Source of the DNA: Cryphonectria parasitica EP155
Taxonomy: Eukaryota > Ascomycota > Sordariomycetes > Diaporthales > Cryphonectriaceae
Length of the DNA stretch: 64,000 nucleotides
Direction: 5' to 3'
Assembly: GCF_011745365.1 (NCBI RefSeq)
Contig: NW_024468913.1
Span: forward strand, 62,001 to 126,000
Shown here: piece by piece, positions 1 to 64,000 of the stretch
How the letters are laid out: every line of letters begins with the position of its first letter
How positions within the stretch are numbered: the first letter of the stretch is position 1
Translations under genes and position numbers: made by a program
The notes under the pieces: generated by a model
What the model was told of the DNA's origin: nothing
The model's input: the letters and a program-made list of their open reading frames with translations, nothing else
Database searches by the model: none

Positions 1-987
1 AACCTTATATATCTTATAAATATATACATGTATCAGTATACGCTGAACTTCATTTATTGCATAATGGAATAAATGGAAAATCAAACTTTTAGCAATTTTC
101 GAACATTATAATCCATAACGATGCATGTATTTTACTCACAATCGAAACTTACCCGCGGTCGCCACCAGGGCTTCGCTCGGATTCAAAGGCGGCCGTATTC
201 ATGAGCGATTACTTAGTTCCACTTGGCCCATTACAGGCACGAACGGAAATCCCGCATGCTACCTCAGTATCATCCTGCAGCTTACATCTAGCACCTCATG
301 GATAGATGACTGCAGACCGGGCGGCGAGGCTTCCGACTTGGAAGGTCCTTTTCCCCAGCCCTTGCTTTGCTGACGTCGATCATATACAAAAAAAGCTTGC
401 AGTGCCTATTGATGACAATACGCGCAACTCATACTTGAATCCTTCTGCAGCCAACGTGATTGCCCCCTCAGAAGTGCATAAAACAAGGGGCCTTTTTCCA
501 GCCGTTGCTACGCTGACTTTGACCACATATAGAAAAGGGTTGCAGTGCATGTGGATGATAGCCCCGTGAGAAGAGGAGGAGCCAATAGTATGTGCAATCT
601 CCCAATGTCAACCCGCAGCTAAGGACTTTCCCCTACTGCGGTCATCGTGGGATCATGGACAAGAGTAGATATATGGAGGAAATGCCGCGATAAAGCCGAT
701 TGCATGCCTGCCTTGAGGATGGCCGTACGGAATTGCTATAGTGCATGAGACACGGCACGCGATGACGATCGCCTCAGGATCTAGGCTACCACACTTCCTC
801 TGACCTAAGCGGAAGTTCGGACACCAGCCCTTTAATTTCTCTGTGGGGGCGAGACCTAAAATAGCGTTATCTGATAACTCCGACGGTCGAGAGAACCATG
901 TTTACAATATTTACTTCCAATGATCTCACAACAGCTCAAATGTGCAGAGTAACGACAGCGTTATAATCGGTACCATGTTATATATGG
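1..987. other. Intergenic, no supported gene
   Basis: No reading frame here has a recognisable domain or a plausible exon structure. The first 120 bases are AT-rich. A degenerate direct duplication of about 58 bp is visible at 345-403 and 491-549, both copies running from a CCTTTT-type start to GCAGTGC. The short open frames look like chance. Confidence 0.5.
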
Positions 988-1965
988 TTAGGTTGATAAG
1001 TAATGCAGAGATCGGCTCGCAATCAGGGGTAAAAAGTACATCGCTACCATCCACAAGTTCCAGACACGAAATGTAATCTTATCCGCCATTACCGACCTGC
1101 AGCTAAGGGTCCGTACGGCTACTGTTGCTCCGAGGACAACAGGTGCGGCGTATCCTAGCCATGCCAGCCCCCAAAAGGATGGACCGAGGATGCTGAATGC
1201 CGACACGAAAAGGGCAATAGTCCATCGGCTCGGCTCGTCTCCAACGGTCAGCGGCACGCTCTTCCTGCCGCGCAGCCGGTCCCCCTCTTGATCAGCCATG
1301 TCCTGACTATGCACAGATGTCAGCACCGCAGCGCCAATCATGGCAAACCACGAGATTGCTGTCAGAGACACCGGCAGTGCTCGTCCCAAGGCCACTTCCA
1401 TCGCTCCCGATGCGTAACAAACGAAGCCGCATGCGTTGATGAAATTGCGTATGAGGAAATGCGTATCTGATCCCCCAAGATCGTTGTACCAGACGCCAAG
1501 GAAGACCAGGGCGATGCACTGTCGAAGGCCCCCAGTGCAGATGCTCGTTAGAACGGCCACGGGATAGAGGGCCAACATCCACTTCTTGGCCTGCTCGCTT
1601 TCGATCCGTCGTGATGGCAGCGGCCTCCAAGGTTTGTTCGCTGCATCTTCGAGCACGGCACTTGGCTGCCTCTGGTTGTCGATTGAGAAAGGGAGAAGGT
1701 TTATCCACGTCCACCATAACACGATGGGTGTGCGAAGAAGAATACGCAGGTCGCTCGGAGTGGCGAAGTGATCAAAATTGAAAACGTCTGCAGAAAGAGC
1801 ATGCACGAGTCCAAACAGTGTCTTTGGCCCGACAATCGTCTTGAGATCGCTGAAGGTGAAGAGCCATATGGACAATAGGTCGAAGGAGCACTGCTTAATG
1901 GCGCCGTCGAGATTCTTCTTCAGAGAGTATTGGGATGAAGTTCGTGCTTCGCTTTGAATAGACAT
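988..1965 (-). CDS. UbiA-superfamily membrane prenyltransferase or UbiA-type terpene cyclase
   Basis: A single-exon 325-aa polytopic membrane protein. UbiA enzymes transfer prenyl chains onto acceptors; some fungal members instead cyclise farnesyl diphosphate (Fma-TC type). Two Asp-rich diphosphate/Mg-binding motifs are present: an N...D motif ending DAANKPWRPLPSRR near residues 103-115, and DMADQEGDRLRGR near residue 220. Several hydrophobic helices follow each motif. The start was taken at the ATG at 1965, which has a good context (ACC before ATG); an in-frame upstream Met at 2082 would add 39 unconserved residues. The gene is divergent from the adenylation gene at 3082, so both may be part of one small biosynthetic locus (inference). 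Motifs alone do not separate prenyltransferase from cyclase. Confidence 0.85.
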   Translation of the reverse strand: MSIQSEARTSSQYSLKKNLDGAIKQCSFDLLSIWLFTFSDLKTIVGPKTLFGLVHALSADVFNFDHFATPSDLRILLRTPIVLWWTWINLLPFSIDNQRQPSAVLEDAANKPWRPLPSRRIESEQAKKWMLALYPVAVLTSICTGGLRQCIALVFLGVWYNDLGGSDTHFLIRNFINACGFVCYASGAMEVALGRALPVSLTAISWFAMIGAAVLTSVHSQDMADQEGDRLRGRKSVPLTVGDEPSRWTIALFVSAFSILGPSFWGLAWLGYAAPVVLGATVAVRTLSCRSVMADKITFRVWNLWMVAMYFLPLIASRSLHYLST

Positions 1966-3081
1966 GGTAATGATAATGTACGTAATGGCTGTACTTCCAA
2001 TTTGAATTGAAATCTCAAAACTTGTAGAATGTATGTCTGTGAGTCCGTGAGAGTCGAGGCCGCGGCAACGGTCCTTAAGCAACCGTTGCGAGGCTTGAGT
2101 GCCTTATCATAGCATCAAGGTCCATTACAGTGCATTTCATGATCCCTGCGTTGGCCTCCGACTCTGAGTAATGAGAATTGTCATGCCAGAATGTCTACCG
2201 AAGCTCTGAGCGCTCCTTGAGCGTAGGATCAAGGAAGACACGTCGAGGCCGGGGGTTCTGCGCGAAGGAGCTGCACTACAGCGGTAAGGAACAAGTATCT
2301 CCTGCACTGCAACAAAGGGGCCATGAACGGAAGGAGGGGGTCAATCTCTTATTGGACCAGAATTTGAGCGCATTTGCACAAAAGGCCTGCGCTAGAGCGT
2401 ATGAAAGTACAACTGCGCGTGGGGGTTGAAGAACAGGGGAAAAGCCTGCTTTAGAGCTAAATTCAGAGGGGGAAAAAATCCAATCATGTCCCTAAGAAAA
2501 GCAGAGCCAACATTGGTAAAGTTATATGAATATGTTATTTAACATCTTTTCTCAAACAAAAAAAAAAGGGAAAAACGTACTACCTTTATGTAAATAAATT
2601 ATATTAGCTATAAATTTGAAAATATTATTAAAAAGATTAGTTTATAATTTTTAATAAATCTCATACTATACTCATTATATATGTGTTATTATTAAAAAGA
2701 ACATAGTAAATTCGACGTTTAAATAATATAATTAGTTTAGAAAAATATAATTATTTATATGTACTTTATTATCACTTTAATCACACCATAATCTTTTTTG
2801 CAATAAGTAAAGGTCTAACCTTTGCTTAAAAGAGTACCCGTTGGTCTTAGTCAGAATTGCTTACCACCCTCCTGACTAAGACGCATGGGCACTGTCTTTA
2901 AATCGTGAGAGGGGAGACGTGCGGGATTCTCCTCTTAGTGTGCAAACGCCGTTTCGTGACCTACGGCTCCTTGCAGAGTAAATCGGTCCTGTCTGCTTCT
3001 CGGTTATTAAAGCGACCGGCTTTCTTCTTTTTACTCTGCGAGTGAGATAAGTTGCGCTGTCTTGAGATTCAAAACAGCCTC
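1966..3081. other. Divergent intergenic region with AT-rich block
   Basis: This lies between the divergent UbiA and adenylation genes and must hold both promoters. Bases 2525-2815 are strikingly AT-rich (runs of A/T, few G/C), unlike either flank, and resemble a decayed AT island. No coding sequence was recognised; the open frame near 2178-2429 has no family resemblance. Confidence 0.55.
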
Positions 3082-4771
3082 ATGATGACTCGAGAATATC
3101 CGCCATACGCATTCGGCAACCGCCTTTTGGTTGAGACTGCACTCGATCTGGCAGACTCTGATCCGGGTCGAATCTACGCTGCTATACCCAAGACCAATAA
3201 TCTCGCAGCCGACGGATTCCGAGATGTCACTTTTCAGGACGTGAAGCGCATGACCATGTGGCTGGCAGGCTGGATTGAAGAAGCCTGGGGCAAATCATCA
3301 GATCATGGAACGATTGCCTATCTGGGAGTGCCCGATCTACGCCCTCCTCTTGTCTTCTTCGCTGCGGCGATGAGCGGCTACAAGGCGAGTTGTTCTCGTG
3401 CACGATATTTGTAAGAACTAGACTAACATGATGTAGTATTTCCCTCCGTCACCTAGAAACCCAGCAGCAACAAACGCAAGCTTATTCGAGCAAACAAAAT
3501 GCTCAAAGATCATCTATGGGGCAGAAGTCAAGCCCCTGGTTGACCAACTATGTCAGTTAACAGGAGCATTTGCGCTTCAGATGCCATCATTGGATGAATT
3601 GCTCGCCACAGAGCCACGAGAGTACACATACTCGAGGAAGAATTTCGAGGACGCCAAGAATGACCCGATTCTCGTCCTGCACTCTTCTGGCTCGACGGGA
3701 CTGCCAAAGCCAATCGTCATGACAAATGGTACCTTTGCAGCCCTTGATAACGAGAAGACGCTGCCGGGTGTAGAAGGACGGACGAAGCGAGACTACTCCA
3801 TCTGGGACTTTGAGGGAGGGGGCAAGTTCTTCACGCCAATGCCCTTTTTCCATCTATCGGGGTTCTTGACGCTCGTCATCAACCCAGTCTTCACGGAAGC
3901 ATCGACCCCAGTCATCGGCCTTCCGGGTGCGCCACCCGATAGTGCCCTGCTCAAGGAGGTCTTGAAGCAGCAGAAGATCAGGGCGATGTACATCCATCCT
4001 TCTATGGCTGAGCAACTGCTGGCAGAGCCTGATGGTATCGAATACTTCAGAGGCATCGACTTTGTCTGTTACACTGGGAGCCCGTTCTCCCCAAGCGCTG
4101 GCCAACAGCTTGTCCAAGTGACCGACCTCGTCCCTCTCTACGGCTCGACAGAGGCTTTTCAAACTCCACAGCTAGTGCCAGATAAGGAAGACTGGGCGTA
4201 CATGGAGTGGAACCCACACTTCAAGCACGAGATGCAACTTGCCGAGGATGGGCTGTACGAAATGGTCCTGTTCGCCGACGCGTCCACGGAGAAGCGCTCA
4301 GCCCTCAACCACAACTGCCCTGGCGTGTCAGAATGGCGCACCCGCGACCTCTTCCAGGCGCACCCGTCCAAACCGAACCTTTGGCAATACTACGGCCGAC
4401 GTGACGACGTTATCGTCTTGTGGGACTCGCACAAGTTCAACCCGATACAGTCAGAATTGATTATCGGAGCTTGCAAATCGCTCAGTGGCGTTCTGATCAT
4501 CGGCAAGGGCCGGCGGCAGCTTGCGTTGATTCTGGAGGCGAGAGCAGACTACGGTGGCGATGACCAAGCGCTCATTGACGAAGTGTGGCCTCTTGTGGAG
4601 CAAGTCAATGCCAAGAATCCGCAAAACAACCAAATCGATCGGTCCAAGATACTCGTCATTCCTCCGGCGACATTCGTCCGTGCTGGCAAAGGCACGGTGA
4701 TCAGAAAGCTTTCGGAACAGAAGCTGCAAACGCAGATCGACGAGCTGTACGCACAGGGCAGGAAGGCATAA
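3082..4771 (+). CDS. Stand-alone NRPS-like adenylation (AMP-binding) protein
   Basis: Exons 3082-3384 and 3437-4771 encode 545 aa. The enzyme should activate a carboxylic acid as acyl-AMP. Motifs in order are LHSSGSTGLPKP (A3, about residue 182), YGSTE (A5, about 336), RTRDLF (A7), GRRDDVIVL...HKFNP (A8) and RAGKGTVIRK (A10). The sequence resembles the adenylation domain of fungal A-T-R adenylate-forming reductases, but it stops right after A10 with no thiolation or reductase domain. The single 52-nt intron starts with GC rather than GT (GCGAGT...CTAAC...TAG); removing it keeps frame and restores the GYK-to-FPPSPRN passage. The start was set at the first ATG pair (3082). Acceptor carrier and substrate are unknown. 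Confidence 0.85.
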
Positions 4772-5796
4772 TCCAGCCGATGTTCAACCCTCTCCCTCCC
4801 ATCACCCCCCTTTGGAGCAGATCATGTGACACGTAGACTTGAGTCCGGAATGGTCAGTCACAAAGGTAACAGCATGGTTGCCTAAGGTCTGTCCCAGAAA
4901 AGAATCCGTCGGGCTATAAAGTATTATCCATGGCTTTTCTTCCTCTTCTTTGGAGATCGGCTATGTTTGCACCTTGTCATGGGCAAAGAGACTAACAAAG
5001 CCCAGAGAAACGTCTTTATCATTTCATCTCGTTCTTTCGTTCCTAGTATGTATAGAAACATTACTATGAAAAACTTGAATTGCCACCGACACCGTTTTCA
5101 GTCGTGTTATGTCAGATTTCCAATGTACTGATGTCAGATGCACCGTCGTACTCAAGCCAAAGCTCAATAAACGTTGCATTTCCCGCAAACAAGGAGAATC
5201 GTCAATCCCTTTTTGTAATTACCTCAAGGTTTCAAGCTTTAAATAAGTTAAATACGTGGGCGCTTACCAACGCACAATAACATCAAAGATATCGTCGTGC
5301 TATTTCTTTCTTTTTCTTTCTCCTTTTTTCTTCCTTTTCTTTTCATTTTGTTCTTTTGTGCACGGTTGATCCAGAAAGGACGCATCCCGCACACACATGT
5401 GACCTCGCCCGCGCAGCAAGTAACACGTTGATCCCCTGGCTTAGTTTATGACACGTAAAGCCAAAGGAGAAGACAACCAAGAGTCGAGCTCCTCTAATAT
5501 AGTATTAGGGCGTGGAAGAAAGGTGCCTACCGACTTTTGTACACTCTGATCAGAGTGGTATTTGGCCTTTCTTGATAGGTTAGCAAGGCAAAAAAAAGTG
5601 ATAGGGTTGCTGCTTAGGATTTAAAGGTTGAAATTGAATGTTTATTATTATGCCTTCTTATTGTCCTTTATTATTTTCGAAAAGAAGCGATCAACCATTT
5701 ATACTTACAATGATACCTCTCTTCTAATCTGTCGATAGCATAACTTAAGCTCAAATTTGCTGTAGTTGATGTAATTTTTATAATCTTATTTGCTTT
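4772..5796. other. Intergenic, polypyrimidine tract
   Basis: This gap lies between the adenylation gene and the NLR pseudogene. It contains a long C/T-rich tract at about 5303-5355 and becomes AT-rich from 5630 to 5800, where the ankyrin-type reading frame of the adjacent pseudogene runs out. No gene was recognised. Confidence 0.5.
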
Positions 5797-8700
5797 TTAG
5801 TGAAGAATGGTGTTTTCGTCAGTGTCTCTCCGCGCTAGGTCGGGCCGGAACTATAAAAGGACGCGCAGGGTGTCCTCGAACCCGCGAGACAGCGCCAGAC
5901 CGACAACCGTCACCCCTTTCTCGTCAGCATAGTCGAGGCGCGGGCGGACAGAGGCCACGCAGTTGGCTTATACAGAGGCCCACAGAGCACCAACCACGGC
6001 TGAGCGGCTCTCCTCCTGTTTTCTGCTGCTGCTTAGCATCATGCGCAGACATTCAACCTGCCCAGTCTCTGCCGCCATCGAGAGCGGTGTGGTATTGGCC
6101 TCGTGCCTCACGGTCGGGTCCACGCCCGCGTCGAGGAGGATGCGAACGACCTTAGGCTGGTCATACTCGGCATGCAGCAGAGTCCACATTCTCTCCCCAG
6201 GGTCCGACACAGTCAGGTTGGCCCCATCGTCCTCCAGCATCTTCGCGATAGCAGGTGTGCCCCAGTAAGCGCTGTAGAGGAGCGGCGTCAGCCCTCCCAA
6301 GCCCCTCCCATCCCCTTCAACGTCAAGTTCGATAAGGGTCTTGGCGATCCAAAGCATGTGCTCCGAAGTCTAGATGGCCGCCAGGTGCAGCGCTCTTCGG
6401 CGGCGGTGCCCGTTGCCGTCCTCGGTCGCGTCCATGTCGGTGCCGCTAGCAAGCAGGAGCCAGGTGATCTCTTCAGGATGTTTCCCTGTAAGATAGAGGC
6501 TAAGTATAAGCGGTGTCGTATCTCCCGTGACCAGGAAGTGCACATCGACCTTGCGCGGCTCTTGCTCGTCGGCCGACTGTAGCAGCAGGCGGACTATGTC
6601 CGGCCGCCCGATCCTGGCCGCCTCGTAAAAAGCGTTAGTGGTGGTTCCGCGGCCCTGGCTCTCATTTATGTCGTCTCTACACTCCAAGAGGACCTTGAGT
6701 GCCCTGATGTTCCCCTTAACCGCTGCGATCGCCATGGCCGGCGGCGTGTCTGGATCTATGTACTCAGTGAAGTTCGGTGAGTGCCGGACGAGCACGCTAG
6801 CATCCACGGGGTGACGCCACTCGCAACACAGCTAGAGCGCTGTGTATCTGGAGGCTTCCCTGCTGCCCATGTCGTATCCGCCCGACAGGACAAGCTCGGC
6901 CGTGTCTCGGTCAGCCCACAAGGCCAACATCTCAGGAAGGGTACTGCTCATAATGTCGACGTCTCTAGCCGTGCTTAGCCCGCTCAGCAGCAGCCACTTG
7001 ATGACACTCGTTGCCTTCTTTTGTACTACCAGCTCGAAAATCCCGAGGGATCCTGGGAAGTGCTCTTTGGGTTTCATGGTGGCGTGTAGGTCTGCACCCA
7101 GGTTGAGGAGGATGCCGACCAGCTCCTCATTACCAAGCCAGCATGCCTTGAGAAGCGACTTCGAGCGCCAGCTAGGCGTCGGGCCCGGACTAGGAGTTCC
7201 CCTTGGCATTAATTCCATGATCTCCTGTACCACCTCGGCGTTTCCTGACGACAATGCGGCGGCCACCAGCCTCTCTAGCGTAGGATCATGAACGCTGAAT
7301 CCTTTCCCTGGCTTGAGCATCTGAACCGTGCTGAGGTGGCCTTGTCTAGCCGCCTTGATCAGACCCCACAAATAGTCTTCTTCATCATCGTTCTCCTCCT
7401 TGAGAGTCTCCACCAGATCGTCCAGGCCAAGATGTGCCATGATGGGCAGGGGTAGGTGGCAGATGGGTCAGGCCGTGTAAGGGGGTCCGCGAGGAAGACA
7501 TAAGCACTGGCCCAGTCCGAAAAGGCCTTCTGGTCTCTCAACAGCCCTAAGACGAAATCTCTTCACAGCCTCGTTTATTGTTGGATTCCTAACGTCTTAA
7601 TACTCCCGTAGTGGAAAGGCTGGTACTGGATTGCATAAGGAAGCCCATGTTCTGCAGGCGAGATGGATGGGCTAGCACTTTTCGACTGAGACATGTTGTA
7701 GGCCATGCATGTCGTAAGGACTTTCATCTGCCTCCTGCTGCAGGAATTATGCTTCCACCAGTCATGGGCCTCGGGTCCGTCGACTCAGGACTGCAACCAA
7801 TCCCAGACGTCGCTGTGGCCAAAGACTACTTGATTGTGCTGCTGGACACGTGGAAGACCCCCAAAACACGAGAGGATGCCGTTTTTGTTCTCGACCTCTC
7901 CGTCGCCCGGAATGAGTCCTGCTATCACACACATCTCATCCGCCCGTATAACGCGTACAGATGACCGGGACGCACGACAAAAGCGGTCGAGCCCACTCCC
8001 GCCACTCCTTGGGTATAGCACGCAGCACAAGCGGGAACACGCAGTCTCCTTCACCCGTGGTGCTAAGACGCGAGAGGTGTTCCTCGAACCAGTGTGCCGG
8101 AAAATGTCTGCTTGTAGAAAGCCATTGTTCCTTGATGTGCCGCTGATCATCATCCTGCCCGTACGCGTTCAGCACATCCCTGACCACTTCCGCAACAGCT
8201 TGGTTGCTGGCGAGCCGTGAATTCTCATGCAGCAGCTTGGACAGCTGGAACCGAATGTCCTCATTATCCGTTGCGCTCACGAGAAAGTCGCTGTTAAGAC
8301 GCTCCTCTTTGTAGACATCGCTGGGTTGTATCGTAGCAAGCTCCAAGCTAAGTTGTTCATCCGAGTCCGCTGTCGTTGTGATGATGGTCTTACTGCGGCT
8401 TTCTCTCAAGGCGAAGAGAATGCGCAGGAATGAGAGCAGCTTGCGTTTCCAGCCGTCGCACTCATCGAGGCTCGCAGTGATGTAGATGTCGTCTGTATGA
8501 TGCTGGAAATGTCTCCAGTACATCAGCAGATGCTCATCGGTCCACGCCTGGAGCGCCAGCATGTAGCTCGCGATCCGACTGATTTGATCAGACCGTCTGC
8601 CCAAACCTTGGTAGGCTAACTGAGAGATACAGGTCCGAAGCGTGGCTCGCAGACTGTTAAAGCGTAAATCGTGGCTATCAAACAGGAAGTAGAAAACCTT

Positions 8701-8961
8701 CTTACTGCCCTTCTTGTGGGAGTTGACGTATTGCTACACAAACTCGGTCTCGCGATGGGTTTCGATCTTCCAGATCAGGTGCCGTACTCGATCGGCGACA
8801 GCAGTAAGGCAATCATCCAGTCGTAAAACGGTGTCTGAACCACGCTTGCCGATAGTGAGGGGATCAAAAGGCGATACATGGGAGAACAGTGCGTTCAGAA
8901 TTCCAACCTGTGCTTCAGCAAATTTGCCGTCTGCATGCTTGAGCATTAGTGATTCTTTCAA
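5797..8961 (-). pseudogene. NACHT-ankyrin NLR-like gene, disabled by many stops
   Basis: Reading the minus strand from 8961, a segment like the region just after the NACHT P-loop (KKVFYFLFDSH) is followed by a Walker-B-like stretch (YITASLDECDGW), a winged-helix-like part to about 7790, then several ankyrin repeats from 7440 to about 5800 (for example TALHLAA-type, VVRILLDAGVDPTVR). Fungal NLRs of this type act in self/non-self recognition. In-frame stops lie at 8734, 6832, 6370, 5968, 5851 and 5797 (all TAG or TAA, at places where Gln fits), plus a TGA at 7785. Frame changes occur near 7950 and 7440. No Walker A segment was found. The GC-rich sequence and long frames argue for recent inactivation. 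Confidence 0.8.
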
Positions 8962-9269
8962 TGTCCACTGTTTACTTGATTCGTTTCTATTTCATTTCCG
9001 TCGGGCCAAACTTCACTTACAAAGCCAGTCTTCGGTAATGTCGCGACCATGTCCTGACTCAATTCAGAGTGCGACTTGTCGATCCATTCAGCATGCCCGA
9101 ATTCATTGTGTCGGTTGAAGCGCTATCATTTTCCCCAGGACCTATGAAAGTAAGACAGAGGGGAGTGGTTAAAATCTACTGATCTTCAATTGCTATCCCT
9201 CAAATAGACCTTCTTTAGTCATATTACATGTGAAGACGCACATTATCGATGATGGAGCCTTAAGAGACA

Positions 9270-9770
9270 TTAGTTCATGCACTGTGCGTGTAGAATCATA
9301 TTGGTCTCGACGAAAACCACATGCACCTCATTGATACTTTCAGAAAGACTGTGAAGCAGAGGAAGCAGCTGGTTCGGATTCAAGTTGCCGTTGTCAGCCT
9401 GTAAGAGGTACTTGAGTACTTGTTGCTGCAGGGGATCAAATTCAAGCGGTTTATGACCGGGCAGGTAATTCAGAGAAGTCTATTGGGTAGCTATTGTCAG
9501 TGATCTCATTCCGAACATGATGAATAACTACTCTGATCTCTACCATAACTCTTGTGGCTGAGATGATACTGTCATATTTGGAGGAATCCTCGGGAGCAAG
9601 CACGAGGCTCTGCATGAGAGATTGAGCATTTGTTTAGCATCCCAAATAGCAGAGATCCTTCTGTAGCAGGTCGTACCATCGACTTACTGCTTTCAGAAAC
9701 AAGCCTCCAAGGCCATGTGAGATGAACACAATGGATCGTTTGACCTAAGTTATTGATTGGAAATATCAAA
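9270..9770 (-). pseudogene. Upstream NLR remnant with alpha/beta-hydrolase-like motif
   Basis: Just upstream of the NACHT remnant, the minus strand shows a fragment VKRSIVFISHGLGGLFLKA (about 9700-9745). This is the nucleophile-elbow region seen in N-terminal lipase-like domains of fungal NLRs, although the usual Ser is Gly here. It is followed by a second open piece beginning YLPGHKPLEFDPLQQQ and ending at a TAA at 9270. Intron-like boundaries (GTAAGT, CAG) separate the pieces. It is probably the 5' part of the same dead NLR gene; the exact joins are not certain. Confidence 0.5.
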
Positions 9771-9928
9771 GTCAGCTTCAATGCGACATAGGGCCGCAGT
9801 TTTGTCCATCTTCACTATACGTTGGTTTTGGAGGAACAGGAAAACGATGTAGACCTTGAGTTACACAGACATTCAAGCATTCATGGCGTATATGGCTCAT
9901 TTTTCTTGTTTTTTCTCTGTTATCCTTC

Positions 9929-10536
9929 ATGGGCGGCGTCGGTTCCACGATCATCACCACATCTCTACCAACCATCACTTATGACCTAGGCGGGAGCAGC
10001 GACTATGTATGGATTACGAACTCATACCTATTTATTTGAACCATTCCGCAGCCTTTATACGGTCAGATTGCAAACATATTCGGCCGACGCAACCCTATGA
10101 TCATGGCGATCGCTCACCCTTGGGAATGGCCTTGCTGAAGGTGCTCAAAGTCCGGAATGTTGATCGCGGGCCGAGTATACGTATTGTCAGATATCATCAT
10201 CTGCGATATAATCCCGCCTTGATACCGTGAGCCCTATTTGAACGCCTTCCTATCGACTGCTGCTGTTGACGCCACGATAGGTTCTATTATTGGCGACGCT
10301 CTAGCTCAGATAAATTGGCGCCGGGTTTTTATGAGTCATCTATTACCATCTGGGCCGGCAAGCTTGTTTTGAGTGATGCTGACCTTCTCCTGCTTTAGTG
10401 GATCAACCTCCCCATCTCGGGATTGGGCTTCATAGCTTTGCTTTTGGGTTTGAATGTCAAATACAAACGCAGCCCTACGTGGCTCTACGTTACATGCACG
10501 ATAGCTCTCGACAAGGTGATTGAATCGGGCAGCTGA
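9929..10536 (+). pseudogene. MFS multidrug-type transporter, N-terminal relic
   Basis: The plus strand starts with an ATG and reads STIITTSLPTITYDLGGSS then DYVWITNSYL, LYGQIANIFGRRNP, YVLSDIIICDIIP and ISGLGFIALLLGLNVKYKRS. These are the first transmembrane segments and the loop-2 motif (GQ.A..FGRR) of fungal DHA-type drug exporters. A TGA at 10037, another stop after the motif-A region and at least two frame changes disable it. The second half of the transporter is absent; a different C-terminal MFS relic lies at 40112-40620. Confidence 0.7.
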
Positions 10537-12794
10537 AATCTCGGGCATTTCTGCGATAAGAAACAAGACAACACCAAGCACTGGGTGCGGCGTATAATTT
10601 GTGAGGCTAGAGTAAACAAATACTCTATCTGTTGTCCTTTGACGCATCCATCCTGCTCTCCTCCTCTCTTCGTTCCATCATTACAGCCGTGGCAGCATGA
10701 GAAAGGAGCGATGCAGCAGAGGAGGCACCGGATGTAGACGGAAATGACTGAAACCAAGCCGATGATAGATCAGATATAACAGCCCGTTGGAGTTCGATAT
10801 ATGATTTGCATAAACTGGTGGTTTCTGGATGGTTTGCTTGAGAAGGTTGTCCTCTGCTCCTGAGGAGGAGCTGTGCGAATGCGAATGTCTGTGAGAGAAA
10901 AGGATCCTTATGGGAGGAGCATAAGATAATGCAAGGACATATTAACGGGGCTGGAAAGAAATTACGTTAGTCTTTGTACATATCTATTATCGTAGGAAGA
11001 TCTCATTGAAATATAACTTGTATTAAACGCTCATTATCCGATACTTATCGTTAGCAGCATTGCTCGCTTCTTCCTTATAGTCATCATCATCTGAATTCTC
11101 GTCTTCATTCATATAATTGATCTCGTCCTCATCTATATCGTGGAAAGATATAATTCAGAGCAATGGACAGAGAGGAGAGGGACACACTGGTTTCGGATAC
11201 TAAGTTGCCATCGCAAGTTGTTCTGGAAAGTAAATAAGGAAAAGGAAAGGAAACAAAGCTGAGCAATTAGGGTCACACACTCTCTCTTGCAGCCAACCCT
11301 CCCTCTCAAGACACACATCATAGGACCAAAAGCTAACATGTCTGTAAAATTAAGGATGTTTACTTTACTGATACATGTTTGCAAAGTAGCACCACTAAGA
11401 AAAAGTAAAAGAAACGAGGACTCGAAGATAAAGCTACCAGATTCAGAAAATAGGGGGGAGGGTATAGTGGGGGAAAGAGGGCAACGCAACTGAATAGTGG
11501 ACTGACACTGCCGTGATTCGAATTTCGGCTGTTCTACTCACTTGGTGAGCCAAATACGAATTTCAGCAACTTTACCACTAACGCATGATATGTATTACAT
11601 GCCATCATATAACCATTTCATGCCCGCGACGGCTCGTTCTCAGCAGAGCTGATGGATAGATCAGAGGCTGTCATTGAGATCGTCCGCAGCAAAGGATGTG
11701 AACAGCACTTTGATCGCCAGGTGCCGTGTGGAGACGAGGCGATATGCTCTGTTAATCTACACATGTAAATATAGTTTATGCAAATCTTGAAAAGCTAAAT
11801 TGTTCGCAATTGAAGTGCTAATCAAGCCAAATTCTCCAGTATGATGTACATAAAGCTCACTCTCATTTGGGGTGCATCGACATGCCGATTCGGTTCCTGG
11901 CTACTTCATAGAGATTGATGCCAGTACTTAGCCTGTAGATATCGACAGGCAGAGTGTAAATATGACCCGGCTTGCAGCCAGAGGAGGTAAGCCATCACAC
12001 ACCTCACGACCGTTGGCGCCCTTTGAGCTGTCCCTGAGACCTGCTGATACTTGCGCTCAGACCGCCGAGCAGGCGTTCCGTCCAGGCCCTGAAGGCTCAT
12101 GTGACATTCTCTAGAGCAGCAGGTCTGGGAGATGTTGACCGGCCGCGATATACCATTGAGCAGAACCGAGAATGGAACCAGCCCTGCTGGGCCACTTGCG
12201 GGTCAGCGTCAGCTCCTGGACGGCGAGCGCCGACATCCCTTCAGATGTGGACAAGGAAATCAGGGTAATGTTAACTCCCTGTAGACCGATGGAGCAGCTA
12301 TTGGCCTGCCCGATGAGGGGAAGTGTTTCAGCTCAGACCGGATCAATCGTAATATATACCGTTATCTGAATTTGTAAAACAAGCCCAGAGATAACCTACG
12401 TTTCTCGCATACAGATAAATAAGTCTGCAAGAACTGCAGTCCCTCTGAGCATGTGAACTAGCTAGAATTTTCAATAGTTCATATCACGTTGACCCAGATA
12501 CTTGCAGAGGGTGTGATGGACATGCATGGTGCCAAAATATGTCCTGCTATGTTCCACCACAATCGCTGCCCAACAGCGGCCAGGCCGCCCGCAGATAGGA
12601 CATTCAGAGTGGTAAGCAGGTATGCTGGCTATGTGATGGGGCAAATGTTTCTCCAAACGCCACCAACTATAAAGTCCGCAAGTTGCCCTCACCCAGACGC
12701 CCTTTGGGGTGTTCTCCATCATCAACCCTACACACATCCCCAAAGTACCTACATTCGCAAGCGTATCCACAATCCCAGCATTGTAACCTTCAAG
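10537..12794. other. Intergenic with decayed fragments; nitrilase promoter at the end
   Basis: No intact gene was recognised in this 2.2-kb stretch. Minus-strand bases 11040-11140 read as a short acidic tail (DEDEINYMNEDENSDDDD...), which looks like the end of a mobile-element or nuclear protein remnant but cannot be assigned. The remainder is of mixed composition with no conserved frame. The last 200 bases should hold the nitrilase promoter. Confidence 0.4.
12668..12674 (+). promoter_or_regulatory. TATA-like box of the nitrilase gene
   Basis: TATAAAG lies 127 bases upstream of the nitrilase ATG, a reasonable position for a fungal TATA element with a leader of about 90 bases. No other evidence. 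Confidence 0.4.
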
Positions 12795-13970
12795 ATGCCT
12801 GCCGCTGCCGACGGAACAACGGTCCTTCCTCAGCTGGAGCCCCGGCTCCAGCCTAGGATTGTACGCGTCGCCGCGGCTCAGTTCGAGCCCGTGCCTTTTG
12901 ATCTCGAGGCCAACATCGCCAAGGCCTGCAAGTACATTACCGAGGCGGGGCATAAGGGAGCCAAACTCATCGCATTCGCGGAATGTGCGATTCCAGGTTA
13001 TCCCTACTGGATCTGGTGAGAACATCCCCAGCAACAATGTCGTTCGAGACGCATGACTGCATGAGACGAATATTGACCCCGCGCCCTTCCATCCAGCTAA
13101 CAATGAGTCTAGGACCCGCTCCATCGACATGGAGATGGCAGAGAAGTACATGAATAATTGTCTCAAGGTCGACTCACCCCAGTTCCAGCTGCTCTGTGCC
13201 GCTGCCAAAGAGGCCAAGGTCTCCGTCCACCTGGGCTTCTCCGAGCACTACAACCGGACCTTGTACATCGCCTCGGCCATGATCGGCGCCGACGGCGAGA
13301 TCAAGATGACGCGGAGGAAGATCAAGCCAACGCACATGGAGCGGACCATCTTCGGGGACGGGAGCGGCGCGTCGCTGATGAATGTCGTCGACATTCGCGG
13401 CATTGGCAAGGTCGGCGGCCTCAACTGCTGGGAGCACACTCAGCCCTTGCTCCGTTACCATACTTACAGCCAGGGAGAGGAGATTCATGTCGCCGCATGG
13501 CCCGCGATGCTCAGCTGGGAAAGTGGCAAGAGTCCCTATCACACTGCAGCTGAGGGTAAGGAAGCCTTAGAGCAAGTGCCGCTTGACAAGTCATAAGCTG
13601 AAAAGCATTTGTGATGGCAGGGGCCAAGGTCCTCACTCAGATCCACAGCGTTGAAGGCAGCTGCTTTTCCCTCTACGTCAACAGCATCCTGCCACAGAGC
13701 ACCATCGACCTTCAGAATTGCAAGGAGGGAGCTCTCTTCAACAAACCCGGCGGAGGCTTGACGCAGATCTTCGCACCCGACGGATCGCCACTTGAGACCT
13801 ACGTGCAGACGCTGAAGGAGGACGAGGAGGGTCTTGTCATTGCTGATCTTGACTTGAGGGAAATCGACAGAGCGAAGCATTACCTCGACACCCACGGACA
13901 TTACAGCCGACCCGACCTCCTATGGCTCGGCGTCGACAAACGTGAGAAGAAGCACGTCCGGTACGAATAA
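12795..13970 (+). CDS. Nitrilase (carbon-nitrogen hydrolase family)
   Basis: Exons 12795-13015, 13113-13555 and 13621-13970 give 337 aa. Nitrilases hydrolyse R-CN to the acid and ammonia, or to the amide in cyanide hydratases. The catalytic triad is visible: Glu63 in AFAECAIPGYPYW, Lys143 in RRKIKPTHMER and Cys179 in GGLNCWEH. Introns of 97 and 65 nt have normal GTGAGA and GTAAGG donors, and joining them restores the family's YPYWIW and AAEGAKVL passages. Length and end (LWLGVDKREKKHV) suit fungal aliphatic or aryl nitrilases. The flanks are decayed sequence, so it is an isolated intact gene. The substrate cannot be told from the sequence; a detoxification or nitrogen-scavenging role is inference. 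Confidence 0.92.
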
Positions 13971-15203
13971 TAATCCTACTTGGCAATAAGAACATGATAG
14001 GATCATGATCTGTGGTCTTTCTTCGCGGAGCAGGGGCAACGACCGTGGGTACTTCTTTCCCTTTTAAATCAGACTCATTATGTAACAACTGGCAAGACCC
14101 TGAACTAGAACTCCTCGTGTCTTTTTGTAGATCTATCGCCTTTCTTGCATCTGGACTTTTCATATGAGATCGAACTCGGAGCATCTGAGAGGAAGCTGGC
14201 TCTGTGACTGGCAGCTCAGATGATCTGGGAAGAGAACCCTCCCAGCATCGCCGCAACCACTTTACAGTAATTGTCGAGAAATCCATGCGTGTGGCTTCCT
14301 CTTCTGCTTTGGAGTAGATAGTAAGCAGACAGGGAACACAGCCTCTACACAGCCGTTGAAGCTTGTAGACAGTGCTAGGTGGCTGTACCCTCGCAACTCA
14401 TGATGAAGTTAGTATGTGTAGTCAAGAGGTTAATCTGGAAGAGATTACAAGTTGAAAAAGGTGGAAAGCCCACGAAATTAAATTTCGAAGATATATAATA
14501 AGACAACTACCAAAGCAAATGCACCACCCCCTCTTCCAACTTGCGGGGACTTTAGTAGTCCAGGAAAGTGAGTCCCTGACATGGTTTGGTAACATGAATA
14601 TGACCATCTATATCCTGCAATGGCTGAGCGACATTCCTTGTGTAAGGCCTTATCCTAAACGTGGCTTGATTCGAGGGACTTGATGATATTTGCTTTACAG
14701 TAGCGTGATATTCAATATTACCCATCCCAGTAAGTACTTGCGAGGTCACAAAGTGGTTTTGCATAAAGGCCAACCTGCCTTGCGATCTTCGAGCGGCACT
14801 GCATATCAACAGGCTCACGGTACTCCTTACGTCGGAAGGGGAAGAACAAAGAAGAAAAAGAAAGACAGAGAGAGAGAGACAAACAAGTCGAGCAACGCTT
14901 GCGTGGTCAGCCACTCCTATCATCAAGCCACTTGCTCTATAGTTATTCTACTACTTCTCAGTCATGGCTGCAACAAGTTGTCAGGATACTGTGTCCCAAC
15001 TCCTTGTACATTTCCAACATCTCTCATCGATCCCATTCGACCTTTCAGCTCTAAATTTGAACGAGCCCACAACGGAAACAGGGTGCGACCTTTATGTTGG
15101 CTGGTATTTCAGAACTTCGCAACAATGGTTGGCATTATAGCCAAAATTAAAGGCTTGCTTATCTGATTTCTTGCAGATCAGGTGTTTGTGCCTGAGATAC
15201 ATT
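13971..15203. other. Intergenic, nothing recognised
   Basis: No conserved frame was seen on either strand. A purine-rich run (GAAGAA...GAGAGAGAGAGAC) lies at about 14840-14885. Short open frames here have no domain resemblance. Confidence 0.45.
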
Positions 15204-16090
15204 TTATTCGACCCTGCAAGGGAAGCCTACGAAAATGCCCTCGATATCCTCAAGACGATCCTTGCCTCCAAGGAGCAACAACTTGTCTAGCTGTGGAACC
15301 AGCACTCAATGCAAGATGTCCAAAAAGCCGTCGCAGAAGTGTTGGAGGAGTACATATCTTATGCGACAGCTAAAAGGCGTCACCACTCCCAGCTGACTGT
15401 AAACGGCTGTGGCCGATATAGCTGCGTAGACTGTCGGACTCACACAAATCTAGGTTCGGAGCCTCTAAACGTTAACAATGGCTTTCAAATTGTTCTACAA
15501 GAGTCGTGTACTACGGAGCCGTGTTCGATATGTTCGTCCAACACCACCTGGAGTATGTCTTGCTAGCCTGGGGAGCAATGAAATTTGTTTTCATCTCCAT
15601 CTTGAATCACCATGAGCTGTTCGCGAGACATGGAAGGCGGTCTCCGACGTGGCAGATGTGCTGCCACGAACCGAGCTCCACTCGATTTTATATCCCACGA
15701 CTTGCATGTAAGAAGCAGTACCACTGCTGTACGTGAAACTTGTCGAGTTCATAGTGAAGGCCATTAAGTTTTGTAGCAAGGGGAAGGCAAGACATGTCCT
15801 TGCAGCCATTGCTCATCCATTCATCATGAAGTTCAGGAGCATCATTGACGAGATAACAATTTGGTTGAGACGAGTGGATGAACTCACGAGTGCTGCATCC
15901 AAGGCTGCGATCCGACATCTCAATGTGAAGGTGCATGGGATGAACAAGACCTTGCTCCAATTGATCCAGATGGTTACCGGTAAGCCTATTTGCATGTTAA
16001 TTCTACCTGTATAAGGGGCTGACGGCGGTCGACTAACGCATAAGCAGTACAGCAACAGACATGAAGGCCAATGCGACTGTGTTCAGGGTA
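15204..16090 (+). pseudogene. DUF7708-type N-terminal fragment of an NLR gene
   Basis: Plus-strand pieces read in order: LFDPAREAYENALDILKTIL, AVAEVLEEYISYATAKRRHH, YGAVFDMFVQHHLEYVLLAWG, KAVSDVADVLPRTELHSILY, VKLVEFIVKAIKF, DEITIWLRRVDELTSAASK and, after a plausible intron ending TAAGCAG, TDMKANATVFR. This is the helical DUF7708 region found at the N-terminus of many fungal NACHT proteins. A TAG at 15288 and a TAA at 15709 fall where Gln is expected, and there is a frame change near 15620. The NACHT and repeat parts are missing, so the copy is truncated as well as mutated. Confidence 0.65.
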
Positions 16091-17022
16091 CCCTTTGGTT
16101 AAATACGTATCCACAAGTGGATTGGAAGAAGAAAATTGATCCTGATTAAGAGTCTGGCCAGGATATGGTTTACATATAGATAATCACACTGCCTTCAAGC
16201 TTAGTGGACAAGAACTGCAATATGCTATAAGTCGAGGGTGGGTTTGTTTAACGAATTATCTGGTTGGATATATGTTGGTCTAACTTACATGCATACATCA
16301 CACCTCATCCTTCAAAAGGATCTAAATACTATAACCCATTTATACTATCCAAGAAATTGTTAGTTATGAAACGAGTTAAGTGGAATAATAGACACAAGAA
16401 GCTAGATATCTGGCTGAGCCCTCTATTCTATATAACTCATTTCATGACCTGCATATTCAATACATTATAATACATAGGCAGAAGAAGTGGGATTCAAGCC
16501 TATTGGTTTCCATGCTTACTCGTGCTTTGACTCCTAAGCTGGCTTGTCAAGACAATAAAAACTCCTCACCTTTGCCGCTGCTGAAGTATCCAAGAGCCAC
16601 CCAAGATCCATTTTGCAACATGAAAATGTCAATGCATGAGAGTATTAGTGTTTTTAAAAGAGCTATAATCGAGCCACTGAGACATCAAAACTCCATTACA
16701 ATCCATTTACTCTGCTTGCACAACAATCTCATATGCAATAATTAGCTTTGAAGCAATTAACTGATTCCATGCATAAATGGTGAATCACTGGTCCTGAGCA
16801 GTACACAGCTTCGCCAGTAAGTTAGCTGCTAGTACTCTAATTAATTTCTTCCATCTAGTTATCTATCTCTTTTCCTGTTCCATCTCCCTTTCCTACACTT
16901 GTTATCAGTCCCTTTTCTATTACTTCCTAGTCTTAATAGCACATCACCCCATATGTATTTCGACCAGCAAAGCTATGGTTTTCATGTGTTGTTGCAACAT
17001 GATAACACCACTTTGTAAAACT
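16091..17022. other. AT-rich intergenic region
   Basis: Low-GC sequence follows the NLR fragment, with no frame that can be supported. It ends at the 3' side of the carbonic anhydrase gene. Confidence 0.5.
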
Positions 17023-17913
17023 CTATTCATTTATGCGATGAAGCCAGACCTGCTGCTCGTCGCGGGCGCTGTAGGTGCTCGCACCCAGTATAGCCTGCAT
17101 CTGTTCGATCCCAACAAAGAGAATATCGCGCGCGATGAACCAGCGGATACCCTCGGAGCATGGTGGGCTGGTCAGGCTTCCCTGGTAAGTCCAGTACTCG
17201 TTAAACCAGCTGACACTATCGAGAGCGAGTGAGAGGTCAAGAGTAGCCTCCTGGACGGTGTCAGTCTCATTGAAACCGATCATAGCCGGCAGCTGAGCGA
17301 AGAAAGCGTTGTCCACGTTGCCTGGGTCGATGCGGAAGGCAAGAACAGCTTTCTCATGGCCCGAGGCATTGACGTGCACGAAGTGCATCTCGGCTTTGGA
17401 GCGCATGCCCCCCACCGTATGGTCGGCCGGCGCGTGCAAATGCCACCCCGTTAAGTAGGTAGTCTCGTTGTCGTAAGTCAAGGATGGGGCCGAGGTATAG
17501 TCCTCGCCTTCAGTATGTGATGGAGTGAAGGCAGGCCCGAAATTCCAATTGAAGAAAGTCCCTGTCACGTTGCTGTCGTACTGAAAGGTCGGTCGATGAT
17601 TTGATGCTAGGCCATTGGAAAGGCTTAGAGCGATAGGCGATTGTTGTGTGCCGGTCTGACAGAGACCATAGTCTGCATTAAATATTAGTGTTGAGTAAGG
17701 AAAGCCTTGCTGACATGTGTCAAGCTCGAAGGGCTTACCTGGGTTCATGCTGCCCCAGTCAAAGGACGCTTGATAAGACCAGTCTGGCGATACTGTTGCT
17801 CTGTCTGCAAGATGTCTTGCTTTTACAGCAAGCAGCTGGTGGTTGTCATGAGTTGGGCATGCCATGTTGCTTGCCACTAAGGAGAGTACTGCTATAAAGG
17901 TAAAGAGCGTCAT
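17023..17913 (-). CDS. Secreted alpha-type carbonic anhydrase
   Basis: Exons 17913-17739 and 17672-17023 (minus) give 274 aa. The enzyme hydrates CO2 to bicarbonate. A signal peptide (MTLFTFIAVLSLVASNMA) opens the protein. The alpha-CA zinc ligands are in GWHLHAPADHTVGG and AEMHFVHVN, with QSPIAL and the late YWTYQGSLTSPPCSEGIRW motif also present. The 66-nt intron (17673-17738; GTAAGC...CTCAAC...TGCAG) has no stop and is a multiple of three, so the frame stays open without splicing; removing it gives a normal MNP-DYGLC join. Several NxT/S sequons fit an extracellular protein. The start was taken at the ATG at 17913, because the in-frame codon upstream is not ATG. Confidence 0.9.
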   Translation of the reverse strand: MTLFTFIAVLSLVASNMACPTHDNHQLLAVKARHLADRATVSPDWSYQASFDWGSMNPGKPFELDTCQQGFPYSTLIFNADYGLCQTGTQQSPIALSLSNGLASNHRPTFQYDSNVTGTFFNWNFGPAFTPSHTEGEDYTSAPSLTYDNETTYLTGWHLHAPADHTVGGMRSKAEMHFVHVNASGHEKAVLAFRIDPGNVDNAFFAQLPAMIGFNETDTVQEATLDLSLALDSVSWFNEYWTYQGSLTSPPCSEGIRWFIARDILFVGIEQMQAILGASTYSARDEQQVWLHRINE

Positions 17914-18060
17914 TTTGATAAAAAAAGGAGTCAAAAAAAGAAGTGAATATGAAAGAATGTACTGATAGCTTCTATGCTTGGTAAGGAATAATATGTTAAT
18001 GATTGTGAAAGCTATAAAAAGCAGTTACCAGGCACTAAAATATCCTCTGCTGAGCATGCT

Positions 18061-18068
18061 CTTATATA
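18061..18068 (-). promoter_or_regulatory. TATA-like box of the carbonic anhydrase gene
   Basis: The minus strand reads TATATAAG about 150 bases upstream of the carbonic anhydrase ATG. Position and orientation fit; nothing else supports it. Confidence 0.35.
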
Positions 18069-18432
18069 CAGTGCGTTTATATTTGAGTTTGTACAAGCCC
18101 TACTTGGCAAATGATTTCACAAATCATCATGTGGAGAGTGTGAGATTATGTGTTGATCTTGAATCAACATCCCAGAACTGCTTGAACTGACATCTCTAGA
18201 GCATTCAGTGGCCAAAATGAAGCCACATGGAAACTGTAAGTGGTCAACTCAAAAAGTAGCCAAACCCACTAGTTAGAATTTGGCCTAGTCTGCTCAGAAG
18301 AATATAGTATGTAAAGCAACGCAAAGTTTTATCATGCTAAAGCAATCGCCAGTATATTCCACAAGACGTACACCTATGTCTCATCACTCATTCCCCAGTA
18401 TAGGAAGATCTACCCACATAACCTGACTCTGC

Positions 18433-18624
18433 TCAATGGGTCTTCCCACCTTTCTTGGCGGCCAACTCCTTATGTCTCCTTACAGTGCCATAGTAAGGAT
18501 TCTTGCTATAACCCATTCAACATGCAGATCACAAAGTAGATAGCCAGCAAGGTGTTGGAACTCACCGTCCATAACGTAAGCATTTTATTACATGAGCAAT
18601 GACAAGGCTGAAGTGATCAGCCAT
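18433..18624 (-). CDS. Candidate small spliced ORF, basic 43-aa product
   Basis: Minus-strand ATG at 18624, a good GTGAGT donor after 18566, a TTATAG acceptor before 18505 and a TGA at 18433-18435 give exons of 59 and 73 nt and a 60-nt intron. The product would be 43 aa, ending in a Lys/Arg-rich tail (GTVRRHKELAAKKGGKTH). The join keeps frame and both splice sites are good, but no family was recognised. It could be the remnant 3' end of a larger lost gene. Confidence 0.3.
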
Positions 18625-19186
18625 CGCTCCAATCGAGTCGAATGAATATACTTCAATCCAAGATATTAAGTCTGCAATACTAAATATATTACTAACAGCC
18701 ATTTAATTAAATACATCTTTTTAGTTGTCAAACTAAGTATGTAGTTGGCATATATGGACCAGTGTTTTTGCTAGTGAAGTGTCGCAATCAAAAGGATTAT
18801 TACTCAGTTGTTTCGAATTAACTTATTGACTCGTCTACACATTCTACCAAGGCAAATCCCGGGGCAAGCGCCAAGAAAGCTAATATAGCTTACAATGCAA
18901 CTTTGGCTTGTTAATTGCTAGTTATCTAGGACTGACTGGCTACCCCCTTCGCTCGCTTGTCGGGAACGACCGAACGAACTTTAATAGCTGTGTGAGCTTG
19001 AGCTTGAGCGCGAGTACCACATGTCAAAAACGGGACACGAGGGCAGTCTTCACCGAATGCGACTATGTAGATTCTTTTGGCTGCGAAGAACGCTTTTCGG
19101 CACGCCCGAAGACCCGCTCATGTAAAAGGATCACCGCAGCTCGATTGATGTTGTTTGCATTACTAATTGTCAGTGTGTCGTACTAT
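18625..19186. other. Intergenic, nothing recognised
   Basis: Mixed-composition sequence between the small candidate ORF and the broken coding block. No supported feature. Confidence 0.4.
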
Positions 19187-19930
19187 TAGTCCAGGCATCG
19201 TCGATCTGGAAGAATTGAATGCTCTCCACTGGTAGGTGGCTTGCATTTGTGATTATATAGTGAGACGGAATTCCCATCAAGGACATCTGGTCGAGAAGCC
19301 TGCGCTGGACGACAAACCAATCCAGCGAATTCAGCGTCTTGTACTCGTTGCAGGGTTGTGACGGATCCGGATCCATATTGGCTTGTCGGCATCGTAGGCG
19401 CCGACTATCCACTTGGCTCGTGATCGGAGGGGGCGGTCGATGAGGGAGTGCGCAATGGGTCCGTAATATGAGGGATCCAATGCATCGAGCAGGCGGGGCG
19501 CGGCACCACCTGGATCCTCCCTGTGTCATCAAGGCTGCACGACTCGGCGAGGATGGCTTCGAGCGGGCTGAGCATGTCGGGCTTGGACTTGTAATCGACG
19601 TTAGCTTTCATGGAGATACTTGCCGCTGTTGCCTTGCCGGATTCTAGGATCTTCTTGCGGTTGCGGAACAAGGCTATCATCAACGCCGCACCAGCCATGG
19701 CCATGGAAGGAGGGCTAGGTAGACAAGGTTAGCAGCGTGCTTGACGGAAAGGTAAAAGACGCCATGCTCAGTACCGATGTTTCGATCATAGGGGTCCCCG
19801 ACTGAGACCTAAAGTCTCTCCGGTACAAGACGGTCAAGAAGACGACGGACCCCGAGAATGTCTTTATCAAGGGTGGTCTGCTCTTGATGTTGGTACTCAA
19901 AGACGCTAATCGCGCTTCGAGGGTGGTCCT
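19187..19930 (-). pseudogene. Broken coding block of unknown family (minus strand)
   Basis: Minus-strand pieces read as protein-like in shifting frames: an early part near 19930-19715, RKKILESGKATAASISMKAN with DYKSKPDMLSPLEAILAESC near 19600, then SLDWFVVQRRLLDQMSLMG and HLPVESIQFFQIDDAWT to 19187. The last motif recalls large uncharacterised fungal proteins with a FFxIDxxWTD segment. Stops and frame changes separate the pieces, so this is a relic. I cannot name the family. Confidence 0.4.
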
Positions 19931-19939
19931 CGACTAATT

Positions 19940-21090
19940 ATGCTTTGGCAAGGATCCGCTGCCAACACTCAAGGCCGGCGAGTCCGCCAACAAGGCTGGC
20001 GACTTGAGCAGCAGTTCTGCGTGCCTTATCCCAAGAGCCAAGGCTCCATTTCGATCAGGAATATGGGTTTCGAATACGGAAGTGAAGACACCCTCTGTCA
20101 AAATGGACGCCTCGGTGGTCATTAGGCTCCCGGCCTTTGATCTACTAGGATTCAGCCTAGGGCTTGCCTTCACCAAGGGCTCTTCTCTTGGCAACCCTCC
20201 GGAGCCCAGGGCCCTTCTAGGAGCGCAGGTTATCTCGTATGAGCGCAGTCCAGGTATGTTAGGCGGTATGTTTCGCACCTTTGCGGAGGGCAATGCCAAG
20301 ATATACCAGGGAGCTGTTGTCCTCAGCTACCAGCCCTAGCTATTCAGCACTGCTGGCTTCTACAGCGAGGTTGAGCAACCGGACAAGACCACACCACCTT
20401 CTCTTTCGGCCAGATCTCGGGTTCCACTGCCGACTTGGGTACAATACCACTCTGCGCTTCCTCACTGCTGCCGAGGGGCCGCGGTTTTCCTTCATCTCAC
20501 GGCCCCAGGGAGTGGACGACCCAGACAAGACGTCGCTTACCCAACCCCTCAGGTATATTATCAACAGCGGCTGGGTGACTCCGAATATAGCGCTTCCGCT
20601 CTCCACTCGCAATTTGTGGCCTTCTCGGCTCTCCAAGGCGATTGGGTCCCCACTGAGTACCCAACAACCCTAAAGTTGGCCATCGCCTGGTAGTTCAGCA
20701 GCCCGATCTCGGTTCGTGACGAGGCCTACCTTGCCATCACACAAACCATATACATAGGCAACAGCCTACAGAACGCCTCCCTACGCCTATATCCTCTTCA
20801 AACTTTATACGGGGTTTATATTGACTTCCTATCAACTTCCAGCCTTTCTACTTTGTCGCTGACGAGCTGGTGGTGGCCTCAGCGTCAGTGTGCACTTCGT
20901 GCTGGATCTGCGGCAACTTCGAGCCTCGAAGGCCTGCCAGCCCGCGGCACCGTCCTCGTGTACGTCTGGGTGTTTAGGTTTGGTATTGATTTTGGTGGCG
21001 ATTATGAAAGCCCACCGAATATCTCCATCTATGAACTGATCAACCCTGCTTGAGGACAGTCCCAAGGTTGCGAGAAAGCGTCTTTCGCTA
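19940..21090 (+). pseudogene. Broken coding block of unknown family (plus strand)
   Basis: GC-rich plus-strand sequence carries long but interrupted frames. One runs through MDASVVIRLPAFDLLGFSLG to a stop at 20337. In-frame continuation LFSTAGFYSEVEQPDKTTPP, a GDWVPTEYPTTLKLAIAW piece near 20640-20690 and FYFVADELVVASASV near 20845 follow in other frames. The composition contrasts with the AT-rich flanks. It probably belongs with the minus-strand block beside it as debris of uncharacterised fungal genes. No function is proposed. Confidence 0.35.
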
Positions 21091-21772
21091 CCATTATAGC
21101 CTTCACGCCGCTTGACTTGGACGCAGATTTTGAGAGCTGACTGGGCGTTTGAATCGGGCCTCTTCACCCAAGACTCGGAGTTTGGACAGTGACATAGCGC
21201 AACTAGACTCATCAGCCGCAGCCGGAACTGGCCTGCATGTGCTCCCTGCAAAGTCAGTTCTCGCTCCCAGTGGCAATGCGGACTCCAATCCCAACGCCGA
21301 GCCATGGGTTGTTCACCAAGGCTTAGCTGCTTAGAATTTCAATGCGATATGTAAGTAAGCAATAGGCTTTACTTCACTAAAAAGGTGTTGATAAAGTACT
21401 TAGTCTGTGTTTTCAAGTAAGGTACGTAATATAACTTAGCTATAAGATGTTAGGTTTTTAGGAGTAAAGATTGAGCTACAGATTTCACAGAACGACAGGA
21501 GACAAATTAACAACAAGCAATAGGGAAATGTAGAATAAAAACATATTGAAACTGATAATTATATCATATAGCAGTATAATAAGCACTGTAGGAATCCGAG
21601 TATTCATAATATATGCGGGACATTTTTTATGATAAATAGTAGCATCAAGTACAAGCTTTGAAACAGAAATCAATGCTATTTGTTAAATAATCTCTTATCG
21701 ATCATAGCTGTAAAGGAAAAAAGTTGATAACTAAGTAAAAGCAGGGAAAATGAGCAAAAAGTTGAACATGAA
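21091..21772. other. AT-rich region before the dispersed repeat
   Basis: GC-rich to about 21340, then very AT-rich with long A/T runs. No gene was recognised. Confidence 0.45.
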
Positions 21773-22112
21773 GATAGCTCATAAAAAATGATTAGCTCTC
21801 GTTCGTCATTCAGATTTCGCTCAATTAGGAAGATGATTTTGGTAGGTTTTATTTTGAAAAGATACATTTCTCAAGTTAAAATATCTTCATGAAGTAAGCA
21901 GATATTTCTTAGGGAGTGGGTAGGAGGAGGAGCTGAGCGAAGCGAAGCGAAGGGGGGGGCTGCGAAGCAGGAGCTCTTCTTATAAAGAAAGACTGAAAAG
22001 AGAGCAAGAAGAAGAGGAAAGAAGAGGAATAGATGAAGCTATTCACAGTTTATTAGTAACAAATAGCGTCTGCAATCGGAGTAAGCTTGCTTACGGAGGC
22101 TCTACGGTATTT
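21773..22112. repeat. Dispersed ~340-bp repeat, copy A
   Basis: This segment matches 36162-36517 along its length with scattered substitutions and small indels. Both copies open with GATAGCT and TGATTAGCTCTCG, share the AGCTGAGCGAAG, G-run and CTGCGAAGCAGGAGCTC stretch, a TTATAAAG TATA-like site, TATTCACAGT and a GTAAGC-TT-GCTTAC palindrome, and end at GGCTCTACGGTATTT. A solo LTR or LTR fragment or a non-autonomous element is possible; no terminal repeats of its own were found. A Fot1-like element sits 7 bases beyond this copy. Confidence 0.75.
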
Positions 22113-22119
22113 CTGAGTA

Positions 22120-23956
22120 AGTCAAAGCACCCACTTCACATCACCTGATCAGCCACACCATATATATACACATATATTTGTTATATATATTCCTCATTCT
22201 ATTCAGCCACCACGATGCAGTCCTCTTGTTCAGTAGGCAATTCGATATCGCTCTCTTCATCCTGACTATCTGTATGTCAATTGACTGCATTTTGAGCACT
22301 CCGTATATCGTCAATATCTGCAAATCTCGAATTTGGGCTTGTATCAACTCTTCTTCTTTTCGTTGGCCTTCTAGCCTCAGCCTGCTTTTCTAGTACCTCG
22401 ATCTTCTCTAAAGCCTGAGCCAGTTAGAAGTCCCTCTGGCTAAATGCTTTTCATATCTTTCTGAAGAGTATTTGTTGTATTGGGGTTGTTGAAAGTTGAT
22501 GCTGGTTCTTCTGTAGCTTGTGGTATATATCTTTAGCCTTGAGAGGAGTTGGAAAGGTGGCTAGCTGGCTTGAGGAGGCTTTCTGAGTAAGCTGAGATGC
22601 TGTTGATGCTGTTGAACTTGAATTTGCCTTGGCCTGGATATGCTGAGGAGTGTTCTCGAGAAGAAGAGGGCTGAGGGGTGGCTTAGAGGGCCTGACAAGC
22701 CATAAACCAGAAGCTTTCTACCCTGATTTGATATTCTGGCTCGAAAGGCCTTCCAAACGAGCCTCATAATAAGTCTTTAGGAATAAACGCTTGCTAAATA
22801 CTGTTCAATCCCCCTACTGGCTTATATAGCTGACCTTTCGTCTGTATACCCTCTTGAGAGACGAGAAGACCCCTAGATCGAGAGGTTGAAGCACGTAAGA
22901 GGTATGAGAAGGCAATTAAACCAACAGGATGTTGTTTTGATAGCATTGCTACATAAACTCGTTAGTTGTATGGCTGCTGTGGCCATCCAGAACTGATAGT
23001 CTAGCCTCTGAGGGGTCTGCTGGCTTGCTGCCTGGGATGAAGATCTTTGCCAGTCATTCAAGTGCTATAGCATTATCAGTCCATCCGTTCTTCGTAGATA
23101 TGAACTGCTAGCCTTTGAAAGAGTCTAAGAGAAGAGGAAACTACTGTTATTGAACCGTTTGCCTCTTGAAAATTACCAGAGGAAGGAGATAAGCACCTGT
23201 AGCAGAAATACACTCGAGAAAAGAAGTCCAGAACCTCAACCCAGGCTCTTTTTGATGGATTGAACATGAAGAAGAGCTACCAAGAACTAATACATTCTCT
23301 CCTTAGCTCTCAATTATCCCAGCCTTATCCATATTCCACTGATTAGCTAGCTTAATAGCTTGAATTTAAGGAAGATCGAAAAGATGAAACCAAGGCTGTA
23401 TTACCTTTGTTGTAGCTCCATTAATTCGTTCAGAAGCTGGCTGTTGATTCTTTCGAACCTGTATCTCTGGATTTCTCCTCAAAAAGCCCTCAGTCCACCT
23501 CTTTCCTAGCTCTTGAGAATCTTTTTGGACCTTGAGAATCCTCCGAGCGAAATGCCTTAGTTCTGAGTGGCTAGGAGGAAGCCTTAGGCTCTTCTGAACT
23601 AGGATCCATTGAGCCAGTTCTCTCTCCTGGTCAATAGAAAGCTTTTGCTGGTTTTGATGAGCTAATCTGTGCGATTCCGTTCCTGCTAGACGATCTCGAA
23701 GAGTAGCCCTTGGAATCCCGTACTTGCGCGAGGCTTGTTTCTGTGACAAGCCTTTTTTGACAGCCTCGATAGCCTCAGCTATCTCATCTTCGGTGTATGG
23801 CTTCATGATAGTCGTATAAAGGCCCTGTGAAAAGATGAAGTTGATTGAATTAGAAATGGGTGAGAAAAGGCTATCAAAGTAAAGGGGGTGGAAATGGCGG
23901 TGTGGCTGATTAGGGGTGACGGGAACCAGGGGTGATGTGAAGTGGGTGCTTTGACT
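22120..23956 (-). mobile_element. Fot1/pogo-type DNA transposon, 1837 bp, TA target duplication
   Basis: Both ends carry terminal inverted repeats beginning AGTCAAAGCACCCACTTCAC; the first 26 bases are identical in inverted orientation, and after a small insertion in the right end both continue with ATCAGCCACACC. Each end is flanked by the dinucleotide TA (22118-22119 and 23957-23958), the target duplication of Tc1/mariner/pogo elements. The size (1.84 kb) and the TIR start AGTCAA.GCACCC are typical of Fot1 relatives. The single internal reading frame, on the minus strand, is a dead transposase. The element could only move if a transposase were supplied in trans. Confidence 0.9.
22561..23806 (-). 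pseudogene. Fot1-like transposase with about 11 in-frame stops, no frameshift
   Basis: From the ATG at 23806 the frame opens with a CENP-B-type helix-turn-helix (MKPYTEDEIAEAIEAVKKG, QKQASRKYGIPRATLRDRL) and then a DDE domain: WNMDKAG (first Asp), FLECISATG, LSVLDGHSSHTTNEFM (second Asp) and VLQPLDLGVFSSLKR (third Asp). About eleven stops interrupt it, beginning at 23366, yet the frame never shifts from the start to about 22560. At most of them the family has Trp or Gln (for example FKG-stop-QF, LE-stop-LAKIF, FM-stop-QC), meaning TGG to TAG/TGA or CAA to TAA. This is the signature of RIP. Confidence 0.85.
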
Positions 23957-24246
23957 TAGCTGATACGCGAACTCACGACATCTAGGGCTATAGAACATGA
24001 ACTATGACAAACTGAGATAGATAACCGAGGAGGTATACATAAGTGATTCATAAAGAATGTCAGGTTATTCCTGCCCCTATGCATGGGAATTGGTAATGAC
24101 TGTTATATTTGTATCTTATAGTAATGACTGGTGCGTTTGGTTTCTCACAAAAGTTCAGAATTTGAGCAATAGAAGCCTACTGTGGCCCGCATGTGTCTTG
24201 GAATGTCATGCCCTCAAGAATTTGAGACTGCACCTCCAAAGCCATC

Positions 24247-24897
24247 TTAAGATGCAGCGGCACAAGCCGCTTCGCAAGCAATAGCAAGCGGTGGAAATTC
24301 CTCAAGTGGTAGGCAGGCTACTTCGCACGCCAACTCCTCGCCAGTGCTAGCGACAGCATCCTCTATATCCTGCACAGAAATCTTGTCTCAGCTTATTTCA
24401 TACGTTGAATTGAGTCACAGAAATACTAGAACTTACACGCTTCACCTTCGCATCTGCAGCGGCACAAGCTGCTTCGCAAGCAAGAGCAAGCGGGGGGAAT
24501 TCTTCAAGTGGTAGGCAGGCTAGCTCGCATGCTAGCTCTTCTCCAACGCTCTTTATAAAAGTCTAGATTCAGCTGGCTTATACTTTGAAGTATTGGTCAT
24601 AGAAATACTAAAACTTACACGCTTCGCTTTGGCCTCTGCAGCAGCACAAGCTGCTTCGCAAGAGCTGACCAGCGGAGGAAAGTTGTCGAGCAGTTGGCAA
24701 GCCTCTTTGCATGCTAGCTCTTCGCCGGCACCCTATGAGAAATCTGATTTTAGCTTATTTTGTGCTTATATGTATTCGTAACGGGATATATAACTTACGC
24801 GCTTGCTTACGGTTGTCTGAAGTCGATCCATGCTTGTCTGAGGGAAAGCAGAAACCATTGAGGCCATGAGGCAAGTCGAGATAGCAGAGAAACGCAT
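24247..24897 (-). CDS. Secreted Kex2-type repeat precursor of alpha-hairpinin-like peptides
   Basis: Four exons (24897-24799, 24732-24619, 24550-24437, 24369-24247), joined at three perfect GTAAGT introns of 66-68 nt, give 149 aa. Exon 1 holds a signal peptide (MRFSAISTCLMASMVSA) and ends in SKR. Exons 2 and 3 each encode one 38-aa unit ending in KR, and exon 4 encodes a final unit. Every unit has the pattern CX3C-X12-CX3C (Cys 41/45/58/62, 79/83/96/100, 124/128/141/145) around a conserved FPPL centre. CX3C-Xn-CX3C is the alpha-hairpinin signature, and Lys-Arg is the site of Golgi Kex2 protease. I infer that the precursor is cut into three disulfide-bonded helical-hairpin peptides and secreted. 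The role is unknown: peptide signal, antimicrobial or effector. No homologue is recalled. Confidence 0.82.
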
Positions 24898-26201
24898 GTT
24901 GGCTGACGGAGTGTAATAGTGAGTGAAGAGTGAACAGGGTTTGTAATTGACTTTGGTTTGATGTTTCTGTATTGTGATTGTGCTTGAGAGTTCGAAGACT
25001 GAATGTCAGAACTCGGAGTCATTCTTGCCATATATATACTTTTCTGGCGTAACTATAAATTGCCTTTCACGAAATTTTAAGATATCGAGAACGCTTATGT
25101 TTTCCAGTTTCAATATATCATGATTCATAGCTCTTTTGCCAAGCATTAACTTCAATTCCGTTTTCAGCGATTCTGTTTCCCTATTTCACATATTCATACT
25201 ATACTAGTCTTTATATCACTTCGTAGAATACCAGTAGAATACTGCTCAGGTGACTTATGTATATATATCGCTGAGAAGCTATTTTCAATCCCTTTGGCTT
25301 CTTTCGACCGAGACATGAGCCTCATTCCGTTAGCGTAGTATTCACGTGGGACTTCCCGTGTTCTTGCGAGGCTCTAAGGAAGTATTTCATTGTTGTCTTC
25401 TAATTCACTTTCCTTTATCAGGGAAGGCCGGTTGCTTCTTCGTGCCACGTGCTTCCTAGCTCAACTTGGACTCTGAATCAGTATCAACGAGTCAAACATA
25501 TGACGTATACTGAGAATGATCTTGTTTACCTTGTAACCTCTAACATGCTTGAAAGGTCCTTTCCGCCGGGCCGCATGCTTTTTCGGATTGATGGAAATCG
25601 GCAACGTTTTCAATTAGAAATGTCAACCAAAGTTGCAGAGCAAATTGCGCTGCCAAGACCCAACTTTTACAAAAGCGGAAGTTGTATTCAATCCAGCCGG
25701 TGGCATATTACGTAGCGCATCTTCGAGCTCTTACGCTCAACGTCAGCATCCTGCTCGCCAGGTTGTCTTAACGCCAACGAAATAAATATTAGGAGAGACA
25801 TTGATAACAAATCTGTCTCCATTCAGCGCGTGATGAAGATGTTAAAAGAAATAAAGAAAGAACAAAAGGGAGAGAGAAGCAATTGGCCTATAGTTTGACC
25901 TAATCCTTGGCCTTTGAAGCCCTATACACGCCAATCATCAGTTCTAGATTTTAGGGTTAGCCCACTGGTAGAGGAAATGTGGCAAGTCCGTCTCTTGGGG
26001 TCAATGCTTCTAGCATTTTTCTTCCTTGGAATAGCAACAGTGCCACCTTCTTCCTATTTCTTAGAGCAGACAACAACAGAGTTCTTTTTTTTCTCTTCTC
26101 ATTACTCTGCCCGACCCGCCTCATCTAGTTTTCAGACAGGTTTCCTACATTGCACTCCGGGGCGAGTGGGTGCTTCAGGATGCAGTCAAGCTACTCGAGC
26201 G
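24898..26201. other. Intergenic upstream of the repeat-peptide gene
   Basis: The first 200 bases should hold the promoter of the minus-strand repeat-peptide gene. The rest is moderately AT-rich, and no frame in it has domain resemblance. Confidence 0.4.
25031..25038 (-). promoter_or_regulatory. TATA-like box of the repeat-peptide gene
   Basis: TATATATA lies about 135 bases upstream of the ATG at 24897, in a position suited to a strong, regulated fungal promoter. Position is the only evidence. Confidence 0.35.
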
Positions 26202-26520
26202 CGATGATGCCGAATGAGTAAATATCAGCAAGGACGCCATATGGTCGGACGGAAAAATCTATAGCGCCGCATGCTTGGCCGCAGCGAGTTTGCAGGGCGA
26301 GGCTATCTGCTGCGGACTTGACTAGTCCGAGATCGGCGATGAGGACCTGGAGGGGGTTCCGTTGGACCAGCAGCTTCTCCAGCTTGAGTTTGCGGCTCGC
26401 TAGGTTCTTCTTTCTGTGGGGAAACGCTAGGCCGTCGAGCATTTGACTGAACGCGGTGATATATATGGATACCTGAGTGAAGCCCTTGCCTAGGATGTTT
26501 TCGTGGGGGTTGTACGACAT
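26202..26520 (-). pseudogene. Protein kinase catalytic-domain relic
   Basis: The minus strand reads NPHENILG, MLDGLAFPHRK, then a degenerate catalytic loop (KLKLEKLLVQ in place of HRDLKLENLLV), VLIADLGLVK in place of the DFG segment, and VLADIYSFGIIALE (subdomain IX). The invariant His-Arg-Asp, DFG and APE elements are damaged and there is no N-lobe or C-terminal part in frame. It is a truncated Ser/Thr kinase pseudogene. Confidence 0.6.
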
Positions 26521-28018
26521 TAGGATATACTGCTGCGCCGATCAGTCCGGCCGTGTAGTCGAGATCGTTCCGGGCCACCGGAGTCGGGACCAAGAGGGAG
26601 AGACAGGGCTTAGCAGGGTGAGCTCCGCCGCCCTTGAAAGAGAAGGGCTTTCGACCCTGCCCCCCTCCCGGGCGCACCACGCTGTCTGGTCCGGTCCGCT
26701 ATGCAGTTCCTGACAAGATCCAGCAGGTTCTGGGTACACGCAGTCCGCACAGTCAGTCTCATAATTCAGAAACTTTATCAAGAGCTGGGGCTGCTCGTAG
26801 AAAGTCCCAGCCAATCCAGGGCAAGATTATGCTTTCTACCAAGCTCATAAACTACGATCCACGACTCATTTACCCGTTTGAAGTTTCATGCTTCAACATC
26901 GCCCAGATGCACTATCTTATTACAAGGTCGACTAAGAAGTCCGCAGTTAATAGTTGAGGTATTTTTGCTTGCAACTATCTAAGATTGTGTATCAGGTCCA
27001 ATAGAATAAGTGTCTGAGGACAAATGGTTCTATTGAAGAGTAGACGTTAATTGCAACGAGACTACTAGAAGATCTAAGGATGTAGGAGGGCTGTTGAGTC
27101 TAGGTCTTGACGTAATCCAGTCTTGATAAACGTTGGCCACTTCTCACGAGCTTACTCCGCTTTTTTCCTCCTCAATTATATCGCTGTGCATGCGTGTATT
27201 GTGCTCACCACAATAGTATTCATACCTGCAAACTTGACTCAGTCTCAGTCTCTCTCAAAATGAAGCATCAGCTTAGTTTCTGCCTGATTTGTGGCTATGA
27301 TAGTGGACATACCAAATCTTGCTATACACTGTTGAAAGTGACACATTAGTCCACCGATTTCTACGAGGATACTGTACGTAAAAATGTTATTTCTTTTTCA
27401 TGTCTTCCAATAGATACTAAGAAACCAGAATTTTCCTTTTCTTTTTTCTATTCTAAACTCTCTGAATAAGTCTAGGGCACGTTTCTTACCCTGCTCTTCT
27501 GCTCATGTGCCCTTCGTTTGCTATCCTTCCTTTCATTAATTTTTCATTATCTTGATCCTTGATTACGTAATTAATATTCTCCATCTGACCATTGTTGCGT
27601 GTGACTTAAATCCGTAGCCTACATCTCGGATAGATTACAGCGATTAGGTGGGGCTCAGGTGGCATCCTCTCTTTTATTTTCTTTTTGCTGATTAAAGCTA
27701 ACGATGTCTCAATTAGATGCTGCTCAAAAATTGCTATCATGGTTCAAGAATACTCTCTTTTAGCTGTTCCACTATGGCATTTTAACTCCAGAGAGAACTT
27801 ACAGGTACATTTGATCACGAGAGCTTACTATTCTTTTCACGTATACTGAGATCAATTTCTGCAATCTAGAGGGAGCTAGTATCTCTGTAACTTGGAAGCT
27901 TGATGCTATCAAATATAAAGATTATGACATATATTCGTTTGCTCTATGCCATATCAGGTAGGAGATTCACGGGTGTGATGATTTGACTTTGGTTGGAACC
28001 AAATCTACTCAACACAAC
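26521..28018. other. Intergenic, nothing firm
   Basis: A short plus-strand frame at about 27261 starts ATG and reads SFCLICGYDSGHTKSC before a stop, and an open piece near 27870-27957 reads ISVTWKLDAIKYKDYDIYSF. They might be parts of a decayed gene, but no family is recognised and no join is convincing. The rest is low-complexity or AT-rich. Confidence 0.35.
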
Positions 28019-28678
28019 TTAGAATGTGTGGAGATAATCACCAATGTAGCACTTGACAGTATCGGTGACGTTCGCAGCGGATCCAGCGGGTAGACCAAAG
28101 ACACCACACACTTTGTCGGCAGCTCCTTCACCAGACTTGGCCAAAGTAGAAAGGACTGCAGTCTCAATGAAACGATGCTATCGAATGTCAATCTCAGTCA
28201 ATATTCATAAATGAGGACGGAAAGGGTTTAAATGCTTACCTGGTATGGCTTGCGTTCCTTGTCATGGTAGATAACGAAACGGTTTTCACCCTGACCATTC
28301 TTCTGGCCGTATTGGAATCGGCCGTCAATCTTGACTTTATAGCCCTCTATACCAGATTGATCACTGTCAGTAATCGAGATGTAGCAATGCACTGTTATTG
28401 AAAGGAAAAATGAAAGATAGGAACTCACCACCAGGCTCAGTCTCTCCGATCTTGCTGATGTGGTTTGGGTTGTCTTTGGTCGCGTTCTTATACCACTCGG
28501 CGGCAATGAAGAGAGGAACAGTCTCATTGTTTGTCAGGTCGTTTGCTTCGACGCGGTAGTATTGCGCCTGGCGAGCTGAGAAGTTTTGCTGCCACTTTAC
28601 AGTGAGAGCAGGACCCAAGGCTTCGCCATCGAAGAGATCGACGAAGAGCACGTGGCCGGACTCGACTGGGGCAGGCAT
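28019..28678 (-). CDS. Unrecognised 171-aa protein, three exons
   Basis: Exons 28678-28429, 28346-28240 and 28177-28019 (minus) join in frame across an 82-nt and a 62-nt intron (GTGAGT/TATAG, GTAAGC/GATAG) to give 171 aa. There is no signal peptide or membrane segment, so it is probably cytosolic. Recognisable stretches are VLFVDLFDGEALGP, YKVKIDGRFQYGQKNG, NRFVIYHDKERKPYQ and a C-terminal LAKSGEGAADKVCGVFG...CYIGDYLHTF. I do not recognise the family. Good codon use, clean splice sites and a TATA box make it a real gene. It stands alone between decayed regions. Confidence 0.72.
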
Positions 28679-28774
28679 TTTGATAAGAGAATTCAGGTTG
28701 GATAATCGATTTGGAATGCTTGGAAGCTTGGTCTGAGGTGGTCTACGAGTGAACTGAAGCCCGAGAAAGCGACG

Positions 28775-28782
28775 TATTTATA
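28775..28782 (-). promoter_or_regulatory. TATA-like box of the 171-aa gene
   Basis: The minus strand reads TATAAATA about 100 bases upstream of the ATG at 28678. Position and orientation fit a core promoter. Confidence 0.45.
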
Positions 28783-31327
28783 TTCGCAGATTCACACTTC
28801 TTGATCAGTCTGTTTGCTTTTGATTCCATGTAACAGTCTTAGTAACAACTAGGATGCCAATATTCCAGACTGTTGTTCAGCTGGTTCTTTAGTGTGTCTG
28901 AAGGCAAAGTGGCTTAGCGGTATTGATCATTTGCCATTGAGCTAGTCATGATATACAGCCCAGGAAGAACCTATTGAGAGATTGACCAGGACTAATGCGT
29001 ACCATTACTCAGGTTCAGCTGGCCTCAAAAGCGAGGTATGTCATAGCAATAATGCGGTGTAGTGACATGAGCCCTGGTTCAAGGCAGCACAGTCCGTCTT
29101 GACAATGTCCCAGCATTACAGTATTGGTCTAGCCAGCCATCGCGAATACCCCGGTAGACCCGTGGTGTATTGTTATTGGTGAACTAGTTTGCGCTGATCG
29201 TTTTTCAGCTGTTGAATCACTTATGTATTAGCCATTCTATGACATCTGAGGTGTATCAGTGGCGTTATGTAAAACACTCTAGGAGCATAGGCTACGAAAG
29301 CATGGCTTTGAAACTAATTGCGATCCCTTATGCTAGCGAAACTAGCGGTGTGTTATCCAGCTCATGCGGTGATCATACTATGGACTATCAATGTTGTTTC
29401 TTCAACATTGCGTCTTTCACGAATGAGGTTAATACAGTGTATGCTGCAATGAGTTTGCTACTTATTGTTAGAAATGAGCAATATCTTATCCAAAACTGCT
29501 TTCATTTTATTGTAATTGGGTTCATGTTAGCCTTAAAAAGATTTGCGTCTCGCTCTCTTTGGTAGAAAAGCTCCATATACATCTGCACTTCCCACCCCGC
29601 GCATTGCCTTCACATGTCAACCCGCCCGAAGCGCCACATAATATCACACACTGTTATAGCTGATGCAACTGTGAACGAGCTAAGCAAATCACTCTGTAGT
29701 ATTAGAGGTTGAAAATTGGTAACGGTCTAGACCTCGCAGGACCCTGCATAGTGCGGGCGGCACGGATAGCGGACCGGCCCCGCAGCTAAACACCCCGGAT
29801 CCCCCCTGTAACCGCCTGTTAACTACAAGAAGAAAAGCTCAACATGGGCCCCCCAGATAGAAATGTCCAGACTCGTCAAGCGTCCAAAATAAGAATAGAC
29901 AAATTTATAGGAGGCGGTGTTGTTCAGAGCTGAAAATATACAGGGCTTCTAGCAGACGCTAGCTCGTGTGAGTTGCAACTAAGACTTGCTCGACTCGTTC
30001 AAAGATGTGAATATGCTCACCGCTTATTGACCGCATAAGCCAGCCATGCCCCCCGTGTCCGTCTTTTGGAGAAAGAAGAATATTGTCCACTTGGACGTCG
30101 CCATTGGTAATGCTTAGCGACTGGAAGGCGGCGAATCTGGTAGTGGTCTCCACAACTATAACGAAAAGCTCAGGGAACAACAGAGCAGGAGTTCCATCGT
30201 CCTAAGAATTTCTCATGGTACTGATAAGTGAGTATTTGAGCATAAGCATATTGGTGGCATTTTGTTGTCTTTGTCAATACATATATTCATGAACTGGAGG
30301 ATAATTGGATGGTCTGGTCAGAGACTGTGGGTTAGGATTCACAGCTCAAGTGCTTGCTTGGCAAAGTATTTCTCAGATGCAACCTGCTTAGCTAGTTTAC
30401 TCATCATTAAGAACTTGACAGCCTAAGCAACCTCGTTTAAATACAGAATTTCGATGGATTTGAGAGCTATAACCGAGAAGAAAATTGCAAAAGCTGACGA
30501 CGGGGTTATTATTATTTACACTTCGAAGCTCCATTGAGAAGGAGCATGTTGAGTCGGCAGATAGTGCAACTGGAAATGGAATCTTCGCTGCGGATACTGG
30601 CGAACGTTTCAGAGCTGGTGAGTTGAGATCAGAAGTCCGGCAAGTTGTCACTGCGCACTAGAAGCTATGAGTAATTTTGAGGGAAATCCTGCGTGAAATT
30701 CTCAAGATGCGCTCAAATTACCTGGACAAAGCGTTTTTGAAAGGTGAATGCCTTGAGGAACGACAAAATCGCGAGACTTGAACTTGGGTGTCACATTTCA
30801 AGCGGGCAAGAGCATGGTCATGCGAAGCCATTCGTCAGACAGAAGAGTTTTCTTTTCCCAGATAACTAATGATTACGACTTGAAAAGTGACTTGGTAGGT
30901 TACTTGGACAGTGTAGAGTATTCTGGTTTAACCAGTTTGTAGGTCACAAAAGAGTCAAGCAGGATAGTAAGCTTCTATTTACCAAGATACAACTGAGACA
31001 CAGTATAGTACTTATTGAAATTGAAACTATAGAACAACCAATATAAAAAGAATAGACTGGTCAAATAAGTACCTCACTGTCTAACAGCTGAATGTTGTTA
31101 CTCATTGATCATATGCATACGCAAAGGGCTCTCTTATTCTCTAAAGCTAGCGTTATAGGCCATGCAATATATAGGTCACAAAGTTGATGAAATAAACCAA
31201 GCAGAATTAGAACACAGATGGTACCAAATGTATATAGTAATCAAAAACAGCTATCTATACACGTACATGAGAACAAATATGACACAGATGTTGAATCTGG
31301 CACATAGCTTGACTTGAAACACTTGAA

Positions 31328-31341
31328 CCCCCCCCCCCCCC
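31328..31341. repeat. Poly-C tract, 14 bases
   Basis: An uninterrupted run of 14 C lies just beyond the 3' end of the ADP-ribosyltransferase gene. Its length may be unstable or a sequencing artefact. Confidence 0.8.
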
Positions 31342-31358
31342 AAAACATTACCTAGAAG

Positions 31359-32195
31359 CTAAATGCTCAAGAAAGTATAGTTGCCAGCATCGATGGCATC
31401 AACATATTCTTGAGCATACTCCTGGTTGGTCTTAGCAGGACCACAAGTGCCTTGCGCTTCGTTCGTGTTGTTAGCGGTCGTATTCGTGATGCGCTTCTGG
31501 TTAAGGACAGAGCAAGCAGCATAGAAAGACCACGGCTCCTGCTTCCAGGCGTTGTGGCCTTTGGGAAAGCCAGCTAGAGCGTACTGGGCACCAGCGTGCG
31601 ACATCTTGTCGAACTTCTTCTTGTTGTAGGATTTGTTGGGAACGAGAGTCCCTTTGACGTAAGGCTTCTTGCTTTTCCCCTTGGCGGGGGTGTATTGGGT
31701 CCATCCCGTAATTTGTTCGTAGTTAATACCCCGGATAGCAGCGAATTCCATCTCCTCAGGATAGCGGTAGTGTTCCTTAAGCGTCTGCTCGACGTCGATG
31801 AGATTGGTGTAGGTATGAGCTTCATAAATATAGCCGTTGTTATTCAACATACGGCTGATCCAGTTCTCACAAACAGCCTTATTTGACGAGAAGGAGACAT
31901 ATCCATCGTTGTCTTTCGATATAAGTCCGGCGCCAATGACGTGATTGTAAAGGGAGATGTCTGGCTTGATGTCGGTGCCAATAGTGTATCCCCGGGCCCA
32001 CAAGCCCTGAGCACTTTTGATCTCATCGGGGCTGCGCCTGTCAGCGCGGTAGACGACGCAGACGCCGCTTTGACAAGGGAAAAGCGCGCGCGTCTCAGGC
32101 TCAGCAGTGCCATTAATGGGAGCAGCCAAGCCGAAGATATTGAGCGTACTGGCGGCGAGAAGAAAAGAAAGGACGGTGTCTTTGTTGACAAACAT
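31359..32195 (-). CDS. Secreted heat-labile-enterotoxin-A-like ADP-ribosyltransferase
   Basis: A single-exon 278-aa protein with an N-terminal signal sequence (about residues 1-25). It matches the enterotoxin-A family of the R-S-E class of mono-ADP-ribosyltransferases. Visible motifs are the NAD-binding Arg in VVYRADRR (Arg50), the Ser-rich strand GYVSFSS (about 99-104) and the ExE motif in PEEMEFAAIRGI (Glu148 and Glu150). The early CQSGVC pair and later cysteines suggest disulfides, as expected outside the cell. Such fungal genes are best known from insect-associated Hypocreales and are regarded as candidate effectors; the target is unknown. The frame is intact with no break. It is flanked by AT-rich gene-poor DNA on both sides. 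Confidence 0.88.
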   Translation of the reverse strand: MFVNKDTVLSFLLAASTLNIFGLAAPINGTAEPETRALFPCQSGVCVVYRADRRSPDEIKSAQGLWARGYTIGTDIKPDISLYNHVIGAGLISKDNDGYVSFSSNKAVCENWISRMLNNNGYIYEAHTYTNLIDVEQTLKEHYRYPEEMEFAAIRGINYEQITGWTQYTPAKGKSKKPYVKGTLVPNKSYNKKKFDKMSHAGAQYALAGFPKGHNAWKQEPWSFYAACSVLNQKRITNTTANNTNEAQGTCGPAKTNQEYAQEYVDAIDAGNYTFLSI

Positions 32196-35100
32196 ATTGA
32201 AACAGGATGGTTTGATCGCAAGTCAGCAAAGTGTGTAAAGATCGAGGAAGGAAAGGCAAGCAATGATGACTGGGTGTGTGCGTGATGAGATTGATGATCT
32301 AGCAACATATCATGAAAGCTATGTAGACATGCTTTATATATTCTGGCACGAGTCTGTATTTTCTGCTGAAACTGCTTAGTGAAATCTTTCCAATGGCCCA
32401 CTAGTCTGTGCTGTTCTCTGTCTGCCTTGCAAAGAGAATGACATTAAAAATTCCCCCATTATAGAAACCTTATTCTATCATCCATTCATGCTAGAATCAA
32501 GCCAAAAAGAAATTCCATAATACTGGGAAGCTCATTCTGTTCGTTCATGCCAGAATGAAACCACAATAAGGTCATCTTTAAAAGCCCATCTTGTATATTC
32601 GTTTTTTTGCTCTTGGCTTAAGCAAGCCAAGTCTTAGCTATGTTTGCCTTGAATCAGTTGCACTGCCAATCTCAATAAGCACATAGCGCAAAGATACAAT
32701 CTGGTGAATAAACAAATGCTAAGCATTAATATGATGCGCTGTTCAATATGCAGGTCTGGACAGAGTGGTGCTTTCAAACCTCAGTGTTAGAGTTAATCTG
32801 GCAGGGAATCTAAGAACTGGATATATGTTCTTACATTCATTACCATTAGCTAGATCATTGTACATAACTCTTCTGTGTTCATTCTTGGTATTATTTCTTT
32901 TACAGTGATAGTTTTACTGCCAGTGAGTACAAGTCTTGATTAGCTGTCTAACTATCATCAATTGTTAGAAAGCTCTATTAACTCAGATGAAGTTATGTAA
33001 TTCATCAATTATGATTCATTATTTTTGCTTTGTAGGAAGGGCTTTGCATGAAAACTTACGGGCTTTCAACCCAGTCTTGTATTCATTCTCAACGCGGCTG
33101 TGTTAGTTGAAACGCCTTGGCTGGTCTGCGCCACAGACATAATCTTGCCCAGCTTCTTTTTGAGTCAGTCGAATATACAAAAACGCCTTGCCAATACAGC
33201 TTCTAGTATTTTCTAAAGTTTGCCAAGCAAGCGAACAAATGTGCGTAATGTTCCTATTTCTGGTTCAGATTTTGTCTTAAGCATCCAAAGATTGCCAACA
33301 TTAGTGATGTTCAGTACTTAAGTACTCATAAGACAGGCTTACTGATGTCATAAGTGGTTTTGTGCATCTGACTCTCTTGTGTTAGGAACATCGTCTTGGT
33401 CGACATATCCAGTCTATTCAATAGTCCAAAAACCCTGCTATACTCATAAGAAATGACGAATCATCCTTCCCCTCTCTTTGGCCTTGCCTCTCAGCTCGCC
33501 ATTTCCTGTATTTGCTGTCCTGGAAATCATTTCAAATTGCCCCTCCTTCCTTCACTCAAGTATACAGTAAAAGATAATATAGTTGAGATTATGAACCCTT
33601 CGAGCCCTAAGCGTATCCTCTTGGACAACCCTGTTACAACGACATGAGGAGTACCCCATCCCCAATAACGACCACAACAAACTTCTGAATAGCCTTTTGC
33701 CCCATAATACGGACTATCAGTGGTATTTGCATGCCGATAGCCCAGATTAGCAAAGCAGAGCTGTTTTGCATATATACAGGAGCTGGACGAGATATGAGCA
33801 GATTGCTCTGCCTACACAGAAGACAAGGGCTTTGCGAATACAGCGGAAAAAGCAAGATAATCTTCTGAAGAAAGTTACAAAAGATCTCACGAAGACCTCT
33901 GCCACTGTTTTCTTGGTTGCAATTTGATAGCTCTATAGTGAATCGGGTAATATGTTAATAGGTGAGAGTCATTTCATTGTATAGATAATCGACCGAGTTT
34001 TGATTGGCTAGATTTGACTCAGTCTTCGCTCAGTACCAAAAATTTCAAATTGGCTTGATTCTGTGGTAAGGCTGATGTGTCATCCATACCAGACTTTAGA
34101 TAGTGAGCTTGTGTGTAGACTAAGACGGGGTTTAGAACTGCGATCTGTCGACCATTGATAGAAGAATGTAATGCTCGGCATGAAACTTGTTGGAAAGATC
34201 TGAACAGCAGAAATTGAGGATTTTGAACTAATTAATTCACAGTTTGCTTCGAATGACTTCGCTTTGTCGCAGCTCAATTATAAATCGAGGTTCGGACAAA
34301 GCCCATTGCCTGCCATATTGGAAATAGCAGAGAATATGACAAGCCAAGTCGCACAGTGAAATAAATAACTCCACGTCCTATCATCCAAAACTGACATAAA
34401 AGCTGAAGCATTGTAGCATACAAGTCCAAGATTGCCGATTACCAAGACATTTTTGAAAAATTCTAATGCAAAATTATTATTATTATTTCTTTTATATGTA
34501 CTCTGAGCGTCCTGTGTATTATGTATATGTTTTGCTTCAAGCATACATTCAGATTGTGGAAAGCAGTGTGGTAATTTTCGGAAGTCCGAACCGATTCTGG
34601 CTACTACTACAAAGCAGGTATCAATCTTGAACACCCTTTTACCCCTGGAGAGGATTGAAACATTTCATTCTTAGTCTGTTCTATAGTATGCTTCCTTTGG
34701 GTTGTTTTTGAGAAGGAGACATTATAATCACTTGACGCGAATTGGCTTCTCAAGGAGGCATGGGAATGGGGGGAGCTTTAACCTATCTGCTAGCACTGGA
34801 ACTCCCCAAATAGTGCCAATGTAGAGCCAATAAAGAATATTGGGTTTCAGCTCTGTGTTATAAAGAACACGTCAGAAAGTTCCTTGCAATGAAGCACGCT
34901 GTTATAACTAGCGGTTGCTACGTGAATTTCGCCGTTCTGAAAGGCTGCAGTAAGTCGGCAATCGTGAGCTCTCTACGTATGATAATAAGCGAGAGCAAAA
35001 CTTTGCTAATGGTAATGAATTACACTTAATCTACATCATATTGGGCATGTTCAGCACTTAATTCCTGGCTGAGTTGCTTTTTCAAACATCGATACCTGCA

Positions 35101-35350
35101 ACATTGTCATAAAGTTCACACTTTTTATCATAGCCGGCCAAAGCTACTTCCGCCGAAGTGATCTTTGCTGGAAAGATATCATAGCTGAGCTCAGAAACGT
35201 ACTCATACTTCTCGTCGTTGACCTGTATAGATACTTGGTCTAATAACTGTTATCCTACTTGATACCTACTATGCCGGGGCATGCTCTGAAGCGGAGGAAA
35301 CATGTATCTCGTGCGTAAGATTCAAATATATATATTCAACCTCGAGTCTG
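32196..35350. other. AT-rich gene-poor region
   Basis: No gene could be supported in over 3 kb. It is AT-rich with short microsatellites (for example ATT repeats near 34478-34492). Small open frames on both strands look random. Confidence 0.5.
32333..32340 (-). promoter_or_regulatory. TATA-like box of the ADP-ribosyltransferase gene
   Basis: The minus strand reads TATATAAA about 138 bases upstream of the ATG at 32195. Position is the only evidence. Confidence 0.4.
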
Positions 35351-37351
35351 TCAAGAGAATATTGAACTAGACTGCTCAATATCTGACTGCACCATGATTC
35401 CCTTGCCATGATGACTTTGATATGCCCCCCCTTGAATATTCATCAGTTGATACTCGTCCTCATTCATACGAACAAAGTATGTTCCATCATTGTCCTTCCG
35501 TCGCGTCGACCACGCGGTCGAGGTGACTGGCTTTGTTGAGTTATTGTGTGCGTAACCGTTAGAGTCCGTTGTTGCCTTTCGCCGAGGCCAACGGACAAGG
35601 GTTGGGAAAGTTAGCATGCAGGCGCTCAAGATCCCGATTGAGGGTTCCGCAGATGACCAAATGAATACCGGGCCCTTCATAGACATTGAGTCAGCATCCT
35701 GAGTTCCTGTTCCAAAACATTGAACGTTGGCATCCTCCTCATCCTGTCCTTTCCTCCAGGCACGGTAACACACAAGGGAAAGTGGGCTTTGAAAGTACGA
35801 ACCATAACGTATGTGACATCAGTGGCATTCATGAAGACGGTCAGGTAATTAATCCGGACTGTGCTCGCGACGCACACGCTGTTCATGTTGATCCTTGTCA
35901 GCAGCCGAGTTATACCACTTTTTCTCGTGAGCCACACCACTGCTGATATTCAAAAGTGCCTTACAAACTCCTTAAAGTCAGAACTCAATAACTCCTAGCT
36001 TTTTGATGACTAAGCGATATGCGGCTATAAAGCGGCTTTCTAGCCACATCAGCACTGCTGAGCAGAACTTAGTTCCTTAGGCCTCAATGTCATTCTTGGT
36101 TGTATGCCTTGAAAGAGAGGAAAGACCTCATCACATTGCCTTTGCACTATCCCACCTGACAGATAGCTTACGAAAAGTGATTAGCTCTCGTTTATCATTC
36201 AGATTTCGCTCGATTAGGAAGGTGATTTTGGTATATTTTTTTCAAAAAAGATATACTTTTCAAGTTAAGATATCTTCATGAGGAAAGCAGATATTTTCTA
36301 GGGGGTAAGTAGGGAGGAGAGCTGAGCGAAGTAAAGCGAGAGGGGGGGCTGCGAAGCAGGAGCTCTCCTTATAAAGAAAAGCTGAAAAGAGAGCAAGAAG
36401 AAGAGGAAAGAAGAAGAGAAAAGAAGAGGAATATATAAAGCTATTCACAGTCTATTATTAGTAACAAATAGCGCTCGCAACCGGAGTAAGCTTGCTTACG
36501 GAGGCTCTACGGTATTTAGTTTCCAAATCCGTGGGATTGGGATGAGTAGGACGAGAATATCGTTGATCATGTTGATGACCCCAAGGGCGAGGAAGAAGTT
36601 GCTGATGTCGACCGGGCAGATCCCATCTGCACCAGTGAATTGTTCCCAGAAAAAGGATGTAGGCTGGCAAGCCTTGGACATGGTTGTCCAGACTATAATG
36701 GGGTAAGCAGCGGCCAGGAAGCCACCTAGTCCGAGACAAACAGAGAAGATAAGGCTACTGTTCTTTTGGAACAGCCTGTAATAGAAGAACAGAATCGAGA
36801 TCTTTGTAGATGATACAGCTGCCGCATAAACGAAGGTGTACCCGAAAAGAATCTACTGATGTCAGCCTGCGTTTTCCCACAAATGGTAACCCATATCTGA
36901 TTACCGACCTTGTAAATCATCAAAACTTTCGGAATCGTCAATGTCCACACGTGTGTTCCTGCACCATAGGCAGTCCCTAAAAAGCATCTTGTCAAATTTC
37001 GAACCCTTCCCCAACAGTGAACGATTGAAAGATAGTGACCTTACCTGCAAAGGTAAGTCCTGCGGTGCCATAGACGAAAATCTATCCCTCAGTCAATATT
37101 GAACAAACAAGGTGGTGGCAGAATGACGAAGGGCAGAGAAGAGAACTTACTAGAGCAAAGACCATGATCAAGTTATCGCTTCGTATTCCCGCACTTGCAA
37201 TGAACCGGGACGTCATGCGCAAGATGACAGAGACGGTCGCTATAACTAGGAGCATCGCAACAGCAGCATCGTTGCCATGTCTCGTATCTGCAGTGAGGTG
37301 AATTCCAGACGGAACCGGGCCGAAGACAGTCTCGATCTCAGCATTTACCAT
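35351..37351 (-). pseudogene. Rhodopsin-domain (SAT4-type) membrane protein split by a repeat
   Basis: The N-terminal half is clean: exons 37351-37151, 37081-37045, 36976-36909 and 36852 down to about 36520 encode an N-terminus with TVSVILRMTSRF, IFVYGTAGLTFAG, THVWTLTIPKVLMIYK, TKISILFFYYRLF and NMINDILVLLIPIPRIWKLN. That is five or more of the seven helices of the fungal SAT4/rhodopsin-domain family. The frame then hits the dispersed repeat (36162-36517) and stops. The missing C-terminal half resumes beyond it: VCVASTVRINYLTVFMNATD, then after an intron FIWSSAEPSIGILSACM and a hydrophilic tail to 35351. The gene was intact until about 640 bp, including the repeat, was inserted. Role of the family: unknown, plasma-membrane. 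Confidence 0.75.
36162..36517. repeat. Dispersed ~350-bp repeat, copy B (inside a gene)
   Basis: Second copy of the repeat at 21773-22112, with the same start, TATA-like site, GTAAGC-TT-GCTTAC palindrome and end. It differs by substitutions and an extra GAAGAAGAGAAAA stretch. Its right end abuts the last coding bases (IPRIWKL) of the rhodopsin-domain gene, so this copy, or a larger element containing it, interrupted that gene. About 270 further bases to 35890 are also foreign to the gene. Confidence 0.75.
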
Positions 37352-38296
37352 GACTGTTCTCTCTGTGGTGAACCGGAAATGGCGAGGACGATCTTGAAAT
37401 GGTAAATATGACCCGATAGTCGAGAGAAGTTAAGGGGCCATCGACGAGTGATATTTGAGACAGGTCAACCAGACGTACTTTTATTTGCATCGAGCATCAG
37501 CATCTTTCCTTATAATAAGATCATCTCAGACAGGATATATGAATGAACGCGCCTCAATGGCTAGACTATCCCACGTTCACGCTGCGCAGATCATGTTCGA
37601 GAACCCTGCTCAGGACACGCAATCCTCTCTGGTTGTTGCCTTCTGGAGACAATACGATACCACTGCCCCTGAACGAACCTCTCCAACTGTATAGCCTGAC
37701 TATTTTGGACCTTGATCCAACTACCTCCTAATCCTGGTGCGATCTACATGGTCAGTTCCAGCACATAATACGATTGTACCGCATAGTACACACCACACCA
37801 AACCCGCAATTTTCACTCAAGTGCGAATGTTAGATTTTGAATCCGAGTTGAACATGGTATTGTGATAGGTACGGAAAAGATTGTATTTCACATTCATTCC
37901 ATGTCTCACTCAGCCGTCAGAGACCGTTCTGTCTTTCTGTCAGATCTGACAAACAACGTCTGCCCACAAATACGCAAGCCCCCCAGCTGGGGTCAGAAGT
38001 CCTGAGTTATGCCTGACCAAGGTCATTGGGATTCTGTTGGACCTCCTGCAGACGACACTACATATCTGTGAGTTACATTGAACTGGGCTCAAGCGTGGGT
38101 CTGCTGAATCCTCATGTCCACGTTTCCACATATTTGTGAGGTGATCGCTTAGACGGAAAGAATGTAGGACGTGAGACTCGGACAAACCGACAAAGTGTGA
38201 TGATATTTAAGCAGCTTCAGTCCGAGCATCGAGAGAGAGAAGGATTACTGGCTTAATTTGAACATAGCTCTGTTGTGCTCTTCAAAACATGCAACC
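37352..38296. other. Intergenic, two divergent promoters
   Basis: This separates the rhodopsin-domain gene (minus) from the acyltransferase gene (plus). No coding sequence was recognised. Confidence 0.45.
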
Positions 38297-40005
38297 ATGG
38301 ATGACCCGACACACCTAGAGCGCATTGGTCCAAAGGGCTGGCTTCGCTACGTCTTTCCGTTCCAGCTTCCAGAAAACTATGATATCGACGAGGTATCTAG
38401 GATCTACAGAACCGGCTTCGATGCTGCCAAACAACGACTCCCGGCAATGGGCAGCGAAGTTGTGCCAGCCCCCGAGATCAAACGTGGGTAAAAGCCTCTC
38501 TAGTCTCACTCCAACACTTGAGTTACAAATGATGTTGAATTGCCTTGAAGAACTCGGCTGGCAGGTAGTGTAATGCAGATACCGGCGTGCTTAAGTTGCA
38601 GATAATCCCTGAGGGCGATATCGAGCCGATCACCGTCAAAGATCTACGAGCAGAGGGGGCATTCCCATTGACTTTCGCTGAGCTCAAGGCAAAGAGGTTT
38701 CCTGTGTCGGCTTTCGAGGCCAGCAAGATCTGTCCACGCTCGGTATGGCCTACATCAGGGGACAGACTTCCCATATCGCTGGTTCAGCTCAATTTCATCC
38801 AAGGCGGCATGATTATGGGGTGGAATCTCTTCCACCAGTTCGGAGACAGCGTGACAGGTTATACCTGGAGTCAAGTATGGGCAGAAGAGTGCAGGCGAGC
38901 TCAAGGTGAAGAGATCTCGAGCCCTTTGTGTCTTCCTGATCAGAGTTTCGCTCATAGAGCTCAGATCAAGCAGCCTTCTGGACATAATACTGGGCAGGTT
39001 GAGAAACATCCTGAATATCTTGTTCTGCCTTGTGAGCCTTTCTTCGAACCCCGATTTTAACCTTGATGCTGCTCAGAGCTAATCGTAACATTTCAAGTCA
39101 CTCCACAGAGTACACCACCAAAGATGTTTCCAATATGCACCGCGGTTAGGTTTTCTATTTCTCCAAGGAAGCCCTTAATGCGTTGAAGGCCGAGGCTACA
39201 CCAACTAATGCTACCAATCCTTGTCTGACCGATTCGGAGTACATTTCTACCAACGATGCTCTCTCTGCTCTTCTCTGGCGGACCATTATGGCAGTCCAGA
39301 ACCCTGCCGACTCACTTGGTGATGCTGACCCCGTCTCGGCTTTCGCCTTGGCTATCGATGGACGCCTGAGGACGAATCCACCAGTGCATCCACAAACTCA
39401 GGGATGTTTCTTAGAATATTTGGGTGTGGAGTTGCCTATTCGCAAGATGCTGGCGGGCAAGCTGGCGGATATTGCTATTGAGATTCGAAGATCTGTTGCT
39501 ATCGCCGATAAGGAGTGGACAGACGACGTGGTTACTCTGATCGACAGCCTGGAGGATGTGAACCGAATCATCCTCAAGGCCTTCACAGACGTGCCAGGCT
39601 TCAACTGTGTTCAAACATCGGTGAGTGCATTTCTTTGGTAAATTGAACGAGAAGAGAGAAGATGAGTCCGTGTGTGATTGCACATCTTCTACTTTTGCTC
39701 CCTGGCAGTCAAGTGTTCCAAATCATAATCCAAGGCCCCAATGATTGCTAGCATTTCATATGCACTTGGCTAACTAAAGTTCGAAGTGGGTTGAATTTCG
39801 TATTTATAATGTGAGCTGGGGTAAAGCTCTGGGTTCAACAGTTCAGGCTGTGAGATCACCCGACGTTGGCGTGATCAACGGCTGCCAGGTCATATTCCCT
39901 GCTCCGCCAGAGGGTGGACTTGAGGTTCTCATTGGCGTGGAAGAGGGTTGTCTTGACAAGCTGCTGCACGATCCACTATGGAACAAGTTTGCTGTAGTTA
40001 TATAG
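38297..40005 (+). pseudogene. BAHD-like acyltransferase (trichothecene acetyltransferase-like), nonsense-mutated
   Basis: Exon 1 (38297-38483) opens DDPTHLERIGPKGWLRYVFP, exon 2 from 38579 carries VLKLQIIPEGDIEP and LNFIQGGMIMGWNLFHQFGDS, where HQFGD is the catalytic HxxxD. Exon 3 (about 39109-39620) carries VFYFSKEALNALKAEATP to GFNCVQTS, and exon 4 (39787-40005) carries WGKALGSTVQAVRSPDVGV to the end. The family moves acyl groups from CoA to alcohols or amines, often in secondary metabolism. A TAG at 39147 stands where Gln is expected (HRG-stop-VFYFS), and the exon 2/3 join (donor likely at 39030) also yields a stop. Otherwise the gene looks whole, so inactivation is recent or one join is misread. 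Confidence 0.7.
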
Positions 40006-40111
40006 GTAATCTCGGGCCCCCTGAATGTTAGCTTTTTTTACTTCTAAGATCGCAATGGCTTTGCGGCCAAGTTGAGGTCCAAATAGTATTCTTGAATCGA
40101 CATGCGAGGCG

Positions 40112-40620
40112 ATGTACCTGCCAACCTCTCTTTACTTCAAAGCCTACTTTTATACATATAGAGAGAAACGGACTCATTCTTTTCGAAGAGTTGCATATAC
40201 CTGGATTTGCGACATCTACCCTCGGGATGGGCTCTTCATGATGCAGAGTAAGTACATATTAACCGCTAAGTGGGCCACCTTCCAGGGCATAGGTGTATTT
40301 GGAGTAGGAACCGCGCTCGACAACTCACTCTCAGCACGTTAAACTCCTGTGGCCGGGGTCGACCAAACGGTCGCCACCGCAACTTGGGGCTTTACACGAA
40401 CGTTCAGAAATGTTTAGGGCGTGGCATTTCTTGCAATCATTTTCAACAATCGGCTTCACCAGCTTCCCTCGACTGTGTCTAATTCGGAGGCGTGCCAATC
40501 GCTGCTTGGTGGCAGTGTATGCCAACAAGCCTCTATGGTATTTTCAACTTGCTTGCTGAATTTGTCCGTAATGAAATTCGAGCCGTGTACACTCAAGAGC
40601 TACCACTAGGTTCCGGGGCA
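40112..40620 (+). pseudogene. MFS transporter, C-terminal relic
   Basis: Plus-strand pieces read TAKWATFQGIGVFGVGTALD, then in another frame GVDQTVATATWGFTRTFRNV, a TAG at 40415 where Trp is expected, then GVAFLAIIFNNRLHQL and QSLLGG. This is the last third of a fungal DHA-type drug exporter. A frame change separates the first two pieces. No N-terminal half is present next to it; the relic at 9929-10536 is a different fragment. Confidence 0.65.
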
Positions 40621-41503
40621 CCCATACCCTGCCTCCCTTTTCTACTTAGTTCAGCTCCTCCGTGCGACTACGTATGGTTGAGAGACATAATCATCTCAAA
40701 TACCATACTTTCTTTTTTTCCAGGCTTCACCCACCATCTCAACAATTTCTATCCAACATAAGCCAAGCAGAAGATGCTGCTTAGCAACATCTATATCATG
40801 CACGAAAAGCCTCGTCTCTCATTTGGGAGTACTTCACACTATTGGGTAGATTTATTCAGATTGGTACGACTGGTAGAGTAGTATTGCGACGGATAGTGTG
40901 CTTGTCGTTGGCTGAGAAGACGAGCTTAATTGTAGATGACATCTGCATGTTCGTCAAAACGATCAAGATATGTCAATTCTCCATACTTTTTCCATTAATT
41001 CTTTACCTCATGGACCCTATAGGAACGTAACAGCCGAGACATTGAAGTTATATTTGCTACTGGGGAATCTCGCAATGCTGCCACAGTGTCGCAGGCACGG
41101 GCTTCTTACTAAAGATTGTGCAACGTGCCAGAAGCTGTTGCAGTGGATCATGGAGCCAGTGTAATAGCGAGTGGAATCAAACACGTGGTCAACGCATTCG
41201 AGTTTTTGCCCATACTGACTGTCACAATCTACTTAGCAGTGAGACTTACTAGAGACTTTTAAATCACTCTCAAAACACTGGCCGTCGAGCCAGTACGAAC
41301 GGACAAATGTGCGCTTGGTTGTTAGCGCTGATATCCTTCGAAATACTATGCGTATACCACGTGCGTATGCAAGCGGTACCACAGTACAAATATCGACCTT
41401 CCGTCGGGGGCTACGGTGCCCTCGCGACATGCAGCACCTACGTTGTGAGCAATGTCCTGAGTAAACAAGAAGGCAGGGTGCTGACTTGCTATTCGGGTCC
41501 AAC
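40621..41503. other. Intergenic, nothing firm
   Basis: A short plus-strand frame ending at 41164 (LKLYLLLGNLAMLPQCRRHG...CATCQKLLQWIMEPV) is protein-like but is not assigned to any family. No other signal was seen. Confidence 0.35.
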
Positions 41504-42039
41504 ATGAATTCTCTCACACAAAATGGTCTCAATCACGCACGCAAAGTACACCTGGCAGCACACATCAAAATCCTGGCTGACCAGGCTCCAATCTTCAAGT
41601 TTGACCTTTGTATCTACAAAATTGACTACATCTCCTCTGCGGAATTCACGAAATACGTGACCGAGACCTACCCTTCCAAGGCTACGTCCGTAGTAAGAAG
41701 AAACGGCATCCTTCAGTGTGCTATTGTATGTAGTACTCCTTTTTCTGAAATAGGCACAACTCGCCTCTTCCCAGCGAAACCGCCTTTTAGCCATGAGTAC
41801 ACAGAAGGATTATGTTGACTTGTCAGGCAGACGGTCACACCGCCAGCATACCGCCAGCGACTCGCGACTTTATCAAGAACCAGCTGCAGCAATCCGAATG
41901 GATTGTTCCTGATTACGATGCTGTTGTGTCGTACTGGATTCGCGATCCAGCTGATGAGCGTAAACTGATATGCATTTGCATTCTTTCTTTGAACAGAAAA
42001 GAGGAGAAGAAAAAGAAGAAAAGAAAACTCAGAACATAG
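41504..42039 (+). CDS. EthD-like dimeric alpha/beta-barrel protein, probably truncated
   Basis: Exons 41504-41725 and 41827-42039 (101-nt intron, GTATGT/GTCAG) join in phase 0. The protein reads FKFDLCIYKIDYISSAEFTK, YPSKATSVVRRNGILQCAI, ATRDFIKNQLQQSEWIVPDY and DAVVSYWIRDPAD. The layout recalls EthD-type small ferredoxin-like-fold proteins found with fungal polyketide and phenol pathways. After WIRDPAD the expected last third is replaced by a Lys-rich tail from an A-rich tract, so the 3' end seems lost or a further intron is missed. The start ATG is the only one in frame before the domain. Confidence 0.5.
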
Positions 42040-42306
42040 CAGAGCTCTAACATTTGAAATAAACAAAGTTCTAAAGTAAAAAGAATTGACACCAGGTTCT
42101 AGCTCGTGATATAAGAAAGCTGATCTTGTAAAGTACTGAGTTTCTCGAAAGTTTAACTACGTAAAATTCAAATGTATAGTTGCTGTGCCTTATTGTAATC
42201 ATGGCTTTGATGGTTAGAATGGAAAGCCAGATGTACAACTATGCAATACTTTTCAAAATGTCGTCGACTGGGGACAGTATCAAATTCTTCACCCAAGTAC
42301 GTACGA

Positions 42307-45300
42307 TTAACATTTCCCATAATCCTCGATCACACTTCGTGGCGGTGCATACTCTCCAACACCAATAAACGGTATCGTCAGTCCGAAACCAGCAGGTCCA
42401 CCAACCACCAGTCCTTGTTCTGTCTTCCACAATGGATGAGCCGGCATTGCAATAACACTAACGTGAAGGCCATACCGCAGGTCCTGCGATCCAATGGCCT
42501 CGCCATCCTGGCCTAGGATCGAAATCAGATCTGGCACGGTGCACAAGATCTCGTTGGTCTCGTTGCCGGCTTCGTCCGCGTACGCTGCATATAAAAATTC
42601 GTTCTGGAAAGGAATGATCATGCGGCGTGTTGACTCGCCGGATGTCGTTGATGGGATAGCATCGGGATTTTCTTCTGCAAGTAGCACGCTGCCCATAGTG
42701 TAGCCCTTGCCGATCTCCCTGCGGACGTCGATGATTTTACCTGTGAACAATAGTTTTCCGGTTGTCGTTGCAAGCTAGAGAGTGAACATAACATTAGCTG
42801 ATGGGAATGTAGGATCGTAACAAAGGAGACTCACGATGGCATCGACATAGCTAATCTTGCTCCTCCGCGCGCGATGCACAGCCTGTCCTAGATACCAGGC
42901 TTGCGACATGGTGTTAGGCACAGCGAGGGACTTGATAATATCAGCGCTCAAGGGGCGGGCGCAAACAGCACATCCGAGCCCCAGCTCAACGGCCGTTGTA
43001 CGCAAGAGCCCTTCTACACGTAGCGGGCTCTCTGCTTGCTATGACGCGTGTCAGGCTGAGTGAGTAACTCGTAATCAATGGAATCACTCACCATGATGAC
43101 GGCCGAGTTGCCTTTGGCGTCACTTAGCGAGCACGGCGTGATAGGGTTGCCGTAGACATATAGAGTCGCTGTTTTTGGTCAACAAAGGTTGAACACATGC
43201 CATGGGACTGGTCTCCAAGCTTACCGTGGTACATTGTTGGATACGCTCTGCCCATTGCGTCGCCGTCAATAACGGGGATGTCGTAGTGGACGCCCGTGGC
43301 GAATGGGCTCATACCATTACCACCTCCTCTAAAGAGGCCGTCAGCGGCTTTCAGTGTACCAGGGAGAGTGTACAGCATACTGACATTTCATCGGCCAAAA
43401 TGGCATCAACCTTACCAATACCTAGTATCTTCTTCACCGTCTCAATTCCTGTGATGATCTCCGAGCCGCTTCCGATCCGCTCATTGATGACACTGGGAGC
43501 ACCATACCAAGACCCGAAACCCACAAGGTCCGAGTCTTTGAGAGACGTTGGAGGCACTACACGCATCTTCCCAGCTCCACCCTTATTGCGCAGGATATTC
43601 AACCCATGCAGCAGCTCTAGGTAGGACGGACCGCCGCCGCCTGTACCAAGGATGCCGGTGCCGGTGGCAATCAACTCCAAATCAACTTCCGAAATGTACC
43701 AAACTCCATCCCGGACCTGTGGCCGATACTCATCCAGGTTGACCTCGGATGCAGGCTTGGTCGTCGGCTCAGCAGCGTCGGGTACGCGAACCTTGATGCC
43801 TTCCTCTTGTGTCTCCTCGCGGCGCACATGTGAGAACTCTGCAGGCAGGCTGGCCACAGTTGCAGCCTCAGGAGTCGCCAGAGCTCCTACAGCTTTAATG
43901 ACCAATCTCATAGCCTTGTTGGCCGTATATTGTAATGGGATCTTGTCGATCGTTACCACCTTGACGTCGCTTGGATCGGCTCCTTTCTGAACCGCGGCGT
44001 GGATGGCCTGCTGACAAGCAGCCTTTATGACTGCCTTTTCATCCTTGCCCTGCATGATTTCAATAATATCAACCTCGCCAGCGACTTTTGCGATTGCGGC
44101 CCCAACAGCATTTGCTGCATCGTGGTGAACTGGCTTTTCGCACTTGGCCACATTACTGAGCTTCTCAGTCACGAGTAAAGATCCACCACCGACGAGCAGG
44201 ATATGAACCGGCGCTGCGGACATCTTCATTTTCTCGATAACGGACTCGAGCATCTGCCTCATTTGCTTCTGGGCTGCCTCGATAGTGGAAGCAGGAATGT
44301 GGGCGACCTTGGAAGCATCACCAAGCTGGGCCATCCCGGAAGCAACCACGATGTCACTGGAAGTCAAAGTCGGGCCACCAAACACCAGAGCTTGCTCGGT
44401 CAGAAAATGGCCTACCGAATCTGGCCCAACCGACACCACGTCGGTCTCGCTGGACACCTGAACCTTGCTCCCGCCACCGAGGCCTATAGAAACCACCTCA
44501 GGCATAGAAAAGGCAGTGCGGACTCCGCCCAGCTCGACAAAATTCGGAGCTTGCCGCGGGAAGCCTGAGGGAAGCAGAGCGCAGACATCGGTGGTCGTGC
44601 CGCCGATGTCAACGACCAAGACCTGGTGGTCTGGCCCCTCGGAAGTTGTTTCCCCGTCGACATGCAAAGCACGTGGCTTGCCCAATCCCGCGAGAAACGC
44701 CGCTCCCGTCATGCTATTGGTAGGGCCGCTACCAAATGTTTTGATAGGGAGCTCTGCTGCGGCCTCAGCGTCGATGAGGGTGCCGTCGTTCTGGGAGAGG
44801 TACAGAGGGCATTGCAGCTGCAGGCGCCTCATGGCCATCTTAAAACTGCGAATGGTCTTCTGGGCGGTGTCTAGAATTGCGGCGTTGAGGATGGTGGCGT
44901 TCTCCCGTTCCAAATAGCCTGGTGGGCCAATGTCGCGGCTGCACACGATTCTGAGGGAGGGATCGATGGCGAGCATCTGTCTTCGACACTCCTCTTCGTG
45001 GATACCCTCGTGGTCGAGGGGCGAGAAGACCTGTAAGATGTCAGTGTCTGGGCACGTGAACGGGGCAATGGGGCCGAGATGCGCTTACTCCCACGATAGC
45101 GACCGTCCTAAGCGACTTGGACTGGATCTGCTCTACGCAGTCCTTGATCTGCATCGGATCCAGGGGTGCAATTTCACGGCCATCAATCTCAAGGCCACCG
45201 TCCAGAAACCAAGCACCTCCCTCCATCACTCGACGCAAACCAACAGGAAAGTCTGTGAACGGCGGTATTTGTCGTGTGAAGGGCCCGCAGAGCCGCACAA

Positions 45301-45571
45301 CGGCGACTCTGCTCAAGCGGCGCGCATCGGCCTCGATCAAGGCGTTGATAAAGTGTGTTGTGCCAATGGTGACGCTTAGCACCGATGTCTTAGGCGCGCC
45401 GGATTTGATCAGCACTGTCTCGATGGCCGTCGTTATACCTGACGTGACATCAGCTGTGGTGGGGGATTTGCATGATGCTAGAACACCGCGGCCGGGCGTG
45501 TTGAATGCTGTCACATCCAGCAGGGCGGCATCCGTATTGGTGCCGCCGACATCAACTCCAATGCGATACAT
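42307..45571 (-). CDS. Hydantoinase/oxoprolinase-DUF917 fusion protein
   Basis: Six exons (45571-45089, 45030-43385, 43328-43225, 43168-43092, 43038-42835, 42774-42307) join in frame to 993 aa. The N-terminus MYRIGVDVGGTNTDAALLD is the ASKHA-like nucleotide site of Hydantoinase_A_N; LVVDIGGTTTDVCALLPSGF and LLVGGGSLL mark the Hydantoinase_A domain (to about 530). GTGILGTGGGGPSYLELLHG and GGGNGMSPFATGVHYDIPVI mark a DUF917 domain (about 610-980). The family opens cyclic amides such as hydantoins or 5-oxoproline, often using ATP. It is divergent, over 451 bp, from an NCS1 permease, so uptake and ring-opening are likely co-regulated. The cytosolic location is inferred from the lack of a signal. 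The true substrate is not known. Confidence 0.92.
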
Positions 45572-46022
45572 ATCAGGGCTGTCAAGGATCTGTATTGACT
45601 AGACTGTATGCTGGGGGTTGACACAAATTCCAGTCGGTGGTAGCTTCAAGGGATGAAAATTGTGCACCGCGTCCTCCGTGGTACGAACTGCGGCATTATT
45701 GGTCCCACTAATAAGTGCTAAGAGTCCGTGTAATCATCACGTAGCAGCGATTGCCCGAGTTGTTTTTTGCTGGTGGCGTTCATCTAGACTGCACTATTTG
45801 AAAAGAAGGGGAAAAAAAAGATGACAATCGAAAGTTGTCGACTGGGTCCTGGCAAGGCGCCCAATCGTAAGAGACACCGTTATCAAGACTAAGTCGCAAT
45901 TTGGATCTTACATAGCTGCCGGGAGTTCCACAAGAAGAGACAAAACTATTGCCGCTCTTTAACGCCTGTATCGCCACGGTCTTCCCAACTTGTGTCATTG
46001 CTTTGTTCAGTCGATCAGCACA
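45572..46022. promoter_or_regulatory. Divergent promoter of hydantoinase and NCS1 permease genes
   Basis: The 451 bases separate the two start codons. One HGATAR match (TGATAA on the minus strand, near 45880-45886) could bind a GATA-type nitrogen regulator (AreA/Nit2 class). A single match of this short motif is weak evidence on its own. Confidence 0.4.
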
Positions 46023-47970
46023 ATGTCGTGGGCGGCAAAGTTGAGAGTTCCTCAGGTGACTGAAACGTCACGTTGGATTGTAAGTGTTCCGGGACACGCG
46101 CCGATTTGGAGTTGATACTCAAGTACTGACAAGAATAGAATAATGATATTCGCCCCATCGAATCGGCACGCCGCACCTGGGGTTTCCTCACATTCAACAA
46201 TTACTGGCTCCTCATTAACACTAACATCTCGACGTATCTGACGGGAAGCGCTCTCATCCCGTTGGGCTTGACATGGTGGCAGGCATTTATTTGCATCATT
46301 GTCGGTAATCTGCTGGCGGCTGGAGCCACGGTTCTCAACTCGCTGCCAGGAGCTTACTACCATGGTAGGGCTGCCTACTTCTTCCCAGTGCCGCAAGGGC
46401 TGAGGGCTGCAGCTAATGAGATCCAGTCGGATACCCTGTCATCAACCGTGCTGTCTGGGGCATGTGGGCGTCGCAGTTCGCTGTGTGGAATCGCATCTTC
46501 CTGTCTCTTGGTAAGCATTTGCAACTACCGTCATTTCGTGCTTCCGACTGACATATCTCCAGTCTGGTACGGCTATACGGCCTGGATTGGCGGGGAGTGT
46601 GTATACGTGATCTTGCAATCCTGGGACCCTAACCTAGAAGCACACGTCCCCAACCATATGCCAGAAGACACTGGTATGACCACTGCTGCATTCATGGCCT
46701 ATGTTATCTTCATGGTCATCAGCGCTCCCGTGGGCTGGATCCGCCCGCACAAGCTCGAAAAGTTCTTTTACAGCTCTAGCTCCATCACCATGGTCTTTTT
46801 CCTCGTCTTCCTGATCTGGTCGCTTGCCACCATGGGCGCTGATGGATTCGGCGATACGATTAGCAGCGCTGAGGACCTGCCCAGCAACGGCAGCCCTGAC
46901 AGTCTGCCCTGGCTGATGGTCTACGGCATCATGTCCACTATCGGCTCGATTGCTGCGGGCATCCTGAATCAGAATGATTATGCACGTTTCGCAGCTGCTC
47001 CCAGACACGCTATCCTTGGCCAGGCCATTCCATTCCCCGTGTACGGTATCCTCTGCTCCATGATCGGCATCTTGGTCACCGCCGCGACCCAGCATCGTTT
47101 CGGTGGCGAGGCCATCTGGAACCCTCCGACGTTGCTGTCGCGTCTCATCGCCAACAATCCGACGGCCGGGACACGTGCAGCCTGTTTCTTTGCTGGCTTA
47201 GCACTGGTCATTTCCCAAATTGGCGTCAATGTGCCGGGCAATGCGCTAGGTGGTGGCTTTGATCTTGCGGCTACTTTTCCTCAGTACATCAACATCCGCC
47301 GTGGCACGTTTGTAAGTATTCCTATAGGTTTGTGCTGTGATAACATTGTCTCATTAAACCTTTCAGATCACTATGCTCTTCAGCCCTCTTGTGAATCCAT
47401 GGCGCCTGGTCAACACCGCCACCACCTTTCTCACGGTCCTGTCCTCATATTCGGTGTTTCTGGGTCCCATGACTGGCATGATGGTCGCCAGCTACTTGGT
47501 AGTCAACCGGAAGAAGATCAATGTTGACGACCTGTACAACGGGTCCTCGAGTAGTATCTACTGGTACAAGGCGGGCATCAACTGGCGCGCTCCTGTGGCG
47601 GTAAGCACCCTCCTTCTTTCAGCAAGTCAGATCTTTCGCTAACCATGTGATATAGTGGACGGTCGGCGTAGCTCCATGTCTGCCTGGTTTCATCGCTGCC
47701 GTCAATGCCTCGGTGAGCGTTCCTGCTGGACTCACGAAGCTGTACTACATGAACTACCTGTACGGATTCCTCTCTAGCGGTTTAGTGTATATTGTACTGC
47801 ACAGAGTATTTCCATCCTCCAAGCTCAGTGCCTTCGTCAAGGACAGCACCACCGCGGAGCAGACTATGGCGTACTACAGACAGAAATGGGAGATGGAAGA
47901 CAGCGACCGACATGCTGTGATTGATGACATCAACAAAGGCAACGATCGTCAGTCGGTTCTTGCTTTCTGA
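46023..47970 (+). CDS. NCS1-family purine-cytosine/hydantoin-type permease
   Basis: Six exons (46023-46079, 46139-46364, 46427-46510, 46563-47311, 47367-47600, 47656-47970), with introns of 52-62 nt, give 554 aa and about 12 membrane segments. Family stretches include ARRTWGFLTFNNYWLLINTN, NSLPGAYYH, AVWGMWASQFAVWN, VWYGYTAWIGGECVY, NDYARFA, GNALGGGFDLAATFPQYINI and GPMTGMMVASYLVV. NCS1 proteins import nucleobases, allantoin or hydantoins with H+ or Na+ at the plasma membrane. The FCY2-like purine-cytosine and Fur-type uracil/allantoin branches are both possible. Divergence from the hydantoinase gene favours a cyclic ureide or amide as cargo (inference). Confidence 0.92.
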
Positions 47971-48141
47971 GGAAGAGACCTTGATGCGCAGCTGATATCA
48001 ACATATGTTTAGTAGCATTCGAATTTCTCCGTCCAACCTTAACTTGAAGGACCAAGAAAGTGCGTGCTAGCAGATATAGTGCTGAACACAATATTCCTAA
48101 TTACAGACACATATTTGTTCTAACATTCTATCGTACTATTC

Positions 48142-48569
48142 TCATGAGTTCCCTTCCAGTCCCACTACAGTCGTTTCCGCATGACTAAATGTTCGGATCC
48201 CGGTCCGGATGATCTTCAGTTGGGATTTGCAGTTTGGGTCTGGACATGCAATCAAAGCGTCGGTGCTCATCCAATCCTTGGCGTCGGTCATCCTCTGCTT
48301 CGCGGCAAGAAGTGGCAAAACTGCAGCTGTTTCTGTCAGCCTTGAGATGTCGGTGAGATTTACTCTCCCTAATCGACCAACTTACCAAGACTGTAGATGC
48401 TTATCCCCTGATGAGGAGGTAGGTATAGCATCTCGCCCTCAAGAGTGAAATGATCTCCAACTTTGGCGCCACAAAGAACGCGTTCACCATCAGGGCAGAT
48501 AACTTCAACGCGGAGGTCATAAAGCTTGAAAGTGTCATCTTGTATCGCACTGCGATCTGGTTGAGCCAT
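48142..48569 (-). CDS. TIGR04076-family small protein
   Basis: Exons 48569-48386 and 48326-48142 (59-nt intron, GTAAGT/AACAG) give 122 aa. The sequence runs YDLRVEVICPDGERVLCGAK, VGDHFTLEGEMLYLPPHQGI, SLAAVLPLLAAKQR, DWMSTDALIACPDPNC and ends after RTGIRTFSHAE. This matches the TIGR04076 family of short proteins shared by bacteria and fungi, whose function is unknown. The conserved CPDPNC pair and an earlier Cys could bind metal. It is convergent with the NCS1 gene and lies within the putative catabolic neighbourhood. No signal peptide. Confidence 0.82.
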
Positions 48570-49313
48570 GATCTCTAAGTGAAAGTCAGTTGATTTTCTG
48601 GAATTCTCATCAGATGAAGAGAGCGCTATCTACCGGTTGCTATTGTAGCTTTCAATGGACAAAAACTGCTAATCTTTCATCAAATTGGCAAAAGGGTCGG
48701 TATTATGGCAACTCGACATTGGTGGCAGCTACAACCTCGCAGTCTCGAACAAGACCTGACAGCTCGGCTTAGTTGGCGACCTCTCATGCCCGGATATCGG
48801 ATGTTCGATGTGAAGACTCGGAGACGGAGAATGGGAAGCCTGAAGGAGTAACGTTGGTGCTTCCGGGTAATCTTTCGGTAAGGGATGCGATAGGTTAAAT
48901 AGAGTAGATAAGAGTATGTGTATTACGCTGGTCATTCCGCATATCTTTCGGTTATAAAGCACAGGAAAATTGGGGCGAGATAATCCCGCTCGCGATCTCA
49001 TGACCTGATCCTAGTAGTTCCGCAAGCGGAGGCATATTTCATGTTCTGGGGTGAAAGGGCAGTGCGTGGGGAAACAGCGGATGATAGGTGCAATGTATGC
49101 TGAGGAGCATCCTGGGGAGCCCCGAAGATTACTCTCCATTCTTAGCTGTCGAGTGAAATATTGCATTGATGAATGTCTGAAGTTTCAGAGGCAATTTATT
49201 TAAAAAGGGTAATGGGTTGCGAACGAGAAATGCGCATTTATCAGTATCCTGTGGGGTCCATCTACACGTATTCTAGTACAGTGTACTCCTTAATATGTTC
49301 TGCGATCCCAACT
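48570..49313. other. Intergenic, nothing recognised
   Basis: Promoter side of the TIGR04076 gene and 3' side of the MFS gene. No coding sequence was supported. Confidence 0.45.
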
Positions 49314-51077
49314 CTAATTTTCAGGCACTGCAGAGATCGTTTCATCCAATACACTCTTGGGTGGCGGTGGGTGTGAGAAGAGGAGAATGATAACCGCGAC
49401 AAGGGCAACGGACTTCCTACATGTGAGCACAAGAACTGGCTGGGAAAGGGGGTGGGGCGGGGGTGGTGTGGCATGTAATTCAAACTCACAGCATTGCAGT
49501 AGAAGGTCAAATATGCCTTTCCGATATCTGAGAAGACAGAAAATATGAACCCGAACAGACCAAGTGTTGACAGCATGGCCACGTTCTCCGCAAGAGTCAT
49601 GGCTTGCAATGCATTCGCACGCTCGGAGGGCGGGCACATTTCAGTGATGACTCCTTTGCTTGCCGGGGCAGAACCTGATGCCAAAGGCAGTAGAAAGCCG
49701 GCTGTCAAAGTTAGTGAACATGTTTGTTTTATGAAAGGGGGGTGAAGTACCGATATAGATATGCCATCCGGCCGTAGCAGATGCGGTATAAGCAGTGACA
49801 AGTCCATCTGCAACCAAACTCCAGCGGAGGAAGAATAAATCAAAGGCCCGGCCGTCTTCATCCTCAACAGGCTCTGGTGGCATTATTGGCTCTTGCTCGG
49901 CCATGAGACCTCCAGGGGCAGGATCAAAGTCGCTGGGCTCTGTGGGCAATGGCTGGCTGGGATTCGTTGACGTGTCCACCACTCTGCCTGAAGTATACCA
50001 CTTCCGCCCTGATGAAATGATTGTCGGGAAGACAAAAATCAAGAAAACACCACGGATTAGAGAGTTCGTAGCCATCAGATAGCCATTATCCGTAGGGTGG
50101 AAGCCAAATGCTGCTGTGGCATACATCTGGATCAGGACTGGGGCGAAACCAGTGGCCAGGACCCCCATGAATACTCCAAGGACCAGGAAAGTAACTCCAT
50201 AGTATCTGAAGGGTCGTCCGTCGGGCAATCGTAACTTTTGTGGGACGAGGACTTTCAATGGGCGGAAGACAGACTTGATACCCTTGGACCTGGTATCTCC
50301 ATCGGCGAGGGTCTTGGGGTCAATGTATGGTACGAAGAGTGCTCCATATATGCTGCTCGCCAGAAAGAGGACCATGGAAATCTCGAAGGGTCGTCGAATT
50401 CCAAATTCATCAGCAATGAGACCGCCAAGCAGGTAACCGATGGCAGTCCCGAGCATGACGCTCCCTTGCAGCCTGCCAAATGTCGCTGTTCGGTCAGAGG
50501 GCGCAACGACCTCCCCAGCTGCTGTATTTAGTACCAGTAAGTACCCGGATACTCCACCAACCAGCCCAACAAGCTGGCTGGATTGTGTGATAATGATGCC
50601 ACTTCGGGCACCAACTGTGACGCCAATAATTTGAACGACTTGTCGAATAGCCGGAAAGAATGTCTGCAGTACCAAAGCAGTCCGTGGCCCCCATCTTTTG
50701 ATTTGCCAGCCAGCGACGAACAAGTTCAAGGTACCGAAGACGGTCGTTAGAATACCTAATAGCGATACCTGCGCCGCAGTTCCAGCATCAATTTCGGTGC
50801 GACTGCATCGGTCTCCGGGGCCGTTGAATGGTGGGTTGTTACGATAAAACTCATCACATTCCATTAAGCGGAAGACGTAGAGAATTCTGATGCAGTTAGC
50901 CACGCGTTTAGAGGGAGATAACGGTGTCATTTGCGGCTCTTACGGGACCTGGGTGAAACTCAGGGCAATGGATATAACAAAACCTGCCACCAACACCCTG
51001 TTTGCTGGTGAGAAGAGGCTCTGGGACGCCTGCGCTGGGCGCTTGCCATTGTTGAGTAAGGGCGTCGTCTCAGCCAT
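49314..51077 (-). CDS. Major facilitator superfamily transporter
   Basis: Four exons (51077-50944, 50886-49751, 49701-49490, 49412-49314) join in frame to 526 aa with 12 predicted membrane segments. After a short cytosolic start (MAETTPLLN), helix 1 leads to RLMECDEFYRN and a luminal or external CSRTEID loop. GWQIKRWGPRTAL and SDRTATFGRLQGSVMLGTA are typical MFS loop motifs, and a long acidic central loop (EQEPIMPPEPVEDEDGRAFD) separates the halves. Exon 4 uses the acceptor GGAAG before TCCGTTGCC, which gives SVALVAVIILLFSHPPPP. It resembles fungal TetA/HCP1-like facilitators. Cargo unknown. Divergent from the Dal5-like gene. Confidence 0.85.
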
Positions 51078-51815
51078 TTGCACAATAGGAAGTTCACTGC
51101 TCCAAAGCGGGAAGGCCTGGTGTTGGAGTTGAGAGGGCTGAGCTTGGTGCTGAGAAGACTTGCGTCGACTACCTGGCTGGGGGAAAGTGGCGAGCAACGG
51201 AAGTAAGAAATGGGAAAGCAAGATACACCTGCTTCCGTCGGTAATCTCTACCAGAACGAGACCAAATTGTATCGGCCCAGTCACAAATTCATGTGAGACG
51301 GGAAATAAGCCGTATTGACATGCCTGAATAAGGACAAGTTTGAATTTATTTGGCTTGCAATGCAAAGAGATTCACCAAGGCTCAATCCAATAACACAGCT
51401 GTGGCTCAAGCGGATCGAAAATGAATAGTTCTGGCCAACGAAATACTGGTACTTGCCGATTCATGCCGGTTTCGTAGCGGCTTCTCGGCATGTGAGCAAG
51501 GACAGTGAGGATCCCACAAGTCCGGATGCTGAAAGTTACGGGGGCAAATTCTGCCCGTGAGCCGTCAATTGCTATACAGCCTGCTTATCTTTCGTTCCTA
51601 TCACTGATATGCTAGCTCGCTCCAGTATCAACACAGGCTCCACACGACCCTCATGTCACTTCAGGGTAAAGCAGCCGAGTATGAGTCTGGGATTTTGATA
51701 TGTGTCGAGTGACCTTATAATCCCGTTGCAACTCTCGGATTTCCATTGTCAATCTGTTGGAATGTTGTCACCATTCAACCCCGTTCATTGTCCCGACAAG
51801 AGAAGCTAAAGCAAG
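51078..51815. other. Divergent intergenic region between two transporters
   Basis: It holds the promoters of the MFS gene (minus) and the Dal5-like gene (plus). TTATAA at 51715-51720 is about 100 bases before the Dal5-like ATG and may be its TATA element. No coding sequence. Confidence 0.45.
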
Positions 51816-53980
51816 ATGGACTCGGAAAAACAGTCAATCGGCCGCAGATTGATAGGTAACTCCTCCCTCTCTTAAATCTGATTGTTTGTTTGACTCGCTC
51901 GACCTAACCAAAGCTACGGTAATCACAGTCTTGATTTTCGGAGATGAAGCCAAGAGCAAGGAAGAGCGCTGGCTTGTCCAGAAACTCGGTATGTTGCAAG
52001 AATTCCAAACTCTCACACAGAGGCGAATGGACACTAACAAACCCCAAGACTTCTTTATTCTAGTAAGAGACGAAGCATCCCGCACGAATTGATCGCCTGC
52101 TCACCGTTCCACAAGACATATTGTTGCTTCAGCTTTTTCTTCAACTATCTGGGTGAGTAGGCACCTGCTCCACAATGTTTCCCAGTTGTCTGCTAATTCT
52201 GATCCCGGCAGATCGTTCGGCATTCGCCAACGCCTATGTAAGTATCTTTCGCCGACCTCTTCATCGTTGTTTGACCAACTAATAATCGGAAATCAAGGTT
52301 GCTGGTCTTCAAGAGGCACTTGATCTTGCCGGAACGGACTACAATGTGCTTCTATCCATGACAACTGCTGGGTATGTTCTGATATGAGAGAGACGGATAA
52401 AGCACTTAGTTCTGATTATTTGGCAGTTATACCATCGGCCAGATTCCTCATAGCATTGCTATCCAAGCCATTGCTCCTCGGATTTATTTTCCCACCATGG
52501 TCATCATCTGGGCTGGACTTACCATGTGCAGCGCCGCCTGCAAAACTTATGGACAGCTGTGCGCAGTGCGTTTCCTGATGGGCCTCATCGAAGCCAGCAC
52601 GTACTGCGGCACTCTTTACGTTATTGGTTCCTGGTAGTGAGTGATCTTTCAACGTCTCCATCACTTTATTGTGTTGACCACGTTGATAGTAAACCCAGGG
52701 AAATCGCAAAACGTACCGCTATTTTTACTGCATCGGGCCAAGCTGGGTCTATGTTTGCGGGTGTCATGATGACCGCCATCTACAAGGGGATGAATGGATA
52801 CGTGCGTTGGCTCTTTGCTGCTTTTTTTTCTCCAGAGCGGTTAGACTAATCATCTTAATTGCAGGCTCATTTGGCCGGCTGGCAATGGTAAGTACTGGAA
52901 TGTGACCTCTCTGAAAATATTCCCGGTCCCTCAGAGCAATGCTAACTATTCGAAAAAGGGTCTTCCTCATCGACGGCATCATCACCCTTCCTATCGCTAT
53001 CATGGGCTACCTATACTTCCCAGACATTCCAGAAAACACCAAAGCATCATTCCTTAGCGAATCTGAGAAAAGGCTAGCTCTAGCAAGGCTCCCGCCGAAG
53101 CGAGAAGACGGACACAATATCAACCCGTGGTCTCTCATGAAGCGAACCTTTACGTCTCCGACCATGTGAGTGGCAAATACTGCTAAGCCCATCAGAGTTC
53201 TCACTTACGGTAAACCAGATACATTTTGTGCTCCTTCTCCGTGGTCTGTGGAGCTCTCGAGGCATTCTGTGTCCAAGGCTGTTTCTTGCTCTGGATGAAG
53301 TACCAAAGCAAGTACTTCACACAGGCCCAGATCAACACATACCCTCTTGGTATTCAAGCAGTGGGCATTGTTTCAAATCTCATGGCTGCCGTCTACATTG
53401 ACAACACTGGCCGCCGCGTGCCAATGGGAATACTTGCCTGTGGCTTGCAGCTTATCACATCAATTATTCTGCTTGTGCCAAACGTTTCGTTTGCTGCCAC
53501 CTTCTTTGCATTCTACAACGCTGGAACATCTTACATCATTAATCCCCTCCTTTTCGGCTGGGCGAACATCATCTGCCAACGTGGCGGTGATGACGCGCTT
53601 CGTGCTGTCAACCTTGCCGCCATGAATGCAGCCAGCCAGATTCTCTACACGTTCTGGGGAATTGTGCTGTACCCTGCCTCAGATGTACCGTACTGGCGAA
53701 AGGGTGCTATTGCAATGATTTGCATTATCGTTGCGTTACTGAGCATGCTCTGGGCCATGCATTGGGTAAGTTGTCCTCCGCCCTAGTTCTCGAGGATGAA
53801 GATACTGATTAATTGGATAAACAGCTCGACAAGCACACCGCAGCCAAGCATCCTGATGTTATTGACTCTTCAGTGTCTTTAAGTGAGATCAAGGATGACA
53901 TTACAGTCAAGGAGAAGGAGAAGGATCTCATCAAGAGCGGTGCTGCGGCGGACGCCATGGGCATTTCCCTTCCTGCTTGA
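51816..53980 (+). CDS. Dal5/allantoate permease-like transporter with 12 exons
   Basis: Exons 51816-51855, 51929-51988, 52049-52062, 52116-52152, 52212-52237, 52298-52371, 52427-52636, 52690-52801, 52865-52887, 52959-53165, 53219-53765 and 53825-53980 join in frame to 501 aa. Exon 3 is a 14-nt microexon (DFFIL). The product matches the anion:cation symporter branch: CCFSFFFNYLDRSAFANAYV, GLQEALDLAGTDYN, VRFLMGLIEASTYCGTLYVI, SWYKPREIAKRTA, GWQWVFLIDGIITLPIAIMG, FPDIPENT. Yeast Dal5 and its relatives import allantoate, ureidosuccinate or other carboxylates with H+. A role in taking up an acyclic ureide or acid for the nearby hydrolases is inference. Confidence 0.9.
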
Positions 53981-54623
53981 TAATTGCGACCTCCCATAAT
54001 ACCTGATGTTTCCGCAGGTCGCCTCCGAAGCGTGCCAAGAATGAACTGGTTTATCTGGTTATGAAAATAATAGCAATTCAATACTCTGGACTTCATTTGT
54101 TCATATCATGATATGCTGACTATTGATTCTCGAAGCTTGTAACCTACTCTCGTGAGTCCCACTGTAGGGAAGCTAAATAGAGACGTGCAAGCTGCCAATT
54201 AGCTGTACTTCCATAAATAACTACTGTTATTTATTCTGTTCTGTTTGTTAGCCACAATCCGATCCTCCTGACTCACTTCGTTAGCTTCTTTGATTTTGTG
54301 CCTTTTTGGCCGCTGCCTAGAATTTCCTGTGCTAAGATTTAATTAATAGAGTTTGTGAAGTTCATTGATGCCGTCTGGAAGTCTGAACGCACTTCTTAGT
54401 GGCATTTATCCACGATTCAAGCATCCATGATTTCAATGATGTGGCATGCACTATACTTTCTAACATGTCCCGGTTGTGCTGTTGACTTCACCTCTGAAGC
54501 ATTTGGTGCTCGAGTGGGCCGTAGACTTGTGCTCGATAATCTCAAATCTGAAAGTGCGAAGCGCACCGGAGGAATTTCAACCCGACATGTTTTCTTGTCT
54601 ATGTGTATGGTAAAATACCAATT
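53981..54623. other. Convergent intergenic region
   Basis: The 3' sides of the Dal5-like gene and the aldo-keto reductase gene. AT-rich, no gene supported. Confidence 0.5.
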
Positions 54624-55978
54624 CTAGTGCATTCCCCGGTACTCGTGGCCACAGTCTCCCAATTTTTCGAACAACGCCAAGGACCTTTGGCCATTTTCGC
54701 CCAGGGCTACATGATTGATCACGGCCAAGTCAGTCTCGCTTAGCTTAAAACCGAACACGGCCAAGTTCTCATCACCGTGGAATGAGACCCCAAGCCGGGT
54801 TCCCACAATGACCGCTCCCACTGAGGGTTGATCCAGGACCCATCGAGTTGCCACATTGGTCAGGCTCACATTGTATTTCTCGGCTACGGATGAGAGCACA
54901 GAGAGGAGATTCTGAAAGTCTACCCATGCGCCCCAGTTGTTGATCATGTCAAAATACTATTGACATAGTTAGCCGACGCACTGGGCAAGCTGAAGAGGTC
55001 TCATACCTTTCGTTGTGAGGGAGTCAGTGGCGTTGCTTCCGAGTAAATATTTGGAACTGGTTGACCGAGCCACTTCTGGGATAGGAATCCGCCGCACTTT
55101 GCATAGATCAGCGTGATCCCGCGAATAATACTGGCGGGTGACTTACAAAAGAGCCATAAGTTAGCAGTTTCAGGTTGTACCTTTCACATACGGCGCACAT
55201 CTTTTGGAGGGGCCTTGAGTCAAACAAGGAGAACTTAAGAAAAGGAAATGCTTTGTCAGTTGATGCCCTTAAACTGATGAATTGGGCGGATCTCACCTGA
55301 ACTTGGTTCGAGACGATGCCGACTGAGCCAGTCTTACTCAAAAGATACTCACAGGCCTCCTGTGTGTACTCGGAGTCGAAATTGCATAATCCAATAGCCG
55401 AGACCAGTTCAGGGTGAGACTTTGTGATTCCAACCAGCTCGACTAGGATATCCAGGTACTCCTTGTGCGTGTACTGGGAAGAGAGAGTCAGTCAGGGATT
55501 GAACATTTTATGAGGACATGGCTGGATTCATACGTCGTACCAGTGGAACTGCAAAAGTTCCACTCTTCCGCCCAGTCTCCGGCAACGCTCTCTGACAGCA
55601 TTGAGGACCCATTCGGTTGTGGGAGGGCTCTTGAGTGGTGTGAAAACGCACCATTTGGTAGCTGCGAAGACTTGGGACTGGATTTCCGTAGCCAGCTTGT
55701 TGCGGAAATCGCCATATACTAGCTCAGCATCGCCCTATCCTTAGAGTAAGTGAAAAGCGTTCACAAAGTCACAAAAGGAGAGTACGGCAACATACGTAGT
55801 GATCTGCCATATCGGCTGCAGTCAGACCGTTCTCAACAAGGTGAGCAAGTGCTTTTTCTTGCTTCTGAGTGGTCGCTGAGCCCCAAGCCGGTGACGAGAG
55901 CTGCCAGAGCCCGTTGAAGAGTCGCGGCATCTGATGCGGTCCAACTGCGAATGTTTCTATGCTTGTAGATTTGGACAT
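54624..55978 (-). CDS. Aldo-keto reductase
   Basis: Six exons (55978-55796, 55734-55534, 55473-55297, 55233-55147, 55096-55007, 54956-54624) give 356 aa. The AKR TIM barrel is clear: RLFNGLWQLSSPAWG, then the catalytic Asp and Tyr in ADMADHYGDAE, Lys in AATKWCVF and His in LQFHWYDY. Later come IGLCNFDS, GIVSNQVQFSLFDSRPLQ and GAVIVGTRLG, the NADP-binding end. The family reduces aldehydes or ketones, or oxidises sugars, with NAD(P)H. The start was placed at the ATG at 55978 (context TCAAC), which gives the usual family length. The open frame continues upstream without a stop, see the next entry. The redox step in a catabolic pathway is inference. Confidence 0.88.
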
Positions 55979-56604
55979 GTTGATGGTGATAACCCTCCCG
56001 TCGTTGAAAGAAGACGGGTGAAGTCTTCCAGGGTAGAGAAGCCCCACGACATCTGCGACCTGCCGCTCTGCGCGTGCAAATGGGTTCACCAATGGGTGCG
56101 GTGTCGCAGCGTCACAGTAAGACTTGCAATCTTTCAAGGATGACAGTAGGTCCAGCAGCAACGTCAACAGAGTTTCACTGGGCTCTGGGTTCGCCTCCTT
56201 GAGAGCCTGCACTGCCTGCACAACGTCACCCCCGAATTTCTCCACCACAGGTTCCAGCTCAGACCCAGGAGGAAATCGGGCCTCTGCCAGTCGAATAGAG
56301 TTGGAAAAGTGCGTCAAACTTGATTTGATGTTAGTCTCTTAAGCCATAGCCACTCGTAGAGCAATACTTACTAAGGGAGGGATTCCTGCGGAAGCTCAGA
56401 TGAGAATATGCACCTCGTAAGGGCAAGATAGTCTTTGCAAGCCAACACAGACCCATCTGTAGCTGGGAACAGGATTTTCGGGTCCACAAAGTCCGGAGTT
56501 GATTCAAGAAGTCTTTGGCGAACATGTCTAGTAAACGGCTTTTGATTGCTGGAGCCTTGGGAAACCAGAACCCGCAGGGCGGATCGCAAGAGATCCGGAG
56601 GCAC
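55979..56604 (-). other. Protein-coding-like block upstream of and in frame with the reductase
   Basis: Two pieces (56604-56372 and 56318-55979), joined at a good intron (GTAAGT, ACTAAC branch, TCAAG), read about 190 aa directly into the reductase Met with no stop. The text includes DLLRSALRVLVSQGSSNQKP, LLESTPDFVDPKILFPATDG, EPVVEKFGGDVVQAVQALKE and NPFARAERQVADVVGLLYPG. No family is recognised and no ATG starts it; an in-frame TGA lies just upstream. It may be the 3' remnant of a lost gene whose stop is gone, or an N-terminal extension of the reductase with a missed first exon. Confidence 0.45.
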
Positions 56605-57588
56605 TTGTTGATCGTAATGTCAGCCTTATGATGCATTTGTCTCTACGTATATCTCTCTAGACAAACAATTTGATATCAGGACATCGTCCATCATGTTCCT
56701 AGGACAGTATAAGTAAAACAGTTGCCACAGGGGCCGCAAGGGAGAAGTCTGCATAAGGACAAGGAAGACTCACACGTGTCCACCCATGACAAATTTATCT
56801 TTTGTGGGAAGTAAAGGATTCTCTTTGGTAATTAGGATTGGTCTTCACTCGCGTTGCTGGTGGTCTAGTTTCGAGAGTTCATTGCACATCATCACAGTGG
56901 AGGCTATCTTGGTATACCTTAGTATTGTTTGGGTGTTGGCGATGTTGGAGACATTGCGTGCTTGCCGCGTTGTTCCGACGTCGGGGCCATGTAGACGGTG
57001 CGTGGTCCAAGTGCGGGCCTTCGGAAGGAAAAGCAGCGAGGATGCCCCAGAAGACCCGTTCTTAGCGCATCCGACGACAAGCCGCCATAGCTTTGGCTTA
57101 TCTCCAACTACTGGGGAGGGTCTATAGTAGGAAAGCAGTAAGCACGGTAAGCACGGCAGAGTGACGAGATTAGCAATTTTGTTGGGAGAAGAAAAAGCCG
57201 AGGAATGCATGTTTGGGTCGAAACAAACTGTGATTCGCGTAATTGCCGTGTACACAATATGAAGCTGCTGGTATCGTAAACATGAGGATCTACAAAGAGC
57301 CCTAAAACAGTGAACAAGAAACTGAGTACAAATATGAATATACATCGATACGCTTTATACATATAGAGCTCCTGAATCGAAGATGGAGTAACGAAAGCGC
57401 ATCCCAAGTCCACTAGAGCTGAAATTCCACCTTGATATGCCGTATTTCAGATACAGAAACTCATCCTGATTTGTATACAGATAGATGGATAGTTATACAG
57501 TGTCCCCCCCCCCCTCCCTCCAACCAATCCAGGCAGAACAGCCATAGAGTCCGGCACTTTTGAAGGGCATGGCACATTACCCACAGCT
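56605..57588. other. Intergenic, nothing recognised
   Basis: No conserved frame. A C-rich run of over ten bases lies at about 57505-57518, near the amidohydrolase 3' end. Confidence 0.45.
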
Positions 57589-59337
57589 TCAATTCCACTC
57601 GCAATTCCTTTCTGGTCTCAATCCTTCGATGCGGCTCTTCACTATTCTCCCATCTTTCACGATTAGCAATTGGTTCTCGTTGATCCGGTCCAGGCTCGCC
57701 ACGTTCTCGAGAGGATTTTCCTTGAGGAACAATAGGTCGGCAAAAGCACCCTCGACCAGCTCGCCCAGCTTTCCTTCCATGCCCAGCTGCTTGGCACCGT
57801 TGATGGTAGCCTGCCGCAAGACGACAGGGCTGGGAAGCAGCTTGGAGCGCACAACAAACTCGTAGGTCTGCATGACCAGGGTCGGCCCGGTGGTGTCGGT
57901 GCCATAGCAAACACAGACGCCAGCATCCTCGGCATAGCGGATACCACGAACCCCCGCGTCTCCCACGATGGCGTTCTTGCGCAGGCCCTCGGGAGTCTCA
58001 AACTTGTCATATGGAGGCATGGTTACAAAGGTGTGCAGGGCCAGGGTCGGGGTCAAAAAGACATTCTTTTCAGCCATGAGCCTGGCCGTATCCGGATCGA
58101 TCATGTTGCCATGCTCGATGCCCCTGACACCGCCCTCGATGGCATGACGGACGCCCTCGGCAGTGTAGCAGTGGGCCGTGACCAGAGTACCGCCCATATT
58201 CTTGGTGACGGTGCTGATTGCTTGGAGTTCCTCGATCGTGAACTGTAGGGACTCAAGCTTGTCCGTCTCGGAAGCGATGCCACCCGAAGTGCACACCTTG
58301 ATGTGATTGGCTCCCTTGCGGATGTTATCCCTGGCAGCTTTGAGGCAGTCTGGGACCCCGTCACACAACCTGCCCAGTGCCGAGGAGGCGATCCCGTTGC
58401 TATTGCAGCAATGGCTGTCGGTCCAGACTTCGGTGTCGTCGCCGTGCCCACCTGTCTGTGACAACATGCGTCCGCCTTGGAACACGCGCGGCCCGGGGAT
58501 GAGGAACTCGGCTGTGGCCTGGGCGTGTGCGATGGTAGCGCCACCCGTGTCGCGCACCGTTGTGAACCCATTGGACAGGATACCGCGGAGGGTTCCAGCT
58601 GATCTGAAAATGGCTGTCTCATGAGGGAAAGTGAAGGCACCATGAAGCGTCTAGATAAATCAGAGTCAGCTATAGGCACACGGAGAATGAGAGAAGAGAA
58701 GGGGGGAGAGGGGCTTACTGCACTGCCGTGCACAGCCATGAGATGGACGTGGCCTGAAAGACTCGAGTCAGTTGGGAAATGTCTGGGACTTGACTACATT
58801 TTTCTCTATACATGTATATATATACATACAGGTCTTGTATCGATTTACAAATAAGGGGAAGAGGGGGGAAAGGCGACCAAGAAACTGACAGTCAATAAGC
58901 CCAGGGCAGACAAAGTATTTGCTAGCATCAATCTTCTCGACCTTTTGCCCCGCACAGAAGAAATCTCCCTTCACATCGGCGGGCGTCGTTGGGCTGACCC
59001 TGAGGATCTTGCCGCCAGCTAGCTGTAGGGTCATGTTCTTGTGGACGACACCCGCGCGCGGGTCGACCAGGTTGGCGTTCAGGATCAAATACGGCTTCTG
59101 AGGCCCTGGAAGCCATGGCTTCTCCGAGATATCGTACTCTGGGTCGGGCGGGTAGACGTTCGCCTTGAGCTCGGCAAATGTACTGACAAAGCGCTCGCTG
59201 CCGCCGCGTGGCGGCGTCCTGTGTGGTAAGGCAATCTCATCCTCACCAGCCGGGTCGTGGCTCACCAATTCGAAGCTGGAGGCGATGCTGTCTGCTCGAG
59301 ACCAGGGGGCAGCCATGTCGGGCGTGTAGGACATCAT
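57589..59337 (-). CDS. Amidohydrolase, imidazolonepropionase/prolidase-like
   Basis: Exons 59337-58890, 58753-58719 and 58650-57589 give 514 aa. The metal-dependent hydrolase fold is shown by the HxH motif split over an intron (CHVHLM, His151 and His153), GFTTVRDTGG, IKVCTSGGIAS (metal-bridging Lys), TAHCYT and GIEHGNMID (metal His), and CYGTDTTGP (catalytic Asp). The C-terminus has the usual DGRIVK strand. COG1228-type enzymes hydrolyse cyclic amides or dipeptides. The N-terminal 90 residues are a poorly conserved extension, and no signal peptide is seen. It is divergent, over 552 bp, from the giant amidohydrolase at 59890, and close to the hydantoinase, suggesting one substrate class. Confidence 0.9.
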
Positions 59338-59889
59338 GATGCAGTTGCAGTTCCGTGGTAGGGTCTCTTCCTCTCAGCCAAGTCAGGTCTTGGGAAGACG
59401 TGCCCCAAAAGCTACTCTCTTGATATTATTTTACCACCACTCCGCTCTTGAATGCATGGTTTACTTATCGCTGGTGGCCAGCGTCAGCCTTTCGGCCTGG
59501 CATCCGGAACCGGCTATCGCTGTGCGGAGTGACGGAGCCGGCAATTACGTACTTATGCGGAGAGACGGAACGAGGAAATTGTGGGTGCTTTCTAGGGTCA
59601 ATTGTGTAATTAAGTAAATGGGTATTATAGCGGTCTTATCATCGGCAAAGTGTATATCTATGCTACCAAAGTCAACAACATTAGGTTCAAAAAGGTACTA
59701 CTCTGAATACGACCCCCCCCCACCTCCCCACTGTATCAATGTGGAGTCGAAGAAAGGAAGGGAGGGCGACGGAAAAGAAGAAAAAAAGACAGAACGAAAG
59801 AGGAGAGAGAGACAAGGGCGAGAAAGGAAGAAGAGAAGCAGAAAAAGAAGAAACGACTGGCCTTGACCGCGGCTGGTCGAGTCGGGACG
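59338..59889. promoter_or_regulatory. Divergent promoter of two amidohydrolase genes, with polypurine tract
   Basis: The 552 bases between divergent start codons hold a C-run near 59710 and a long purine-rich tract (about 59750-59855, GAAAGGAAGGGA-like). Polypurine/polypyrimidine stretches are common in fungal promoters. No specific factor site is claimed. Confidence 0.4.
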
Positions 59890-62800
59890 ATGGGGGTCAT
59901 ACATCATCCGGAAGGTTTTGTGGTCCAGACACAATCATCACCATCACTATCGCCATCACTGCTCGGCACAAGATCTAGAACCCGGCAGTTCAACCAACTT
60001 GTCCTTCATGGCCTCGCTGTTGTCGGGTGTGCGCATGTCGCACTGCAAGCATGGTCGATTGTGCATTTTCTCATTCGCAGTCCCCCCTCCTTGTCTACTG
60101 CAAGTTTAGGCCACGTCGGGGAGGACGACATCTATCCAGACACCGACTACCCACTCCGGCCAGCGGTTGAACCGTGGGACATTGCTACATCCTACCCATA
60201 TCCCAGGACCTTTTCAAAGACGGTTAACGAGGGGACATGGCTCCGTATCGCTACACATCCGACCAGGAACGAGATCGTCTTTGACATGCTCGGGGACCTG
60301 TACTGCATGTCGACAGAGGAGGGTCAGTCGCCGGTCGTTCAGGCACACGCTTTCCTGCCGGGCATTCCATTTGACAAGGAGGCCGAATTCTCGAGCGATG
60401 GCTCGCAGCTGGTCTTTATCTCGGACGCTGGATTCGGCGTCGACAACATCTGGACCTTGCCGTATACCAGCTGTGCTGACATGGCGCGCCTCAGCGCCCA
60501 GGAGGTCAGAGATATGACAGTCCAGCAGACAAACGCGACCTTCAGATTCTTCTCCAGCCCAGCTATTCACCCTACTGAGCCCAAGATCCTCGCGACCAAG
60601 TGGTATCTGACAGGCCGTCCCAACGGTGCCGGGGAGATCTGGGAATTCCCCCTGCGGACGACACAAGAGCTGAGAGGCTCACTGCCTGAGAGAGACGGGA
60701 GGCGCATTGTGGGACGGAAACTTCCAGGAACATGGCCACCAAAACGCTACCCTGAGAGCCAACTCGGCGCCGAACAGGCGAGGTACAGCCCGTCCGGAGA
60801 CGGCATCATCTTTACTCGGAACGTCAAAGATGACGACGAGGGGAAGTTCTCGTACAACAAAGACGTCCATGCCGGCATCAACGCAGTGTTCCTCTTCAAT
60901 ACGAGCACGGCCGAGAGCACACAGCTCGTCGCAGCCGCCGCCAGTGCCGCCAACAAACCAGCGAGCCCGGGCGGCGCCAACATGCCACGCCTCTCGCGTG
61001 ATGGGCGCACGCTCGCCTTTGTGCGCCGTGTTGACGACAAGAGCGTCCTGGCTCTCAAGGATATGCAGTCAGGAACAGTACACTACCTCTGGGACGGCTT
61101 GACATATGACCTGAGCACTATTCCTGCCTTCATGGGCGCCTATCCCAATTACGGCTGGGCAGCCAATGACACCTCACTTGTCATCTGGTCTCAAGGTCAC
61201 ATCTGGCAGATTCCCGTCGCGCAGAATGCCCGAGGCGAAAGGATCAGAGGAGGACCCCCTCCCAAGATGATTCCTTTCCGGGCAGATATTGTCATGGCCC
61301 TGGGGACCACGAGGTACAATGAGAATAATCAGATTCGTGCAGCTGCTCTCAGTAGCTCGCTTCAGGTGAGGTCACTACGGGGCCTTCGAAGTGACCATCT
61401 TGGACAGAGTTTAGTCTTTGAGGCTGCTGGCGATAACTTTGTCGTTAATGTTTCCTCCGCGAAGGAGGATCTGGTTCTTCTGCCGAAGCCCGAAGCCTCG
61501 AGATCGTGCTATGGGCCCTCATTTATTCAAGGCTCTTCTTTCATTCTACAAGCATGCTGGGATACTCGCAATCTCACCACATTTTTCTTGACAGACCCAA
61601 TGTCGGCCGTCATCCAGCCAATCAGTGGCATACCAAGGGGCCGCTACTTGTCGCCCGTCAGCAATGGCGATTGGATCTTCTACGTGCGGACGGGCAAGGA
61701 CTACATGTTTGGCGACGTGGAAGAGACCTTTGGCGAGGGTATCTGGATGGGCAAGCTGTCGCTCTCTTCAGCTCATGTCTCCAGGCTCACTCATCTTAGG
61801 TCCCTGCGGTCCAGCCAAGAGACCAAGCTAGAGCTCAGGAATGTTCACGGACGGCCTATGCTCCTCGTGCAGGACCCAAACTCGGTGGTCGAGTACGACA
61901 TCGAGACAGGTGCGCTGAGAACAATCACCACGGGAAAGACTTCCGTCGAGATGACTGCTGCATCGAACCTGACCAATACAATCTTGGCATTTCGTGATTT
62001 CCAACACATATGGCTCTGTGCGAGCATGCAGCAGAAGCTTCTCGGAATATGGAGCAAGCCAGGCGATGCGCAAACTCCCAAGGACCTTGTAAGGCTGTCA
62101 GAGCACGGCGGGCATGATGTGGTCATCAGCGGTGACGCAAGAACTGTTTTCTGGCTGTTTGGGCCACGCCTGTACTCTGCAGACATCCAGAGGGTGATCT
62201 CTGCCTGCGAGCACGCCAATCTGCAGGCTCAAGACACGGGCGAGTGTGCTCTGCCATATGTGTTCAGCAGATACCTAAATGCCACTTTTGACACTGCTCT
62301 TTCTGAGCAGTTCAGAATCTCTGGCGGCTCAACGTTTGCCATCACAAATGCTTCCCTCATTAGCATGGACCCGTCGGCCCCGAGGATAGTACCGAATGCC
62401 ACCATTGTGCTCGACAAGGGGGCGATTATCAAGGTCGGTACCGGGTCTGAAATCGACATCCACCCAGGGGCTCACGTTCTCGATGTTGAGGGCGGAGCTG
62501 TGCTGCCCGGCTTTGTTGATATCCACGGCCACTGGGGCGGCTTCATCAACCCCTACCCCCAGCCATCTTGGGAGATGGAGACATTTTTGGGCTACGGCGT
62601 AACCACCATCCACAACCCAGCGTCCAAGAATGTGCATGGCATGGTCGAGCGCAGTTTGATTGAAAAGGGTCGCATGTACGGCCCTCGCGTCTTCCACACC
62701 GGCGATGTTCTCTATGGGTCCACACAGGCGCCCGTATATACTGAGATCAATTCGCGGGCAGAAGCAAGGTCAGCACTCCTGCGCATCAAAACCGAAGGGG

Positions 62801-63609
62801 GCGACTCATCCTTCTCCGCCAAGAACTACCAGCTTTCCGCACGTTCTGCCCGCCAACGCCTGCTCCTAGAGGCTACTGAACTCGGTATGTTGATCGTTCC
62901 CGAGGGGGGCTGGTCGCTGGACTGGGACCTGACGTACTTTATCGACGGATACACGAGCCTTGAACACCCCGTTCCAGTGCCCGAGCTTTACGATGACGTC
63001 CTCTCGCTCATCTCTGCGAGTGGCAGTTCGTATACGCCGCTTGCCGTCATGAACTACGGAGGCATCTTCGGACAGCACTGGATCCACCAGACCGTCGATA
63101 TCCCCGGTGACAAGAAGCTTCGCAACTATGTGAAGCACGACATCCTTGAGAGCCTGACAGAGGTCAAGCAGGCACCCAAGAGCTCGTATCAATTCTTCAA
63201 CACCACAAAATCTACAGCCAAGCTCGCGAGCCGAGGTGTCCGTACCAATGTTGGTGCCCACGGCGAGCAGCCCATCGGCCTACTATACCACTCCGAGATG
63301 CTCATCATGTCCCTGGGAGGCCAGGAGCCGTATGAAGTCCTGCGTCATGCCACCATCGGTAGTGCTACTTCTCTGGGCCTGGGTCAGGTCGTCGGATCCG
63401 TCGAAGGTGGAAAGCTAGCCGATCTGGTCATATACCCGCCAGAGGCTGACAGCATTGAGAACCTGTGGAAGAACAGCATGCATATGAAATACGTCATGCG
63501 TGGAGGCACGTTGTTCTCTGTCGAGGACGGCTTGGTCGAAGTATGGCCGAGAGCCGGGCGCAGACAGGAACGAGCCCGCCTCAACCCTGAAGACGAGATT
63601 CCCTTGTGA
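59890..63609 (+). CDS. Membrane-anchored beta-propeller/amidohydrolase fusion, 1239 aa
   Basis: One uninterrupted exon. The start is the ATG at 59890, the first in a frame whose earlier codons are not ATG. A single membrane segment (about residues 36-62) suggests a type II anchor with the rest outside or in the lumen. Residues about 110-770 are a TolB/PD40-type beta-propeller (repeats such as EAEFSSDGSQLVFISDAG, ARYSPSGDGIIFTR, MPRLSRDGRTLAFVRR). From about 840 an amidohydrolase domain carries the metal motif DIHGHW (His879 and His881), FLGYGVTTIHNP, NVGAHGEQPIGLLYHSE and ATIGSATSLGLGQVVGSVEG. Bacterial relatives with this architecture are known as TolB/amidohydrolase fusions. The substrate is unknown. 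Divergent from the smaller amidohydrolase. Confidence 0.9.
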   Translation: MGVIHHPEGFVVQTQSSPSLSPSLLGTRSRTRQFNQLVLHGLAVVGCAHVALQAWSIVHFLIRSPPSLSTASLGHVGEDDIYPDTDYPLRPAVEPWDIATSYPYPRTFSKTVNEGTWLRIATHPTRNEIVFDMLGDLYCMSTEEGQSPVVQAHAFLPGIPFDKEAEFSSDGSQLVFISDAGFGVDNIWTLPYTSCADMARLSAQEVRDMTVQQTNATFRFFSSPAIHPTEPKILATKWYLTGRPNGAGEIWEFPLRTTQELRGSLPERDGRRIVGRKLPGTWPPKRYPESQLGAEQARYSPSGDGIIFTRNVKDDDEGKFSYNKDVHAGINAVFLFNTSTAESTQLVAAAASAANKPASPGGANMPRLSRDGRTLAFVRRVDDKSVLALKDMQSGTVHYLWDGLTYDLSTIPAFMGAYPNYGWAANDTSLVIWSQGHIWQIPVAQNARGERIRGGPPPKMIPFRADIVMALGTTRYNENNQIRAAALSSSLQVRSLRGLRSDHLGQSLVFEAAGDNFVVNVSSAKEDLVLLPKPEASRSCYGPSFIQGSSFILQACWDTRNLTTFFLTDPMSAVIQPISGIPRGRYLSPVSNGDWIFYVRTGKDYMFGDVEETFGEGIWMGKLSLSSAHVSRLTHLRSLRSSQETKLELRNVHGRPMLLVQDPNSVVEYDIETGALRTITTGKTSVEMTAASNLTNTILAFRDFQHIWLCASMQQKLLGIWSKPGDAQTPKDLVRLSEHGGHDVVISGDARTVFWLFGPRLYSADIQRVISACEHANLQAQDTGECALPYVFSRYLNATFDTALSEQFRISGGSTFAITNASLISMDPSAPRIVPNATIVLDKGAIIKVGTGSEIDIHPGAHVLDVEGGAVLPGFVDIHGHWGGFINPYPQPSWEMETFLGYGVTTIHNPASKNVHGMVERSLIEKGRMYGPRVFHTGDVLYGSTQAPVYTEINSRAEARSALLRIKTEGGDSSFSAKNYQLSARSARQRLLLEATELGMLIVPEGGWSLDWDLTYFIDGYTSLEHPVPVPELYDDVLSLISASGSSYTPLAVMNYGGIFGQHWIHQTVDIPGDKKLRNYVKHDILESLTEVKQAPKSSYQFFNTTKSTAKLASRGVRTNVGAHGEQPIGLLYHSEMLIMSLGGQEPYEVLRHATIGSATSLGLGQVVGSVEGGKLADLVIYPPEADSIENLWKNSMHMKYVMRGGTLFSVEDGLVEVWPRAGRRQERARLNPEDEIPL

Positions 63610-64000
63610 AAGAGGTTGACAGGTATTTGAATCTAGCTGTAGAATGTAGCCATCGAATCAAATGACTCAGACGTTTTCGCGCTCCATGAAGTTTTCACTG
63701 TAACAAGAGCTTATGTTTCATAGTAAACTTCACATTGCGCGAGGGCCAGTGACTCGACCCCGCCAGCCAGCTGACGGCCAGAGCCATCTATAGCCTCAAA
63801 TAGGTCGGTCTCGTGGCCTTTCTCTTTTCTCTTTTCTTCAGCGCATTGGAATACGAGCTTTCTTTTCCTCGAATCGAAAGTTTGGCCACACCATGGTTTG
63901 CGCAACTAATCTAGTAGGTTTGTTCTTCTACACTTTTATATTCCTGGAATGTCACGGAAAATGATTCCAAAGCCCCAGATGAACTGCTACGATATGAGCC
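63610..64000. other. 3' flank of the fusion gene, nothing recognised
   Basis: No gene is supported in the last 390 bases of the window. Confidence 0.45.

Follow-up and report, generated by a model that had tools for sequence, protein, structure and literature searches.

A Cryphonectria parasitica gene with the layout of a Kex2-cut precursor of three predicted four-cysteine hairpin peptides, one per exon

Kex2-cut repeat precursors and cysteine-braced helical hairpins have both been described. According to the KEP surveys, KEX2-processed repeat proteins (KEPs) carry three or more repeats with KR, RR or KK between them (PMC6339444, PMC7329392), and these repeats account for 15% or more of the protein (PMC6339444). 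Plant alpha-hairpinins are described by a cysteine pattern, C-X3-C-Xn-C-X3-C, a two-helix fold and modular precursors (PMC7191063, PMC11591084). Their members may have just the cysteines in common, and in predicted plant 4C peptides Xn varies, the commonest values of n being 6, 4, 13, 5 and 7, with X4-20 in the 5C motif (PMC11591084); the wheat Tk-AMP-X genes are reported as intronless (PMC7191063). In fungi, the Hairpin Loop Peptides (HLPs), described in 2026, are single units of about 62-64 residues with six cysteines in three nested disulfides, whose mature chain starts with GP and carries at most one or two charges (PMC13357843). In C. parasitica, cryparin is reported to be processed by Kex2 (PMC5048421); the published secretome was prepared with 10-kDa filters that took out small peptides (PMC5048421). 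A review records the silencing of Kex2 in this fungus, citing a paper titled as showing diminished virulence, and cautions that Kex2 mutants have growth defects (PMC8528282). The genome contains one P_proprotein (Kex2-type) match.

Gene layout and the repeated unit

The gene was studied in a 64,000-nucleotide stretch of the C. parasitica EP155 genome (the window). An earlier note on this DNA had placed it at 24247..24897 and left its strand unstated; the coordinates are right, and the gene runs on the minus strand, 24897-24247, where the removal of three GT-AG introns leaves a single open frame, 153 codons long and closed by a stop (exons 24897-24799, 24732-24619, 24562-24437 and 24369-24247). 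The introns, of 66, 56 and 67 nt, are all in phase 0 with the form GTAAGT...AG, and each starts directly after the KR codons: exons 1, 2 and 3 each finish precisely with this dipeptide, which had been noted after exon 1 and the first two units. The first 17 residues of the precursor form a hydrophobic stretch and the next 16 a pro-segment closed by KR, after which come the three units, 38, 42 and 40 residues long. The hydrophobic start, judged by eye and by hydropathy (GRAVY 1.21, net charge +1), ends in VSA. The features are as follows, with the basis of each in brackets:

24247..24897, minus: whole gene, start to stop codon, four exons, 153-aa precursor (sequence)
24847..24897, minus: putative signal peptide, 17 aa (by eye, hydropathy)
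24799..24846, minus: pro-segment, 16 aa, KR at the end of exon 1 (sequence)
24733..24798, minus: intron 1, 66 nt, GTAAGT...TAG, phase 0, right after KR (sequence)
24619..24732, minus: exon 2, peptide unit 1, 38 aa, KR end (sequence, alignment, structure model)
24646..24711, minus: CX3C-X12-CX3C core of unit 1 (motif scan)
24563..24618, minus: intron 2, 56 nt, phase 0, right after KR (sequence)
24437..24562, minus: exon 3, peptide unit 2, 42 aa, KR end (sequence, alignment, structure model)
24464..24529, minus: CX3C-X12-CX3C core of unit 2 (motif scan)
24370..24436, minus: intron 3, 67 nt, phase 0, right after KR (sequence)
24247..24369, minus: exon 4, peptide unit 3, 40 aa, and stop (sequence, alignment)
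24262..24327, minus: CX3C-X12-CX3C core of unit 3 (motif scan)
25028..25039, minus: TATA-like stretch, about 130 nt upstream of the start codon (seen in sequence)

With splicing and cleavage as predicted, the four-exon layout is one exon per Kex2-releasable peptide, and we regard the proposed anatomy and processing of the precursor as highly probable. The identical CX3C-X12-CX3C spacing claimed for the three units was recovered by an in-frame scan, which found the pattern at three places on both strands of the 64-kb window, all of them these units; 60 first-order Markov windows averaged 0.03 such places, with never more than 1. Relaxing the gap to 6-18 added three more places in the window, all on the plus strand, single and unrelated. 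Used as a query against the whole genome, unit 2 retrieved unit 3 (E 1.4e-13) and unit 1 (E 3.1e-10), and no paralogue beyond the three units was found there with units 2 and 1 as queries. In the unit alignment 21 columns are invariant, among them those of the four cysteines and of an FPPL turn.

The silent rate exceeds the replacement rate in all three unit pairs: between units 2 and 3, 10 of 23 silent sites and 2 of 67 replacement sites are different (Fisher p 1e-5), between units 1 and 2, 12 of 22.7 and 12 of 67.3 (p 0.002), and between units 1 and 3, 14 of 22 and 10 of 68 (p 2e-5), the p values being calculated on rounded sites. Antisense frame 1 also gives a silent excess in the same test (9/3, 12.8/11.2 and 13/11; four of the nine antisense comparisons failed), so that the test does not choose the strand. 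The minus strand was chosen because of the signal peptide (by eye), the cysteine framework and the strong donors inside the gene, three on the minus strand against none on the plus strand, where the one donor, at 24919, lies outside the gene. A gene on the opposite strand, where frames are open over each unit, was rejected on this donor scan. Codon usage in frame 0, scored against a reference of 3433 codons from seven stretches of the window, is weakly positive in every exon and negative in the introns; in exon 4 an antisense frame scores above frame 0, and when only the synonymous-codon part is scored, exons 3 and 4 come out slightly negative.

Introns 2 and 3 are identical in 41 of 52 columns and introns 1 and 3 in 44 of 64, scores reached by none of 500 shuffles in either comparison (splice sites left out), while introns 1 and 2 (28 of 41) are not above shuffles (180/500). 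Because two of the three intron pairs are related, intron and exon were probably duplicated together as one block; on the simplest duplication reading, unit 1 is the most diverged unit. If introns 1, 2 or 3 were kept, a stop would follow 10, 21 or 12 codons past KR, respectively, that of retained intron 2 falling just within the next exon in a shifted frame. Stops of this kind after intron retention are common by chance.

Predicted fold and relation to known families

AlphaFold models of units 1 and 2, of the three, are two-helix hairpins (mean pLDDT 85.2 and 76.9, respectively), the outcome that had been anticipated from structure prediction. In Foldseek searches of the PDB (E <= 10), the unit 1 model matched only a chain of Jug r 2 from walnut (TM 0.84/0.82, rmsd 1.3) and Luffin P1, which was also the only match of the unit 2 model. 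The E-values of these matches are weak (5.3-6.5) and the fold alignments to plant hairpins have 16-24% identity; the VIA-align 2 structure lists contain one and two chains only, leaving room for families absent there. The antiparallel helix packing of the modelled units rests on these weak fold matches. The models make it likely that the peptide units fold as helical hairpins.

No match at E up to 10 was obtained with the three units in Pfam and NCBIfam, nor with the whole precursor in Pfam. When the PDB was searched by sequence, the whole precursor gave no match and the unit profile no relevant one, the sole match, a uroporphyrinogen decarboxylase (E 0.59), being chance-like. In a protein set of 5.8 billion, in a search blind to gene models shorter than about 84 or longer than about 268 aa, the whole precursor gave 263 candidates, none with E <= 1, and residues 72-153 gave 1256, none with E <= 10. 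The set covers fungal proteins, since a carbonic anhydrase control gave 292 matches with E <= 0.001, and fungal names were frequent among the 120 of them that were listed, and it contains at least one EP155 protein, the carbonic anhydrase neighbouring the gene, which does not imply full coverage of EP155. The precursor gene is thus apparently single-copy and unannotated in EP155. A known, unrelated family, which would have spoken against the earlier proposal, did not emerge from Pfam, NCBIfam or the protein set.

Compared with the KEPs (PMC6339444, PMC7329392, PMC9769878), the locus has the same plan of a precursor, here putatively secreted, with three KR-separated repeats that constitute most of the protein, KR standing before each unit and the units comprising 120 of 153 residues. 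What sets it apart is that each unit has an exon to itself and is predicted to be a helical hairpin with four cysteines, and that Kex2 sites coincide with splice junctions; the main texts of PMC6339444 and PMC7329392 contain none of the words exon, intron and disulfide, and in that of PMC9769878 intron occurs once and exon and disulfide never. The survey in PMC7329392 is described as based on annotated proteins and the gene was not found in the protein set, so the KEP surveys may well have missed it. With plant alpha-hairpinins, such as Luffin P1, to which the Jug r 2 hairpin chain is similar, it has in common CX3C-Xn-CX3C (n = 12 in all three units), two helices (predicted, for units 1 and 2 of 3) and several modules per precursor; unlike them, it is fungal and acidic, is presumed to be cut by Kex2 instead of a plant protease, and has its modules on separate exons. 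The HLPs are secreted fungal helical hairpins braced by cysteines, as is predicted for the units here, but they are described as having more cysteines, a greater length and almost no charge; the main text of that description never uses the words Kex2, tandem, intron or precursor (PMC13357843). Dikaritin RiPP precursors (ustiloxin type) are also Kex2-cut repeat precursors; this candidate was discarded, as the mature units contain no tyrosine and, with at least 36 UstYa-domain (DUF3328) matches in the genome, none is on this contig.

The literature search met no report combining alpha-hairpinin, fungal and Kex2, none combining hairpinin and secretome, and neither a Kex2-repeat precursor of helical hairpins nor introns exactly at Kex2 sites. 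The view of the earlier note that no fungal system of this sort had been described stands, within the literature searched, for the combination and not for its parts: Kex2-repeat precursors are well known, and the impression of an empty field no longer holds because the six-cysteine HLP family is a fungal hairpin (PMC13357843, 2026). Its naming of the gene as a Kex2 precursor of alpha-hairpinin-like peptides is retained for the layout and the predicted hairpin (units 1 and 2), while alpha-hairpinin family membership is not supported, the sequence searches having found no relation. The evidence thus backs a Kex2 repeat precursor with four-cysteine predicted hairpin units, one per exon, at the level of gene anatomy and predicted fold.

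Genomic surroundings

The contig starts (1-180) with telomere-like repeats of mixed, not uniform, CCCTAA and CCCTAG units, which puts about 86 kb between the gene and the chromosome end. A DNA transposon at window 22118-23958, bounded by perfect terminal inverted repeats of 28 nt and containing, on the minus strand, a frame with HTH_psq and Tc5 DNA-binding domains (Pfam), ends about 290 nt from the precursor stop codon. Of its 47 matches in the genome, 42 are 73-84% alike; the rest are its self-match and four short stretches that resemble its ends. Such surroundings, near a telomere-like end and beside a transposon, together with the lack of a homologue in the protein set, are effector-like. 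Pfam families were found in 5 of 10 nearby frames and 9 of 10 more distant ones, and no peptide-modifying partner was suggested by these scanned frames, near or more distant. The neighbours are ordinary (UbiA, AMP-binding, nitrilase-type, hydantoinase, permease, MFS, amidohydrolases and carbonic anhydrase), with the exception of an enterotoxin-A-like domain.

This exception is a single-frame protein, secreted-looking by eye, at window 31359-32222 (minus), with a heat-labile enterotoxin A-chain domain (ADP-ribosyltransferase-type; PF01375, E 2.3e-40) that has one other, weaker match in the genome. A protein-kinase-like fragment at window 26191-26541 (minus), which scores 29.9 against a Pfam cut-off of 31.7 bits, may be a pseudogene or belong to a gene with introns. 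The carbonic anhydrase, at window 17023-18024 (minus), is identical to an EP155 record over all 274 residues apart from a gap of 22 residues, which the genome reads in frame and the record lacks; this gap looks like a 66-nt intron whose retention would keep the frame.

Proposed function and alternatives

The presumed mature peptides 1, 2 and 3, of 36, 40 and 40 residues, start with GA, TF and DI, have pI values of 4.14, 4.06 and 4.05 and net charges of -4, -5 and -9, with 8-9 charged residues per unit, and show GRAVY values of 0.24, 0.76 and 0.66. Their expected masses are near 3.6, 4.1 and 4.0 kDa, each lower by 4 Da if two disulfides form. A trypsin-inhibitor hairpin is unlikely because the stretch between C2 and C3 contains no lysine or arginine. 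In the proposed mechanism, the precursor would enter the secretory pathway, Kex2 would cut after each KR and Kex1-type trimming would then remove the KR, releasing three acidic peptides of 36-40 residues. Each peptide would form a two-helix hairpin with two disulfides, C1-C4 and C2-C3 by analogy, and would be active extracellularly in a biotic interaction, foremost as an apoplastic effector-like peptide in the tree host. Taken as a whole, a single-copy secreted precursor of three Kex2-released hairpin peptides used in a biotic interaction is the best explanation, and we believe that it is probably correct. That the peptides are host-directed apoplastic effectors is a guess, offered tentatively, and our ordering of functions, with host effector first, competitor-directed antimicrobial second and surface or self-signal third, is a guess as well.

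Antimicrobial or competitor-directed hairpins acting like plant alpha-hairpinins would account for the same cysteine class and the similar predicted fold, and multi-module precursors are reported as common in plants (PMC7191063, PMC11591084). The antimicrobial option of the earlier note is nevertheless not supported, given the strong acidity of the peptides, as antimicrobial peptides are described as mostly positive (PMC7191063, PMC13357843), even if the fungal HLPs, predicted to be antimicrobial, are likewise not cationic (PMC13357843); we consider this function unlikely. Quite unlikely, too, are peptides of the cell surface or of self-signalling, either Rep1-like or resembling a pheromone-like hormone: the precursor layout is as described for Rep1 and alpha-pheromone precursors and the mean hydropathy is positive, but neither Rep1 nor pheromone peptides are described in the sources as four-cysteine hairpins, Pfam gave no mating-factor match, no pheromone-like core was seen by eye, and the gene is single.

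The two remaining alternatives concern what the gene is and where it comes from. A decaying or never-expressed repeat beside a transposon would fit the proximity of the transposon end to the stop codon, the weak codon bias and the failure to find a match in a protein set that contains a neighbouring EP155 protein; the four intact exons, the three matching donors, the three conserved cysteine frameworks and the clear excess of silent over replacement rates make a non-working gene improbable. Least credible is a tandem, reduced offshoot of the fungal HLPs. Like the HLPs, the units have mirror-symmetric cysteines and are predicted to form secreted two-helix hairpins, again in a fungus, but, against the HLP description (PMC13357843), each unit here has four cysteines instead of six, is far from the described length, lacks the GP start and is strongly charged.

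A bolder version of the preferred precursor reading, to which we give only a slim chance, is an independently evolved modular precursor of plant-style alpha-hairpinins that would mimic host hairpins, built of one-exon-one-peptide cassettes with a peptide dose controlled by splicing. If it were true, exon duplication would add a peptide cleanly, the introns being exactly on the protease sites, and any intron kept would lead to a stop within 21 codons with the upstream peptides intact, thus setting the dose.

The predicted precursor brings together the Kex2-cut repeat layout and the cysteine-braced helical hairpin, each of a known kind, and suggests that surveys of repeat precursors on annotated proteins can miss multi-exon members. 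Its exon-per-peptide layout also suggests exon duplication as a route for precursor growth. To our knowledge, no Kex2 cargo has been established behind the lowered virulence in C. parasitica, and the predicted precursor would be a concrete, testable cargo in a fungus with a reported drop in virulence on Kex2 silencing.
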